From positions 1 through 52,270 of the forward strand of contig NZ_SPQN01000016.1 of NCBI RefSeq assembly GCF_004571065.1: 52,270 nucleotides of DNA. Reading direction: 5' to 3'. The position numbers and the translations under genes are program-made. Below, one piece after another: positions 1 through 52,270 of this stretch. Within the stretch, counting starts at the first letter, position 1. Each line of letters begins with the position of its first letter. Under the pieces are notes generated by a model that did no database searches, was not told where the DNA came from, and saw only the letters and a program-made list of their open reading frames with translations. Source of the DNA: Geodermatophilus sp. DF01-2. GTDB lineage: Bacteria > Actinomycetota > Actinomycetes > Mycobacteriales > Geodermatophilaceae.

Positions 1-165
1 CTGTCGGGAACAACCCGCTTGAACGCTACGTAGGGCCGGGAGACGGGCGCAGGCACCGCCCACACGCACGCGCACACAACCCCAACGTCAAGATCAGCTC
101 GACCGGACACCGGCGAGCCGATCACCCCTACCCAAGAACGCTCCAAGCCCGACTTGACTTCGACC

Positions 166-315
166 TCATAGGTTGGTCAGTTCCAGCAGTCGGAGGAGTC
201 GGGCGTTGTCCGTCCGCAGCCGGCCGACCTCGTCGCGAAGCGCTGACAGCTCGTCGTCCAGGCCGGTGAACGGCAGGGTGCCCTGCTCCGCGGACCCGGA
301 CGGAATCGGCACGAC
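166..315 (-). pseudogene. stub resembling the N-terminal coiled coil of a TOTE conflict-system protein
   Basis: The minus frame reads a short proline/glycine leader and then LDDELSALRDEVGRLRTDN followed by ARLLRLLELT, and stops two codons later. From memory of the family, heptad segments ending in ARLLRLLxLT open the large primase-helicase proteins of TOTE conflict systems, which then continue with the primase domain. Nothing further is encoded here, so at most about 50 residues remain. It faces away from the toxin-antitoxin pair at 453-1020. It could instead be a free-standing small coiled-coil protein. The start is uncertain; a GTG near 315 is used. Confidence 0.3.
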
Positions 316-440
316 TCCATACTGTCCCGGGAGCGCGACCTCGCGGCAGGGCCCGCAGCTCCCGCATGCCGCGGAGGGGTCGGTGCCCGGCCGTGAGCAG
401 GTTCTCGCTGTCGATAGAGGCACGCCGTAAATCGTTGTCT

Positions 441-446
441 TACACT
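441..446 (+). promoter_or_regulatory. -10 box for leaderless toxin gene
   Basis: TACACT lies 6 nt before the GTG at 453. This is the spacing of leaderless actinobacterial promoters and it fixes the toxin start at 453 rather than at the upstream ATG (366). Confidence 0.5.
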
Positions 447-452
447 GTCGCC

Positions 453-770
453 GTGGGGCTGCACTGGGCGGACGAAGACGCCGCCTACATCCGGTCCCGC
501 TCGAGTCGGTACGCGGGTGCGTTCGACATCGAGCCGGCCTGGACGGTGGAGGTGATGACCGATGCGCGGCTCGTCGAACTCTCGCCGTACCCGACGTCTC
601 GGGTTGGCGCCACCGGCTTCATCGGATACTCGCCGTCCGCCGGCAAGGTCCTCGTTGTCATCGCCTATCGCGATCTCGACGGCGATCTCCACGGCATGAA
701 CGCCTGGCCGGCCAGCGGCCGCGATCTCGCGATGTACCTACAGGAGGTTGGCGATGGCGAAGAAGCTTGA
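453..770 (+). CDS. BrnT-like toxin candidate of a type II toxin-antitoxin pair
   Basis: This is a 105-residue protein starting LHWADEDAAYIRSRS, then a GAFDIEPAW segment, a central FIGYSP strand and a hydrophobic VLVVIAYRD strand. The order (aromatic-acidic start, helix, then an IGxS-like strand and a VVIAYR-like strand) resembles the BrnT RNase fold, although the match is distant. The stop overlaps the following CopG-like gene by 17 nt, toxin first, which is the brnT-brnA gene order. The likely role is a growth-inhibiting RNase neutralised by its neighbour. The GTG start is chosen because a -10 box lies 6 nt upstream. Family assignment is inference; the two-gene module is clear from the sequence. 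Confidence 0.5.
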   Translation: MGLHWADEDAAYIRSRSSRYAGAFDIEPAWTVEVMTDARLVELSPYPTSRVGATGFIGYSPSAGKVLVVIAYRDLDGDLHGMNAWPASGRDLAMYLQEVGDGEEA

Positions 771-1020
771 TCCTCGCGAGGCTGGCGCCGCACGCGAGGA
801 CGCCCGGCGACTGGAAGCGGGGGCCGACACCGGCGAGCCGTACCCGGACGGCACGGTCGTCAGCCGCCCGAACCAGGCGAGTCGGATGTTCAATGTCCGC
901 CTCTCGGAGGAACAGTTCGCAGCAATCCAAGAGATCGCCGAGAGCCAGCACCTACCGATGTCCACGATGGCCCGAGCGTGGCTCCTGGACCGGCTCGACA
1001 AGGAACGCCAAGCGTCCTGA
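754..1020 (+). CDS. CopG/ribbon-helix-helix antitoxin, partner of the 453 toxin
   Basis: This 88-residue protein has a lysine-rich start, a linker, and a C-terminal ribbon-helix-helix: the strand SRMFNVRLSEEQFAAIQEIA is followed by a helix ending in MARAWLLDRLDKE. The RHH half would bind DNA as a dimer and repress the operon, while the N-terminal half could mask the toxin. The ATG at 754 is preferred over the TTG at 748 because CAGGAGG at 741-747 sits 6 nt ahead of it. It overlaps the toxin gene, so translation is probably coupled. It is followed within 45 bp by an att-like repeat. Confidence 0.7.
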   Translation: MAKKLDPREAGAAREDARRLEAGADTGEPYPDGTVVSRPNQASRMFNVRLSEEQFAAIQEIAESQHLPMSTMARAWLLDRLDKERQAS

Positions 1021-1063
1021 CGAGCGCCGCTCGCCAGTTGGGGAGACGCAGGTGTGCATCACA

Positions 1064-1104
1064 TGGTGTCCGAGGGGCGACACGCTACTTCCGCACACGC
1101 CTGC
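1064..1104. repeat. degenerate att-like repeat, leftmost copy of the tRNA-Leu 3' end
   Basis: The sequence tggtgtccgaggggcgac (1064-1081) matches the last 18 nt of the tRNA-Leu gene, including CCA, at 17 of 18 positions. It is followed by acgctacttccgcacacgc, almost identical to the flank of the copy at 2496. This looks like a left att site or the remnant of an earlier integration, so 1064-2496 may be a separate small element. Confidence 0.7.
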
Positions 1105-1120
1105 GAGAGCCGGGGGCCGA

Positions 1121-1396
1121 TCAGCCGTAGACGTCGGCGCGGTGCGAGATGCGCACGACCCGGACCAGGATCTCGTCGTCGTGGATCGAGTAGATGACGC
1201 GGTACTGGCCTCGTCGCGCGGACCAGTACCCCTCGAGCTCGAAGCGCAGGGGCTTGCCGACGCGGTGGGGATCGGCGGCGAGCGGTCCATAGAGGAAGTC
1301 GACGACCGCGACTGCAACTGGCTCGGGAAGGTGGAGTTCGATGGCCCGCTTGGCGGCTGCCGACAGGACGACGGTGTAGGTCCGGGGCCCGGTCAC
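1121..1396 (-). CDS. relE: RelE/ParE-family toxin
   Basis: This 91-residue protein has the RelE pattern: YTVVLSAAAKRAIELHLPEP at the start, a middle segment GKPLRFELEGYWSARRGQYR, and the terminal strands VIYSIHDDEILVRVVRISHR. RelE-type toxins cleave mRNA in the ribosome. The arginines in ARRGQYR and near the C-terminus correspond to the usual catalytic surface. Its ATG overlaps the stop of the antitoxin gene by 4 nt (ATGA, 1393-1396), so the pair is one operon with the antitoxin first. Length and order are normal for the family, and the gene appears intact. Confidence 0.88.
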   Translation of the reverse strand: MTGPRTYTVVLSAAAKRAIELHLPEPVAVAVVDFLYGPLAADPHRVGKPLRFELEGYWSARRGQYRVIYSIHDDEILVRVVRISHRADVYG

Positions 1397-1668
1397 CCGC
1401 GGCGGGCTGCCAGTGCGGCCCGCACCTGGGCCTCGTCGTAGACCTCGCCGCCGGCCATCTCGGTCTCGGCCTGCCGGATGTCGGACCTGGCTTCGGGATC
1501 CGACAGGATCTCCAGCGTTTCCATCAGGGATTCGTAGTCCTCGACCGCGAGGAGTACGGCGACCGGGCTGCCGTTCTTGGTGATCGTCACCCGTTCATGG
1601 GTTCCGGACACCTCGTCGATGACCTGGCTGAAATGAGCCTTGACCGCGGCGAGCGACTGCGTGGTCAT
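1393..1668 (-). CDS. Phd/YefM-family antitoxin
   Basis: This 91-residue protein starts MTTQSLAAVKAHFSQVIDEV and continues ERVTITKNGSPVAVLLAVEDYE, the typical Phd/YefM DNA-binding half. An acidic C-terminal tail would wrap the RelE toxin. The ATG at 1668 is preferred over the TTG at 1674. An AGGA lies upstream, and a short palindrome (1669-1684) directly abuts the start, as expected for an autoregulated antitoxin promoter. The gene is the first of a two-gene operon with the RelE toxin. Confidence 0.88.
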   Translation of the reverse strand: MTTQSLAAVKAHFSQVIDEVSGTHERVTITKNGSPVAVLLAVEDYESLMETLEILSDPEARSDIRQAETEMAGGEVYDEAQVRAALAARRG

Positions 1669-1684
1669 GACCAATATCCTGGTC
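1669..1684. promoter_or_regulatory. candidate operator of the relE/yefM-type operon
   Basis: GACCA-ATATCC-TGGTC is a perfect 5-bp inverted repeat with a 6-nt AT-rich centre. It ends one base before the antitoxin ATG, where Phd/YefM proteins normally bind to repress their own operon. Binding is inferred. Confidence 0.4.
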
Positions 1685-1868
1685 AGCAGTGCCGGGGTCG
1701 GTCAAGGAGTTGCGCGGTGATCGGCGTAGCGCGGCGGCGGCTCGCCGCCCGCTCGCCCGCGCGTGGGTGGGCTGGGAGTACCGGGGCTAGGCCTCGCACC
1801 GGCCGTGTTCCGGCTCGGACCCATCGGGTCCGGCGGCGGTCGACCGCGATCAGGGGGCCGCGTTCGCC

Positions 1869-2144
1869 ATGACGGTTCGTCGAGTGTCCACGTCGGTCGT
1901 GCTGAGCGTGACGCCTGCCGAGCCGATCGATCCGGAGCGCCATACGGTCGGCGTCCCCGACGACATCGCGGCTGCCCTGACGGCCGCTGGGCAGCCCCGA
2001 GCACCGGGATCGTGGGTTCCGCGCAGCGGCCCGGTGCGATTGCTGTTCCAGCTCAGCGGCCCGGACCGCGTGGCCGCAGGCCAGCGACTGCTGGCCGAGG
2101 TGAGGCGCATGGGGTACGAGGCCGACCTCTCGTTCTCGCCCTGA
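1869..2144 (+). CDS. small protein of unknown function
   Basis: This 91-residue ORF reads well as a compact domain: TSVVLSVTPAEPIDPERH, then a helix (PDDIAAALTAAG), a proline-rich loop and a C-terminal VRLLFQLSGPDRVAAGQRLL helix. There is no signal peptide or membrane segment. I do not recognise the family. It lies alone between the antitoxin and the island end at 2496, inside the segment bounded by two att-like repeats. The ribosome binding site is weak. It may be cargo of an earlier small element. Confidence 0.45.
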   Translation: MTVRRVSTSVVLSVTPAEPIDPERHTVGVPDDIAAALTAAGQPRAPGSWVPRSGPVRLLFQLSGPDRVAAGQRLLAEVRRMGYEADLSFSP

Positions 2145-2453
2145 CGACCAGGTGCCGCTGCCGCGCTGTCCGGCCGGGTCCTCGGATGATCCTGGGGGCC
2201 GATCGGCGACAGGAGATGTCGCGTGACCGACATGACGGCGGGCTCACGCCGGATTTCGTGGCGCGTCTTCTCGGGGCGGTCGCATGAGGTCTGTGACCTC
2301 GTTCGATCCCGAGGAGGCGTCGGGCCAGCCGCCCGTTCGACCCTGACTTCCCGGGAGGTCCCGTCACGGGGTCCGCGGCCACGTCGCCCGCGAGATCGTC
2401 CCCTTCGATCCATTCGCCTCTCAAGGCATCGGCGAGCGTGCCGACACCAGGAA
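2145..2453. other. non-coding or decayed stretch
   Basis: No convincing gene is visible on either strand. Open frames here are compositional. A short plus-frame ending LTPDFVARLLGAVA (stop at 2287) could be the end of a decayed gene. Confidence 0.4.
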
Positions 2454-2497
2454 CAGCAGAACCCCCACGGCCAGGCGATCGTGGGGGTTCTCTGCTG
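2454..2497. terminator. hairpin beside the island's left att site, possible old tRNA terminator
   Basis: cagcagaacccccacg (2454-2469) pairs with cgtgggggttctctgctg (2480-2497) across a 10-nt loop, with a 2-nt bulge. Before island insertion it would have lain just downstream of tRNA-Leu on the minus strand, where a terminator is expected. Its inner arm is also the inverse of the tRNA T-arm, so it could serve as the left half of attB. Confidence 0.55.
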
Positions 2498-2536
2498 GTG
2501 TCCGAGGGGGGACACGATACTTCCGCACACGCCTGC
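2496..2536. repeat. attL of the Wadjet island
   Basis: tggtgtccgaggggggac (2496-2513) is an exact copy of the last 18 nt of tRNA-Leu. It is followed by acgatacttccgcacacgc, whose cgcacacgc (2524-2532) is the inverse complement of gcgtgtgcg at 11022-11030 beside the tRNA copy. These are the two arms expected when an attP has been split by integration. Confidence 0.8.
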
Positions 2537-2923
2537 CCATTCGGGACCATCGAGCCTGACCTAGGCGCTGACCTGCAGTGATGGATTCGGAGGTCATTAC
2601 CTAGGACGCGGCTCAGCGCCCCTTGGCTGATCCCGACGGCTGATCGGCGGCGATCTCCCCGTCCCAGTGACTGATCACATGGAGGACGGCGTCCCACATG
2701 TCAGGACAGGGGCGCGGTCAACACGGTTTCGCGCCCGACGGGCTCCCAGCGTCCCAACCACGTGTGGGGCTGGCCTCCCACGGCGGTCGCGGGGGTTCAG
2801 CCCTTTCGAGCAAGCCACCGCCGCCCTGCGTGCCCAACTACGGCAGCAACTGTGGCAACTTCGTCGGTGCCTCCCTCTACTGTGTCCGCCACCTGGCTGA
2901 ACGCGACGGAGGGAGTGCGGGGC
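2537..2923. other. leader region upstream of jetA
   Basis: This is the non-coding left end of the island. A frame open from 2762 into jetA lacks protein-like character before 2924. A possible -10 element, TACTGT, lies at 2878-2883, but no convincing -35 was found. Confidence 0.4.
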
Positions 2924-4438
2924 GTGAGCACGATCGTCGGAGACCTTGCCCGCGTCCGGTCAGCCTTCCGGAAGCCGACGTTGACCCTGCTTGCCCGCCG
3001 CAAGTGGGCGCCGCTGATCCTGGCCGTGTTCACCTCCCAGTTCTCCCGGGACCGCCCCCGCATCCCGGCCGAGCAGTTCCATGCCCAGGTGGAGACGCTG
3101 CTGGACGAGTTGCGCCTCGCCGGGGAGGAGGTGCCGGACGGCACCGCCCGCGACCTGTGCCGCGGCTGGGTCGACGGCCAGTGGCTGTCGCTGAGCGCGA
3201 CCGAGGATGACGTCGAGGAGTACGGCCTCACCTCGCACGCGCAGGAGGCGCTCGGCGTCATCGACCGGCTCGACAGCGACCGGCTGGAGTTCGGCGAATC
3301 CCGGATCAAGACGATCCTGGAAACGGCCCGCCGGGTGGCCACCGAGGCCAACCCCGACCGGGAGGAGCGGCTGCGCCGCCTGGACGAGGAGATCGGGCGG
3401 CTCACCGTCGAACGGGACCGGATCGCCGCCGGAGGCGACATCCAGGCCGCCACCGTCGAGCAGATGCTCGACCGGTACAACAACCTCAACGCGTTGCTCG
3501 CCGCGCTGCCCGGCGACTTCCTCCGGGTCTCCGAGGCGGTCAAGCGGATCCACCGCGACATCGTCGCCGAGTTGCGCGCCGACCAGCGCCGCTCCGGGGA
3601 GGTACTGGACGACTACCTGCGCCAGGCCGACCGGTTGATGCAGGAGTCGCAGGAGGGCCGGGCGTTCACCGGCGCGGTCGACCTGCTGCGCGACGAGGTG
3701 TTGATGGACGACCTGAGCGAGGATCTCGACGCCATCCTCGCCCACGAGTTCGCCGAGCGGCTCACCCCCGCGCAGCGGATCGAACTGCGCCGCACCGTCT
3801 ACGGCATCCACCGCGGCATGGACACCGTGCTCGCCCAGCGTCGCCGCCTGTCGGCGACGCTGCGCACCCACATGGCCCGGCACGACCCGCTGCGGGACCG
3901 GGAACTGGACGAGGCGCTGCGCGTCGCCGACACCGAGATGCTGCGCTGGATGGAGACCGCCGGGCCGCGCGCCCGGGTGCCGGTCGACCTGGGCCTGGCG
4001 CAGGTGGAGATCGGGCACCTGCGGGCCCGGCTCTACGACCCGCAGAACGACGCGCCCCCGCCGCCGCTAGAGACCCACGCCGGCGGGGAGGACACCGTCG
4101 ACTTCGACGACGTCCGCAAGCAGGGCGGCCCGACCCTGGCAGCGCTGCGGGCTGCGATCGAGGAGGCGCTGGGCGAGTACGAGTCGGTGACCGCGGCCGA
4201 GGTGTTCGACGCGCTGCCCGATGACCTGCGGCGGCCGGTGGAGATTCTCGGGCTGCTGCACCTGTCGGTCATCGAGGCCGGAGCCGAACCCGACCCAGGG
4301 GACACCGCCGTGTTCGAGGCCATCCGCCCCGGTGGGGACCGGCGGTCGTTCCGCGCCCCGAACCTGCTGCTTACCGGCGTCCCGTCCGCGGGCCCGGACA
4401 TCCCTGCCGCTGCTGCCGACGAGGAGTCCCCGCGATGA
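2924..4438 (+). CDS. jetA: Wadjet subunit JetA (DUF3375, MksF-like kleisin)
   Basis: This 504-residue protein opens VSTIVGDLARVRSAFRKPTL and continues LARRKWAPLILAVFTSQFSR, the typical DUF3375 start. A long coiled-coil middle (roughly residues 125-260) and a helical C-terminal winged-helix-like region follow. JetA is the kleisin-type bridge of the JetABC condensin, which extrudes loops on small circular DNA. GTG 2924 is chosen because GGAGGG at 2908-2913 precedes it and family similarity begins there; the open frame extends 54 codons further upstream without recognisable sequence. The stop overlaps jetB by 4 nt (ATGA). It is the first gene of a tight four-gene operon. Confidence 0.93.
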   Translation: MSTIVGDLARVRSAFRKPTLTLLARRKWAPLILAVFTSQFSRDRPRIPAEQFHAQVETLLDELRLAGEEVPDGTARDLCRGWVDGQWLSLSATEDDVEEYGLTSHAQEALGVIDRLDSDRLEFGESRIKTILETARRVATEANPDREERLRRLDEEIGRLTVERDRIAAGGDIQAATVEQMLDRYNNLNALLAALPGDFLRVSEAVKRIHRDIVAELRADQRRSGEVLDDYLRQADRLMQESQEGRAFTGAVDLLRDEVLMDDLSEDLDAILAHEFAERLTPAQRIELRRTVYGIHRGMDTVLAQRRRLSATLRTHMARHDPLRDRELDEALRVADTEMLRWMETAGPRARVPVDLGLAQVEIGHLRARLYDPQNDAPPPPLETHAGGEDTVDFDDVRKQGGPTLAALRAAIEEALGEYESVTAAEVFDALPDDLRRPVEILGLLHLSVIEAGAEPDPGDTAVFEAIRPGGDRRSFRAPNLLLTGVPSAGPDIPAAAADEESPR

Positions 4439-5385
4439 CCGGCCCGTACGCCTCGAGCGGGGCGGACACCGAGACGGTGGACTTCGACCTGCACGACAGC
4501 GAGGTCGTCGACCCGGACGACGACCGGCTCGGCGTCGACGACCTCGACGCCGACGACCACGCCGGCGAGGGGATCGCCGCCGGACCCGACGACGAGGACG
4601 ACTGGATCGGCGAGGACGAGCCGCCCACCGGTCAGGAGGCCCTGTTCGTCGGGGACGTCGGCGCCCTCCCGCTGAAGGCCCGCGAGGCGCTCGTCGCCCT
4701 GCTCCGGCGGCGCTACATCTCTGCCGACCGCCACCCCATCGAATGGCGCTCCGTGATCGACTACGAGGGAGCGCTGCGCTCCCGGCTCAACGACCAGTTC
4801 CTCCAGCTGGTCGTCGACCACGAGTACGAGGTCGCCTACAAGACCCAGGCCGTCTCCGAGGCCGGCCGCAAGTTCCCCACCCTGCTCTACGACCAGGCGT
4901 ACAACCGCGAAGAGACGATCCTGCTGCTGCTCCTGCGACGGGAGATCCGCAAACGGCAGAAGCAGGGCGACGACAAGGTGTTCGTCGACCGGGCCACCCT
5001 GATCGAATGGGTCAGCGACTACCGGCCGGTGTCGGCGACCAACCAGGTTCGGGACAACCGGTCCGCCGGGAACGCCATCGACGCGCTCATCAAGAACGAC
5101 ATCCTGCTGCGCACCAAGGTCGAGGACCGCTACGTCGTCTCCACGATCATCGAGGTACTTATGCCCGTCGAGTCGATCAAGGCGCTCGGCGCGTGGCTGA
5201 AGGCGCAGAACACCGGCGCCGCGGGCGGCGACCCCGACGCAGCAGATGACACGGCCGACGGGGCGGCCGACGACGACCTGGACGGCACCGACGACGTCGC
5301 GGCCGACGACGACGTCATGGGCGCCGACGCGGGAACTGCCGCGGACGACGAGGAGACCAGCGACGAGCAGGACGAGGAGCGCTGA
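4435..5385 (+). CDS. jetB: Wadjet subunit JetB (DUF4194, MksE-like KITE protein)
   Basis: This 316-residue protein has a DUF4194 core at about residues 65-250, with landmarks LLRRRYISADRHPIEWRSVI, ALRSRLNDQFLQLVVD and YRPVSATNQVRDNRSAGNAI. The core is the winged-helix KITE subunit that binds JetA. It is flanked by unusually acidic tails rich in Asp, Glu and Ala at residues 1-64 and about 255-316. Such tails occur in high-GC homologues but are long here. ATG 4435 overlaps the jetA stop, and jetC begins 3 nt after the jetB stop, so the genes are translationally coupled. Confidence 0.92.
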   Translation: MTGPYASSGADTETVDFDLHDSEVVDPDDDRLGVDDLDADDHAGEGIAAGPDDEDDWIGEDEPPTGQEALFVGDVGALPLKAREALVALLRRRYISADRHPIEWRSVIDYEGALRSRLNDQFLQLVVDHEYEVAYKTQAVSEAGRKFPTLLYDQAYNREETILLLLLRREIRKRQKQGDDKVFVDRATLIEWVSDYRPVSATNQVRDNRSAGNAIDALIKNDILLRTKVEDRYVVSTIIEVLMPVESIKALGAWLKAQNTGAAGGDPDAADDTADGAADDDLDGTDDVAADDDVMGADAGTAADDEETSDEQDEER

Positions 5386-5388
5386 GGC

Positions 5389-8300
5389 GTGATCGATCAG
5401 CCCATCCCGGGGATGGCAACCCATGGCCTCAACGTCACCCAGTGGCGCGCGGAAACCCTCCAGGTGATCAACTGGGGCGGGTTCGCCGGGCACCACAGCG
5501 TGCCGCTGGACACCGTTAACAACCTGTTCACCGGGCCGTCCGGCAGCGGGAAGTCCACCCTCCTCGACGCCTACCTGGCGCTGATGATGGACTCCCGCAC
5601 CCCGCTCAACGGGGCCTCCAACGACAACGCCACCGGCCGGGCGCGCTCTGCCGAGCAGCGCTCCACCCTCTCCTACGCCCGCGGGCAGATCGGCACCACT
5701 CGCGACGACTACGGGGCCCGCCCCAAGGTGCTGCGCGGCGACGGCGGCAACACCTGGTCCGCGATCGCCATGACCTGGACCCGCGGCGACGGGGAGAAGT
5801 TCACCGCGCTGCGCCTGTACTGGGTCCCCGCCGCGGCCAGCAAGCAGACCGACGTCAAGATGCACCTGGCCACCATCTCCGGCGAGTTCAACCTCGCCTC
5901 GGTCGAACCGCACGCCGTCCACCAGTTCCATCACACCCGGATGAACGCCGCGTTTCCCGGGCTGACCTTCGCCGACTCCTACCTGAAGTTCGCCGCCGGT
6001 CTGTTCAAGCGGCTCGACATCGGCGCCAACGGCGACGGCGCGTCGGCGCTGAAACTGCTCGCCCGCATCCAGGGCGGACGGCAGGTCGCCTCCGTCGACG
6101 GCCTGTACAAGACCCTGGTCCTGGAAGAGCCGAAGACCTACGAGGCCGCCGACACCGCCATCGCGCACTTCCGTGAACTGGAAGGCTCCTACGAGCAGAT
6201 GCGCAACGCCGAGGAGCAGGTGGCGACGCTGAAGGTCATCGCGACCGCCTACCCGGCGCTGCGCGAGGCCGAGCAGGAAGCGTTCCTCATCGACACTTTC
6301 CGGGTCAGCGAAACCGAACCCGACGCGGCCACCCCGCTCAACCTGTGGCGCTACCGCACCGAGCGCGACCTGCTCGATACCGAGGTCGACACCATCATCG
6401 CCGAGAAGGAGGAGCAGGACGGGATCAAGCGGTCCGCCGGCCGGGAAGCGCTCAGCCTGGAGGCGCAGATCACCGAGAATCTCGCCCAGCAGCGCGACAA
6501 CGGTGGCGACGCCCTCCAGCAGGCCGAAACGGACCTGAAGACCTTCACCGAGGCCCGCGACGAGACCCAGCGCGCCCGGGCCCGGTTCGAGCAGCAGACC
6601 CTGCTGGTCGGCCCGACCCCGGCCACCCGGGAGGACTTCACCGCCCTGCACGTGGCCGCCGGGCAGTTCCTCGCCGGATACGCCGCCGCCGAAGAAGACC
6701 TCGCCGACCGGATCAAGGCCGCCCACCTGCACGCCGCCCCCTACCTCACCGAGCAGGACACCCTGCTCAAGGAGAAGACCTGGCTGCTCGGCCGCGGCGA
6801 CCTCATCCCGCAGAACTTGCACGAGGCCCGGGTGCTCATCGCCGAACGGGTCGGCCTGGACCCCGCCGACCTGCCCTTCGTCGCCGAACTGATCGACCTC
6901 GCGCCGGAACACAACCAGTGGCGGGAGGCCGCCGAACTGCTGCTCGGCGGGTTCGCCCGCACCATGCTCGTGCCCCGCACCCAGGGCCGCGGCTTCCGCA
7001 CCCGGCTCAACGCGTTGCGGCTCAAGCCCCGCATCAACTTCACCCTCGCGGCCATCGGTGCCCCGACCCGCACCCTGGACGAGACGCTGCTGCCCGGACG
7101 GCTGATCTTCCGCGACTCGCCGTTCACCGGCTGGCTGCAGGCCGAACTCGGCCGCCGGTTCGACTACGCGTGCGTGCCTGACCCGACCGCGTTCGCCGAC
7201 GACACCCGCCGCCGGATCACCCTCACCGGTCAGACTCAGGACGGGGACCGCGGCGCGCACGGCGGCCACGGGCAGCGTCCCATCCTCGGGTTCTCCAACG
7301 AGCGGGCCATCGCCGAGATCAACGACCGGCTCGGCGAACTCGCCAACATCCTCGGCGACGCTGCCCGCGCCGAGCAGCGGCTCACCGCCGAACGGCAGCA
7401 GTTGGGCAACATCCGCGCCGCCCACCAGGTCGTCCGCAACACCGCCTGGGACACCATCGACGTCGCCGCCGCGACCGCCCGGGTCGAGGCCAAGACCGCC
7501 GAGCGGGACGCGTTGCTGGCCAACAGCGACATCCTGCGCACCCTCCAGAAGACCGAGCAGAACCTGCGGGAGCGGCGGGACAAGGCCGTGCGGGCCAAGA
7601 ACGCCGCCGAAGACCGCATCGAGGTCCTCAACGGCCAGCATGGCGCGCTCGCCACCCGGCAGGACACGGTCGGTGATCTGCTCGCCGACCTCGACGACAA
7701 CCCGCACGTCAGCCTCGCCGACGACCAGGCGAGCAGGCTGGTCGCCGAGTACGAGAAGTTCTCCACCACCGGCGCCCACGCCGACTTCGAGAAGGTGTTC
7801 GACCACATCCGCCGGGGACTGGCCGAGCAGGTCCGCAAGGCCCGCGAGGACATCAGGACGCAGACGACCATGCTCACCAACGCGTTCGAGGCGTTCCAGC
7901 GGAACTGGCCCAACCGCAACCTCGGCACCGGCGTGGAGTCCTACCCCGACTACCGGGCCATCCTCGACGACCTGATCGCCGAGGGGCTGCCGCAGCGCCG
8001 CGAGACGTTCACCGCCAAGGTCGTCGACTGGTCCGGGGAGGACCTGCTCAGCCTGCACAGCGCGTTCCGGGAGGCGTTGGAAGAGATCTCGGACCGGCTC
8101 GTCCCGGTCAACGAGATCCTGCACGGGCTGGCGTTCGGGCCTGGCCGGGATCGGCTGTGCATCACGCTGCGCTCGCTCGGCGGCCGGGAGCAGGACCGCT
8201 TCCGGCGCGAGTTGAAGATCCTCGCCTCGCACACCACCGCCGACCTCTCCCCGGACGACATCGAGGCCCGGTTCGAGGAGTTGCGGGCGTTCATCAAGCG

Positions 8301-8775
8301 GATCCGCACGGTCGACGACGGCGGCACCTCCGGTGACCGCGACGCCCTGCTCGACGTCCGCCGCCACATCCACATCGAGGCCGAGTGCCTGGACAAGGAC
8401 ACCGGCGAGCAGATCAGCATCTACGACAGCCTCGGCAACAAGTCCGGCGGCGAGACCCAGGAGTTGATCGCGTTCATCGTCGGCGCGGCGCTGCGCTACC
8501 AGTTGGGCAATGCCACCCAGGTCGTGCCCACCTACGCCCCGGTGTTCCTCGACGAGGGGTTCGTCAAGGCCGACGCCGAGTTCGCCGGGCGCGCCGTCAA
8601 CGCCTGGCGCGGCCTCGGCTTCCAGTTGATCATCGCCGCCCCGCTGGACAAGTACACCGCCATCGAGCCGTACATGGACCAGACGTTCAACGTGGTCAAG
8701 ACCGCCGACGGGCATACCCGCCGCCAGCGCGTCGTCGGGCTCACCCCGGCCCGTCCCGTCCCCCGGATGTCGTGA
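5389..8775 (+). CDS. jetC: Wadjet subunit JetC (SMC/MukB-like ATPase)
   Basis: This 1128-residue protein has SMC architecture. The Walker A GPSGSGKST is at residues 49-57, followed by long coiled coils. A hinge-like globular segment near residue 500 (LIDLAPEHNQWREAAELLL) separates the coils. The signature motif NKSGGETQE is near residue 1018 and the Walker B VFLDEGF near residue 1050. All ATPase motifs are intact. JetC dimerises through the hinge and drives loop extrusion with JetA and JetB. GTG 5389 follows a purine-rich GAGGAGCGCTGAGG. The stop overlaps the jetD GTG by 4 nt. Confidence 0.96.
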   Translation: MIDQPIPGMATHGLNVTQWRAETLQVINWGGFAGHHSVPLDTVNNLFTGPSGSGKSTLLDAYLALMMDSRTPLNGASNDNATGRARSAEQRSTLSYARGQIGTTRDDYGARPKVLRGDGGNTWSAIAMTWTRGDGEKFTALRLYWVPAAASKQTDVKMHLATISGEFNLASVEPHAVHQFHHTRMNAAFPGLTFADSYLKFAAGLFKRLDIGANGDGASALKLLARIQGGRQVASVDGLYKTLVLEEPKTYEAADTAIAHFRELEGSYEQMRNAEEQVATLKVIATAYPALREAEQEAFLIDTFRVSETEPDAATPLNLWRYRTERDLLDTEVDTIIAEKEEQDGIKRSAGREALSLEAQITENLAQQRDNGGDALQQAETDLKTFTEARDETQRARARFEQQTLLVGPTPATREDFTALHVAAGQFLAGYAAAEEDLADRIKAAHLHAAPYLTEQDTLLKEKTWLLGRGDLIPQNLHEARVLIAERVGLDPADLPFVAELIDLAPEHNQWREAAELLLGGFARTMLVPRTQGRGFRTRLNALRLKPRINFTLAAIGAPTRTLDETLLPGRLIFRDSPFTGWLQAELGRRFDYACVPDPTAFADDTRRRITLTGQTQDGDRGAHGGHGQRPILGFSNERAIAEINDRLGELANILGDAARAEQRLTAERQQLGNIRAAHQVVRNTAWDTIDVAAATARVEAKTAERDALLANSDILRTLQKTEQNLRERRDKAVRAKNAAEDRIEVLNGQHGALATRQDTVGDLLADLDDNPHVSLADDQASRLVAEYEKFSTTGAHADFEKVFDHIRRGLAEQVRKAREDIRTQTTMLTNAFEAFQRNWPNRNLGTGVESYPDYRAILDDLIAEGLPQRRETFTAKVVDWSGEDLLSLHSAFREALEEISDRLVPVNEILHGLAFGPGRDRLCITLRSLGGREQDRFRRELKILASHTTADLSPDDIEARFEELRAFIKRIRTVDDGGTSGDRDALLDVRRHIHIEAECLDKDTGEQISIYDSLGNKSGGETQELIAFIVGAALRYQLGNATQVVPTYAPVFLDEGFVKADAEFAGRAVNAWRGLGFQLIIAAPLDKYTAIEPYMDQTFNVVKTADGHTRRQRVVGLTPARPVPRMS

Positions 8776-10007
8776 AGACCCCGGACGGCCTGCTCGTCGA
8801 CCTGCGGCGGCGCGTCGGCAACACGTGGGCCGACACCCTCACCGGCCGGCCCACTGTCCAGCCCACCGGCGAGCCCGGGGATCCCGGGGACGCCGGACGG
8901 CCGGTGTGGCCGCTCACCCTGCCGCTCGGCAAACCCACCAAGGCCGACCTGGACACCCGCTGGACCGACCTGCGCCGCCTGGCCATCGACTGGCGCACCT
9001 GGGCCGACGAGCGCGGGCTGCCCTTGAAGTGGGAGACCCGGATGGTGCGCGGCACTCCGCAGCCGCTGCCCACCCACCTCACCATCCCCGACATCGACAG
9101 CGCCGCCGCGCTGCTCGGCGACGGCTGGCCCGAGCGCCTGGCCCGCGCCCGCACCCGGCACGCCGTCCTGGCGGAGAGGTTTCCGCACGCCGCCGCCGGC
9201 GCCACGCTCCGCGCCGTGGACCGGCTCACCGACATCGACTTTGGGCTGCTCTGCGACGCCGCCGCCTGGTTCGCCACCCACGACGCCACCGGCTACACCC
9301 CGCGGCAGGTGCCGATCGAGGGCCTGCACGGCAAATGGCTTAACCGCAACCAGGCGCTGGTCACCCGGCTCGCCGGACGCGACACCCTCGGCCTGGTCGG
9401 CCGCCCCTCCCGGGTCCACTTCACCTACCTGGACCCGGCGCACCGGGCCGCCGGGGGACGCCACCACGACAGCCACACCCTCGGCGACACCACGACCCCG
9501 GCCTATCCGCCGAGGATCGCGGTCATCACCGAGAACAAGGACTCCGCCGTCTACTTCCCCGAGGTGCCCGGCGGCATCGCGATCGAAGGCAACGGCGACG
9601 CCGCCATCCGCGTCCTCCGCATCCCGTGGCTGGCCGCGGTGCCCGCGATCGTCTACTGGGGCGACATCGACGCCGACGGCTACGAGATCGTGCACGCCCT
9701 GCGCGACGGCGGCCTGACCGTCACCACCATCCTCATGGACGGTGCCGCCTATACCGGCTACGAGCGATTCGGCGCCTGGACCGACGACAAGGGCGCGCCC
9801 ATCGGTTGCGCTGATCGTCAGGATTTGCACCGGCTCACCGACGCTGAGTGGGCCGTGTACGAGCAGATCACCGACCCGTCCTGGACCCGCGTCCGCCGTG
9901 TCGAGCAGGAACGCATCCCCCTCGACGTCGCGGTGCAGGCACTGGTGACGACGGACTCCCGGCTACCCGGCCGGGTTCCCGTCTCCGGGCGTCCGGCGGT
10001 CGCGTAG
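8772..10007 (+). CDS. jetD: Wadjet nuclease subunit JetD (DUF3322-DUF2220, Toprim-like)
   Basis: This 411-residue protein has an N-terminal DUF3322 half (KPTKADLDTRWTDLRRLAID) and a C-terminal DUF2220 Toprim domain. Toprim motifs are visible: a glutamate in VITENKDSAVYFP near residue 250 and the acidic pair in YWGDIDADGYEI near residue 294. JetD is the topoisomerase-VI-A-like nuclease that cuts circular DNA when JetABC has extruded it. GTG 8772 overlaps the jetC stop (GTGA). It is the last gene of the operon and appears complete, although the terminal PGRVPVSGRPAVA looks unstructured. Confidence 0.93.
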   Translation: MKTPDGLLVDLRRRVGNTWADTLTGRPTVQPTGEPGDPGDAGRPVWPLTLPLGKPTKADLDTRWTDLRRLAIDWRTWADERGLPLKWETRMVRGTPQPLPTHLTIPDIDSAAALLGDGWPERLARARTRHAVLAERFPHAAAGATLRAVDRLTDIDFGLLCDAAAWFATHDATGYTPRQVPIEGLHGKWLNRNQALVTRLAGRDTLGLVGRPSRVHFTYLDPAHRAAGGRHHDSHTLGDTTTPAYPPRIAVITENKDSAVYFPEVPGGIAIEGNGDAAIRVLRIPWLAAVPAIVYWGDIDADGYEIVHALRDGGLTVTTILMDGAAYTGYERFGAWTDDKGAPIGCADRQDLHRLTDAEWAVYEQITDPSWTRVRRVEQERIPLDVAVQALVTTDSRLPGRVPVSGRPAVA

Positions 10008-10154
10008 CGCGGCGGGGTCGGACAGATCCAGCCGGACGGCCGTCCCAGGCTCAACGCTGGCGGCGGCGTCGCGGCGGGCGGCGGTGCTCGTACGGCCACC
10101 GGCCCGGACCATCCCAGCGGCCGGAGGGCCAGAGCCCGGTCAGCAGGTACTGGC

Positions 10155-11057
10155 GGGTGATCCGCCGGAACCCGCTGCCCTCCGACGCCGCACCGCGTCG
10201 AGCGACTGCTCGACCTGACCGACGTCGCCGCAGGCACGGTCACGAAGTTCCAGCGGAGCGCTCCCGACAGGATCGTCACCAGCCTGCGCCCGTCGCACGT
10301 GGGGCTCGTCTCCCAGGAGGAGTTCGACCAGGTGCAGACCCTCATCAGGTCATCGGCCGACGCGGGCGGCACCAAGCCGCGGTCCGTGCGTGCCGCGACG
10401 TCGCCCTATCAGCTCCGCGGCCTCCTCCACTGCCGCCTCTGCGGTCGACGCATGTCTGGTCACCGGCGCGGCCCGACGCTTTACTACCGGTGCCGCGCTG
10501 CGGACCTGATCTCGTCGCAGCGCGAAAGGCATCCGAGCATCGTCTACGTCCGCGAGGACACGCTTGTGCCGTTGCTGCAGGAGTGGCTGCTTGGCTTCTT
10601 CGCGCCTGATCGGGTCAACGAGACCCTCGAGGCGCTCGTCGGCGCGAACGAGCCCTCCTTGGCGGCATCAACGCGGCGCGCGGTGATCACCGGCCGCCTG
10701 AGGGACGCGGAGAAGCGCCTTGCCCAGTACAAGGCTGCCCTCGGACAAGGAGCGGACGTCGCCCTCGTCAGTGCCTGGATCAACGAGGCGACCGCGGACA
10801 TCGCCCACGCGCGGCTCGACCTGACCACCGCCGACAGTGCCGTGCCACAGGAGATGAGCCGCGAGGAGTTGGAGCGAGTCGTCAGCGACATGTCGCTGGT
10901 CGTCGCCAGGCTCGCCTCAGCCGATCCAGCCACGAAGGCCGCGCTCTACCGCGACCTCAGCCTGCGCCTCACGTACGACTACGACCAGCGGGAGGTCGAG
11001 GCGGAGGTCAGCACAGCCGAAGCGTGTGCGAAACGTGGTGTCCGAGGGGGGACTTGA
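10155..11057 (+). pseudogene. C-terminal remnant of a large serine recombinase (island integrase)
   Basis: From about 10200 the plus strand encodes RLLDLTDVAAGTVTKFQRSA, then PSHVGLVSQEEFDQVQ, a zinc-ribbon (LLHCRLCGRRMSG ... YYRCRA), a coiled coil (ITGRLRDAEKRLAQYKAALG) and a C-terminal strand. This order is the recombinase and zinc-ribbon half of phiC31-type integrases. A preceding piece, NPLPSDAAPR, is in another frame, so there is a frameshift near 10195. The N-terminal resolvase domain with the catalytic serine is absent. The longest intact reading starts at GTG 10299. The reading frame crosses the att core, and its TGA stop is supplied by the tRNA T-arm. Confidence 0.8.
11022..11053. 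repeat. attR of the Wadjet island, overlapping the tRNA-Leu 3' end
   Basis: The arm gcgtgtgcg (11022-11030), 5 spacer bases and the 18-bp core (11036-11053) form the element half of the att site. The tRNA T-arm continues to the right. Confidence 0.78.
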
Positions 11058-11123
11058 ACCCCCACGCCCGATAAAGGGCACTAGCACCTCAAGCTAGCGC
11101 GTCTGCCATTCCGCCACCCGGAC
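11036..11123 (-). tRNA. tRNA-Leu (anticodon GAG)
   Basis: The complement strand folds as a class II tRNA. The acceptor GTCCGGG pairs with CTCGGAC, the anticodon stem CTAGC/GCTAG encloses TTGAGGT (anticodon GAG), a long variable arm TGCCCTTTATCGGGC follows, and the T-arm is CGTGGGGGTTCAAGTCCCCC. The discriminator is A and CCA is encoded (11036-11038). The tRNA decodes CUC/CUU leucine codons. Its 3' end is the island's integration site. Confidence 0.96.
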
Positions 11124-11209
11124 AGGTGGGCCGCTCTCACAAGCGCCGGAAGCCAGCATAACCGAGCCTCGACCGGGCGTCGCAGACCCCCGGTGGCACG
11201 ATCGTCGGC

Positions 11210-12538
11210 ATGTCCGACCCGACCCCGGCCCCCCTCGCCCGAGCCCAGGACGAGGTCGCGGAGCTGCTGAGCGACCTCATCCGCATCGACACGACGAACA
11301 CCGGCGACACCGCCACCGGCAAAGGCGAGCGGACGGCGGCGGAGTGGGTCGCCGGCAAGCTGGACGAGGTCGGCATCGCCAGCACGATCCTGGAATCGGA
11401 GAAGACACGGGCCAGCCTGGTCGCCCGCATCCCCGGCGCCGATCCGAGCCGCGAGGCGCTGCTCGTCCACGGCCACCTCGACGTCGTCCCCGCCGACCCG
11501 GCCGAGTGGAGCGTCCACCCCTTCTCGGGCGAGGAGCGCGACGGCTACGTCTGGGGCCGCGGCGCGGTCGACATGAAGGACATGGACGCCATGGTCCTGG
11601 CGCTGGTCCGTGACTGGGCCCGCACCGGCGTCCGGCCGCCGCGCGACATCGTGCTGGCCTTCGTCGCCGACGAGGAGGCCGGCGGCCGGCTCGGCGCCCG
11701 CTTCCTCGTCGACACGCACCCCGACCTCTTCGAGGGCTGCACCGAGGCGATCAGCGAGGTCGGCGGATTCAGCATCACCGTCCGCGACGACCTGCGCCTC
11801 TATCTGGTCCAGACCGCGGAGAAGGGCCTGGCCTGGATGCGGCTGACCGCCGGCGGCAGGCCCGGCCACGGCTCGTTCGTCCACGACGACAACGCGGTCA
11901 CCCGGCTCTGCCAGGCCGTCGCCCGCCTCGGCTCGGCCCGCCTGCCGACGACGCTCACCCCGCCGATGCGGCAGTTCCTCGCCGCCGTCGAGGACGCCTA
12001 CGGCATCGAGATCGACCCCGACGAGCCCGAGCAGGCCCTCGCCCGGCTGGGCAGCATCAGCCGGATGATCGGCGCGGCGCTGCGCAACACGGCCAACCCC
12101 ACGATGCTCGACGCCGGGTACAAGGCCAACGTCATCCCCGGCACCGCGAGCGCCACCGTCGACGGCCGCTTCCTCTACGGCCAGGAGGAGGAGTTCGAGC
12201 GCCAACTGGCCGGCCTGATCGGCGAAGGCGTGCAGCGGGAATGGCTCGTCCACGACCAGGCCGTGGAGACGACGTTCGACGGGCCGCTCGTCGATGCGAT
12301 GGTGGCGGCGCTGAAGTCCGAGGACGACGGCGCCCGCCCGGTGCCCTTCACGATGAGCGGCGGCACCGACGCCAAGAGCTTCGAGCGCCTGGGGATGCGC
12401 TGCTTCGGCTTCTCGCCGCTGCGACTGCCGCCCGAACTCGACTTCGCCTCGCTCTTCCACGGCATCGACGAGCGCGTCCCGGTCGAGTCGCTGCGCTTCG
12501 GCATCCGGGTCCTCGATCGGTTCCTCCGCAGCTCGTGA
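11210..12538 (+). CDS. M20-family metallopeptidase/amidohydrolase
   Basis: This 442-residue protein has the M20 metal-binding motifs: LLVHGHLDVVPAD (His and Asp), WGRGAVDMKDM (bridging Asp) and FVADEEAGG (catalytic Glu pair). A dimerisation lid follows from about residue 215 (GRPGHGSFVHDDNAV), and a C-terminal catalytic segment carries the last histidine (LFHGIDERV). M20 proteins hydrolyse peptide or acyl-amino-acid bonds with two zinc ions; the exact substrate cannot be told. It is the first gene after the tRNA and lies 12 nt ahead of an SDR gene, with which it may be co-transcribed. Confidence 0.9.
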   Translation: MSDPTPAPLARAQDEVAELLSDLIRIDTTNTGDTATGKGERTAAEWVAGKLDEVGIASTILESEKTRASLVARIPGADPSREALLVHGHLDVVPADPAEWSVHPFSGEERDGYVWGRGAVDMKDMDAMVLALVRDWARTGVRPPRDIVLAFVADEEAGGRLGARFLVDTHPDLFEGCTEAISEVGGFSITVRDDLRLYLVQTAEKGLAWMRLTAGGRPGHGSFVHDDNAVTRLCQAVARLGSARLPTTLTPPMRQFLAAVEDAYGIEIDPDEPEQALARLGSISRMIGAALRNTANPTMLDAGYKANVIPGTASATVDGRFLYGQEEEFERQLAGLIGEGVQREWLVHDQAVETTFDGPLVDAMVAALKSEDDGARPVPFTMSGGTDAKSFERLGMRCFGFSPLRLPPELDFASLFHGIDERVPVESLRFGIRVLDRFLRSS

Positions 12539-12550
12539 TGTGATGCCGGG

Positions 12551-13354
12551 GTGACTGACACCACTCCGGGCCCCGGCTCCGTCGCACTGATCACCGGGGG
12601 GACCGGCGGTTTCGGCCGCGCCCTCGCCACCACGCTGGGGGAGCGGGGCGTCACCGTCGTCCTCGCCGACCTCGACAGCGAGCGGGCCCGCGACACGGCC
12701 GCCGACCTGGGCGCCCAGTTCGAGGTCCTCGACGTGACCGACCGCGCCGCCAACGTCGCCCTCGTCGAGCGCATCGAGGCCCAGCACGGCCGGCTGGACG
12801 CCGCCTACCTCAACGCCGGCATCTCCGCGGCCAAGTCCGACGACGAACTCGACCTCGACGAGTTCATGCGGGTCGTCGACGTCGACCTCTTCGGCGTCGT
12901 CTACGGCGTCCTCGCCGCGCGCCCGGCCATCAAGCGGGCCGGCGGCGGCGCCATCGTCGTCACCGCGTCCCTGGCCGGGCTCTCGCCCATGGCCACCGAC
13001 CCCGGCTACAGCGTCGCCAAGGGCGGGGCCATCGCCTTCGTCCGCTCGATGGCGCCGCGCCTGGCCCGCGAGGGGACGACGATCACCGCGATCTGTCCCG
13101 GTTTCGCCGACACCGCGATCATCGACCGGATCCGCGACCAGTTCACCGCGGCCGGCTTCCCCGTGCTCTCGGCCGAGGAGGTCGCCGACGCGATGGTGAT
13201 GGCCTGGACGTCGGGTGAGCCGGGTGCGGCATACGTCGTCCAGCCCGGGGTCGGCACGGTGCCCTACCGGTTCAAGGGCGTGCCCTCGGCGAAGACGCAG
13301 AGCGGCGAGACCGCCGTCGTCCCGGAGGCACTGCGCCCGCCGACGATGCGCTGA
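12551..13354 (+). CDS. short-chain dehydrogenase/reductase (SDR)
   Basis: This 267-residue classical SDR has the cofactor motif TGGTGGFGRA at the N-terminus and an acidic residue after the second strand (VVLADLDSERARD), suggesting NAD preference. It also has LNAGIS, a catalytic Ser in IVVTASLAGL and the YSVAKGG catalytic Tyr/Lys. The C-terminus extends past the core by about 30 residues. GTG 12551 is used, 12 nt after the M20 gene. The substrate is unknown. The stop is 4 nt from the convergent methyltransferase gene. Confidence 0.9.
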   Translation: MTDTTPGPGSVALITGGTGGFGRALATTLGERGVTVVLADLDSERARDTAADLGAQFEVLDVTDRAANVALVERIEAQHGRLDAAYLNAGISAAKSDDELDLDEFMRVVDVDLFGVVYGVLAARPAIKRAGGGAIVVTASLAGLSPMATDPGYSVAKGGAIAFVRSMAPRLAREGTTITAICPGFADTAIIDRIRDQFTAAGFPVLSAEEVADAMVMAWTSGEPGAAYVVQPGVGTVPYRFKGVPSAKTQSGETAVVPEALRPPTMR

Positions 13355-13358
13355 CGCG

Positions 13359-13928
13359 TCAGGAGGCGCCGGCGCGGCAGGCGAACAGGAACGCGGGCGG
13401 GACGTTCCACGGGGTGATCTTCTGTCGCACCGACGGGAAGCGGCGGCGCAGCTCGCGCAGGATCAGCGGCGAGTACTGGATGACCAGCACCACCCCGCCC
13501 GGCGCGAGGGCGACCGGCAGCAGGTCCAGGACCCGGCGGCGCAGCCCGGCGTCGAACGACGTGTAGGGCAGCGCGGAGACGAGGACGTCGGCGCGCTTGC
13601 CGCCCAGGTGCGCGTCCAGGTTCTCCGCGGAGTCGCAGACCACCTGCAGCCGCGGGTCGTCGTAGCGCGCGTCGAGCAGCTTGGCGAGGTCGGGGTCGAT
13701 CTCCAGCGACACCAGCCGGGCGTTCGGGCCCAGCCGTGCGAGGATCTCGCCGGTCTGCACACCGGTGCCCGCGCCGAGTTCGACGACCAGCTCGGCCGAG
13801 GGCACGTCGGCCAGGTCGAGCATGTCCCGCACCGCCCAGCGGGACGTGGGCAGGATGGCCCCCACCTGGCGCGGGTTGGCCACGAACGCGCGCAGGAAGC
13901 GCAGCCGGTCGGTCAGGGGCTCTCTCAT
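13359..13928 (-). CDS. class I SAM-dependent methyltransferase, phospholipid N-methyltransferase-like
   Basis: This 189-residue protein starts REPLTDRLRFLRAFVANPRQ, with VGAILPTSR just after, the leader seen in PmtA-like phospholipid methyltransferases. SAM motif I is VVELGAGTGVQTGEIL, the acidic loop is LVSLEIDPDLAKLL, and a late motif is APGGVVLVIQYSPL. It could methylate phosphatidylethanolamine or another amphipathic substrate. Start ATG 13928 has AAGGACGG just upstream. It is convergent with the SDR and divergent from the quinone oxidoreductase gene. Confidence 0.8.
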   Translation of the reverse strand: MREPLTDRLRFLRAFVANPRQVGAILPTSRWAVRDMLDLADVPSAELVVELGAGTGVQTGEILARLGPNARLVSLEIDPDLAKLLDARYDDPRLQVVCDSAENLDAHLGGKRADVLVSALPYTSFDAGLRRRVLDLLPVALAPGGVVLVIQYSPLILRELRRRFPSVRQKITPWNVPPAFLFACRAGAS

Positions 13929-14066
13929 GCCGTCCTTCCAGGCCGCCCGGGCGGCGGCCGAACCCTGTCGACCCTGGCACGTCCGGGCGGCGAGAGCGAC
14001 CGCAGGGCCGGAGGGGCGCAGGGGGCCGTGAGCGTCGTCACGCAACGGTCTGGCAGGGTCGCCGGT

Positions 14067-15023
14067 GTGCGTGCATGGCGGGTCCACGAACTCGGCGATC
14101 CCTCGACCGCCCTGACCCTCGACGAGGTCGAGCGGCCGACGCCGGCCGAGGGGCAGTTGCTGGTCCGGGTGCGGGCGGCGGCGCTGAACTTCCCCGACGT
14201 CCTCATGGCCGCCGGCCGGTACCAGGAGCGCCCCCCGCTGCCCTACACCCCGGGCATCGAGCTGTGCGGCGAGGTCGTCGGCACCGGTCAGCGGGTGCTC
14301 GGCTCGCCCTCCGGTGGGCCCGGCGCGTTCGCCGAGTACGCCCTCATGGACGCGAACGCCGCCTGGCCGGTGCCCGAGGGCATGTCCGACGAGAAGGCCG
14401 CCGCGCTGTACCTCACCTATCAGACCGGCCACGTCGGCCTGCACCGCCGCGCGCACCTCCAGCCGGGGGAGTGGCTGCTGGTGCACGCCGGCGCCGGCGG
14501 GGTGGGGTCGGCCGCCATCCAGCTGGGCAAGGCCGCCGGTGCGAAGGTCATCGCCACCGCCGGCGGCGCCCGCAAGGTCGAGGTGTGCCGCGAGCTCGGC
14601 GCCGACCACGTCGTCGACTACACGACCGAGGACTTCGTGCCGGTGGTCAAGGAGGTCACCGGCGGCACCGGCGCCGACGTGGTCTACGACCCGGTCGGGG
14701 GTGACGTCTTCGACCGGTCGCGGAGGTGCATCGCCTTCGAGGGCCGGCTGGTCGTCGTCGGGTTCACCAGCGGCCGCATCCCCGACGCCCCGGCCAACCA
14801 CGCGCTGGTCAAGAACTACAGCGTCGTCGGCCTGCACTGGGGGCTCTACCGCCGGATGGAGCCGTCACTGGTCGCCACGACCCACGAGGAGCTGACCAGG
14901 CTGGTGGAGGGCGGCCAGGTCGATCCGCTCGTCGGCGAGGTGCTCCCGCTGGACCGGGCCCCGCAGGCGCTGGCCCGGCTCGCCGACCGCAGCACCGTCG
15001 GCAAGGTCGTGCTCGTCCCCTGA
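14067..15023 (+). CDS. NADPH:quinone oxidoreductase, zinc-independent MDR family
   Basis: This 318-residue medium-chain reductase starts MRAWRVHELGDPSTALTLDE and continues through a GroES-like fold (LNFPDVLMAAGRY, TPGIELCGEVVG). The Rossmann motif is VHAGAGGVGSAAIQLGKAAG, followed by ELGADHVVDYTTEDF. The zinc ligands of alcohol dehydrogenases are absent, as in quinone oxidoreductases and crotonyl-CoA-reductase relatives. GTG 14067 is chosen because family similarity starts there and a weak -10 (CAGGGT) sits 7 nt upstream. It probably reduces quinones or enones; the natural substrate is unknown. Confidence 0.88.
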   Translation: MRAWRVHELGDPSTALTLDEVERPTPAEGQLLVRVRAAALNFPDVLMAAGRYQERPPLPYTPGIELCGEVVGTGQRVLGSPSGGPGAFAEYALMDANAAWPVPEGMSDEKAAALYLTYQTGHVGLHRRAHLQPGEWLLVHAGAGGVGSAAIQLGKAAGAKVIATAGGARKVEVCRELGADHVVDYTTEDFVPVVKEVTGGTGADVVYDPVGGDVFDRSRRCIAFEGRLVVVGFTSGRIPDAPANHALVKNYSVVGLHWGLYRRMEPSLVATTHEELTRLVEGGQVDPLVGEVLPLDRAPQALARLADRSTVGKVVLVP

Positions 15024-15054
15024 CCGTCGGCACCGGGCCGCCGTCCCGCGAGGC

Positions 15055-15261
15055 TCAGATGTGCGGCTTGGGCAGGTAGGACAACCGCGCCCGGCGACGC
15101 AGGATGGCCTTGCGCGTGCCGTCGGCGTGCAGCTGCAGCCGGGCCAGTTCCCAGCCACCGGTGTCCGCCTGCAGGCTCAGCATGGTCGCCGCCGCGGACC
15201 GGGACGTGCCCGGTGGGATCCGCAGCGGCGCGAACTCGTACTCCCCGGCGACCGCCTCCAT
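15055..15261 (-). CDS. DUF5703-type small protein
   Basis: This 68-residue basic protein reads YEFAPLRIPPGTSRSAAATM, then a helix, GGWELARLQLHADGTRKAIL and a basic tail RRRARLSYLPKP. The RIPPGTSR and GGWEL...DGTR signatures match the DUF5703 family of small actinobacterial proteins, whose function is not known. The start may be ATG 15261 or a GTG a few codons upstream. It is convergent with the quinone oxidoreductase gene, 31 bp away. There are no membrane segments. Confidence 0.72.
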   Translation of the reverse strand: MEAVAGEYEFAPLRIPPGTSRSAAATMLSLQADTGGWELARLQLHADGTRKAILRRRARLSYLPKPHI

Positions 15262-15487
15262 CCCGCCGATTGTGCCCGTCGGGCGCCGGGTGGTCACGGG
15301 GTCCTCCTCCCGGTCCCCGACGAGCGCGGGGTGTCCCCGGCCCGCCGGCCCCCGTGCCCGGGAGGTGCTCCGTCCCCGAGGTGAGCTCGCCGGCCCGGCC
15401 CCTGCGACGCCGTCTCCGGACTGCCCGGCGCCGCCACGGACGGCAGGATGGGGCCGACCCCATCCCCTCGATGTGACGGAGGACGAC

Positions 15488-15754
15488 GTGACAGCTCCCG
15501 GCAGCGACGTGCCCGACGCCGACCGTACGGAGCAGGAGGCCCCACTCGACCCGCCGGGCGTCGCGCTCGCTGGTGACGCCACCCCGCCCGGGGAGGGCGT
15601 TCCCGAGGCCGACGCCCTCGAGCAGCAGCTGGCCGCGCGGCCCGGAGAGGCCGGCAGCCCGCTGGGGCCGGTGGGCGACCGCGAGGCCGACGCAGCCGAC
15701 GTCCTCGAGCAGGAGGCCGACGTCCCCGTCGACGAGGACGACACCCCCCTGTAG
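15488..15754 (+). CDS. small acidic protein of unknown function
   Basis: This protein of about 88 residues is strongly acidic (AP, DP, EAD and EQ repeats) and ends DVLEQEADVPVDEDDTPL. PEADxxEQ/DVLEQ units occur three times (DADRTEQEAP, EADALEQQLA, EADAADVLEQEA), suggesting an internally repeated, probably disordered polypeptide. GTG 15488 has GGAGGA 4 nt upstream; GTG 15473 in the same frame is the alternative. Small acidic proteins of this style are common in Geodermatophilaceae. No function can be assigned. Confidence 0.55.
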   Translation: MTAPGSDVPDADRTEQEAPLDPPGVALAGDATPPGEGVPEADALEQQLAARPGEAGSPLGPVGDREADAADVLEQEADVPVDEDDTPL

Positions 15755-15973
15755 GGCCCGGCCCTGACCGGCCCTGCCCGGCCCTGCCCGGCCCGGTCCG
15801 GCGGCTCGGCGGACGGTCGGCGCGGTCGGCCGCTGGGGCGCAGAGGCCTCGACCGGCACCGGCTCGACCCCCGGGAACGGAACCTCCTGCCGGCGGCCCG
15901 GGTGCTCGCGGTGGGCAGCAGGCCGCCGACCGGGTGGGTCTGCGCAGGCGACCGGCTTCCCCCGCCCAGTCGA
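15755..15973. other. non-coding GC-rich spacer with short tandem repeats
   Basis: The segment begins with repeated ccctgcccgg units (about 15765-15805) and then shows no gene. It ends at the iron box upstream of the DUF2470 gene. Confidence 0.5.
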
Positions 15974-15992
15974 TCAGGTTAGGCTGCCCTAA
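15974..15992 (+). promoter_or_regulatory. IdeR/DtxR-type iron box
   Basis: TCAGGTTAGGCTGCCCTAA matches the 19-bp IdeR/DtxR consensus (TTAGGTTAGGCTAACCTAA) at 16 of 19 positions and keeps the palindromic core TTAGGCTGCCCTAA. It lies 30 nt before the GTG at 16022, so iron-loaded IdeR would repress this gene. Confidence 0.8.
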
Positions 15993-16021
15993 GCTGATTG
16001 CCCATCCCCCGAGGGAGCCCC

Positions 16022-16771
16022 GTGACGACGAGCCCTGCCGCGCCCGCTCTCCGGGCCGACCCCGCCGAGCGGGCTCGCACCGTCGCCTGCCGCACCTCCG
16101 CCGCGCTGTGCGTGCGCGGTCTGGACGCCGCGCGACCGCTCGCCTCCGCGACCACCGCGGACGGTACGACCTACGTGCTGGTGCCCACCGGTGGGGAGGT
16201 CACCACCGCGCTCGCCGGCCGGGACGACCTCACCGCCGCCCTCCTGGTCAGCGACCGGGCACCGGTCCCGCTGCGGGATCCGGTGCGCGCTCAGCTGTGG
16301 CTCTCCGGGTGGCTCACCCCCGTGCGCCCGGCCGTCCGGCGCGCCGCGGTGCTGGCGTTCGCCGAGGCGCGGCCGGCCGGGGCGCTGCTCGACGTGGGGC
16401 AGGGCGCCACCCTGCTGCGCCTCGACCTGGCCGAAGTGGTGCTGCGCGAGGGCGACCGCTGCGCCGAGGTCGGCCCGCAGGCCTACGCGGCCGCCCGGCC
16501 CGACCCGCTGGCCGGCGTCGAGGCGCGGATGCTGCAGCACCTCGACCGCGACCACCCCGAGGTGCTCGACCTGCTGCGCAGCCGCATCCCGCCGGCGGAC
16601 CTCGGCCCGCACGACGTCGTCCGCCCGCTGGGCCTGGACCGTTTCGGCTACCGGCTGCGCATCGAGCGCCCGGCCGGCCGGCGCGACCTGCGGGTGCCGT
16701 TCCCGCGGCCGCTGACCTGCCCCGGCCAGCTGCAGGCGGCCACCCGTCGGCTCCTCTGCGCCACCCGGTAG
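16022..16771 (+). CDS. DUF2470 domain protein, iron-regulated, possibly haem-related
   Basis: This 249-residue protein has an N-terminal flavin-reductase-like split-barrel half (TADGTTYVLVPTGGEVTTAL, LLVSDRAPVPLRDPVRAQLW) and a C-terminal DUF2470 region (EARMLQHLDRDHPEVLDLL through FGYRLRIERPAGRRDLRVPF). DUF2470 is found in HugZ-type haem oxygenases. GTG 16022 follows GAGGGAG at 16011-16017. The iron box directly upstream implies expression under iron starvation, consistent with haem-iron use. The haem link is inferred, and the protein could instead be an uncharacterised iron-responsive factor. Confidence 0.82.
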   Translation: MTTSPAAPALRADPAERARTVACRTSAALCVRGLDAARPLASATTADGTTYVLVPTGGEVTTALAGRDDLTAALLVSDRAPVPLRDPVRAQLWLSGWLTPVRPAVRRAAVLAFAEARPAGALLDVGQGATLLRLDLAEVVLREGDRCAEVGPQAYAAARPDPLAGVEARMLQHLDRDHPEVLDLLRSRIPPADLGPHDVVRPLGLDRFGYRLRIERPAGRRDLRVPFPRPLTCPGQLQAATRRLLCATR

Positions 16772-16790
16772 GTGCCATTCGCGCGCGACG

Positions 16791-16842
16791 GCCCCGTCCA
16801 GGGCCCCCCGAGCTTGCGAGGGTGGGGAGGACGGGGTCCTTC
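16791..16842. repeat. REP palindrome between the DUF2470 and RecD2-like genes
   Basis: The element runs gccccgtcc ... cgagcttgcgagg ... gaggacggggtcctt. It is a member of the family seen throughout the window and ends 1 nt before the helicase stop codon on the other strand. Confidence 0.8.
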
Positions 16843-16843
16843 T

Positions 16844-18841
16844 TCAGTCGGCGTTCTCGGCGAGCAGCCGCGCCAGCCGGGTCCGCCGCGGCCGGACGTC
16901 GACCTCGCGCACCGCGCGGGCCAGCGCCGCACCGGTGGCGTGCACGACCGACAGGTGCCGCTGCGCCCGGGTGAGCGCGGTGTAGACCAGCGGACGTGAC
17001 AGCATCCCGCCGGCCTCCGGCGGCAGGACGACGACCACGCCGGGCCACTCCGAGCCCTGCGCGCGGTGCACGGTGATCGCCCACCCGTGCCGCAGGTCGC
17101 TCATCGCCGACCCGCTCACCGTGACCGGCCCGGAGGCGAAGGCGACGTCGAGGGTGCCGTCGCCGGTGCCGGTGACCACCCCGACCTCGCCGTTGGCGAA
17201 CCCGGTCGGCTCGAGGTCGAGGTGGTTGGCGGTGGCCACCACGCGGTCGCCGACGTCGAAGCCCCACACCGTGCCCTCGCCCGGGTTCAGCTTGGCCTTG
17301 AGCGCCTTGTTCAACTCGATGGTGCCGGCCGGCCCGCGGTGCACCGGGGTCACCACCTGCACCGTCGCGGGGTCGATCTTCAGCGCCCGCGGGATCGAGT
17401 CGGTGACCAGCTGCACCACCCGCTTGGCCGCCTCCGCGCTGCCGCCGGCCGGCACGACGACGACCTCGCGGTCGGGGGAGTCCACCGGCGGCAGCTCCCC
17501 GGCCCGGACGGCGCCCGCCAGCCGCGCGATCGCCCCGCCCTCCGCCTGCCGGTAGAGGGTGGTCAGCTCGGTCACCGGGACGACGCCGGAGTCGATGAGG
17601 TCGCCCAGCACGTGCCCCGGGCCGATCGAGGGCAGCTGCGCCGGGTCGCCGACCAGCAGCAGGTGGGTGCCGTCCGGGCACGCCTCCAGCAGCGCCGCGG
17701 TCAGCTCGACGTCGAGCATCGAGGCCTCGTCGACCACGACGACGTCGGCATCGAGGGGCCACTCCTCGTTGCGGGCGAACCCACCCGAGGTGCCCTGTGC
17801 GCCCAGCAGCCGGTGCACGGTGACTGCCGGGTGGTCGGTGAGCTCCTCCAGCCGCTTGGCCGCCCGGCCGGTGGGCGCGGCGAGCGCGACCTCGGTGCCC
17901 TTGGAGCGCAGCAGCGTGACGACCGCGGCCACGGTGCGGCTCTTGCCGGTGCCCGGCCCGCCGGTCAGCAGGCTGACCCCCGCGGCGAGCACCTGGGCCA
18001 CGGCCTGCTTCTGCGCGTCGTCCAGGCCCTTGGCCACCGAGCGGACGGCGGCGGGGTCGGCGATCCGCTCGGCGGTCGCGGCCAGCCGGGCCAGGTTCTC
18101 CGCGACCGCCTCCTCGGCCATCCCGTAGCGCGCCAGCGACAGCGTCCGTAAGGCCTCGGTCCGGGTTCCCTCGCGAGCTTGCGAGTGGAGGGCAGACCGA
18201 GGTCCTTTTGCCGGCTCGGGGAGCTCGTCGAGGTCGGCGTCCTCGTCGTGTTCCGGCTCCGGTGGCTCGTGCTCGAGCACGTCGCCGGACTCGACCGCCG
18301 CGACGATCGCCGCGGCCGGGTCGCTGATCCCCTCGGCGCGCAGCGCGGCGACCACCAGGTCGGCGGGGAGGACGGTGTGCCCGTCGCGGCTCGCCGTCCG
18401 CAGGGTCTGCGCGACGATCGCCCGGCCGCGCCGGGTGTCCTGCCGGTCGGCGCCGGGCAGGACGGCGATGGCCAGCCGGTCGGCGTCGCCCAGGGTGACG
18501 CCGGTCAGGCCGAGCAGCGCCCACGGGTCGTCGCGCAGCCGGCGGGCGGCGTCGCTGCCCAGGGCGTCGGCGGCGGTGGCCGCCAGCCGGGCCTCCAGGC
18601 CCGCGCCGACCAGCAGCGCCACGACCTCGTAGGTGGGCGCGGCCGCCAGGAAGCTGGAGAACAGCCGCTCGGCGCGCTGCCGGCCCACGCGAGGAAGTCC
18701 CCGCAGCCGGTCGGCGGTGACGTCGTCGGGCGAGGTGATGCCGGCGGCCGGGAGCTCGGCCGCCGCTCGCTTGCCCAGGCCCGGCCACAGGCCCGCGGCG
18801 CAGAACGCGGCGAAGACGGGATCGGTCGTCGCGGTGCTCAT
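16844..18841 (-). CDS. RecD2-like ATP-dependent helicase (exodeoxyribonuclease V alpha-like)
   Basis: This 665-residue SF1 helicase has an N-terminal helix-hairpin-helix region (LRGLPRVGRQRAERL). Walker A is GGPGTGKSR near residue 293, motif Ia is ALAAPTGRAAKRL, Walker B is VVVVDEASM, motif III is LLLVGDPAQLPSIG, and the C-terminal motifs are LRHGWAITVHRAQGSEW and VYTALTRAQ. This is RecD2 architecture, used in 5'-3' DNA unwinding outside RecBCD. Residues 213-230 (GPRSALHS ... TRTEA) are encoded by an intact REP palindrome, an 18-codon in-frame insert in a linker. Its ATG overlaps the aldo/keto reductase stop (ATGA), so the two form one operon. Confidence 0.9.
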   Translation of the reverse strand: MSTATTDPVFAAFCAAGLWPGLGKRAAAELPAAGITSPDDVTADRLRGLPRVGRQRAERLFSSFLAAAPTYEVVALLVGAGLEARLAATAADALGSDAARRLRDDPWALLGLTGVTLGDADRLAIAVLPGADRQDTRRGRAIVAQTLRTASRDGHTVLPADLVVAALRAEGISDPAAAIVAAVESGDVLEHEPPEPEHDEDADLDELPEPAKGPRSALHSQAREGTRTEALRTLSLARYGMAEEAVAENLARLAATAERIADPAAVRSVAKGLDDAQKQAVAQVLAAGVSLLTGGPGTGKSRTVAAVVTLLRSKGTEVALAAPTGRAAKRLEELTDHPAVTVHRLLGAQGTSGGFARNEEWPLDADVVVVDEASMLDVELTAALLEACPDGTHLLLVGDPAQLPSIGPGHVLGDLIDSGVVPVTELTTLYRQAEGGAIARLAGAVRAGELPPVDSPDREVVVVPAGGSAEAAKRVVQLVTDSIPRALKIDPATVQVVTPVHRGPAGTIELNKALKAKLNPGEGTVWGFDVGDRVVATANHLDLEPTGFANGEVGVVTGTGDGTLDVAFASGPVTVSGSAMSDLRHGWAITVHRAQGSEWPGVVVVLPPEAGGMLSRPLVYTALTRAQRHLSVVHATGAALARAVREVDVRPRRTRLARLLAENAD
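18152..18205. repeat. REP palindrome inside the RecD2-like coding sequence
   Basis: The 54-bp element has arms ggcctcggt / accgaggtcc and the family core ccctcgcgagcttgcgag. Its length is a multiple of three and it contains no stop in the helicase frame, so the gene stays open. Confidence 0.82.
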
Positions 18842-19818
18842 GGGTCGGACCGCCGCTCGGGGTAGCCGAAGTACGGGGCCGAGACGTCCTCGAGCGCCGT
18901 GCGGATCGCCGCCGGCAGGCGCACCGCCTCGGCGTCCAGGGAGGCCTGCAGCTGCTGGGCGGTGCGCGCACCCACCACCGGGGCGGTGACCCCGGGCCGG
19001 TCGCGCACCCAGGCCAGCGCGACGGCCAGCGGTGAGGTGCCCAGCCCCTCGGCGGCGGTGACGACCGCCTCGACGATCCGATCGGCCTTCGCCGAGCGCA
19101 GCCCGTCGATGAAGCCCTGCCACTGCGGGGCGGCGCCGCGGGACTCCGCCGGCGTGCCGCTCCGGTACTTGCCGGTGAGCAGCCCGCGGCCGAGCGGCGA
19201 CCAGGCCAGCACGCCGAGCCCGAGCGCCTCGGCGGCGGGCACCACCTCCCGCTCGACGCCGCGCTGCAGCAGCGAGTACTCCACCTGGGTGCTCACCAGC
19301 GGCACCCGGCCCGGCCAGGCCCGCTGCCAGGTGACCGCCTGCGCGGTCTGCCAGCCGGTGAAGTTGCTGATGCCGACGTAGCGCACCCGGCCGGAGACGA
19401 CCGCGGCGTCGCAGGCGGCGAGGGTCTCCTCGAGGGGCGTGGTGTCGTCCCAGGTGTGCAGCTGCCACAGGTCGACGTGGTCGGTGCCCAGACGCTCAAG
19501 AGAGGCGTCCAGCGCGGCCAGCAGGTGCCCGCGCGACCCGCCGCGGCCCATCGGCCCCGGCCCGGTGCGCCCCACGGCCTTGGTGGCGACCAGCACGTCG
19601 GAGCGGGGGACGACGTCGGACAACAGCCGGCCGAGGGTGCGCTCGCTCTCCCCGTCGCAGTAGACGTCCGCGGTGTCGACCAGCGTGCCGCCGGCGTCGA
19701 CGAAGGCGGTCAGCTGCATCGCGGCCTCGTCCTCGTCGGTGTCCCGGCCCCAGGTCATGGTGCCCAGGGCCAGGCGCGAGATCACCAGCCCGCTGCGCCC
19801 GAGCGCGCGTTGTTCCAC
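18838..19818 (-). CDS. aldo/keto reductase
   Basis: This 326-residue TIM-barrel reductase starts [20 protein letters not shown]. The tetrad is visible as Asp in [11 protein letters not shown] (with Tyr), Lys in [11 protein letters not shown] and His in [10 protein letters not shown]. The NADP-binding end is [17 protein letters not shown]. It belongs to the YajO/Tas-type group of general aldehyde and ketone reductases. GTG 19818 starts where family similarity begins. It is the first gene of a two-gene unit with the RecD2-like helicase, overlapping by 4 nt. No functional link between the two is obvious. Confidence 0.9.
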
Positions 19819-19907
19819 GGGAGGCCAACCTACCGGCGGGCCGAGCCCCGCCGGATCAGGACGCCGACACCCCGGAGCGGCCTCATGGTCCTCACACGGG
19901 GGAGCTC

Positions 19908-19913
19908 TAGGGT
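19908..19913 (+). promoter_or_regulatory. -10 box of the uppP upstream ORF
   Basis: TAGGGT lies 8 nt before the GTG at 19922, which suggests a leaderless start there and a 60-nt leader before uppP. Confidence 0.5.
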
Positions 19914-19921
19914 CGACGGTC

Positions 19922-19984
19922 GTGTCCGCAGCGCCTCCGCCCGTCGCCGTCCGCACCGACCATCGGGGGCGGAGCAAGCGATGA
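19922..19984 (+). CDS. 20-codon upstream ORF coupled to uppP
   Basis: The frame GTG TCC GCA ... AAG CGA TGA encodes [20 protein letters not shown]. It begins 8 nt after a -10 box, and its TGA overlaps the uppP ATG (ATGA, 19981-19984). uppP has only a weak ribosome binding site of its own, so ribosomes finishing this peptide could reinitiate on uppP. The PPP and the basic end might slow translation. This is inferred from layout only; no homologue is known to me. Confidence 0.4.
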
Positions 19985-20814
19985 GCTGGATCGAGGCCGT
20001 CGTCCTGGGGCTGGTCCAGGGCCTGACGGAGTTCCTGCCGATCTCCTCGAGCGCGCACCTGCGGGTGGTGGGGGAGGCATTCGGGTGGGGCGACCCGGGG
20101 GCGGCGTTCACCGCGATCACGCAGATCGGCACCGAGGCCGCGGTGCTGCTCTACTTCCGCCACGACATCGGACGGATCATCAGCGCCTGGGTGCGCTCGC
20201 TCGGCGACCGCGCCATGCGCAGCGACCCCGACGCCCGGATGGGGTGGCTGATCATCGTCGGCACCCTGCCGATCGCCGTCCTCGGATTGCTGCTCCAGGA
20301 CCGCATCGAGACCACCTTCCGCGACCTGCGGATCATCGCGACCGCCCTCATCGCCTTCTCGCTGGTCCTCTACTGGGCCGACCGGGTGGGCAGCAAGAAA
20401 CGGGAGCTGGACCAGCTGACCGTCGGGCACGGCATCGCCTTCGGGTTCGCCCAGGCCATGGCGCTCGTCCCCGGCGTCTCCCGCTCCGGGGGCACGATCA
20501 CCATGGGGCTGTTCCTCGGGTACTCGCGGGCGGCCGCCGCGCGCTACTCGTTCCTGCTCGCCATCCCCGCCGTCCTCGCGTCGGGGTTCTTCCAGGCGTA
20601 CGAGGCGCTCACCGGCGGCGTCGCGGGGGAGGCGGTCGACTGGGGGCCGACGATCCTGGCCACGGTGCTCGCCTTCGGCATCGGGCTGGTCGTGATCGCC
20701 TGGCTGCTGCGCTACCTCGACCGCGGCAGCTTCACGCCGTTCGTCGTCTACCGGATCGTGCTGGGGGTGTTCGTCCTCGTCCTCGTCGCCGCCGGGGTCC
20801 TGGACCCGCAGTGA
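19981..20814 (+). CDS. uppP: undecaprenyl-diphosphatase UppP (BacA family)
   Basis: This 277-residue integral membrane enzyme dephosphorylates undecaprenyl diphosphate to recycle the cell-wall lipid carrier. Diagnostic motifs are [16 protein letters not shown] at residues 12-27 and [12 protein letters not shown] near residue 160, which together form the active site (Glu, Ser, Arg). About seven to eight hydrophobic helices follow the usual spacing. Length is normal. ATG 19981 overlaps the stop of a 20-codon upstream ORF. The gene is divergent from the aldo/keto reductase operon and followed by a long hairpin. Confidence 0.96.
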
Positions 20815-20860
20815 CCTTCCCCCTTGGCCTCCCCCGACTCTCCTCCAGTCCTCCGGCGGA

Positions 20861-20932
20861 GTTGATCATGGGCTTGTTGCGCCGGGACACGCGGACCACG
20901 GCGTGTCCGCCGGCAACGAGCCCATGATCAAC
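20861..20932. repeat. 72-bp GATCATG-class palindrome
   Basis: gttgatcatgggcttgttgc (20861-20880) pairs with gcaacgagcccatgatcaac (20913-20932), and an inner cgggacacg/cgtgtcc pair extends the stem. It lies between uppP and the decayed hydrolase and overlaps the hydrolase stop. It could serve as a transcription terminator. Confidence 0.8.
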
Positions 20933-21573
20933 GATGGCGGTGCGTGCTCCGCTCGACGTGGTCGCCGATGGCCGCGGCGATCTCGTCGGCGTCCAGGACC
21001 GCATCGTGTGGTGGCTGGCCGCCGGCAGCTCCACGACGGTGGCGTCGGGCAGCAGTGACCGGGCGTCCTCCGCCACCCGGCGCGGGTCGTGCGCGCGGCT
21101 GCGGCCAGCGACGACCACCAGCGTCGGCGTGCTCAGCCGGGCGAGCCGGTCCCTCGGCGGACGGCGGGTCCGGACGAGAGGCGTCCGCGCGACCTCGGCG
21201 GCGCCGCGGACGTAGACGTCCAGCCACGCCGGGTCCAGCGTGCGACCCCGGGTCTCCCAGGCCAGGAACCGTGGGACGCCGTCAGCTGTGGGTGCACCAG
21301 TGTCGGCAGCGCGCGCAGCAGGTAGCGCGGGCTGAAGCCTGCGAAGCACGCCGTCGGGTCGAGCAGCGACAGGGAGGCCGGCACGGGGCTGCCCTCCAGG
21401 CCGGCGGAGAGCGCCAGGTGGGCTCCGGCCGAGTGGCCCACGAGGTGCACCGGCCCGACGTCGAGCGCGGCGACCAACTCCGCGAGCCACGCCGTCAGAT
21501 CCGCCGTCGAGCGGAGCGGTCGCGTCGCCTGGACGACATGGTCGCAGCCGTGGACACCGCAGGCGGAGGCTGA
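20929..21573 (-). pseudogene. alpha/beta hydrolase, frameshifted and missing its start
   Basis: Reading three minus frames in turn recovers a typical alpha/beta hydrolase. The first frame has AALDVGPVHLVGHSAGAHLAL with the GHSAG nucleophile elbow. The second, from about 21290, has DPAWLDVYVRGAAEVARTPL and STPTLVVVAGRSRAHDPRRV, with the late Asp region. The third, from about 21010, has LDADEIAAAIGDHVERSTHR and the stop. At least two frameshifts are needed, and the N-terminal lid-side third is absent because a REP lies at the upstream end. It is probably a decayed gene; sequencing indels could explain the shifts but not the missing start. Confidence 0.75.
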
Positions 21574-21636
21574 GGTCCGGTCTCCCGCAGGGTCCTGCCG
21601 CGAGCTCGCGAGCGGTGGGGGGCAAGACGGTCCTTT
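21572..21636. repeat. REP palindrome upstream of the histidine phosphatase gene
   Basis: It contains cgcgagctcgcgagcggtggggggcaagacggtcctt in pieces typical of the family. Its right edge lies 4 nt before the -10 box TAGTCT. Confidence 0.65.
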
Positions 21637-21639
21637 CTC

Positions 21640-21645
21640 TAGTCT
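21640..21645 (+). promoter_or_regulatory. -10 box of the histidine phosphatase gene
   Basis: TAGTCT lies 8 nt before GTG 21654 and directly follows a REP end. Confidence 0.5.
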
Positions 21646-21653
21646 CGGACGTC

Positions 21654-22355
21654 GTGACCACCGTTCTCCTCCTGCGGCACGGCCGGACGACGGCCAACAC
21701 CGGCGGCGTGCTGGCCGGTTGGACCCCGGGCGTGCAGCTCGACGAGACCGGCTCGCAGCAGGCGAAGGCGGTGGGGGAGCGGCTGGCGCCGGTGCCCCTC
21801 GCCGCCGTGGTGAGCAGCCCGCTGGAGCGCTGTCGGCAGACCGCCGCCGCCGTCCTCGCCGGGCGCGACCTCGAGCTGGCCACCGACGACCGGCTCGGCG
21901 AGGCCCGCTACGGCGACTGGACCGGCCGCCCGCTCAAGGAGCTGGTCAAGGATCCGCTGTGGAAGGTGGTGCAGCAGCACCCGTCGGCGGCGGTCTTCCC
22001 CGGGCCGGAGGGTGAGGGACTGGCGCAGACCCAGGCCCGCGCGGTCGCCGCCGTCCGGGAGTGGAACGCCCGCCTGGGGCCGGACGCCGTCTGGCTGGCC
22101 TGCAGCCACGGTGACGTCATCAAGGCGGTGCTCGCCGACGCGCTGGGTCTGCACCTGGACCAGTTCCAGCGGATCGTCGTCGACCCCGCGTCGGTCTCGG
22201 TGGTCACCTACACCGACACCCGCCCGTTCGTCGTCCGCATGAACGACACCGGCGGGGACGTCGCCGCGCTCGTGCCGCCCAAGCGCAAGGGCCGCCGCCG
22301 GCGGAAGACCGACTCCGACGCCGTCGTCGGCGGGGGTGCCGGCGCCACCGTCTGA
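21654..22355 (+). CDS. histidine phosphatase family (phosphoglycerate mutase-like) protein
   Basis: This 233-residue protein begins VTTVLLLRHGRTTANTGG, with the catalytic RHG histidine. It also has VVSSPLERCRQTA, a Glu-bearing loop (LGEARYGDWTGR) and the second histidine in WLACSHGDVIKAVL. A basic KRKGRRRRK tail follows. It is a cofactor-independent acid-phosphatase-like enzyme with unknown substrate. It is followed by DUF3090 and SCO1664-type genes, a trio widely conserved in actinobacteria near mshC. GTG 21654 is chosen because family similarity and the -10 box agree. Confidence 0.9.
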   Translation: MTTVLLLRHGRTTANTGGVLAGWTPGVQLDETGSQQAKAVGERLAPVPLAAVVSSPLERCRQTAAAVLAGRDLELATDDRLGEARYGDWTGRPLKELVKDPLWKVVQQHPSAAVFPGPEGEGLAQTQARAVAAVREWNARLGPDAVWLACSHGDVIKAVLADALGLHLDQFQRIVVDPASVSVVTYTDTRPFVVRMNDTGGDVAALVPPKRKGRRRRKTDSDAVVGGGAGATV

Positions 22356-22401
22356 CCTCGGCGTCCCCGGCCCGGTCTCCGCGCCCGCGTAACCTGGGCC
22401 C

Positions 22402-22953
22402 GTGCCCCGCCAGCTGTTCCTCTTCGACCGCCCGTCCCGGTTCGTCGCCGGCACGGTGGGCCAGCCCGGCGATCGCACCTTCTACCTGCAGGCCGCCGAC
22501 TCCGCCGGGCGCGTGGTGAGCGTGGCGCTGGAGAAGGCGCAGGTGCAGGTGCTCGCCGACCGGATGAACGAGCTGCTCGACGAGGTCGCCAGCCGGCCGG
22601 GCACCGTCGTCCCCCCGGACGCCGAGGTCGACGACCTGGAGCCGCTCACCGCCCCGGTCGACGAGGAGTTCCGCGTGGCCGCGATGGGCCTGGCGTGGGA
22701 CGGCGACGCGCAGGCCGTCGTCGTCGAGGCCGTGGCCGCCGGCGACGAGCCGGTCGAGGAGGACGTCATCCTCTCCGACAGCGAGGAAGGCCCCGACGCG
22801 CTGCGGGTGACGATCACCCCCTCCGCCGCCCGGGCCTTCGTCGTCCGGGCGCGCCGGGTCGTGGCCGCGGGCCGGCCGGCCTGCCCGTTGTGCTCGCTGC
22901 CGCTGGACCCCGCCGGGCACGTCTGCCCGCGGCAGAACGGTTACCGCCGCTGA
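22402..22953 (+). CDS. DUF3090 family protein
   Basis: This 183-residue protein starts PRQLFLFDRPSRFVAGTVGQ, the hallmark start of DUF3090, and continues RTFYLQAADSAGRVVSVALE and KAQVQVLADRMNELLDEV. It ends in a small zinc-finger-like segment, CPLCSLPLDPAGHVCPRQNG (CxxC plus HxC). Function is unknown. A TAACCT -10 box at 22390-22395 lies 6 nt before GTG 22402, so the transcript is probably leaderless. It is second in the histidine phosphatase/DUF3090/SCO1664 trio. Confidence 0.92.
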   Translation: MPRQLFLFDRPSRFVAGTVGQPGDRTFYLQAADSAGRVVSVALEKAQVQVLADRMNELLDEVASRPGTVVPPDAEVDDLEPLTAPVDEEFRVAAMGLAWDGDAQAVVVEAVAAGDEPVEEDVILSDSEEGPDALRVTITPSAARAFVVRARRVVAAGRPACPLCSLPLDPAGHVCPRQNGYRR

Positions 22954-22972
22954 GCCCCGCACCGCCACCCCG

Positions 22973-23728
22973 ATGACCGAGCGCCCCGCCGACGCCACCG
23001 CGGGTCTGCGCACGCCGGCCGACGACGTCGAGGCGCGCACCCTGCTGCTCGAGGGCGAGATCGACCTCGAGGGCCGGATGCTCGACGCCAGCAACGTCAC
23101 CCTCGTCGGCGCCATCCGCACCGACGAGTTCGAGGCCGAGTGCGTCTACAAGCCGGTCGTGGGGGAGCGGCCGCTGTGGGACTTCCCCGACGGCACCCTC
23201 GCCGGCCGCGAGGTCGCCGCGGCGCTGGTGTCGGCGGCCACCGGCTGGCGGGTCGTGCCGCCGACCGTGCTGCGCGACGGTCCGTTCGGCCCGGGCATGG
23301 TGCAGCTGTGGGTGGACGGCGACCCCGCCGTCGACCTGGCCGCGTTCGTGCGCTCCGACCACCCGGGCCTGCGCCGGATGGCGGTCTTCGACGCGGTCGT
23401 GAACAACGCCGACCGCAAGGGCGGGCACATCATCCCGATGTCCGACGGGCACGTGTACGGCGTCGACCACGGCATCTGCTTCTCCGTCGACCCGAAGCTG
23501 CGCACCCTGCTGTGGCGCTGGGCCGGCCAGCCGCTGCCGGGCGAGGCCCTCGAGGTGCTGGAGCGGCTCACCGGCGACCTGCTCGGCGACCTCGGCGAAC
23601 AGCTGCACGAGCACCTGACCCGTCGCGAGGTTCGGCGCACCCAGCAGCGGGTCGCCGAACTGCTGCGCACCGGCCGCCACCCGCAGCCCAGCGGCGACTG
23701 GCCCGCCCTGCCCTGGCCGCCGTTTTGA
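22973..23728 (+). CDS. SCO1664-family, PI3/4-kinase-like protein
   Basis: This 251-residue protein contains VYKPVVGERPLWDFPDGTLA, a lysine-bearing phosphoinositide-kinase-like motif. VFDAVVNNADRKGGHI and HVYGVDHGICF then give the N...D and D-H-G catalytic-like residues. SCO1664-type proteins are conserved in actinobacteria but their substrate is not known. It lies 19 nt after the DUF3090 gene and is likely in the same operon. Start ATG 22973 fits the family length. Confidence 0.9.
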   Translation: MTERPADATAGLRTPADDVEARTLLLEGEIDLEGRMLDASNVTLVGAIRTDEFEAECVYKPVVGERPLWDFPDGTLAGREVAAALVSAATGWRVVPPTVLRDGPFGPGMVQLWVDGDPAVDLAAFVRSDHPGLRRMAVFDAVVNNADRKGGHIIPMSDGHVYGVDHGICFSVDPKLRTLLWRWAGQPLPGEALEVLERLTGDLLGDLGEQLHEHLTRREVRRTQQRVAELLRTGRHPQPSGDWPALPWPPF

Positions 23729-23752
23729 TGGTCGCTCTACCGGGCTCCACAC

Positions 23753-23904
23753 GCGGCCAGGTGCCGTGCCCGTGCTGCGTGGAGCCCATCCCGGCCGTCG
23801 TCGCGGAGGCCTCCGGCCCCACTCCTCCGACCGCGTGCGGCCACGTGCCGTGCCCGTGCTGCGTGGAGCCCATCCTGGCCCTCGTCGCGGAGGCCTCCGG
23901 CCCC
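23753..23904. repeat. two imperfect 68-bp direct repeats
   Basis: Unit 1 (23753-23820) and unit 2 (23837-23904) both run gcggccaNgtgccgtgcccg ... gaggcctccggcccc and differ at few positions. Neither strand gives a recognisable protein. They fill the gap between the SCO1664-family and VOC genes. Confidence 0.8.
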
Positions 23905-23930
23905 CCGCTCGGCGGGACATCATTCCTGCC

Positions 23931-24317
23931 ATGCCGCATCGTTCGCGACTGGCGATCCTGCTGATGGACCTGCCGCCCGAGCTCCACGACGCCGGGCGGC
24001 GGTTCTGGTCCGCCGCGACCGGCCACCCGGTCGAACCCGACCCGGCCGACGACCACTGGTCCTCGCTGGGCTCCTTCGCCGACGGCTTCCATCTCGAGGT
24101 CCAGCGCACCGGGCACGGGACGCCGCCGCGCTGGCACGTGGACGTCGAGACCGACGACATCCCGGCCGAGGTGGCGCGCCTCGAGGCGGCGGGTGCGGAG
24201 CGGCACCGGGACATGGGGTCGTTCTGGCAGATGAAGGACCCCGCCGGGCTGGTGTTCTGCGTCGTCGGCGTCCAGACCGGCGCGGACTTCGACCGGCACG
24301 CCACCACCTGGCCCTGA
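23931..24317 (+). CDS. VOC (glyoxalase-like) family protein
   Basis: This 128-residue protein has a glyoxalase/dioxygenase fold: LAILLMDLPPELHDAGRRFW, then HVDVETDDIPAEVARLEAAG, then GSFWQMKDPAGLVFCVVGVQ. This is the single-domain VOC pattern, possibly the VOC_2-like branch, and may bind metal through His and Glu residues. Substrate is unknown. ATG 23931 is used; the frame is open upstream through the 68-bp repeats but is not protein-like there. It is convergent with the following isomerase-like gene. Confidence 0.82.
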   Translation: MPHRSRLAILLMDLPPELHDAGRRFWSAATGHPVEPDPADDHWSSLGSFADGFHLEVQRTGHGTPPRWHVDVETDDIPAEVARLEAAGAERHRDMGSFWQMKDPAGLVFCVVGVQTGADFDRHATTWP

Positions 24318-24326
24318 GCCGGCGGC

Positions 24327-25043
24327 CTACTCCAGGCGGACGACGTCGAGCATCGCGGCGGCCTGCAGACCGTCGCCGTCCACGGTGAGCACCTCCAGCG
24401 GCACCCGCCGCCAGACGGCGAGCAGCAGGTCGCCGGCGGTGCCGGTGAGCCGGGCGATCGGCACCGGTCGGGAGCCGGGGAAGAGGGTGCGCTCGACGCC
24501 GGCGTCCACGGCGTGCAGGACGACGGGATGCGCGTCCTCCGGCGGTCCCTGCGGCAGGGCGCCGGGGACCATCACCTCGAGCCACTCGTCCAGTCCGTCC
24601 AGGCCGACGTCGGCCGGCAGGGGGCGGACGTCGCCGAGCACCTGCTCGACGTCGACGGTGTGCACGACCGCCTCCATCGCCTGCCGGCGCAGCACGAAGC
24701 CGACGTCCTGCCGGGGCGCCCAGGTCCACACCCGCTCGGCCGGGTCAGCGCCGGCCAGCACCGTCTCCAGCTCCGCCGACCGGGCCAGCGCGTAGCCGAG
24801 CAGCTCGTCGTCCGGACGCCGGACCGGCTCGACGTAGGTCCCCGGGTCGGTCGCCCGGGTGCGGACCACCCACGCCCAGAAGTGCTGCACCTCGGCCAGG
24901 TGCCAGACCAGGTCGGCCAGCGTCCAGCCGGAGCAGCCGGGCACCGGCGCCCCCCAGCCCCGGGCCAGCACCGCCTCGGCGGCGGCGTCGGCGAAGCGCG
25001 CGTCGGCCTTCTGCAGGACCGGCAGGTACTCGTCCAGCTCCAC
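24327..25043 (-). CDS. maleylpyruvate isomerase-like mycothiol-dependent (DinB-fold) protein
   Basis: This 238-residue protein has the MDMPI N-terminal four-helix domain. PGCSGWTLADLVWHLAEVQHFW carries one metal histidine, and AMEAVVHTVDVEQVLG supplies the second His and the Asp/Glu. A C-terminal SCP2-like domain follows (LTGTAGDLLLAVWRRVPLEVL). Such proteins use mycothiol as thiol cofactor, which fits the divergent neighbour mshC. Start GTG 25043 has GGAGGAGG 4-5 nt upstream. The exact reaction is unknown; maleylpyruvate isomerisation is only one possibility. Confidence 0.88.
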   Translation of the reverse strand: MELDEYLPVLQKADARFADAAAEAVLARGWGAPVPGCSGWTLADLVWHLAEVQHFWAWVVRTRATDPGTYVEPVRRPDDELLGYALARSAELETVLAGADPAERVWTWAPRQDVGFVLRRQAMEAVVHTVDVEQVLGDVRPLPADVGLDGLDEWLEVMVPGALPQGPPEDAHPVVLHAVDAGVERTLFPGSRPVPIARLTGTAGDLLLAVWRRVPLEVLTVDGDGLQAAAMLDVVRLE

Positions 25044-25106
25044 GGTTCCTCCTCCGGTGGTCCTCCGACAGGATGAGGGCGGCCCGGTCGTGTGGGTACC
25101 CGCCTC

Positions 25107-25112
25107 TAGGCT
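25107..25112 (+). promoter_or_regulatory. -10 box of mshC
   Basis: TAGGCT lies 6 nt before GTG 25119, which indicates a leaderless mshC transcript and supports that start. Confidence 0.55.
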
Positions 25113-25118
25113 CGATGC

Positions 25119-26447
25119 GTGCTCGCCTGGCCCGCCCCGCTCCTCCCGACCCTCCCGGGCACCGGTCCGGTCCTCAGGGTGCACGACACCGCCCGCGGCG
25201 AGGTGGTCGCCACCCAGCCCGACACGACCGCGCGGATGTACGTCTGCGGCATCACGCCCTACGACGCCACGCACCTGGGCCACGCGGCCACCTACCTGGC
25301 CTTCGACCTGGTCAACCGGGTGTGGCGGGACGGCGGCTCCGCTGTCCACTACGTGCAGAACGTCACCGACATCGACGACCCGCTGCTCGAGCGCGCCGAG
25401 CGGGACGGCGAGGACTGGGTGGTCCTCGGCATGCGCGAGACCGCGCTGTTCCGGGAGGACATGACGGCGCTGCGGGTGCTGCCGCCCGACGACTACGTCG
25501 GCGCCGTCGAGTCGGTCCCGCGGATCGTCGCCCACGTCGAGACGCTGCTCGACGAGGGGCTGGCCTACGTGCTCGACGACGGCACCGGCGACGTCTACCA
25601 CGACGTCGCGCAGGCCCCCGGCTTCGGCGCCGAATCCGGCTACGACGACGCCACCATGCTCCGGTTCTCCGCCGAGCGCGGGGGCGACCCCGACCGCCCC
25701 GGCAAGCGCAACCGGCTCGACCCGATGCTCTGGCGCGGGCAGCGGCCGGGGGAGCCGTCCTGGCCCGGGCCGAAGGGCATCGCCGGCCGCCCCGGCTGGC
25801 ACATCGAGTGCGCCACGATCGCGCTGGAGACGATCGGGATGGGCTTCGACGTCCAGGGCGGCGGCAGCGACCTGGTCTTCCCGCACCACGAGTTCTCCGC
25901 CGTCCACGCCGAGGCGCTCTCCTCCTCGGCGACGGGGGTGAAGCAGCCCTTCGCCCGGACCTACGTGCACGCGGCGATGATCGGCCTGGACGGCGAGAAG
26001 ATGAGCAAGAGCCGCGGCAACCTGGTGTTCGTCTCCAAGCTGCGCGGCGAGGGCGTCGACCCGATGGCGATCCGCCTGGCGCTGCTGGCCGGGCACTACC
26101 GCACCGACCGCGCCTGGACGCCGGACCTGCTGCGGACGGCGGAGCGGCGGCTGGCCACCTGGCGCCGCGCGGTCGCCCGCGACGCCGGCGCCCCGGCCGC
26201 CCCGGTGCTGCAGGGCCTGCGCGAGCGGCTCTCCGACGACCTCGACAGCCCCGGCGCCATCGCCCTCGTCGACACGTGGGCCGAGCAGACCCTCGCCGCC
26301 GCACCGGGCGACGAGACCGACGACGGCGCGCCGACCGTCGTCGCCGACGCGGTCGACGCGCTGTTGGGCGTCGCGCTGTTGGGCGTGGCGCTGGACCCGT
26401 GCGTCCCCGGCAGAGCACTCGACGGCCCGGCGTCCCGGGCGCACTGA
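25119..26447 (+). CDS. mshC: MshC, cysteine:1D-myo-inositol 2-amino-2-deoxy-alpha-D-glucopyranoside ligase
   Basis: This 442-residue cysteinyl-tRNA-synthetase paralogue makes the Cys-GlcN-Ins intermediate of mycothiol. Features are Cys43 of the zinc site in [10 protein letters not shown], the HIGH motif as HLGHA at residue 52, the zinc ligands in [10 protein letters not shown] and VFPHHEFS, and KMSKS near residue 293. The start [20 protein letters not shown] is typical for MshC rather than CysRS. The C-terminus contains a duplicated LLGVA unit. The TGA overlaps the dgt ATG by one base (TGATG), so the genes are coupled. Confidence 0.96.
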
Positions 26448-27481
26448 TGGGCGAGGGGTCCTTCCGGCTGGTCGACCGGGCGGCCCGGGAGCGCGCGGAG
26501 CAGGCGCTCGCGCCGGCGGCCACCCGCTCCACCGCCACGCGCGGCCGCGCCGTCCCCGAGGCCGAGGACGCCCTGCGCACCGCCTTCGAGCGGGACCGCG
26601 ACCGGATCCTGCACGCCAAGGCTTTCCGCCGGCTCAAGCACAAGACGCAGGTCTTCCTCAACCCCGACGGCGACCACTTCGTCACCCGGCTGACCCACAC
26701 GCTGCAGGTCACCCAGGTGGCCCGCTCGCTGGCCCGGGCACTGGGCCTCAACGAGACCCTCGCCGAGGCGATCGCGCTCGGCCACGACCTGGGCCACTCG
26801 CCGTTCGGGCACATCGGCGAGGACGCGTTGGGGCCCTACGTCCCCGGCGGCTGGCACCACGCCGCCCAGGGGGTGCGGATCGTCGAGGTGCTCGAGCACC
26901 TCAACCTCACCTGGGAGGTCCGCGACGGCATCCGCGCGCACAGCTGGAAGATCACCCCGCCGCCCACCACCCGCGAGGCGGAGTGCGTGCGCTACGCGGA
27001 CCGCATCGGCTACCTGTCCCACGACGCGCTCGACGCCGTCCGCGCCGGGGTGCTGCGGGTCGAGGATCTCCCGGCCCGGGCGCGCGGCGTCTTCGGCGAT
27101 CCGGGCAGCCGGATGGTCGGGGCCATGATCGACGCGGTCGTCGCGGGCTCGCTGGCCGACGGGGGATCGGTGGTCATGGCGCCCGAGCCGCTGGAGGCCA
27201 TGCACGAGCTGCGGGCCTTCATGTTCGAGCGGGTGTACGCCTCGGAGACCGCGGCCGGGCAGAAGCAGCTGGCCATCGACGTCACCCGGCGGCTGGTCGA
27301 CCACCACCTGGCCCACCCCGAGCTGATCCCGGCGTCCTACCGGGACACCGAGGCCGACCCGGTGACCCAGGTCGTCGACTACGTCTCCGGGATGACCGAC
27401 CGGTTCGCGCTCTCGACGCACGACCGACTCTTCGCCGCCGACGCGTCAGCGCGCATGCGCCCGCTGCTGCGCCCCCAGTAG
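26447..27481 (+). CDS. dgt: deoxyguanosinetriphosphate triphosphohydrolase-like protein
   Basis: This 344-residue HD-domain enzyme has a DNA-contact-like start ([20 protein letters not shown]), the metal His in [20 protein letters not shown], the HD pair in [18 protein letters not shown], and a further Asp in [15 protein letters not shown]. It hydrolyses dNTPs to nucleosides and triphosphate, helping to balance nucleotide pools. Length fits the short actinobacterial type 2 Dgt. It is coupled to mshC through TGATG; dgt usually lies upstream of dnaG, which is not in this window. Confidence 0.93.
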
Positions 27482-27659
27482 TCCGCCGTCCATCGCCCCG
27501 CGGTTGTACCCCACGGGTCGGACGACCTCCGCTATCCCCAACAGACCGCACCACGAGCACGATGAAATCGGGGCGATCAGACCCCGACGATCCGGAGACC
27601 GTCGAACTCGCGAGGAGAGGGCGACCCCGCGGGAAGAGCCGTCACAGCCGGCACCTCGT

Positions 27660-28523
27660 TCAGCCGGGAGAAGAACCCCGGCGGCGGAGGTAGCGCTCGA
27701 ATTCGCGGGCGATCGAGTCGCCGTTGGCGTTGGACAGGTCGGACTCGGTGGCCCGCTCCTCGAGCGAGCGCACGTACTCGACGACCTCGGCGTCCTCGTT
27801 GGCCATCTCGTCGACGGTCTTGACCCAGTCCTCGGCCTGCTGCGGCAGCGCGCCCAGCGGGACGGGGAGCTCGAGGACCTCCTCGACCCGCTGCAGCAGC
27901 GCCACGGTGGCCCGCGGCGACGGCGGCTGGGAGACGTAGTGGGGGACGGCGGCCCAGAAGCTGATCGCCGGGAGGCCGGCCTGCACGCAGGCGTCCTGGA
28001 AGACCCCCAGGATGCCGGTGGGGCCCTCGTACCGGGACGTCTCCAGGCCCCACCTCTCGGCCGACTCGGTGTCGTAGGCCGAGCCGGAGACCGGAGTGGG
28101 CCGGGTGTGCGGGGTGTCGGCCAGCAGCGCGCCCAGGCCGACGACGGTGCGGGCGTCGAGCTCCTGGCACAGCTCGATGAGCTCTTCGCAGAAGCCGCGC
28201 CAGCGCATGTTGGGCTCGATCCCGCGGATGAGGACGACGTCGCGCCCGGAGTCCGGTGGGCGGGCCACGGAGATGCGCGTGGTGGGCCACTCGACCCGGC
28301 GGCTGACCCCGCCGATCAGCGAGACGGTGGGCCGGTTGACCTGGAAGTCGTAGTAGTCCTCGGGGTCGAGCGCGGCGAGCGGGGTGGCGTCCCAGATGAG
28401 CTCGAGGTGCTCGAGCGCCCCGGTGGCGGCGTCCCCGGCGTCGTTCCAGCCCTCGAAGGCGACGACCACGACCGGGTCGTCGAGCCGGGGCAGGTCCTCA
28501 GGGGTGGACTTCGGGTCGATCAC
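27660..28523 (-). CDS. PAC2-family protein (proteasome-assembly-chaperone-like)
   Basis: This 287-residue protein has the PAC2 domain: [20 protein letters not shown] at the start, then [37 protein letters not shown] and [20 protein letters not shown]. It ends in an acidic coiled tail and [17 protein letters not shown]2 proteins are related to eukaryotic proteasome chaperones, but their bacterial role is unproven. A TAGGCT -10 box (complement of 28531-28536) lies 7 nt before GTG 28523. It is divergent from metH. Confidence 0.92.
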
Positions 28524-28625
28524 CCCTGCGAGCCTACGTCGGCCGCGCCGTCCCGCCGCGGTGCTCGGCCCGGACGGCGGGACCGGCGTCCCTCGCGCGG
28601 GCGACCCGGTGCCTCCGCGGGCGGC

Positions 28626-28631
28626 TACCCT
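28626..28631 (+). promoter_or_regulatory. -10 box of metH
   Basis: TACCCT lies 6 nt before GTG 28638. No cobalamin riboswitch fits in the 114-bp gap to the divergent PAC2 gene. Confidence 0.5.
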
Positions 28632-28637
28632 GGCTCG

Positions 28638-32441
<3,804 letters not shown>

Positions 32442-32496
32442 GGACCCCGCTGCCTCCCACACCTCGCAAGCTCGGCGCGGGCCCCTGCAGCGGGGC
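32442..32496. repeat. REP palindrome between metH and the HAD gene
   Basis: It runs ggaccccgctg ... acctcgcaagctcgg ... cccctgcagcggggc. It begins at the base after the metH stop and ends about 20 nt before the HAD start. Confidence 0.82.
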
Positions 32497-32517
32497 AACA
32501 CGGCTGCGCTCGGTGCG

Positions 32518-33201
32518 GTGCTTTTCGACATGGACGGCACGCTCGTCGAGACCGAGCAGCACTGGGGCGAGGCGATGTTCGCCCTCGCCCGCCGGCTGGG
32601 CGGCGAGATGTCGCCCGAGGCGCGCGAGCGCACGGTCGGCACGAGCATGCGGACGTCGCTGGGCATCCTCTACGCCGACCTCGGGGTGAGCCGCGGCGAG
32701 GCCGAGATGCGCGCCGACGGCCGCTGGATCGAGGACGCCGTCGCCGACCTGCTGACCGGCCCGGTCACCTGGCGGCCGGGCGCCCGCGAGCTGCTGACCG
32801 AGGCCCGGGACGCCGCGCTGCCGACGGCGCTGGTGACAACCACGCCGCGGCGGCTGGCCGACCTGGTGCTGGCCCAGATCCAGCGCGACCTGCCCGGGCT
32901 GCCCGCCTTCGACGTCACCGTCTGCGGCGACGAGGTGCCCGTCCGCAAGCCCGACCCGGCGCCCTACCTGCAGGCGATGGCCGCCCTCGGGGTGGACGCC
33001 GCCGGCTGCGTGGTGCTCGAGGACTCCCTGGCCGGGGTCACGGCGGGCGTGGCGGCCGGTGCCGCGGTGCTCGGCGTCCCGTCCCTGCAGCCGCTGCCGC
33101 CGATGCCCGGGCTGGTGCTGCGCGACACCCTGGCCGGCGTGCGGCTGGCCGACCTGGCCGAGGTGCTGGCCGCCCGCGACGCCGTCGACGCCTGCACCTG
33201 A
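32518..33201 (+). CDS. HAD-superfamily hydrolase (beta-phosphoglucomutase-like)
   Basis: This 227-residue protein starts VLFDMDGTLVETEQHWGEAM, so the nucleophile Asp is residue 4 or 5, unusually close to the start. TALVTTTPRRL supplies motif II, RKPDPAPYLQAM the motif III lysine, and CVVLEDSLAGVTAG motif IV. It is a phosphatase or mutase of unknown substrate. No start codon exists between 32494 and GTG 32518 in frame, although TAALGA upstream also looks family-like. The REP may have replaced the original 5' end. Confidence 0.88.
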   Translation: MLFDMDGTLVETEQHWGEAMFALARRLGGEMSPEARERTVGTSMRTSLGILYADLGVSRGEAEMRADGRWIEDAVADLLTGPVTWRPGARELLTEARDAALPTALVTTTPRRLADLVLAQIQRDLPGLPAFDVTVCGDEVPVRKPDPAPYLQAMAALGVDAAGCVVLEDSLAGVTAGVAAGAAVLGVPSLQPLPPMPGLVLRDTLAGVRLADLAEVLAARDAVDACT

Positions 33202-33236
33202 GCGAGCAGCGGCACCGCGACCGCCGTCATCCCGAC

Positions 33237-33302
33237 GATCATGAATTTCGAGTGGCGACACGCCGGCGCACGTAGGCGTGTCGCCACCGCAACTTCATGA
33301 TC
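33237..33302. repeat. 66-bp GATCATG-class palindrome
   Basis: gatcatgaa (33237-33245) pairs with ttcatgatc (33294-33302), and tggcgacacgcc (33253-33264) pairs with ggcgtgtcgcca (33275-33286). It shares the GATCATG ends and ACACG-type inner arms with 20861-20932. Confidence 0.85.
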
Positions 33303-33446
33303 ATCTGACGGCCTCGCGAGCGGCGAGTGCGCAGGGATGGAGTGCGCCCGCGCCGCCTCGCGCGTCGGCTGAGCCGCGTCGACCACCCTCGGCCAGCACC
33401 GGCGGCGGATTTTCGCGGACGTGGGAGCGTGCGGGACGATGCGGAC

Positions 33447-34820
33447 GTGACCGTCGACGGTGAGCACGAGGCGCACGCGCCGCCCCCGCCCCGACCCCGC
33501 CGGCCCAACGCTCTCCTGGCCCGCCTGTACGACGCGCCGCCGTACCGTGACCCGCTGGCCTGGTGGACGCTCGCGATGACGTGCCTGTCCATCACAGCGT
33601 TGGGCACGAGTGAGCAGCCGAGTCCACTGCCGCGCTGGCTCGACGTCCTGCTGGGGTCACTGGTGTGGACGCTGCTGTTCGCGGTGTTCCCCGCCATGGT
33701 CCGGCTGAAGGTCCGTCGCGTGCGTTGGCGACGTGCGCAACGCCGCCGTGCCGCCGCCCCACGGGTCGACGGAGCCGCGCGATCGACGGACGGAGGATCG
33801 GCGACCACGGCCACGACGGCCCCGACGACAGCTCAGGGGCCGACAACCGGAGCGCCGACCCGCCAGGCGACGAGGGCGGCGACGAGGTCGCCCAGCCCCC
33901 CACGGCAGGGCTCTCACGACCGCCCATCCGAGTCACCCCCCACACCAATCAGCGAGGATGCCGTTGCGTCGTCGCCGATACTCGCTGCGGCGCGGGAGCT
34001 GCCCTTCCCCGTGGCCCGCACCGTCAGGGCGCTCCAGGCGGCCCCGACCGCCAAGGAGCAGTACGAGTCGCTGCTCGAGGTCGCTGATGCGCTCAGCATC
34101 AGCGCGGGAGCGGTCGCGGCGGCCTGGTTGAGATCGGTCGACCCGGCGATCGAGGGGCTGACGTCCCTACGACGGGCGTACGACCGCGGTGTGACCCAGG
34201 GCAGCTGGCACGACGTTCTCCGGGCGGCGGCACAACGCGCGGTCGACACGCCCGACGCGGTACCAGGCCTGTCAAAGGTGCATCGGTCGGCTCGCGGCAG
34301 GGGATCGTTGCTGGGCAACCTGCAGGCGCTGGTGGAGGAGCGCAACCGCTGGGCCCACGGCTCCGCGCCGCGGACCAACCCCGAAGCTGCGGAGCGCCTC
34401 GCCGGTCTGTTGCCCCGGTTGGAGGCCGCCTTGGACCAGGCGATGTTCCTCAAGGAGAGTCCGTGGGTCGTGACACGGTCCAGCTCCTACCGGTCGCGGG
34501 AGCGGGTGTTCGACGTCTTTGTCTGGTGGGCGATGGGCGACCACCCGGAGTTCGAGAAGGGGCGGATCACGTCGGCCGCGCCTTTGGAGGACGGCCGCCT
34601 GTACATGTTGGTCTGCCGTGAGCGATGCGTCGATCTGACCCCGTTTGTGGTCCAGCGGCACTGCGAGGTCTGCCGTTCGATCGAACTCTTCCATGCGGAC
34701 AGGCTTCCGCGGGGCAATGCGACCGGTGTGGTCCTCAAGAGTTTCGGCAGTGGCCACGCCATGACAGACGACTCGCTGGGCGACGATCTGCTCGGTCTCG
34801 GCGAGCAAGAGTCGGTCTGA
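33447..34820 (+). CDS. membrane-anchored protein with HEPN-like motif and CxxC domain, function unknown
   Basis: This 457-residue protein has two hydrophobic helices (about residues 37-53 and 65-85), a basic stretch, and a low-complexity Ala/Thr/Pro linker to about residue 165. A helical domain follows (TAKEQYESLLEVADALSISA ... LVEERNRWAHG). RNRWAH (R299 to H304) is an R-x4-H motif of the HEPN RNase type. The C-terminus has VDLTPFVVQRHCEVCRSIEL with C406 and C409. The helical and CxxC parts resemble domains I associate with bacterial conflict proteins, but no exact family is named. GTG 33447 is used, though the frame is open from 33327. The setting between core genes, beside a long palindrome, suggests an accessory insertion. 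Confidence 0.7.
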   Translation: MTVDGEHEAHAPPPPRPRRPNALLARLYDAPPYRDPLAWWTLAMTCLSITALGTSEQPSPLPRWLDVLLGSLVWTLLFAVFPAMVRLKVRRVRWRRAQRRRAAAPRVDGAARSTDGGSATTATTAPTTAQGPTTGAPTRQATRAATRSPSPPRQGSHDRPSESPPTPISEDAVASSPILAAARELPFPVARTVRALQAAPTAKEQYESLLEVADALSISAGAVAAAWLRSVDPAIEGLTSLRRAYDRGVTQGSWHDVLRAAAQRAVDTPDAVPGLSKVHRSARGRGSLLGNLQALVEERNRWAHGSAPRTNPEAAERLAGLLPRLEAALDQAMFLKESPWVVTRSSSYRSRERVFDVFVWWAMGDHPEFEKGRITSAAPLEDGRLYMLVCRERCVDLTPFVVQRHCEVCRSIELFHADRLPRGNATGVVLKSFGSGHAMTDDSLGDDLLGLGEQESV

Positions 34821-34838
34821 CCCGCCCCCCACCTCGAA

Positions 34839-36752
<1,914 letters not shown>

Positions 36753-36753
36753 A

Positions 36754-36824
36754 AGGACTGTCCACACCGGCCCCGGCCAGAGGCTCGCGCCGAGCTTGTG
36801 AGGCGTGAGGGGGCCGGGGTCCTT
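36754..36824. repeat. REP palindrome between trmI and mpa
   Basis: ccccggcc ... ctcgcgccgagcttgtgagg ... gggggccggggtcctt shows the family arms and core, one base after the trmI stop. Confidence 0.75.
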
Positions 36825-36881
36825 CCGCCTGCAGCGGGGCCGCCTCGTCCGCGAGCCCCGGGCACGCTGTCGCCGGGCGTG

Positions 36882-36887
36882 TATAGA
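36882..36887 (+). promoter_or_regulatory. -10 region of mpa/arc
   Basis: TATAGA lies in the AT-richest stretch upstream of mpa, followed by a ~30-nt leader with GGAGGT at 36915-36920. Unlike its neighbours this gene has a Shine-Dalgarno leader. Confidence 0.5.
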
Positions 36888-36925
36888 TTTGCGTCCTGGC
36901 TCTCCCGACGTGTCGGAGGTGCGCG

Positions 36926-38707
36926 ATGGGCCCCGGTCTTGGCAATGGTCCCGACGAGTTCCGAGCGCGGCGTGAGCGTGACGTGGCAGCGCTGCTCAGC
37001 CAGATCTCCTACCTGGAGGAGGAGATCGGTCTGCTGCGCCGCAAGGTGGCCGACAGCCCCCGGCAGGTGCGCCTGCTGGAGGAGCGGGTCGCGGAGGCCG
37101 AGGGTCGTGCGGCGTTCCTGTCCGAGCGCAACGACAAGCTCGCCACCACGTTGCGCGACGCGCGCGACCAGCTGGTCACGCTCAAGGAGGAGGTCGACCG
37201 GCTCGGCCAGCCGCCGTCGGGCTACGGCGTCTTCCTCACCCGTCACGACGACGGCACGGTCGACGTCTTCACCGGCGGCCGCAAGCTGCGGGTCTCGGTC
37301 TCCCCGGCGCTGGAGGCCGACGACCTCCAGCACGGCCAGGAGGTCATGCTCAACGAGGCGATGAACGTCGTCCAGGCGTGCGGCTTCGAGCGGGCCGGCG
37401 ACGTCGTGATGCTCAAGGAGCTGCTCGAGCCGATCGCCGGCGAGGCACCGCGGGCGCTGGTCATCGGGCACACCGACGAGGAGCGGGTGGTCCACCTCGC
37501 CGAGTCCCTCGCCGACCAGCCGCTGCGCAGCGGCGACTCGCTGCTGCTGGAGACCCGCTCGGGCTACGTCTACGAGCGGATTCCCAAGAGCGAGGTCGAG
37601 GAGCTCGTCCTCGAAGAGGTCCCCGACATCGACTACGCCGACATCGGCGGCCTGTCCCGGCAGATCGAGCAGATCCGTGACGCCGTCGAGCTGCCGTTCC
37701 TGCACGCCGACCTGTTCCGCGAGTACGAGCTGCGCCCGCCGAAGGGCATCCTGCTCTACGGCCCGCCCGGGTGCGGCAAGACGCTGATCGCCAAGGCGGT
37801 CGCCAACTCGCTGGCCAAGAAGGTCGCCGCGGTGAAGGGGGAGGGGCAGGCCAAGTCCTACTTCCTCAACATCAAGGGCCCCGAGCTGCTCAACAAGTAC
37901 GTCGGCGAGACCGAGCGGCACATCCGGCTGGTGTTCCAGCGAGCCCGCGAGAAGGCCGGCGAGGGCACACCGGTGATCGTGTTCTTCGACGAGATGGACT
38001 CGATCTTCCGCACCCGCGGGTCGGGGGTGTCCTCGGACGTCGAGTCGACGATCGTGCCGCAGCTGCTCAGCGAGATCGACGGCGTGGAAGGGCTGGAGAA
38101 CGTCATCGTCATCGGCGCCTCCAACCGCGAGGACATGATCGACCCGGCGATCCTGCGGCCCGGCCGGCTGGACGTGAAGATCAAGATCGAGCGGCCGGAC
38201 GCGGAGGCCGCCCGCGACATCTTCAGCAAGTACCTGACCACCACGCTGCCGCTGCACCCCGACGACCTCGCCGAGCACGGCAACAGCCGAGAGGCGACCG
38301 TCGCCGGGATGATCCAGCGGACCGTCGAGCGGATGTACACCGAGAGTGAGGAGAACCGCTTCCTCGAGGTCACCTACGCCAACGGCGACAAGGAGGTCCT
38401 GTACTTCAAGGACTTCAACTCCGGCGCGATGCTGCAGAACATCGTCGACCGGGCGAAGAAGATGGCGATCAAGGAGCGGCTGGAGACCGGCGCCGCCGGG
38501 CTGCGCGTCGGCCACCTCATGCAGGCCTGCCTCGACGAGTTCAAGGAGAACGAGGACCTGCCCAACACCACCAACCCCGACGACTGGGCGCGGATCTCGG
38601 GCAAGAAGGGCGAGCGGATCGTCTACATCCGCACGCTCATCAGCGGCAAGGGCACCGAGTCCGGCCGCGCGATCGACACCGCGACCAACACCGGCCAGTA
38701 CCTGTAG
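36926..38707 (+). CDS. arc: proteasome-associated AAA+ ATPase Mpa/ARC
   Basis: This 593-residue ring ATPase unfolds pupylated proteins and feeds them to the 20S proteasome. It has an N-terminal coiled coil that binds Pup (residues 15-95, [20 protein letters not shown]), two OB folds, Walker A GPPGCGKT near residue 278, Walker [11 protein letters not shown] near 349, and a second-region-of-homology arginine finger ([11 protein letters not shown]). The C-terminus ends NTGQYL, the gate-opening QYL tail. ATG 36926 has GGAGGT 5 nt upstream. The last codons are duplicated just beyond the stop. Confidence 0.97.
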
Positions 38708-38729
38708 GAGCGGCCAGTACCTGTAGGAG
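38692..38729. repeat. 19-bp tandem duplication across the mpa stop codon
   Basis: cggccagtacctgtaggag occurs at 38692-38710 and again at 38711-38729. The first copy contains the GQYL codons and stop; the second copy is untranslated. Confidence 0.95.
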
Positions 38730-38731
38730 AA

Positions 38732-38850
38732 GGACCTCTGGAAGGACCCCGTCCTCCCCACCGTCGAAGGACCCCGTTCTCCTCACCCCTCGGAGAAGGA
38801 CCCCGTCCCCCCATCCCTCGCGAGCTCGGGGCGGTGCCCGGACGAGGCCG
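38732..38850. repeat. cluster of REP half-elements upstream of dop
   Basis: The unit aaggaccccgtcctcccca recurs three to four times with variations, followed by a full ccctcgcgagctcggggcgg core. It appears to be a tandem array of REP arms. Confidence 0.8.
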
Positions 38851-38985
38851 TGCCTCGGGACGGGACCGTACCTCGGGACGGGGCCGGCGGCGGTGCCCTG
38901 GACGGGGCCGGACGACGGCCCGGTCCCCGCTGCGGCGCGGGGCCGGGCCGTCGTCGTCCGTGGTCCGCGGCGTGCGCCCGCCCCG

Positions 38986-39030
38986 GACGCCGTCGTCCCC
39001 GACGCCGTCGTCCCCGACGCCGTCGGCCAC
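38986..39030. repeat. three 15-bp tandem repeats before dop
   Basis: gacgccgtcgtcccc occurs twice exactly and once as gacgccgtcggccac, just ahead of the dop -10 box. Confidence 0.9.
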
Positions 39031-39036
39031 GACGCC

Positions 39037-39042
39037 TAGGGT
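39037..39042 (+). promoter_or_regulatory. -10 box of dop
   Basis: TAGGGT lies 7 nt before ATG 39050, indicating a leaderless dop transcript. Confidence 0.55.
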
Positions 39043-39049
39043 TGGACGC

Positions 39050-40555
39050 ATGAGCGTGCGGCGGGTCATGGGTACCGAGGTCGAGTACGGCATCTCGGTG
39101 CCCGGGCAGCCGACGGCGAACCCGACGACGCTGTCCAGCCAGGTCGTCAACGCGTGGGCGGTGGCCGAGGCGCCGACCCCGCGCCGGCCGCGCTGGGACT
39201 TCGAGGAGGAGTCGCCGCTGCGCGACGCCCGCGGCTTCGACCTCTCCCCGGCCCAGGCGCTGGACCACACCGACCTCGACGAGGACTCGGGGATGGCCAA
39301 CGTCATCCTCACCAACGGGGCCCGCCTCTACGTCGACCACGCGCACCCGGAGTACTCGACGCCGGAGGTCACCAACCCGCGCGACGTCGTCCTGTGGGAC
39401 AAGGCGGGGGAGCAGGTGATGGCCGAGGCGGCCCGGCGGGCCGCGCGGGTCCCCGGCACGAGTGCGATCCAGCTGTACAAGAACAACACCGACGGGAAGG
39501 GCGCCTCGTACGGGGCGCACGAGAACTACCTGATGGACCGGCGGACGCCGTTCCTCGACATCATCCGCGGGCTGATCCCGTTCTTCGTCACCCGCCAGGT
39601 GGTCGCCGGCTCCGGACGGGTGGGCATCGGCACCGAGAGCCGCATGCAGGGCTTCCAGCTCTCGCAACGGGCCGACTTCTTCGAGGTCGAGGTGGGCCTG
39701 GAGACGACCCTCAAGCGGCCGATCATCAACACCCGCGACGAGCCGCACGCCGACGCCGATAAGTACCGCCGGCTGCACGTGATCATCGGCGACGCCAACC
39801 TGGCCGAGCTCTCGACCTACCTCAAGGTCGGGACGACGGCGCTGGTGCTCGACATGATCGAGGCGCGCACCCTCACCCAGGATCTCTCGATCGAGGAGCC
39901 CGTGGAAGCGCTGCAGGCGATCAGCCACGACCCGTCGCTCACCCACCAGGTCCGCCTGCGCGACGGGCGTCGGATGACCGCCCTGGAGGTGCAGCAGGCC
40001 TACCTGGAGATGGCGCAGCGGCACGTCGACCGGCACGGGGACGGCGACGGGCAGACCGCCGACGTCCTCCGCCGGTGGGCCGAGGTGCTCGAGGACCTGG
40101 CGGTGGACCCGATGCGCTGCGCCGACCGGCTGGACTGGCCGGCGAAGCTGCGGCTACTGGAGGGCTACCGCTCGCGCGACGACCTCGCCTGGGGCGACTC
40201 CCGGCTGCGCCTGGTCGACCTGCAGTACTCCGACGTCCGGCCGGAGAAGGGGCTCTATCACCGGTTGGTGTCCCGCGGCTCCATGCAGCGGCTGCTCACC
40301 GACGGCGAGGTGGCGACGGCGATGCTGCGCCCGCCCGCGGACACGCGGGCGTTCTTCCGCGGCGAGTGCCTGCGCCGCTACCCGGCCCAGGTGGCCGCGG
40401 CGTCGTGGGACTCGGTGGTCTTCGACCTGGGCCGGGAGAACCTCGTGCGCATCCCGACGATGGAGCCGCTGCGCGGCACGCGGGACCACGTCGGGGAGCT
40501 GTTCGAGTCGACGTCCTCGGCGCAGGAGCTGGTCGACACCATCACCGGCGGCTGA
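39050..40555 (+). CDS. dop: Dop, deamidase/depupylase of Pup
   Basis: This 501-residue carboxylate-amine-ligase-fold enzyme converts the Pup C-terminal Gln to Glu and removes Pup from substrates. Landmarks are [10 protein letters not shown] (metal Glu), the Dop-specific loop at about residues 40-80, [18 protein letters not shown] with the catalytic Asp96, [20 protein letters not shown] and [20 protein letters not shown]. The loop distinguishes it from PafA. Pup here ends in Gln, so Dop is needed before ligation. It begins the dop-pup-prcBA part of the locus. Confidence 0.97.
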
Positions 40556-40693
40556 GTCCGGGCCCGGGGCGAGCCGCCGAGTCCAGGAAGCCCGAGCGAG
40601 AGACTGCGCGGGTTGCGTCGGTGGGCTGGGCCGGGGCAGCGGCGGACGGCACCGGTGCATGCCGGTCGGACAGGAAGGGAGCCGGTGGCTGCA

Positions 40694-41294
40694 ATGACGG
40701 GCGGACGACGAGGCATCCTCCTCACGACCGAGCGGCTGGTCGTCCGCGAGCTGGACGCCGGCGACCTCGACGAGTTGGTGGCCCCTGGACAGCGATCCCG
40801 AGGTCATGCGGTTTCTCACCGGCGGCCGACCGACGCCACGCCGCACGCTCGCCGACGCGCACCTGCCCCGCTTCCTCCACCGGCACGCGTGCACGGGGAT
40901 GCCCGGCTTCTGGGCGGCCGAGCAACTGAGCACGGGACACTTCCTGGGCTGGTTGGAGCTGCGCCCGCTAGACGGCGATCCGACGAGTGCGGAGCTGGGG
41001 TACCGGCTGCGCAGGGACGCGTGGGGGCACGGGTACCCGACGGAGGGCGCCCGTGCCCTGCTCGCGATGGCCTTCACCGAGTGGGGGGTGCGGCGCGTCG
41101 TGGCCACCACGATGACGGTCAACGCGGCTTCGCGCAGGGTCATGGAGAAGGTGGGACTCCAGTACGCCCGCACCTTCTTCGGGGACTGGCCGGAGGTGAT
41201 CGCCGGATCCGAGTACGTCGAGGTGGAGTACGAACTCAGCCGCGAGACGTGGCTGAGGAGCAGCGCGGCGATCCGACCACCGGTCGATCCGTAG
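40694..41294 (+). pseudogene. GNAT acetyltransferase with a single-base frameshift
   Basis: The first frame gives ILLTTERLVVRELDAGDLDE. The frame then has to change near 40782-40786 (an extra c in ggcccctgg) to continue LDSDPEVMRFLTGGRPTPRR. The rest is a normal GNAT: AELGYRLRRDAWGHGYPTEG (acetyl-CoA loop) and TMTVNAASRRVMEKVGLQYA. One deletion restores about 200 residues, so this is a recent pseudogene or a sequencing error. GTG 40685 with AAGGGAG upstream is an alternative start. Insertion of a GNAT gene between dop and pup is unusual. Confidence 0.8.
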
Positions 41295-41443
41295 CTCCCC
41301 GTTGGTCGCTCGCACTCCGGCCTGCGTACCGGCCGACCCACCCGTTGCCCTCCTGCCCGCCCGTTCGGTCGGCCTCCGGATGTCACACCTCGCGGGTAGC
41401 TTCATCGGCAGGCACCAGCCACCACCTGCACCTGGAGGAACCC

Positions 41444-41653
41444 ATGGCCACGAGGGACAGCGGCGGTCAGCAGCGCTCGACGCGCAGCCGGGAGGAGAGT
41501 GAGGAGGTCGAGGCATCGGTCGACGCCGAGGTCGCCGAGCGGCACAAGGAGGTCACTGAAGACCTCGACTCCATTCTCGACGAAATTGACGAGGTATTGG
41601 AGGAAAATTCCGAGGAATTCGTTAGGAGCTATGTGCAAAAGGGGGGCCAATAG
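41444..41653 (+). CDS. pup: Pup, prokaryotic ubiquitin-like protein
   Basis: This 69-residue disordered tag starts MATRDSGGQQRSTRSREESE and ends VRSYVQKGGQ. The C-terminal GGQ shows that Dop must deamidate it before PafA can ligate it to lysines. The central helix (EDLDSILDEIDEVLEENSEE) binds the Mpa coiled coil. TGGAGGAA lies before ATG 41444. The last ~25 codons use att, gtt, agg, tat, caa and gaa, unusually AT-rich for this genome. Confidence 0.97.
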   Translation: MATRDSGGQQRSTRSREESEEVEASVDAEVAERHKEVTEDLDSILDEIDEVLEENSEEFVRSYVQKGGQ

Positions 41654-41676
41654 ACCATTCATGGAATGGCTGAGGG

Positions 41677-42387
41677 ATGGTCATTGAAAAGTATTGTCGG
41701 GACTGTGGTGAGCTGAGGCCCGCTGGAGAGTTCACACGCGACCGGTCGCGACAGGACGGCCTGAGCTTCTACTGCAAGGTTCACGCGCGGCGGCGCCTGC
41801 TGCACTCGAAGGACGCGCGTCGAGGGCCGCCCAAGTCACGTCACAAGCGGGACATCGAGGTGCCGGACGGCCACAAGTGGTGCCCGGACTGCCGGCTCGT
41901 CAAGCCCTTGCAAGATTTCGTCCGGAACGCCAGCCAGCCAACCGGGTGGGCGCCCTACTGCAAGCCCTGCCATAACATCCGGGGCGAGGCGTCCAAGGAC
42001 AAGATCGGCGGGTCGCGCACGTATCACCTCAGACGGCGGTACGGCATCACGGCCGAGGAGGCCGACACGATGCTCGAGGCGCAGAGCGGGCTTTGCGCCA
42101 TCTGTCGGGACGCGCCGGCGCTCCACGTCGACCATGACCATGAGACAGGACTCGTCCGAGACCTGCTCTGCTTCAACTGCAACGGCGGGCTCGGCCAGTT
42201 CAAGGACGAGCCCGAGGTACTCCGTGCGGCCGCCGACTATGTCGAGCGACACCGGGCCTCGGGAGAATCCGTCAACAGCCGGCCGGAGGTCGGGGAGGGG
42301 CTCGGTCAGCGCCGGCCTGGCGTCTCGCGTGACCGGCGGTGCAGCCATGGGTTCGCCCGCTGGAAGGCGATGCAGGCGAGCAGCTGA
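41677..42387 (+). CDS. endonuclease VII-type HNH protein between pup and prcB
   Basis: This 236-residue protein has two N-terminal zinc-binding CxxC modules (YCRDCGELRPAGEF, WCPDCRLVKPLQDF). The recombination-endonuclease-VII HNH domain follows: LEAQSGLCAICRDAPALHVD with HDHETGLVRDLLCFNCNGGL, giving the His-Asp-His and zinc cysteines. The C-terminus after about residue 190 is divergent. I recall genes of this type at this position in other actinobacteria, but their role in pupylation is unknown. ATG 41677 begins 23 nt after the pup stop; both the gap and pup's end are AT-rich. Confidence 0.85.
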   Translation: MVIEKYCRDCGELRPAGEFTRDRSRQDGLSFYCKVHARRRLLHSKDARRGPPKSRHKRDIEVPDGHKWCPDCRLVKPLQDFVRNASQPTGWAPYCKPCHNIRGEASKDKIGGSRTYHLRRRYGITAEEADTMLEAQSGLCAICRDAPALHVDHDHETGLVRDLLCFNCNGGLGQFKDEPEVLRAAADYVERHRASGESVNSRPEVGEGLGQRRPGVSRDRRCSHGFARWKAMQASS

Positions 42388-42473
42388 TCGTCGAGCCACC
42401 GCCCGAGTCCCATCCTGCGCCGAGGCGGCACGCTGTTCGCCCCGGCCGGACAGCCACCCTTCCGCGTCGCCGG

Positions 42474-42479
42474 TAGGGT
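42474..42479 (+). promoter_or_regulatory. -10 box upstream of prcB
   Basis: TAGGGT lies about 50 nt before GTG 42529, with GAGAGG between, suggesting that prcBA has its own promoter after the endonuclease gene. Confidence 0.4.
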
Positions 42480-42528
42480 CGCCAGCGAGAGCAAGAGAGA
42501 CACCGGCACGCGGGCGAGAGGCGGATGG

Positions 42529-43371
42529 GTGAACGAGACGTCAGCTGGCCGGAGCGGGTTCCCGCCCGCCTACCTGGACCGGGTGGGTTCCTCGTTCACC
42601 GACTTCCTCGCGGCTACCGCCCCCGACCTGTTGCCGGGCCGCCGCCCGGTCCCGCAGCTGCCGGTCGGTGACATCGCGCCGCACGGCACCACGATCGTCT
42701 CGGTCACCTACGAGGGCGGCGTCCTCATGGGCGGCGACCGCCGGGCTACCATGGGCAACCTGATCTCCAGCCGGGACATCGAGAAGGTCTACCCGGCCGA
42801 CGCCTGGTCGGTCATCGGCATCGCCGGCGCGGCCGGCATCGCCATCGAGATGGTCCGGCTCTACCAGGTCGAGCTCGAGCACTACGAGAAGATCGAGGGC
42901 CTCACGCTCTCCCTCGACGGCAAGGCCAACCGGCTGGCCCAGATGATCCGCGGCAACCTCGGCGCGGCGCTGCAGGGCCTGGCCGTCGTCCCACTGTTCG
43001 CCGGGTACGACCTCGACGCCGCCCCGGACACCTCCCCGGGCCGGATCTTCAGCTACGACGTCACCGGCGGGAACTACGAGGAGCGCGGCTACACCGCCGT
43101 CGGCTCCGGCTCGCTGTTCGCCCGCAACTCGCTGAAGAAGACCTGGCGGCCGGGCCTGGCCGAGGACGCCGCCACGCGCAGCCTCGTGGAGTCCCTGTAC
43201 GACGCTGCCGACGACGACTCTGCCACCGGCGGCCCGGACCCGGTGCGCCGGCTGTACCCGATCGTGTACCGGGTGGACGCCGAGGGGGCCGTCCGGCTTC
43301 CCGACGACGAGGTCGCCGCCGTCGCCGCCGGCATCATCGACGAGCGGTCCGCCGCGGACGGGCAGGGCTGA
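42529..43371 (+). CDS. prcB: 20S proteasome beta subunit PrcB
   Basis: This 280-residue precursor has a propeptide of about 53 residues that is cleaved before Thr54 in [20 protein letters not shown]. The exposed Thr is the catalytic nucleophile. [20 protein letters not shown] carries the Asp and Lys of the active site, and the [11 protein letters not shown] region follows. It assembles with PrcA into the 28-subunit core. GTG 42529 gives the usual length; prcA begins 4 nt after its stop. Confidence 0.97.
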
Positions 43372-43375
43372 CGCC

Positions 43376-44239
43376 ATGACCATGCCGTACTACGCCTCGC
43401 CCGAGCAGTTGATGCGCGACCGCTCGGAGTACGCGCGCAAGGGCATCTCCCGCGGCCGCAGCGTCGCCGTCGTCACCTACGCCGACGGCGTGCTGTTCAT
43501 CGCCGAGAACCCCAGCTCCACGCTGCACAAGGTCGGGGAGCTCTACGACCGGATCGGCTTCGCTGCGGTCGGCCGCTACAGCGAGTTCGAGAGCCTGCGC
43601 GTGGCCGGCGTGCGGCTGGCCGACGTCCGCGGCTACTCCTACAACCGCCGCGACGTCACCGGCCGGGTCATCGCCAACGCCTACGCGCAGACCCTCGGCG
43701 AGATCTTCACCCAGCAGATGAAGCCCTACGAGGTCGAGCTCTGCGTCGCCGAGGTGGGCGAGACCCCGGAGACCGACCAGCTCTACCGGCTGACCTTCGA
43801 CGGCTCGGTCGTCGACGAGCCCGACTTCATCGTCATGGGGGGCCAGGCCGAGGCGGTGAGCGCCAACCTGCGCGAGCACTTCCTCCCCGGCATGGGCCTG
43901 GCCGAGGCGCTCGGAGTCGGCGTGCAGGCGCTGTCGGCGGTCAGCCCGGCCACCACGGCCGGCAACGGCGGTCCTACGCTGCTCTCCGCCGAGCAGCTCG
44001 AGGTCGCCGTCCTCGACCGGCGGCGTCCCAAGCGGGCCTTCCGGCGGATCATCGGGCACGCGCTGGGCACGCTGCTGGGGCGCGAGGAGACCGGTGCCGT
44101 CCCCGCGGGCGAGGAGCCGCACACCGCCGCGCACTCGCCGAGCGTCCCGCAGCCGGGTACCCCTGCGGGGCTCGGCGAGCCCGGCGCGCCCGACAGCGGG
44201 GGGACGGCGGGCAGCGGGGGAGAGGCCCCCACCACCTGA
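43376..44239 (+). CDS. prcA: 20S proteasome alpha subunit PrcA
   Basis: This 287-residue subunit starts [20 protein letters not shown], the gating N-terminus with YASPEQ, then [20 protein letters not shown] and [20 protein letters not shown]. It forms the outer rings that dock Mpa. The C-terminus is a Pro/Gly/Ala-rich disordered tail from about residue 245. ATG 43376 is 4 nt after the prcB stop. A REP follows 3 nt after the prcA stop. Confidence 0.97.
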
Positions 44240-44242
44240 GCA

Positions 44243-44300
44243 AGGACCCCCGTGCCCCCCACCGCTCGCAGGCTCGCGGCGGGACCCTGCACGGGGGCCA
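44243..44300. repeat. REP palindrome after prcA
   Basis: aaggacccccgtgcccccc ... cgctcgcaggctcgcgg ... cctgcacgggggcca. It separates prcA from a decayed small gene. Confidence 0.8.
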
Positions 44301-44309
44301 CCGTCCGGG

Positions 44310-44649
44310 CGCCGGCACGGTCGACCGCGGCACCGAGTGGTCCCATGCGGCACCGTCCGCGGCCGAGGAGAACGAGGAGATCGACACGCACGGCCACGAC
44401 GGCTACGGCGCCTGGCACCTGGCCGTCGACCCCGACGCGTCCGAGCACACCAAGGAGCGCTACGAGTTCCCCTACGGCGAGTGGCCCGCTGCAGGGCCCC
44501 GCAGCCGGCCCCGTCCCGGGCACCGCCCCGAGCGTGCGAGGGGCGGGGAGGACGGGGCCCTTCTCCGGTGCGGGGCAGTCCTTCTACACGGCGAGATCGT
44601 CGACGCCGCGGACGACCTCCTGCGCCGGCTGGACGCCCGGACGGGCTAG
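44310..44649 (+). pseudogene. small gene remnant without a start and interrupted by an in-frame REP
   Basis: One plus frame reads EENEEIDTHGHDGYGAWHLA and DASEHTKERYEFPYGEW, then passes through a REP (44491-44573). It resumes as LLHGEIVDAADDLLRRLDAR and stops at 44649. The pieces on both sides look like genuine protein, the second like the C-terminal helix of the first. No usable start is visible because the 5' end runs into another REP. I recall similar His-rich, FPYGD-containing small proteins in actinobacteria but cannot name the family. It is probably inactive. Confidence 0.55.
44491..44573. repeat. REP palindrome inside the small gene remnant
   Basis: tgcagggccccgc ... ccgagcgtgcgagg ... 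gaggacggggccctt. It splits the remnant gene without breaking its frame. Confidence 0.75.
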
Positions 44650-44709
44650 CACGACGCCCACGCGGGCGGCACGCGGCGCCGGGAGGCGGCTCGCGTCGGC
44701 ATCGGCGCC

Positions 44710-44715
44710 TAGAGT
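44710..44715 (+). promoter_or_regulatory. -10 box of pafA
   Basis: TAGAGT lies 6 nt before GTG 44722, so pafA is likely leaderless. Confidence 0.55.
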
Positions 44716-44721
44716 CGGATC

Positions 44722-46080
44722 GTGGAACGACGGATCTTCGGCATCGAGACCGAGTACGGCGTCACGTGCACCTTCCGGGGCCAGCGCCGGCTGTCCCCGG
44801 ACGAGGTGGCCCGCTACCTGTTCCGCCGTGTGGTGTCGTGGGGACGCAGCTCCAACGTCTTCCTGCGCAACGGCTCCCGGCTCTACCTCGACGTGGGCAG
44901 CCACCCCGAGTACGCCACCGCCGAATGCGACGACCTCACCGAGCTCGTCGTCCACGACAAGGCCGGGGAGCGGATCCTCGAGGGGCTGCTGGTCGACGCC
45001 GAGCAGCGGCTGGCCGAGGAGGGCGTCACCGGCGACATCTACCTGTTCAAGAACAACACCGACTCCGCCGGCAACAGCTACGGCTGTCACGAGAACTACC
45101 TGGTCGGCCGGCACGGGGAGTTCAGCCGCCTGGCCGACGTCCTCATCCCGTTCCTGGTCAGCCGGCAGATCGTCGTCGGCGCCGGCAAGGTGCTACAGAC
45201 CCCGCGGGGCGCCATCTACTGCGTCAGCCAGCGCGCCGAGCACATCTGGGAGGGCGTCTCGTCCGCCACCACCCGCTCGCGGCCGATCATCAACACCCGC
45301 GACGAGCCGCACGCCGACGCCGAGCGGTACCGGCGGCTGCACGTCATCGTCGGCGACTCGAACATGAACGAGACGACGACGCTGCTCAAGGTCGCCGTCA
45401 CCGACCTGGTGCTGCGGATGATCGAGGCCGGCGTCCCGATCCGGGACATGGCGCTGGAGAACCCGATCCGCGCCATCCGGGAGATCAGCCACGACATGAC
45501 CGGACGGCGCAGGGTACGGCTGGCCAACGGTCGGGAGATGTCGGCGCTGGAGATCCAGTCCGAGTACCACTCCCGGGCCGCTGAGTTCGTCGACCGGGAG
45601 GGTTTCGGCCCGGTGCACCGGCAGATGCTCGAGCTGTGGGGCCGGGTGCTCAAGGCCGTCGACACCGGCGACCTCTCGCTCATCGACCGGGAGATCGACT
45701 GGGCCACCAAGTACCAGCTCATCGAGCGCTACCGGGCCAAGCGCGACCTGCCGCTGTCGCACCCGAGGGTCGCGCAGATGGACCTCGCCTACCACGACAT
45801 CAGCCGCAAGCGCGGCCTGTACTACCTGCTCGAGCGCAACAACCAGGTCGACCGGGTGGCTCACGAGCCGCGGGTGTTCGAGGCCAAGAACGTGCCGCCG
45901 CAGACGACCCGCGCCCGGCTGCGCGGGGAGTTCATCCGTCGGGCACAGGAGAAGCGCCGGGACTTCACCGTCGACTGGGTGCACCTGAAGCTCAACGACC
46001 AGGCCCAGCGCACCGTCCTGTGCAAAGATCCGTTCAAGGCCGTCGACGAGCGCGTGGACAAGCTGATCGCCTCGATGTGA
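44722..46080 (+). CDS. pafA: PafA, Pup-protein ligase
   Basis: This 452-residue ligase joins the Pup C-terminal Glu to substrate lysines using ATP. It starts [20 protein letters not shown] with the metal ligand Glu9, has [20 protein letters not shown] with the catalytic Asp57, [20 protein letters not shown], and [20 protein letters not shown]. It lacks the Dop loop, so it is PafA rather than Dop. The C-terminal domain ([20 protein letters not shown]) binds Mpa-directed Pup. GTG 44722 fits the leaderless -10 box. Confidence 0.97.
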
Positions 46081-46094
46081 CCGCCGTCGAGTGC

Positions 46095-46136
46095 TGCGAG
46101 CTCGTGGCCTCGCGAGCTGATCACCACGAGATCGCA
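46095..46136. terminator. hairpin after pafA
   Basis: tgcgagctcgtgg (46095-46107) pairs with ccacgagatcgca (46124-46136) with one mismatch across a 16-nt loop, 15 nt after the pafA stop. It is a likely terminator or a palindromic repeat. Confidence 0.5.
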
Positions 46137-46167
46137 GGAGTCGGCGAGCTGCGGCACGCTCGGGCGC

Positions 46168-46911
46168 ATGGGCACAGCACTGGTCACGGGCGTCAGCAGG
46201 CGGGCCGGGATCGGCTCTGCCATCGCCCGGCGGCTGATCGACCGCGGGGACCGGGTCGTCGTCCACTCCTGGGTGCCGCACGACGCCGGCCAGCCCTGGG
46301 GCGCCGACGACCTCGAGGCCGTCCTGGCGGAGCTGGGCTCGCCGCCGCACGTCGCCGCCGACCTGGCCGGGCCCGACGCGCCCGCCGCGCTGGTCGCCGC
46401 GGCCCGGAAGGCCGTCGGGCCGCTGTCCACCCTTGTGGTCAACCACGCCCGCAGCGCGCTCGGCCGGCTCGACGAGGTGACCGCCGCCGACCTGGACCTG
46501 AGCTTCGCCGCCAACGCGCGGGCCAGTGTGCTGCTCACCCAGGCCTTCGCCGCCCAGTACGAGACGTCGGCCGGTCCGGGGGCGGTGGTGCTGTTCACCT
46601 CGGGCCAGCACCGCGCCCCGATGGCCCGGGAGATCCCCTACGCGCTGAGCAAGGGAGCGATCCAGCAGATCACGCTCACCCTGGCCGACGCGCTCGCCGA
46701 CCGCGATCTCACCGTCAACTGCGTCAACCCCGGCCCCACCGACACCGGCTGGGCCGGTCCCGACGAGACCGAGGGGGTGGCCGCGGCCATGCCGCGCGGG
46801 CGGTGGAACAGCCCGGCCGAGGCCGCCGGCGTCGTCGCCTGGCTGACCGGGCCGGACGCCCGCTCGGTGACCGGCGCGACCATCGACGCCGAGGGCGGCT
46901 TCCGCCGGTGA
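46168..46911 (+). CDS. short-chain dehydrogenase/reductase
   Basis: This 247-residue SDR starts MGTALVTGVSRRAGIGSAIA with an extended, unusual cofactor loop (TGVSRRAGIG). It has VVNHARSAL in place of NAG, a catalytic Ser in VVLFTSGQHRAPM and a catalytic Tyr/Lys in YALSKGAIQ, and ends VTGATIDAEGGFRR, the typical FabG-like tail. Substrate is unknown. It stands alone between pafA and the convergent DUF3866 gene, and has no visible link to pupylation. Confidence 0.88.
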   Translation: MGTALVTGVSRRAGIGSAIARRLIDRGDRVVVHSWVPHDAGQPWGADDLEAVLAELGSPPHVAADLAGPDAPAALVAAARKAVGPLSTLVVNHARSALGRLDEVTAADLDLSFAANARASVLLTQAFAAQYETSAGPGAVVLFTSGQHRAPMAREIPYALSKGAIQQITLTLADALADRDLTVNCVNPGPTDTGWAGPDETEGVAAAMPRGRWNSPAEAAGVVAWLTGPDARSVTGATIDAEGGFRR

Positions 46912-46915
46912 TGCT

Positions 46916-46996
46916 TGCGGTCGCTCCCCAGTGGCCCCGTAGAGGCCGCCGAGCGGGGTGACGTCCACCGAGGTGAGGGGGAACGCAGCGACCGCA
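46916..46996. terminator. inverted repeat between convergent genes
   Basis: tgcggtcgct (46916-46925) pairs with agcgaccgca (46987-46996) around a GC-rich loop of about 60 nt. It fills the gap between the SDR and DUF3866 stops and probably ends transcription in both directions. Confidence 0.5.
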
Positions 46997-46998
46997 CC

Positions 46999-48111
46999 TC
47001 AGGGCACCTCGTCGGGCACCGGTACCCGCAGCGCCGCGTAGCGACCCGCGGCCGCCGCAGCCAGGAAGTAGGCCCGCTCCTCGGGGTAGCCGCGGCCCAT
47101 CGTCGACAGCGGCACGGGGGAAAGGCCCAGGGCCTCTTCCAGCCCGTCGACGTCCATCCAGACCACCCGGTTGCGCTGCGGCTGGCCGGCGAGGTCCTCC
47201 TCCACCTGGCTGCCGAGCTCCGAGCCGAGCCCGCGCGGGGCCACCAGCGTCACCCCGCCCAGGGCCACCCGGCCGAACGCGGTGAGCGAGTGGTGGGAGA
47301 CGCCGCGGTGCCGGGGCCGCGGGTCGGCGTCGGAGATGCGCAGCGCCCCGACCGGCTCCCCGCCGAGCACGGTGACCGCGTTGCACGCCTCGCCGGCGGC
47401 CACTCCGGAGAAGCCCCACGGCGTTCCGGTGCCGAGGTTGCCCGGCCCCTGGCTGACGATCGCCACGTCGGCGCCGAGGACGTGCCGCGCGGCGAGCAGC
47501 CCGGTGTGCAGGGTGACCGCCTCCAGGTCGCCGCCGAAGGCCTGTCCCACGGTGACCACGCCGGCCAGCGACGGCGCGAGGGCCGACAGCGTGCGGGAGA
47601 AGCCGGCGACCAGCGCGCCGCCGTCGGTCATGACGTAGGCGACCTTCAGGTCCGGGTCGGTGGCCAGGACGCCGATCAGTGCCGCAGGCAGCGCCGAGTG
47701 CAGGTCGGCCACGACGACCGGCATGCCCACGAGGTCGTCGGCGTCGGCGATCGTGCGGTGGTGCTCGGTGTCCTGCTCGTCGACCCCCTGCACGCTCACC
47801 TGCAGCGGCGTGTACCGGGCCTTGACCAGGTGGCCGGGGCCGGTCGGGTCAGGGGGCAGCCGGTCGGGGACGGCGACGACGAGGGCGTACCCGCCGGTGC
47901 CCAGCCGCTGCGCCCAGGCGGTGGTGTTGAGCAGCACGGTGTCGCCGACCTCCGGTACGCCCACCAGGGACGGGTGCGCCAGCGCCGGCACCTCGCCGTC
48001 CCCGGGAACCTCGGCGGTGAGCTCCTGGGCGTCGCGCCAGGCCCGCCCGAGGGCGGTCACCGTGCCCCGCCGCCACCGGATCCGCTGCCGTGTCGCCGCT
48101 GCTTCCCCCAC
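46999..48111 (-). CDS. DUF3866 family protein
   Basis: This 370-residue protein starts IRWRRGTVTALGRAWRDAQE and has GDTVLLNTTAWAQRLGTGGY, VVADLHSALPAALIGVLATD, VAYVMTDGGALVAGFSRTLS and DVAIVSQGPGNLGTGTPWGF. These glycine-rich strands match DUF3866, an actinobacterial family usually found near pafBC. Function is unknown. GTG 48111 is divergent from pafB, with a REP between the two genes. Confidence 0.88.
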   Translation of the reverse strand: MGEAAATRQRIRWRRGTVTALGRAWRDAQELTAEVPGDGEVPALAHPSLVGVPEVGDTVLLNTTAWAQRLGTGGYALVVAVPDRLPPDPTGPGHLVKARYTPLQVSVQGVDEQDTEHHRTIADADDLVGMPVVVADLHSALPAALIGVLATDPDLKVAYVMTDGGALVAGFSRTLSALAPSLAGVVTVGQAFGGDLEAVTLHTGLLAARHVLGADVAIVSQGPGNLGTGTPWGFSGVAAGEACNAVTVLGGEPVGALRISDADPRPRHRGVSHHSLTAFGRVALGGVTLVAPRGLGSELGSQVEEDLAGQPQRNRVVWMDVDGLEEALGLSPVPLSTMGRGYPEERAYFLAAAAAGRYAALRVPVPDEVP

Positions 48112-48124
48112 GCGGGCAGCCTAT

Positions 48125-48192
48125 GCAGCGCCCCGGCCCCGCTGCAGGGGCCCGCGCCTGCGCTCGCGAGGCGTGGAGGGCAGCGGGGTCCT
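48125..48192. repeat. REP palindrome upstream of pafB
   Basis: ccccgctgcagggg ... gcgctcgcgaggcg ... gcagcggggtcctt. The last bases directly adjoin the pafB -10 box. Confidence 0.78.
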
Positions 48193-48198
48193 TACTCT
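48193..48198 (+). promoter_or_regulatory. -10 box of pafB at a REP edge
   Basis: TACTCT lies 6 nt before GTG 48205 and follows immediately after the REP end ggggtcct. Confidence 0.55.
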
Positions 48199-48204
48199 GG
48201 ACGC

Positions 48205-49236
48205 GTGGCGGCGAAGCGGGCGGAGCGGCTGGTGAACCTGGTCATCGCCCTGCTGGGCACCCGGCAGTACGTGACCGCCGCCCGGATCCGGGCGACCGTG
48301 CCCGGCTACGAGCCCGACGACGGCACCGCCCGCGCCGACGAGGCGTTCAAGCGGATGTTCGAGCGGGACAAGGCCGAGCTGCGCGAGATGGGCGTGCCGC
48401 TGGAGACCGGCCGCACCAGCGTCTTCGACTCCGAGGACGGCTACCGCATCGCCCGCGCCGACTACGAGCTGCCCGAGATCACCCTCACCGGCGAGGAGGC
48501 CGCCGCGGTCGGCCTGGCGCTGCGGCTGTGGGAGTCCGCGCAGCTGGCCGGCGCGGCACAGAGCGCGCTGGTCAAGCTCAAGGCCGCCGGGGTGGACGTC
48601 GACACCTCCCGGGCGATCCCGCTGCGTCCCCGGCTGGACTCCGACGAGCCGGCGTTCGAGCCCTGTTACGCCGCGGCCCGCGACCGCCGGGTGCTCACCT
48701 TCGACTACCGCCGTCCCGACGAGGACGCCCCCGCCCGCCGCCACGTGCAGCCGTGGGGCGTCGTCGCCTGGCACGGCCGCTGGTACCTCGGCGGCCTGGA
48801 CCTCGACCGGCAGGCGCCGCGGGTCTTCCGCCTCTCCCGCGTCGTGGGCACGCCCAAGGCCACCGGGCCGGCCGGGGCCTTCGAGCCACCGGCGGACGTC
48901 GACCTCGCGGCGATGGTCGCCGGGCAGTTCGGCGGGGAGGAGCAGCTCGTGGTGGTGCGGGCCCGTCCCGGCACCGCGGTCGGGCTGCGGCGGCACGCCG
49001 TCCCGCTGGGGCCGGCCGGGGACGGGGGCGACCGGCTGGAGCTGCGCACCACCGAGCCGATGCGGCTGGCCGACCAGCTCGCCGCCTACGGGCCGGACGT
49101 CGTGGTCGAGGCGCCGACCGCGGTGCGCCAGGCCGTCGTCGAGCGGTTGACCCGGCTGGCGGCGATGGCGCCGGAGGACACGGCGCCGGAGAACACGGGG
49201 CCGCAGGAGACGGCCCTCGCGGGGGAGACGGCGTGA
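48205..49236 (+). CDS. pafB: PafB, WYL-domain transcription activator subunit
   Basis: This 343-residue protein has a winged-helix N-terminus (KRAERLVNLVIALLGTRQYV, FKRMFERDKAELREMGVPLE) and a WYL domain with VQPWGVVAWHGRWYLGGLDL. A WCX-like C-terminal domain follows. With PafC it activates DNA-damage genes independently of LexA, as shown in mycobacteria; WYL domains may sense nucleic acid. The extreme C-terminus repeats APEDTAPENTGPQET-type units. GTG 48205 is fixed by the -10 box. The stop overlaps pafC (GTGA). Confidence 0.95.
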   Translation: MAAKRAERLVNLVIALLGTRQYVTAARIRATVPGYEPDDGTARADEAFKRMFERDKAELREMGVPLETGRTSVFDSEDGYRIARADYELPEITLTGEEAAAVGLALRLWESAQLAGAAQSALVKLKAAGVDVDTSRAIPLRPRLDSDEPAFEPCYAAARDRRVLTFDYRRPDEDAPARRHVQPWGVVAWHGRWYLGGLDLDRQAPRVFRLSRVVGTPKATGPAGAFEPPADVDLAAMVAGQFGGEEQLVVVRARPGTAVGLRRHAVPLGPAGDGGDRLELRTTEPMRLADQLAAYGPDVVVEAPTAVRQAVVERLTRLAAMAPEDTAPENTGPQETALAGETA

Positions 49237-50231
49237 CCAGCGCACCCACCACCACCGAGCGGATGACCCGGCTGCTCTCGCTGGTCCCGTACCTCACCGC
49301 CCGCCCCCAGGGCGCGCCGCTGGCCGAGGTCGCCCGCGACTTCGGCGTCCCCGAGCGCCAGCTGCGCCGCGACCTCGAGCTGCTGTGGATGTGCGGCCTG
49401 CCCGGCTACGGGCCCGGCGACCTCATCGACCTGGCGTTCGAGGGCGACCGGGTGCGGGTCACCTTCACCGCGGGCATGGTGCGGCCGCTGCGGCTGACCA
49501 CCGACGAGGCCGTGGCGCTGGTCGTCGCGCTGCGCACCCTGCTCGAGCTGCCGGGCCTCGCCGAGCGGGAGGCGGTCGGCCGGGCGCTGGCCAAGGTCTC
49601 GCGCGCCGCCGGGCACGCCACGCAGCGGGGAACGCCGGTGGCGCTGTCGGTCGACGCCCAGGAGCAGGCGCTGGCCGTCGTCCGGGAGGGCCTGGAGCGC
49701 GGCCGGGCGCTGCACCTGCACTACTACGTGCCTACCCGCGACGAGCGCACCGAGCGCACCGTCGACCCGCTGCGGCTGCTGCTGGTCGACGGCCGGTCCT
49801 ACCTGGAGGCCTGGTGCCGGCGGGCCGAGGGCCTGAGGCTGTTCCGCCTCGATCGGGTCGACGACGTCGAGGTCCTCGACGAACCGGCGGCACCGCCGCC
49901 GGGCGTGCACCTGCGCGACGTCGACGCCGACCTCTACCAGCCCGAGCCGGGCTCGCCGGTGGTGCGGTTGCGGCTGGCCCGCACGGCCCGCTGGGTGGCC
50001 GAGTACTACCCGGTGGAGGACGTGCGCGAGGTCGACGACCCACCCGGCGGCCTCGCCGTCGCCGTCCGCACCGCCGACATGGCCTGGGCGCGGCGGCTGG
50101 TGGCCTCCCTCGGCGGAGCCGCGGCCGTCGACGAGCCGGCCGAGCTGGCCGCGGCGGTGGCGGCCGACGCCCGGGCGGCGCTCGCCCGGTATCCAGCCGA
50201 CGGACACCCCCCGTCCCCCTCCGGCGGTTAG
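49233..50231 (+). CDS. pafC: PafC, WYL-domain transcription activator subunit
   Basis: This 332-residue partner of PafB has a winged helix (LLSLVPYLTARPQGAPLAEV, PERQLRRDLELLWMCGLPGY), a middle helical region, the WYL motif as GRSYLEAWCRRAEGLRLFRL (with divergent aromatic residues), and a C-terminal WCX domain (VRLRLARTARWVAEYYPVED). GTG 49233 overlaps the pafB stop by 4 nt, so the two are made together and act as a heterodimer. Confidence 0.95.
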   Translation: MTSAPTTTERMTRLLSLVPYLTARPQGAPLAEVARDFGVPERQLRRDLELLWMCGLPGYGPGDLIDLAFEGDRVRVTFTAGMVRPLRLTTDEAVALVVALRTLLELPGLAEREAVGRALAKVSRAAGHATQRGTPVALSVDAQEQALAVVREGLERGRALHLHYYVPTRDERTERTVDPLRLLLVDGRSYLEAWCRRAEGLRLFRLDRVDDVEVLDEPAAPPPGVHLRDVDADLYQPEPGSPVVRLRLARTARWVAEYYPVEDVREVDDPPGGLAVAVRTADMAWARRLVASLGGAAAVDEPAELAAAVAADARAALARYPADGHPPSPSGG

Positions 50232-50240
50232 GGTCGGCAG

Positions 50241-50435
50241 GTGATGCTGCTCTGGGTGTGGATCGCCGTGGTCGTCCTGGCCGCCGTCGTGCTCGGCGCG
50301 CTGGTGCACGGGCTGCTCGGCGCCGCCGCGCGCTTGCGCCGGGAGGTCGCGACGCTGGAGCAGGAGGTGCGCCCGCTGCTCACCGAGGCGCAGGCCACGG
50401 CGGCCCGTGCGGCGGAGGTGCAGCGGCCGTCCTGA
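50241..50435 (+). CDS. small single-pass membrane protein between pafC and tatA
   Basis: This 64-residue protein has an N-terminal helix (LLWVWIAVVVLAAVVLGALV) and a following amphipathic coiled segment (LRREVATLEQEVRPLLTEAQ). Small proteins like this recur beside tatA in actinobacteria; function is unknown. TAGGGT at 50229-50234 lies 6 nt before GTG 50241, so it may be leaderless and mark the start of the tat transcription unit. Confidence 0.65.
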   Translation: MMLLWVWIAVVVLAAVVLGALVHGLLGAAARLRREVATLEQEVRPLLTEAQATAARAAEVQRPS

Positions 50436-50511
50436 TCCCCCCGTTTCGGGGGCGGCAGGACCGTTCCGGAGACGTAGCATCGACGATGCCCACCCGAACC
50501 TGGAGGACCTC

Positions 50512-50838
50512 ATGGCCGGACTCGGCCCCCTGGAGATCGGCCTGATCATCCTGGCCATCCTGCTGCTCTTCGGCTACAAGAAGCTGCCGGACGCCTCACG
50601 CTCGCTGGGCCGCTCGCTGCGGATCTTCAAGGGCGAGATGAAGGGCATGAAGGACGACGACGTCCGCACCAAGGACGCCGCCCGCACCACCCCCGTCCGT
50701 GGTGAGGTCCTGCCGCCGGCGACCCCGGCCGACCGGGAGCAGGAGACCCTCGAGGCCGAGGCCCGGGCCGCGGAGGCCCGCGCCGCCGAGCTGCGCGCCC
50801 GCGCCACCCGGACCGGCCCGGCGGACAGCACCCGCTGA
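50512..50838 (+). CDS. tatA: TatA, twin-arginine translocase subunit
   Basis: This 108-residue protein starts MAGLGPLEIGLIILAILLLF, the single TatA membrane helix, followed by the GYKKLPDASRSLGRSLRIFK amphipathic helix with the FG/Y-KLP hinge. A charged tail ends in EARAAEARAAELRARA-type heptads. TatA oligomerises to form the transport pore with TatC. ATG 50512 follows CTGGAGGA. tatC starts 20 nt after its stop. Confidence 0.95.
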   Translation: MAGLGPLEIGLIILAILLLFGYKKLPDASRSLGRSLRIFKGEMKGMKDDDVRTKDAARTTPVRGEVLPPATPADREQETLEAEARAAEARAAELRARATRTGPADSTR

Positions 50839-50858
50839 CCCCAGCCCCCGGCACCACC

Positions 50859-51851
50859 ATGAGCGACAGCAGCGCGGGCGAGGCGGCCCGGCGCCGATCC
50901 GGCCTGCGCCGGCGCCGCCCGGCGCGGGACGCCACCGCGACGATGACGCTGGTCGCGCACCTCACCGAACTGCGCAACCGGATCGCCAAGGCGCTGCTGG
51001 CGCTGCTGGTCGCCACCGCCGTCGCCTTCTGGTGGTACGAGCACGGCCTCGGGGACTTCATCCGGGCGCCGTACTGCAACCTGCCGGCCGATCTGCGCTT
51101 CACCCAGGGCAGCGAGCAGGAGTGCGGCCTGCTCATCACCGACGTCCTGGGCGGCGTCTTCATCCGGCTGAAGGTCAGCTTCCTCTGCGGCGCGGTGCTC
51201 TCGGCGCCGGTCTGGCTCTACCAGCTCTGGGCGTTCATCACCCCCGGGTTGAAGAAGAACGAGAAGCGCTACGGCATCGGTTTCGTCGCGATCTCCTCGA
51301 CCCTGTTCGCCCTCGGCGCCGCGCTCGCCTACGTCTCGCTGTCGGCGGGCCTGGAGCTGCTGCTGGGCCTGGCCGGCAGCGGCACGGTGATCGCGCTGAC
51401 CGCCCAGGACTACATCGGCTTCGCGCTGTCGCTGCTCATCGCCTTCGGGGTCAGCTTCGAGGTGCCGCTGATCGCCGTCGCGCTCAACCTGGTCGGCGTC
51501 CTCACCTACGAGGCGCTGCGCGGGGCCCGGCGGTGGATCTTCTTCCTCACCGTCGTCTTCGCCGCCTTCGTGACCCCCACGCAGGACCCGTTCACCATGC
51601 TGTTGATGGCCGGGCCGATGATCGTGCTCTTCGAGCTGGCCATCCAGGTGGCCCGCTTCGTCGACCGGCGCCGGGCCAAGCGGGACGCCGCCCTGCACGG
51701 CCTGGGCGACGACGAGGCCTCGCCGCTGGACGCGAGCCCGTCCCAGCTCGACGCCGCACCCACCCCGTACGACGACCTGCGCCGGGAGGACCCCACCACG
51801 GAGGCCCAGGCCGCGCCGGTCGACGGCCCGCCGGCCCGCTCCCGCGGCTGA
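50859..51851 (+). CDS. tatC: TatC, twin-arginine translocase receptor subunit
   Basis: This 330-residue protein has six membrane helices and the TatC signatures: MTLVAHLTELRNRIAKALLA (the HLxELRxR start), APVWLYQLWAFITPGLKKNE, GVSFEVPLIAVAL and FAAFVTPTQDPFTMLLMAGP. It recognises RR signal peptides of folded exported proteins. The C-terminal ~70 residues are a disordered cytoplasmic tail (DDEASPLDASPSQLDAAPTP), as is common in actinobacteria. It forms the last core gene of the window. Confidence 0.96.
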   Translation: MSDSSAGEAARRRSGLRRRRPARDATATMTLVAHLTELRNRIAKALLALLVATAVAFWWYEHGLGDFIRAPYCNLPADLRFTQGSEQECGLLITDVLGGVFIRLKVSFLCGAVLSAPVWLYQLWAFITPGLKKNEKRYGIGFVAISSTLFALGAALAYVSLSAGLELLLGLAGSGTVIALTAQDYIGFALSLLIAFGVSFEVPLIAVALNLVGVLTYEALRGARRWIFFLTVVFAAFVTPTQDPFTMLLMAGPMIVLFELAIQVARFVDRRRAKRDAALHGLGDDEASPLDASPSQLDAAPTPYDDLRREDPTTEAQAAPVDGPPARSRG

Positions 51852-51856
51852 GAGTG

Positions 51857-52008
51857 GACCCCCCTGCCCCCGCCGTGGAAGGACCCCGTCCCGGCCCGTC
51901 CCGGGTCCCGCCCCGAGCTCGCGAGGGGTGGGGAGGACGGGGTCCTTGACGAGAGGTGAGGAGGACGGGGTCCTTCAAGGGGCCGCGGCGGACCCCTGCA
52001 GAGGGGCC
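51857..52008. repeat. compound REP cluster after tatC
   Basis: A full element (aaggaccccgtcccgg ... cccgagctcgcgagggg ... gaggacggggtcctt) is followed by a second half-element (gaggacggggtccttcaagg) and a short ggacccctgcagagg arm, just ahead of the kinase start. Confidence 0.85.
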
Positions 52009-52012
52009 GGCA

Positions 52013-52152
52013 TGGACGTCAGCGTCCTGGTGAGCCCGGCGGCGGGCCGAGGCCGGGCCGCCGCGGTCGCCGGCGTCGCGCTCGACGTCCTGCGTGCTGC
52101 CGGGCTGGCGCCCCGCGTGCTGCACGCCACCACCCGCGCCGCGGCCGAGCCG
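52013..52152 (+). CDS. diacylglycerol kinase-like protein, N-terminal fragment only
   Basis: ATG 52013 opens MDVSVLVSPAAGRGRAAAVA, then LDVLRAAGLAPRVLHATTRA, the start of a DgkB/YegS-type lipid kinase (nucleotide-binding N-terminal domain). The family should continue with a GGDGT motif, but after AAAEPE the frame turns into antisense of a histidine kinase. The real gene is cut here by a rearrangement or an assembly join. A lipid kinase gene follows tatC in many actinobacteria, so the fragment itself is in its natural place. Confidence 0.75.
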
Positions 52153-52270
52153 GAGCCGGCCGTCGACCACCGTGGTGCCGATCGAGATCGCGTCCTCGGG
52201 CCGGGTGTGGCGTACCGCGTTGGCGGCCAGCTGCATCAATGCCTGGGTCAGCCGTTGGCCGTCGGCGAGC
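52153..52270 (-). CDS. sensor histidine kinase fragment (HATPase N-box)
   Basis: The minus strand entering at 52270 reads LADGQRLTQALMQLAANAVR and HTRPEDAISIGTTVVDGRLR. This is the N-box of a HATPase domain with the LxQLxxNAVRHT pattern and the next strand. It should continue with a DxGxG box but instead runs into the kinase fragment in the opposite sense near 52145-52158. It does not belong to the tatC neighbourhood. Confidence 0.7.

Follow-up and report, generated by a model that had tools for sequence, protein, structure and literature searches.

A type I Wadjet operon probably carried as a non-autonomous, att-bounded cassette at tRNA-Leu(GAG) of Geodermatophilus sp. DF01-2

How does an anti-plasmid system come to lie directly behind a tRNA gene, and can it leave that place by its own means? 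A jetABCD operon occupies this position in Geodermatophilus sp. DF01-2 (genome G000, a draft assembly of 199 contigs), on contig C76, the entire 52,270 nucleotides of which form the window analyzed here. The initial annotation, made from the same DNA, described the type I Wadjet operon as complete and as the cargo of a serine-integrase island of its own. The sequence features presented below make it probable that the segment 2496-11053 represents a non-autonomous Wadjet cassette, bounded by att sites, that lies closest to the tRNA in an array built up by serine-recombinase accretion.

The four jet genes, arranged in one operon and in the same order as in type I Wadjet (JetABCD), all match the PADLOC type I models (JetA1, 4.8e-168; JetB1, 2.3e-74; JetC1, 0; JetD1, 1.3e-96), in agreement with the original description of a complete system, whereas NCBIfam supplied no name for the jet genes of the window. 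The GTG start of jetA is preceded eight bases upstream by GGAGGGAG. The tight gene spacing reported earlier was also confirmed, with an ATGA overlap between jetA and jetB, a 3-nt gap between jetB and jetC, and a GTGA overlap between jetC and jetD. The ATPase and Toprim motifs were recovered by Pfam as AAA_29 and SbcC_Walker_B in JetC and as the C-terminal JetD_C domain of JetD, which we take to be Toprim-like. JetC matches the solved JetC chains (8as8, 3.1e-46) and JetD aligns to MksG (8b7f, 1.7e-17). In type I Wadjet, JetABC recognizes and extrudes small circular DNA, which JetD cuts. By analogy, the window operon most likely works as other type I systems do. It differs from these in being divergent, the nearest JetC in the order sample having 43% identity, and in forming one unit of a tRNA-Leu array. 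The coordinates of the features are given in Table 1.

Table 1 Features of the tRNA-Leu(GAG) end of the window.
Feature	Position	Strand	Description and basis
Third att copy	1064-1104	+	Core 1064-1081 with 23 bp of P arm; on its left a P'-like arm, GTGTGC
Toxin-antitoxin pair of the neighboring unit	1121-1674	-	ParE-like 1121-1396; Phd/YefM-like 1393-1674
Terminator-like hairpin	2456-2496	+	Directly left of the core, at the right end of the neighboring unit; by eye
Distal att of the jet unit	2496-2536	+	Core 2496-2513 and P arm
jetA (DUF3375)	2924-4438	+	Best start GTG at 2924; Pfam and PADLOC
jetB (DUF4194)	4435-5385	+	Pfam and PADLOC
jetC (SMC-like ATPase; AAA_29, SbcC_Walker_B)	5389-8775	+	Pfam, PADLOC and match to solved JetC chains
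jetD (Toprim nuclease subunit; DUF3322, JetD_C)	8772-10007	+	Pfam, PADLOC and alignment to MksG
C-terminal remnant of a large serine recombinase	10182-11057	+	Open frame; stop 11055-11057
tRNA-side att	11024-11053	+	P' arm (GTGTGCGAAACGTG) and core
tRNA-Leu(GAG), integration target	11036-11123	-	tRNA call (gag anticodon)

The 18-bp core corresponds to the 3' end of tRNA-Leu(GAG), TGGTGTCCGAGGGGGGAC. Exact copies begin at 2496 and 11036, which bears out the earlier claim that two copies of the tRNA 3' end flank jetABCD, and a further copy with one mismatch begins at 1064. Allowing up to three mismatches, the window contains three core matches compared with 0.21 expected by chance. The draft state of the assembly might prompt the suspicion that the repeats are fortuitous or an assembly artefact and that jetABCD is ordinary chromosomal sequence. 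This is scarcely credible given the count of core matches, on which chance repeats were rejected, and given arms that are conserved, and cores that lie on one strand only, over many genomes. The jet unit is bounded at the tRNA 3' end by paired att sites whose arms are the GTGTGC...GCACAC inverted pair that accompanies the serine recombinase. Between the two cores (2514-11035) it is filled by jetABCD and the recombinase remnant. The gaps at 2514-2923 and 10008-10181 are too short for the tra and rep genes of an actinomycete conjugative element (AICE); the unit has the composition of a cis-mobilizable element (CIME), with flanking att sites and without functional integration or transfer genes.

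The recombinase remnant aligns to residues 277-567 of the 567 residues of an intact relative, the tRNA-proximal recombinase of G001, with 57% identity. Within it, the ORF 10299-11057 carries only the recombinase zinc-ribbon domain (Zn_ribbon_recom, Pfam), the resolvase catalytic domain being absent, and its last codons and stop lie inside the tRNA-Leu(GAG) gene. The proposal of an own serine-integrase island was therefore abandoned, as only the C-terminal part of the protein is left. A self-mobile island with an intact serine integrase of its own would account for the recombinase homology and the matching att arms, but it is a very improbable reading and was rejected because the catalytic domain is missing; moreover, at E<=1e-40 the intact relative matches nothing else in the G000 genome. 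One other PF07508 gene was seen in G000, on contig C106. With the catalytic domain lost, the jet unit would be non-autonomous and can probably no longer move alone.

The remnant begins abruptly, mid-domain, after a 174-bp gap behind jetD. This favors an account in which the jet unit is the decayed remainder of a larger actinomycete conjugative element or prophage that carried jetABCD as cargo and never moved at its present size, an internal deletion having removed the catalytic half of the recombinase together with the transfer genes. We consider this a serious possibility, if one that we tend to doubt. It gains from five of six g19 genomes (inferred to be Mycobacterium), in which two cores occur on one contig, 8.8 to 69 kb apart, and from the conjugative elements with serine recombinases at a tRNA-Leu gene of Mycobacterium that are described in the accessible part of PMC3218068. 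The sizes of the modules found in related genomes, presented below, argue against it.

The core copy at 1064-1081 had not been listed in the initial annotation. From its arms, the third att copy reads as a junction between two array units, and its presence makes the jet unit the presumptive tRNA-proximal member of a tandem array. The description of the operon as sitting alone, as nearly the whole cargo, thus holds within its own unit, of which it is almost the sole cargo, but not for the locus; likewise, the precise bounds claimed for the vehicle stand as regards the tRNA 3'-end repeats and outer arms that fit a serine-recombinase attP, but omit this third core. The att copies at 1064 and 2496 have 41 bp in common at 95% identity, and the att-bounded unit between them (1066-2498) carries the toxin-antitoxin pair. 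The hairpin stretch at its right end has an 84% match on another contig of the assembly, C153. As C153 bears three core copies, all on one strand, and an 86% copy of the toxin-antitoxin stretch, we infer that it carries the array onward from the window. To the left of 1064, a P'-type arm indicates a third unit that extends beyond the contig end. The array runs leftward past this end, which is window position 1, and its full extent lies outside the window.

Relatives were compared at the same tRNA gene. On the right of the tRNA an M20 peptidase gene is kept in all 26 genomes of the genus, preceded by tRNA-Leu(gag), and the other side is variable. The core survey covered 27 sequences, from 24 of the 26 genus genomes (all but G016 and G021, whose contigs end less than ~2 kb from the tRNA) and from Modestobacter lapidis; G000 and G018 contributed two stretches each. 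It yielded 69 copies, counting exact matches and those with a single mismatch. All lie on one strand and none on the opposite strand, the strand of C153 being the analyst's choice; 25 belong to the tRNA gene itself. Extra copies are present in 15 of the 24 Geodermatophilus genomes; the length surveyed on the tRNA 3' side is between 2.4 kb (G005) and 77 kb (G019), and genomes scored without extras may therefore have copies further out. G001 and G005 have core copies on other contigs. Within genome_contigs, which covers 84,980 species genomes, a P-arm pattern was found in 63 stretches; 59 of them bear Geodermatophilaceae names, and the other four are MAGs labelled Pseudonocardiales (one), Frankiales (two) and Tetrasphaera (one).

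These arrays contain 77 closed modules with a median of 2.7 kb, a value biased by the choice of stretches. Comparison of the modules, from which same-genome pairs (except the two contigs of G000) and named stretches duplicating G genomes were dropped, gave four whole-module matches between different genomes. G. obscurus and G. pulveris have a 1.9-kb module in common (94%), and M. lapidis and Blastococcus one of 0.8 kb (83%), in each case between flanks that are non-homologous on both sides. The remaining two pairs both involve the MAG L285 and are comparable on one flank only, where one pair shows a 45-bp match. In 39 more rows, reciprocals counted, homology begins at the core and does not span the module. 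Homologues of the window toxin-antitoxin unit likewise begin at the core in six stretches (G316, L225, L255, L261, L266 and L277), M. lapidis among them. Recurring modules of 0.8 and 1.9 kb are too small, or nearly so, for a 567-codon recombinase plus cargo, which speaks against decay from a larger element, as does a jet module of M. lapidis that nearly equals the window unit in size.

In some relatives tyrosine-integrase-like genes adjoin the tRNA (G010 and G006, by eye), and core copies in G010 and G018 have another arm type. Part of the arrays may for this reason belong to tyrosine integrases. The stronger version, in which the array is the work of tyrosine integrases acting at this tRNA 3' end and the serine recombinase is a bystander, is improbable, since the jet unit has the GTGTGC...GCACAC arms of the serine recombinase and its P arm carries the recombinase frame on to a nearby stop.

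The window jet operon itself occurs in none of the 25 relatives in the genus, the JetC matches in five of them being partial or 27-36% identical. One of these five, G005, has a different jet operon at the same site: the end of jetC and jetD precede the tRNA att, jetD ends ~0.3 kb from it, and the contig ends on the other side. In M. lapidis (G350), a different type I jet operon, with a JetC 27% identical to that of the window, fills an att-bounded module of 8.7 kb located at -11439 to -2734 from the tRNA core. PADLOC recognized JetA, JetC and JetD in this module and did not recognize jetB; a ParE-like fragment (by eye) lies behind the operon. In G274, jetD was not found beside jetABC. A JetD search of 112 genomes of the family gave a match in 16 at E<=1e-15, and in five of these (G000, G005, G350, G033 and G339) JetD is located no more than 5 kb from tRNA-Leu(gag), on its 3' side. 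G033 and G339, from two other genera, carry a different jetABCD ~3.5 kb from the tRNA, where no second good copy of the core is present; the one further match has two mismatches and lies ~0.85 kb from the tRNA, between operon and tRNA rather than flanking the operon. As their jet loci have flanking genes in common (by eye), the two represent one event at most. The initial annotation had expected jetABCD at this position in related strains to come with the flanking 18-bp repeats. G033 and G339, with their different jetABCD in other genera, lack flanking cores; Wadjet near tRNA-Leu(GAG) is thus not always accompanied by these repeats. Of the 11 jet loci inspected together with these two, the other nine showed no core copy (<=2 mismatches) within the 14-19 kb covered. 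Both observations weigh against a cassette reading.

Homologues of the intact recombinase were detected in 52 of 298 genomes of the order (E<=1e-40). Among the 30 loci fetched, which are the best matches, tRNA-Leu(gag) lies at the 3' end of the recombinase gene in 26 (exceptions L110, L122, L123 and L133), and position and arms together suggest a family specific for the 3' end of tRNA-Leu(GAG). The g19 genomes have homologues with 46-48% identity, those fetched lying at tRNA-Leu(gag). Two tandem large serine recombinases, each with resolvase, recombinase and zinc-ribbon domains, reside at the same tRNA in G001. PF07508 has a match in 17 of the 26 genus genomes, and only the two G001 genes are beside tRNA-Leu(GAG), making G001 the only one of the 26 with an intact recombinase of this kind at the tRNA. 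The G018 homologue lies ~50 kb from its tRNA, is 5'-truncated and aligns only from residue 59. The agent that moved most modules is therefore not observed.

The recombinase frame passes through a core copy in 28 of the 30 loci. In 21 of the 30, the open frame exceeds 400 codons, ends in VRGGT (VRRGT in L130) and has its stop exactly 17 bases past the core start; this stop comes from sequence beyond the core, which is the tRNA in 20 of the 21. At distal att copies the same frame runs on into the element. It stops after 19 codons at the distal att of the jet unit, and at codon 12-24, a range fixed only after the distances had been inspected, in 20 of 28 distal copies of the genus (other two frames, 6/28 and 4/28; null mean 5.0, maximum 12 in 2000 runs), including all 17 of the P-arm class. 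Among the named-genome copies, a set that overlaps the genus set, the first stop falls in this range in 58 of 73, or in 55 of 68 representatives (other frames, 9/68 and 13/68; null mean 13.3, maximum 26 in 1000 runs). Fifteen stretches without tRNA from other genera have the first stop at codon 12-24 in ten, at codon 5 in three, and later or not at all in two; all six g19 genomes, several of them near-identical, have it at codon 19. These stops suggest that attP is situated within the recombinase gene, the tail of which would be replaced upon integration.

No match to the recombinase was found at E<=1e-30 in 50,697 phage records. In IMG/VR, 17 stretches fit a pattern and none encodes a relative, as judged with a single-protein query that reaches close relatives only. 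Two matches were found on plasmids: the Streptomyces one sits at tRNA-Leu(gag), and the Mycolicibacterium one has an internal stop and lacks a core within 400 bases. As no excised attP was seen in the phage, IMG/VR and plasmid searches, the change of tail is read from the two ends separately.

The preference of such recombinases for tRNA-Leu is not new. In the portion of Ghinet et al. 2011 (PMC3218068) available to us, eight Mycobacterium serine recombinases are placed at one tRNA-Leu gene, and the use of tRNA genes by serine recombinases is described as rare. These conjugative elements combine a serine recombinase with a tRNA-Leu target, as in the window; the window unit differs in lacking an intact recombinase, transfer or replication gene and in belonging to an array of short modules. 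The ssrA islands of Dehalococcoides, as presented in the accessible text of McMurdie et al. 2011 (PMC3146451), are similar in having a serine recombinase at an RNA gene, tandem islands with 3'-end repeats, islands without an integration module, and a recombinase gene that overlaps attL. They differ in their tmRNA target and in the dehalogenases among their cargo. There, dsiB overlaps attL and finds its stop only on the far side of it, a coding role of the ssrA part being thought unlikely; here, most copies also have a stop in this frame on the element side (P arm). CIMEs, as far as the consulted part of PMC5704250 goes, are likewise att-bounded, have lost the integration gene and accrete in tandem, whereas here some whole short modules are common to several species, with unrelated neighbors.

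Type I Wadjet is an established system, and its vehicle at this locus belongs to an established kind as well, accretion by serine recombinases at an RNA gene. The literature already records serine recombinases that use tRNA-Leu, and also tandem accretion next to RNA genes. Our literature search, in which subscription journals were little covered, turned up neither a Wadjet system in a serine-recombinase unit at tRNA-Leu nor an exchange of modules of this kind. In the preferred reading of a non-autonomous cassette, large serine recombinases specific for the tRNA-Leu(GAG) 3' end would have inserted the modules, as their position and arms indicate. The local recombinase would have decayed to a C-terminal fragment, leaving a jet unit whose movement would depend on a recombinase provided in trans. 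The array would provide the host with an anti-plasmid barrier as one exchangeable cassette among several.

Chromosomal integrons are directional arrays of short modules with toxin-antitoxin and defense cargo. The likeness is one of layout only; the present array begins at a tRNA gene and is associated with a serine recombinase. A further reading, speculative and rather unlikely, regards tRNA-Leu(GAG) in Geodermatophilaceae as the entry of an integron-like array, with the recombinase acting in trans, modules swapped between species, and a tail switch set by the tRNA stop. Its cargo would comprise toxin-antitoxin genes, Wadjet and possibly other defense genes. With attP in the 3' end of the recombinase gene, integration would replace the tail, typically 12-24 codons from the core, which might switch recombinase activity.

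The jet unit illustrates a way for an anti-plasmid system to travel in compact form, within a stack of modules behind a single tRNA gene, and tRNA-Leu(GAG) offers a defined site at which the gain and loss of Wadjet can be followed over a family. With short modules in common between genomes and a recombinase gene that overlaps its own att, cassette exchange and integration-dependent control become testable.

Large serine recombinase genes and, by eye, tyrosine-integrase-like genes lie at the tRNA-Leu in some relatives (table). The left arms of both tyrosine-integrase-like loci are of the terminator type, and the two classes seem to have one core in common at this tRNA-Leu. In genome G189, the homologue of the serine recombinase is represented by two overlapping matches (C2:129682-131342) that split near residue 275, close to the start point of the recombinase remnant in the window. 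A copy of the P arm, an att arm beside the core, is located ~160 kb away from the tRNA in G. sabuli (L258:2817-2848; G022:C24:370475-370612), with a weak PF07508 match 0.2 kb distant.

Features of the tRNA-Leu region in the window and in relatives
Feature	Coordinates	Remarks
Two small ORFs	window 366-1020	right end of third unit
Tyrosine-integrase-like genes	L066:15458-16720, L069:15110-16315	adjoin same tRNA-Leu; by eye
Large serine recombinases, full-length, related, tandem pair	L072:12167-13837 and 14001-15704	at tRNA-Leu(GAG), G. amargosae

A 2.7-kb segment, UvrA-like by eye, is 95-98% identical among four stretches (L067, L069, L073 and L074). In two genomes only 187-229 bp separate it from the tRNA; in two others the distance is ~1.5 and 6.3 kb, as if insertions had displaced the segment outward. 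The tRNA-proximal unit of G020 ends with an ORF (L075:14711-14983) that resembles, by eye, the small ORFs at window 366-1020.

A second jetABCD-like type I operon, different from that of the window, is located on contig C166 of the source genome (L077:5868-13436), with PADLOC matches to JetA1, JetB1, JetC1 and JetD1. In another family, jetABC is found ~1.2 kb off on the 5' side of tRNA-Leu(gag) (L152:5340-12106), and the serine recombinase occupies the 3' side. No jetD was found beside jetABC at this locus.

Contig C153 of the source genome encodes a TOTE-type primase-helicase, an SNF2 helicase and a PIN-domain protein (L156:155-2404 and surroundings), interspersed with core copies. The ParE/YefM toxin-antitoxin stretch is present there again as an 86% copy, likewise among core copies. 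C153 is probably part of the same tRNA-Leu array as the window.
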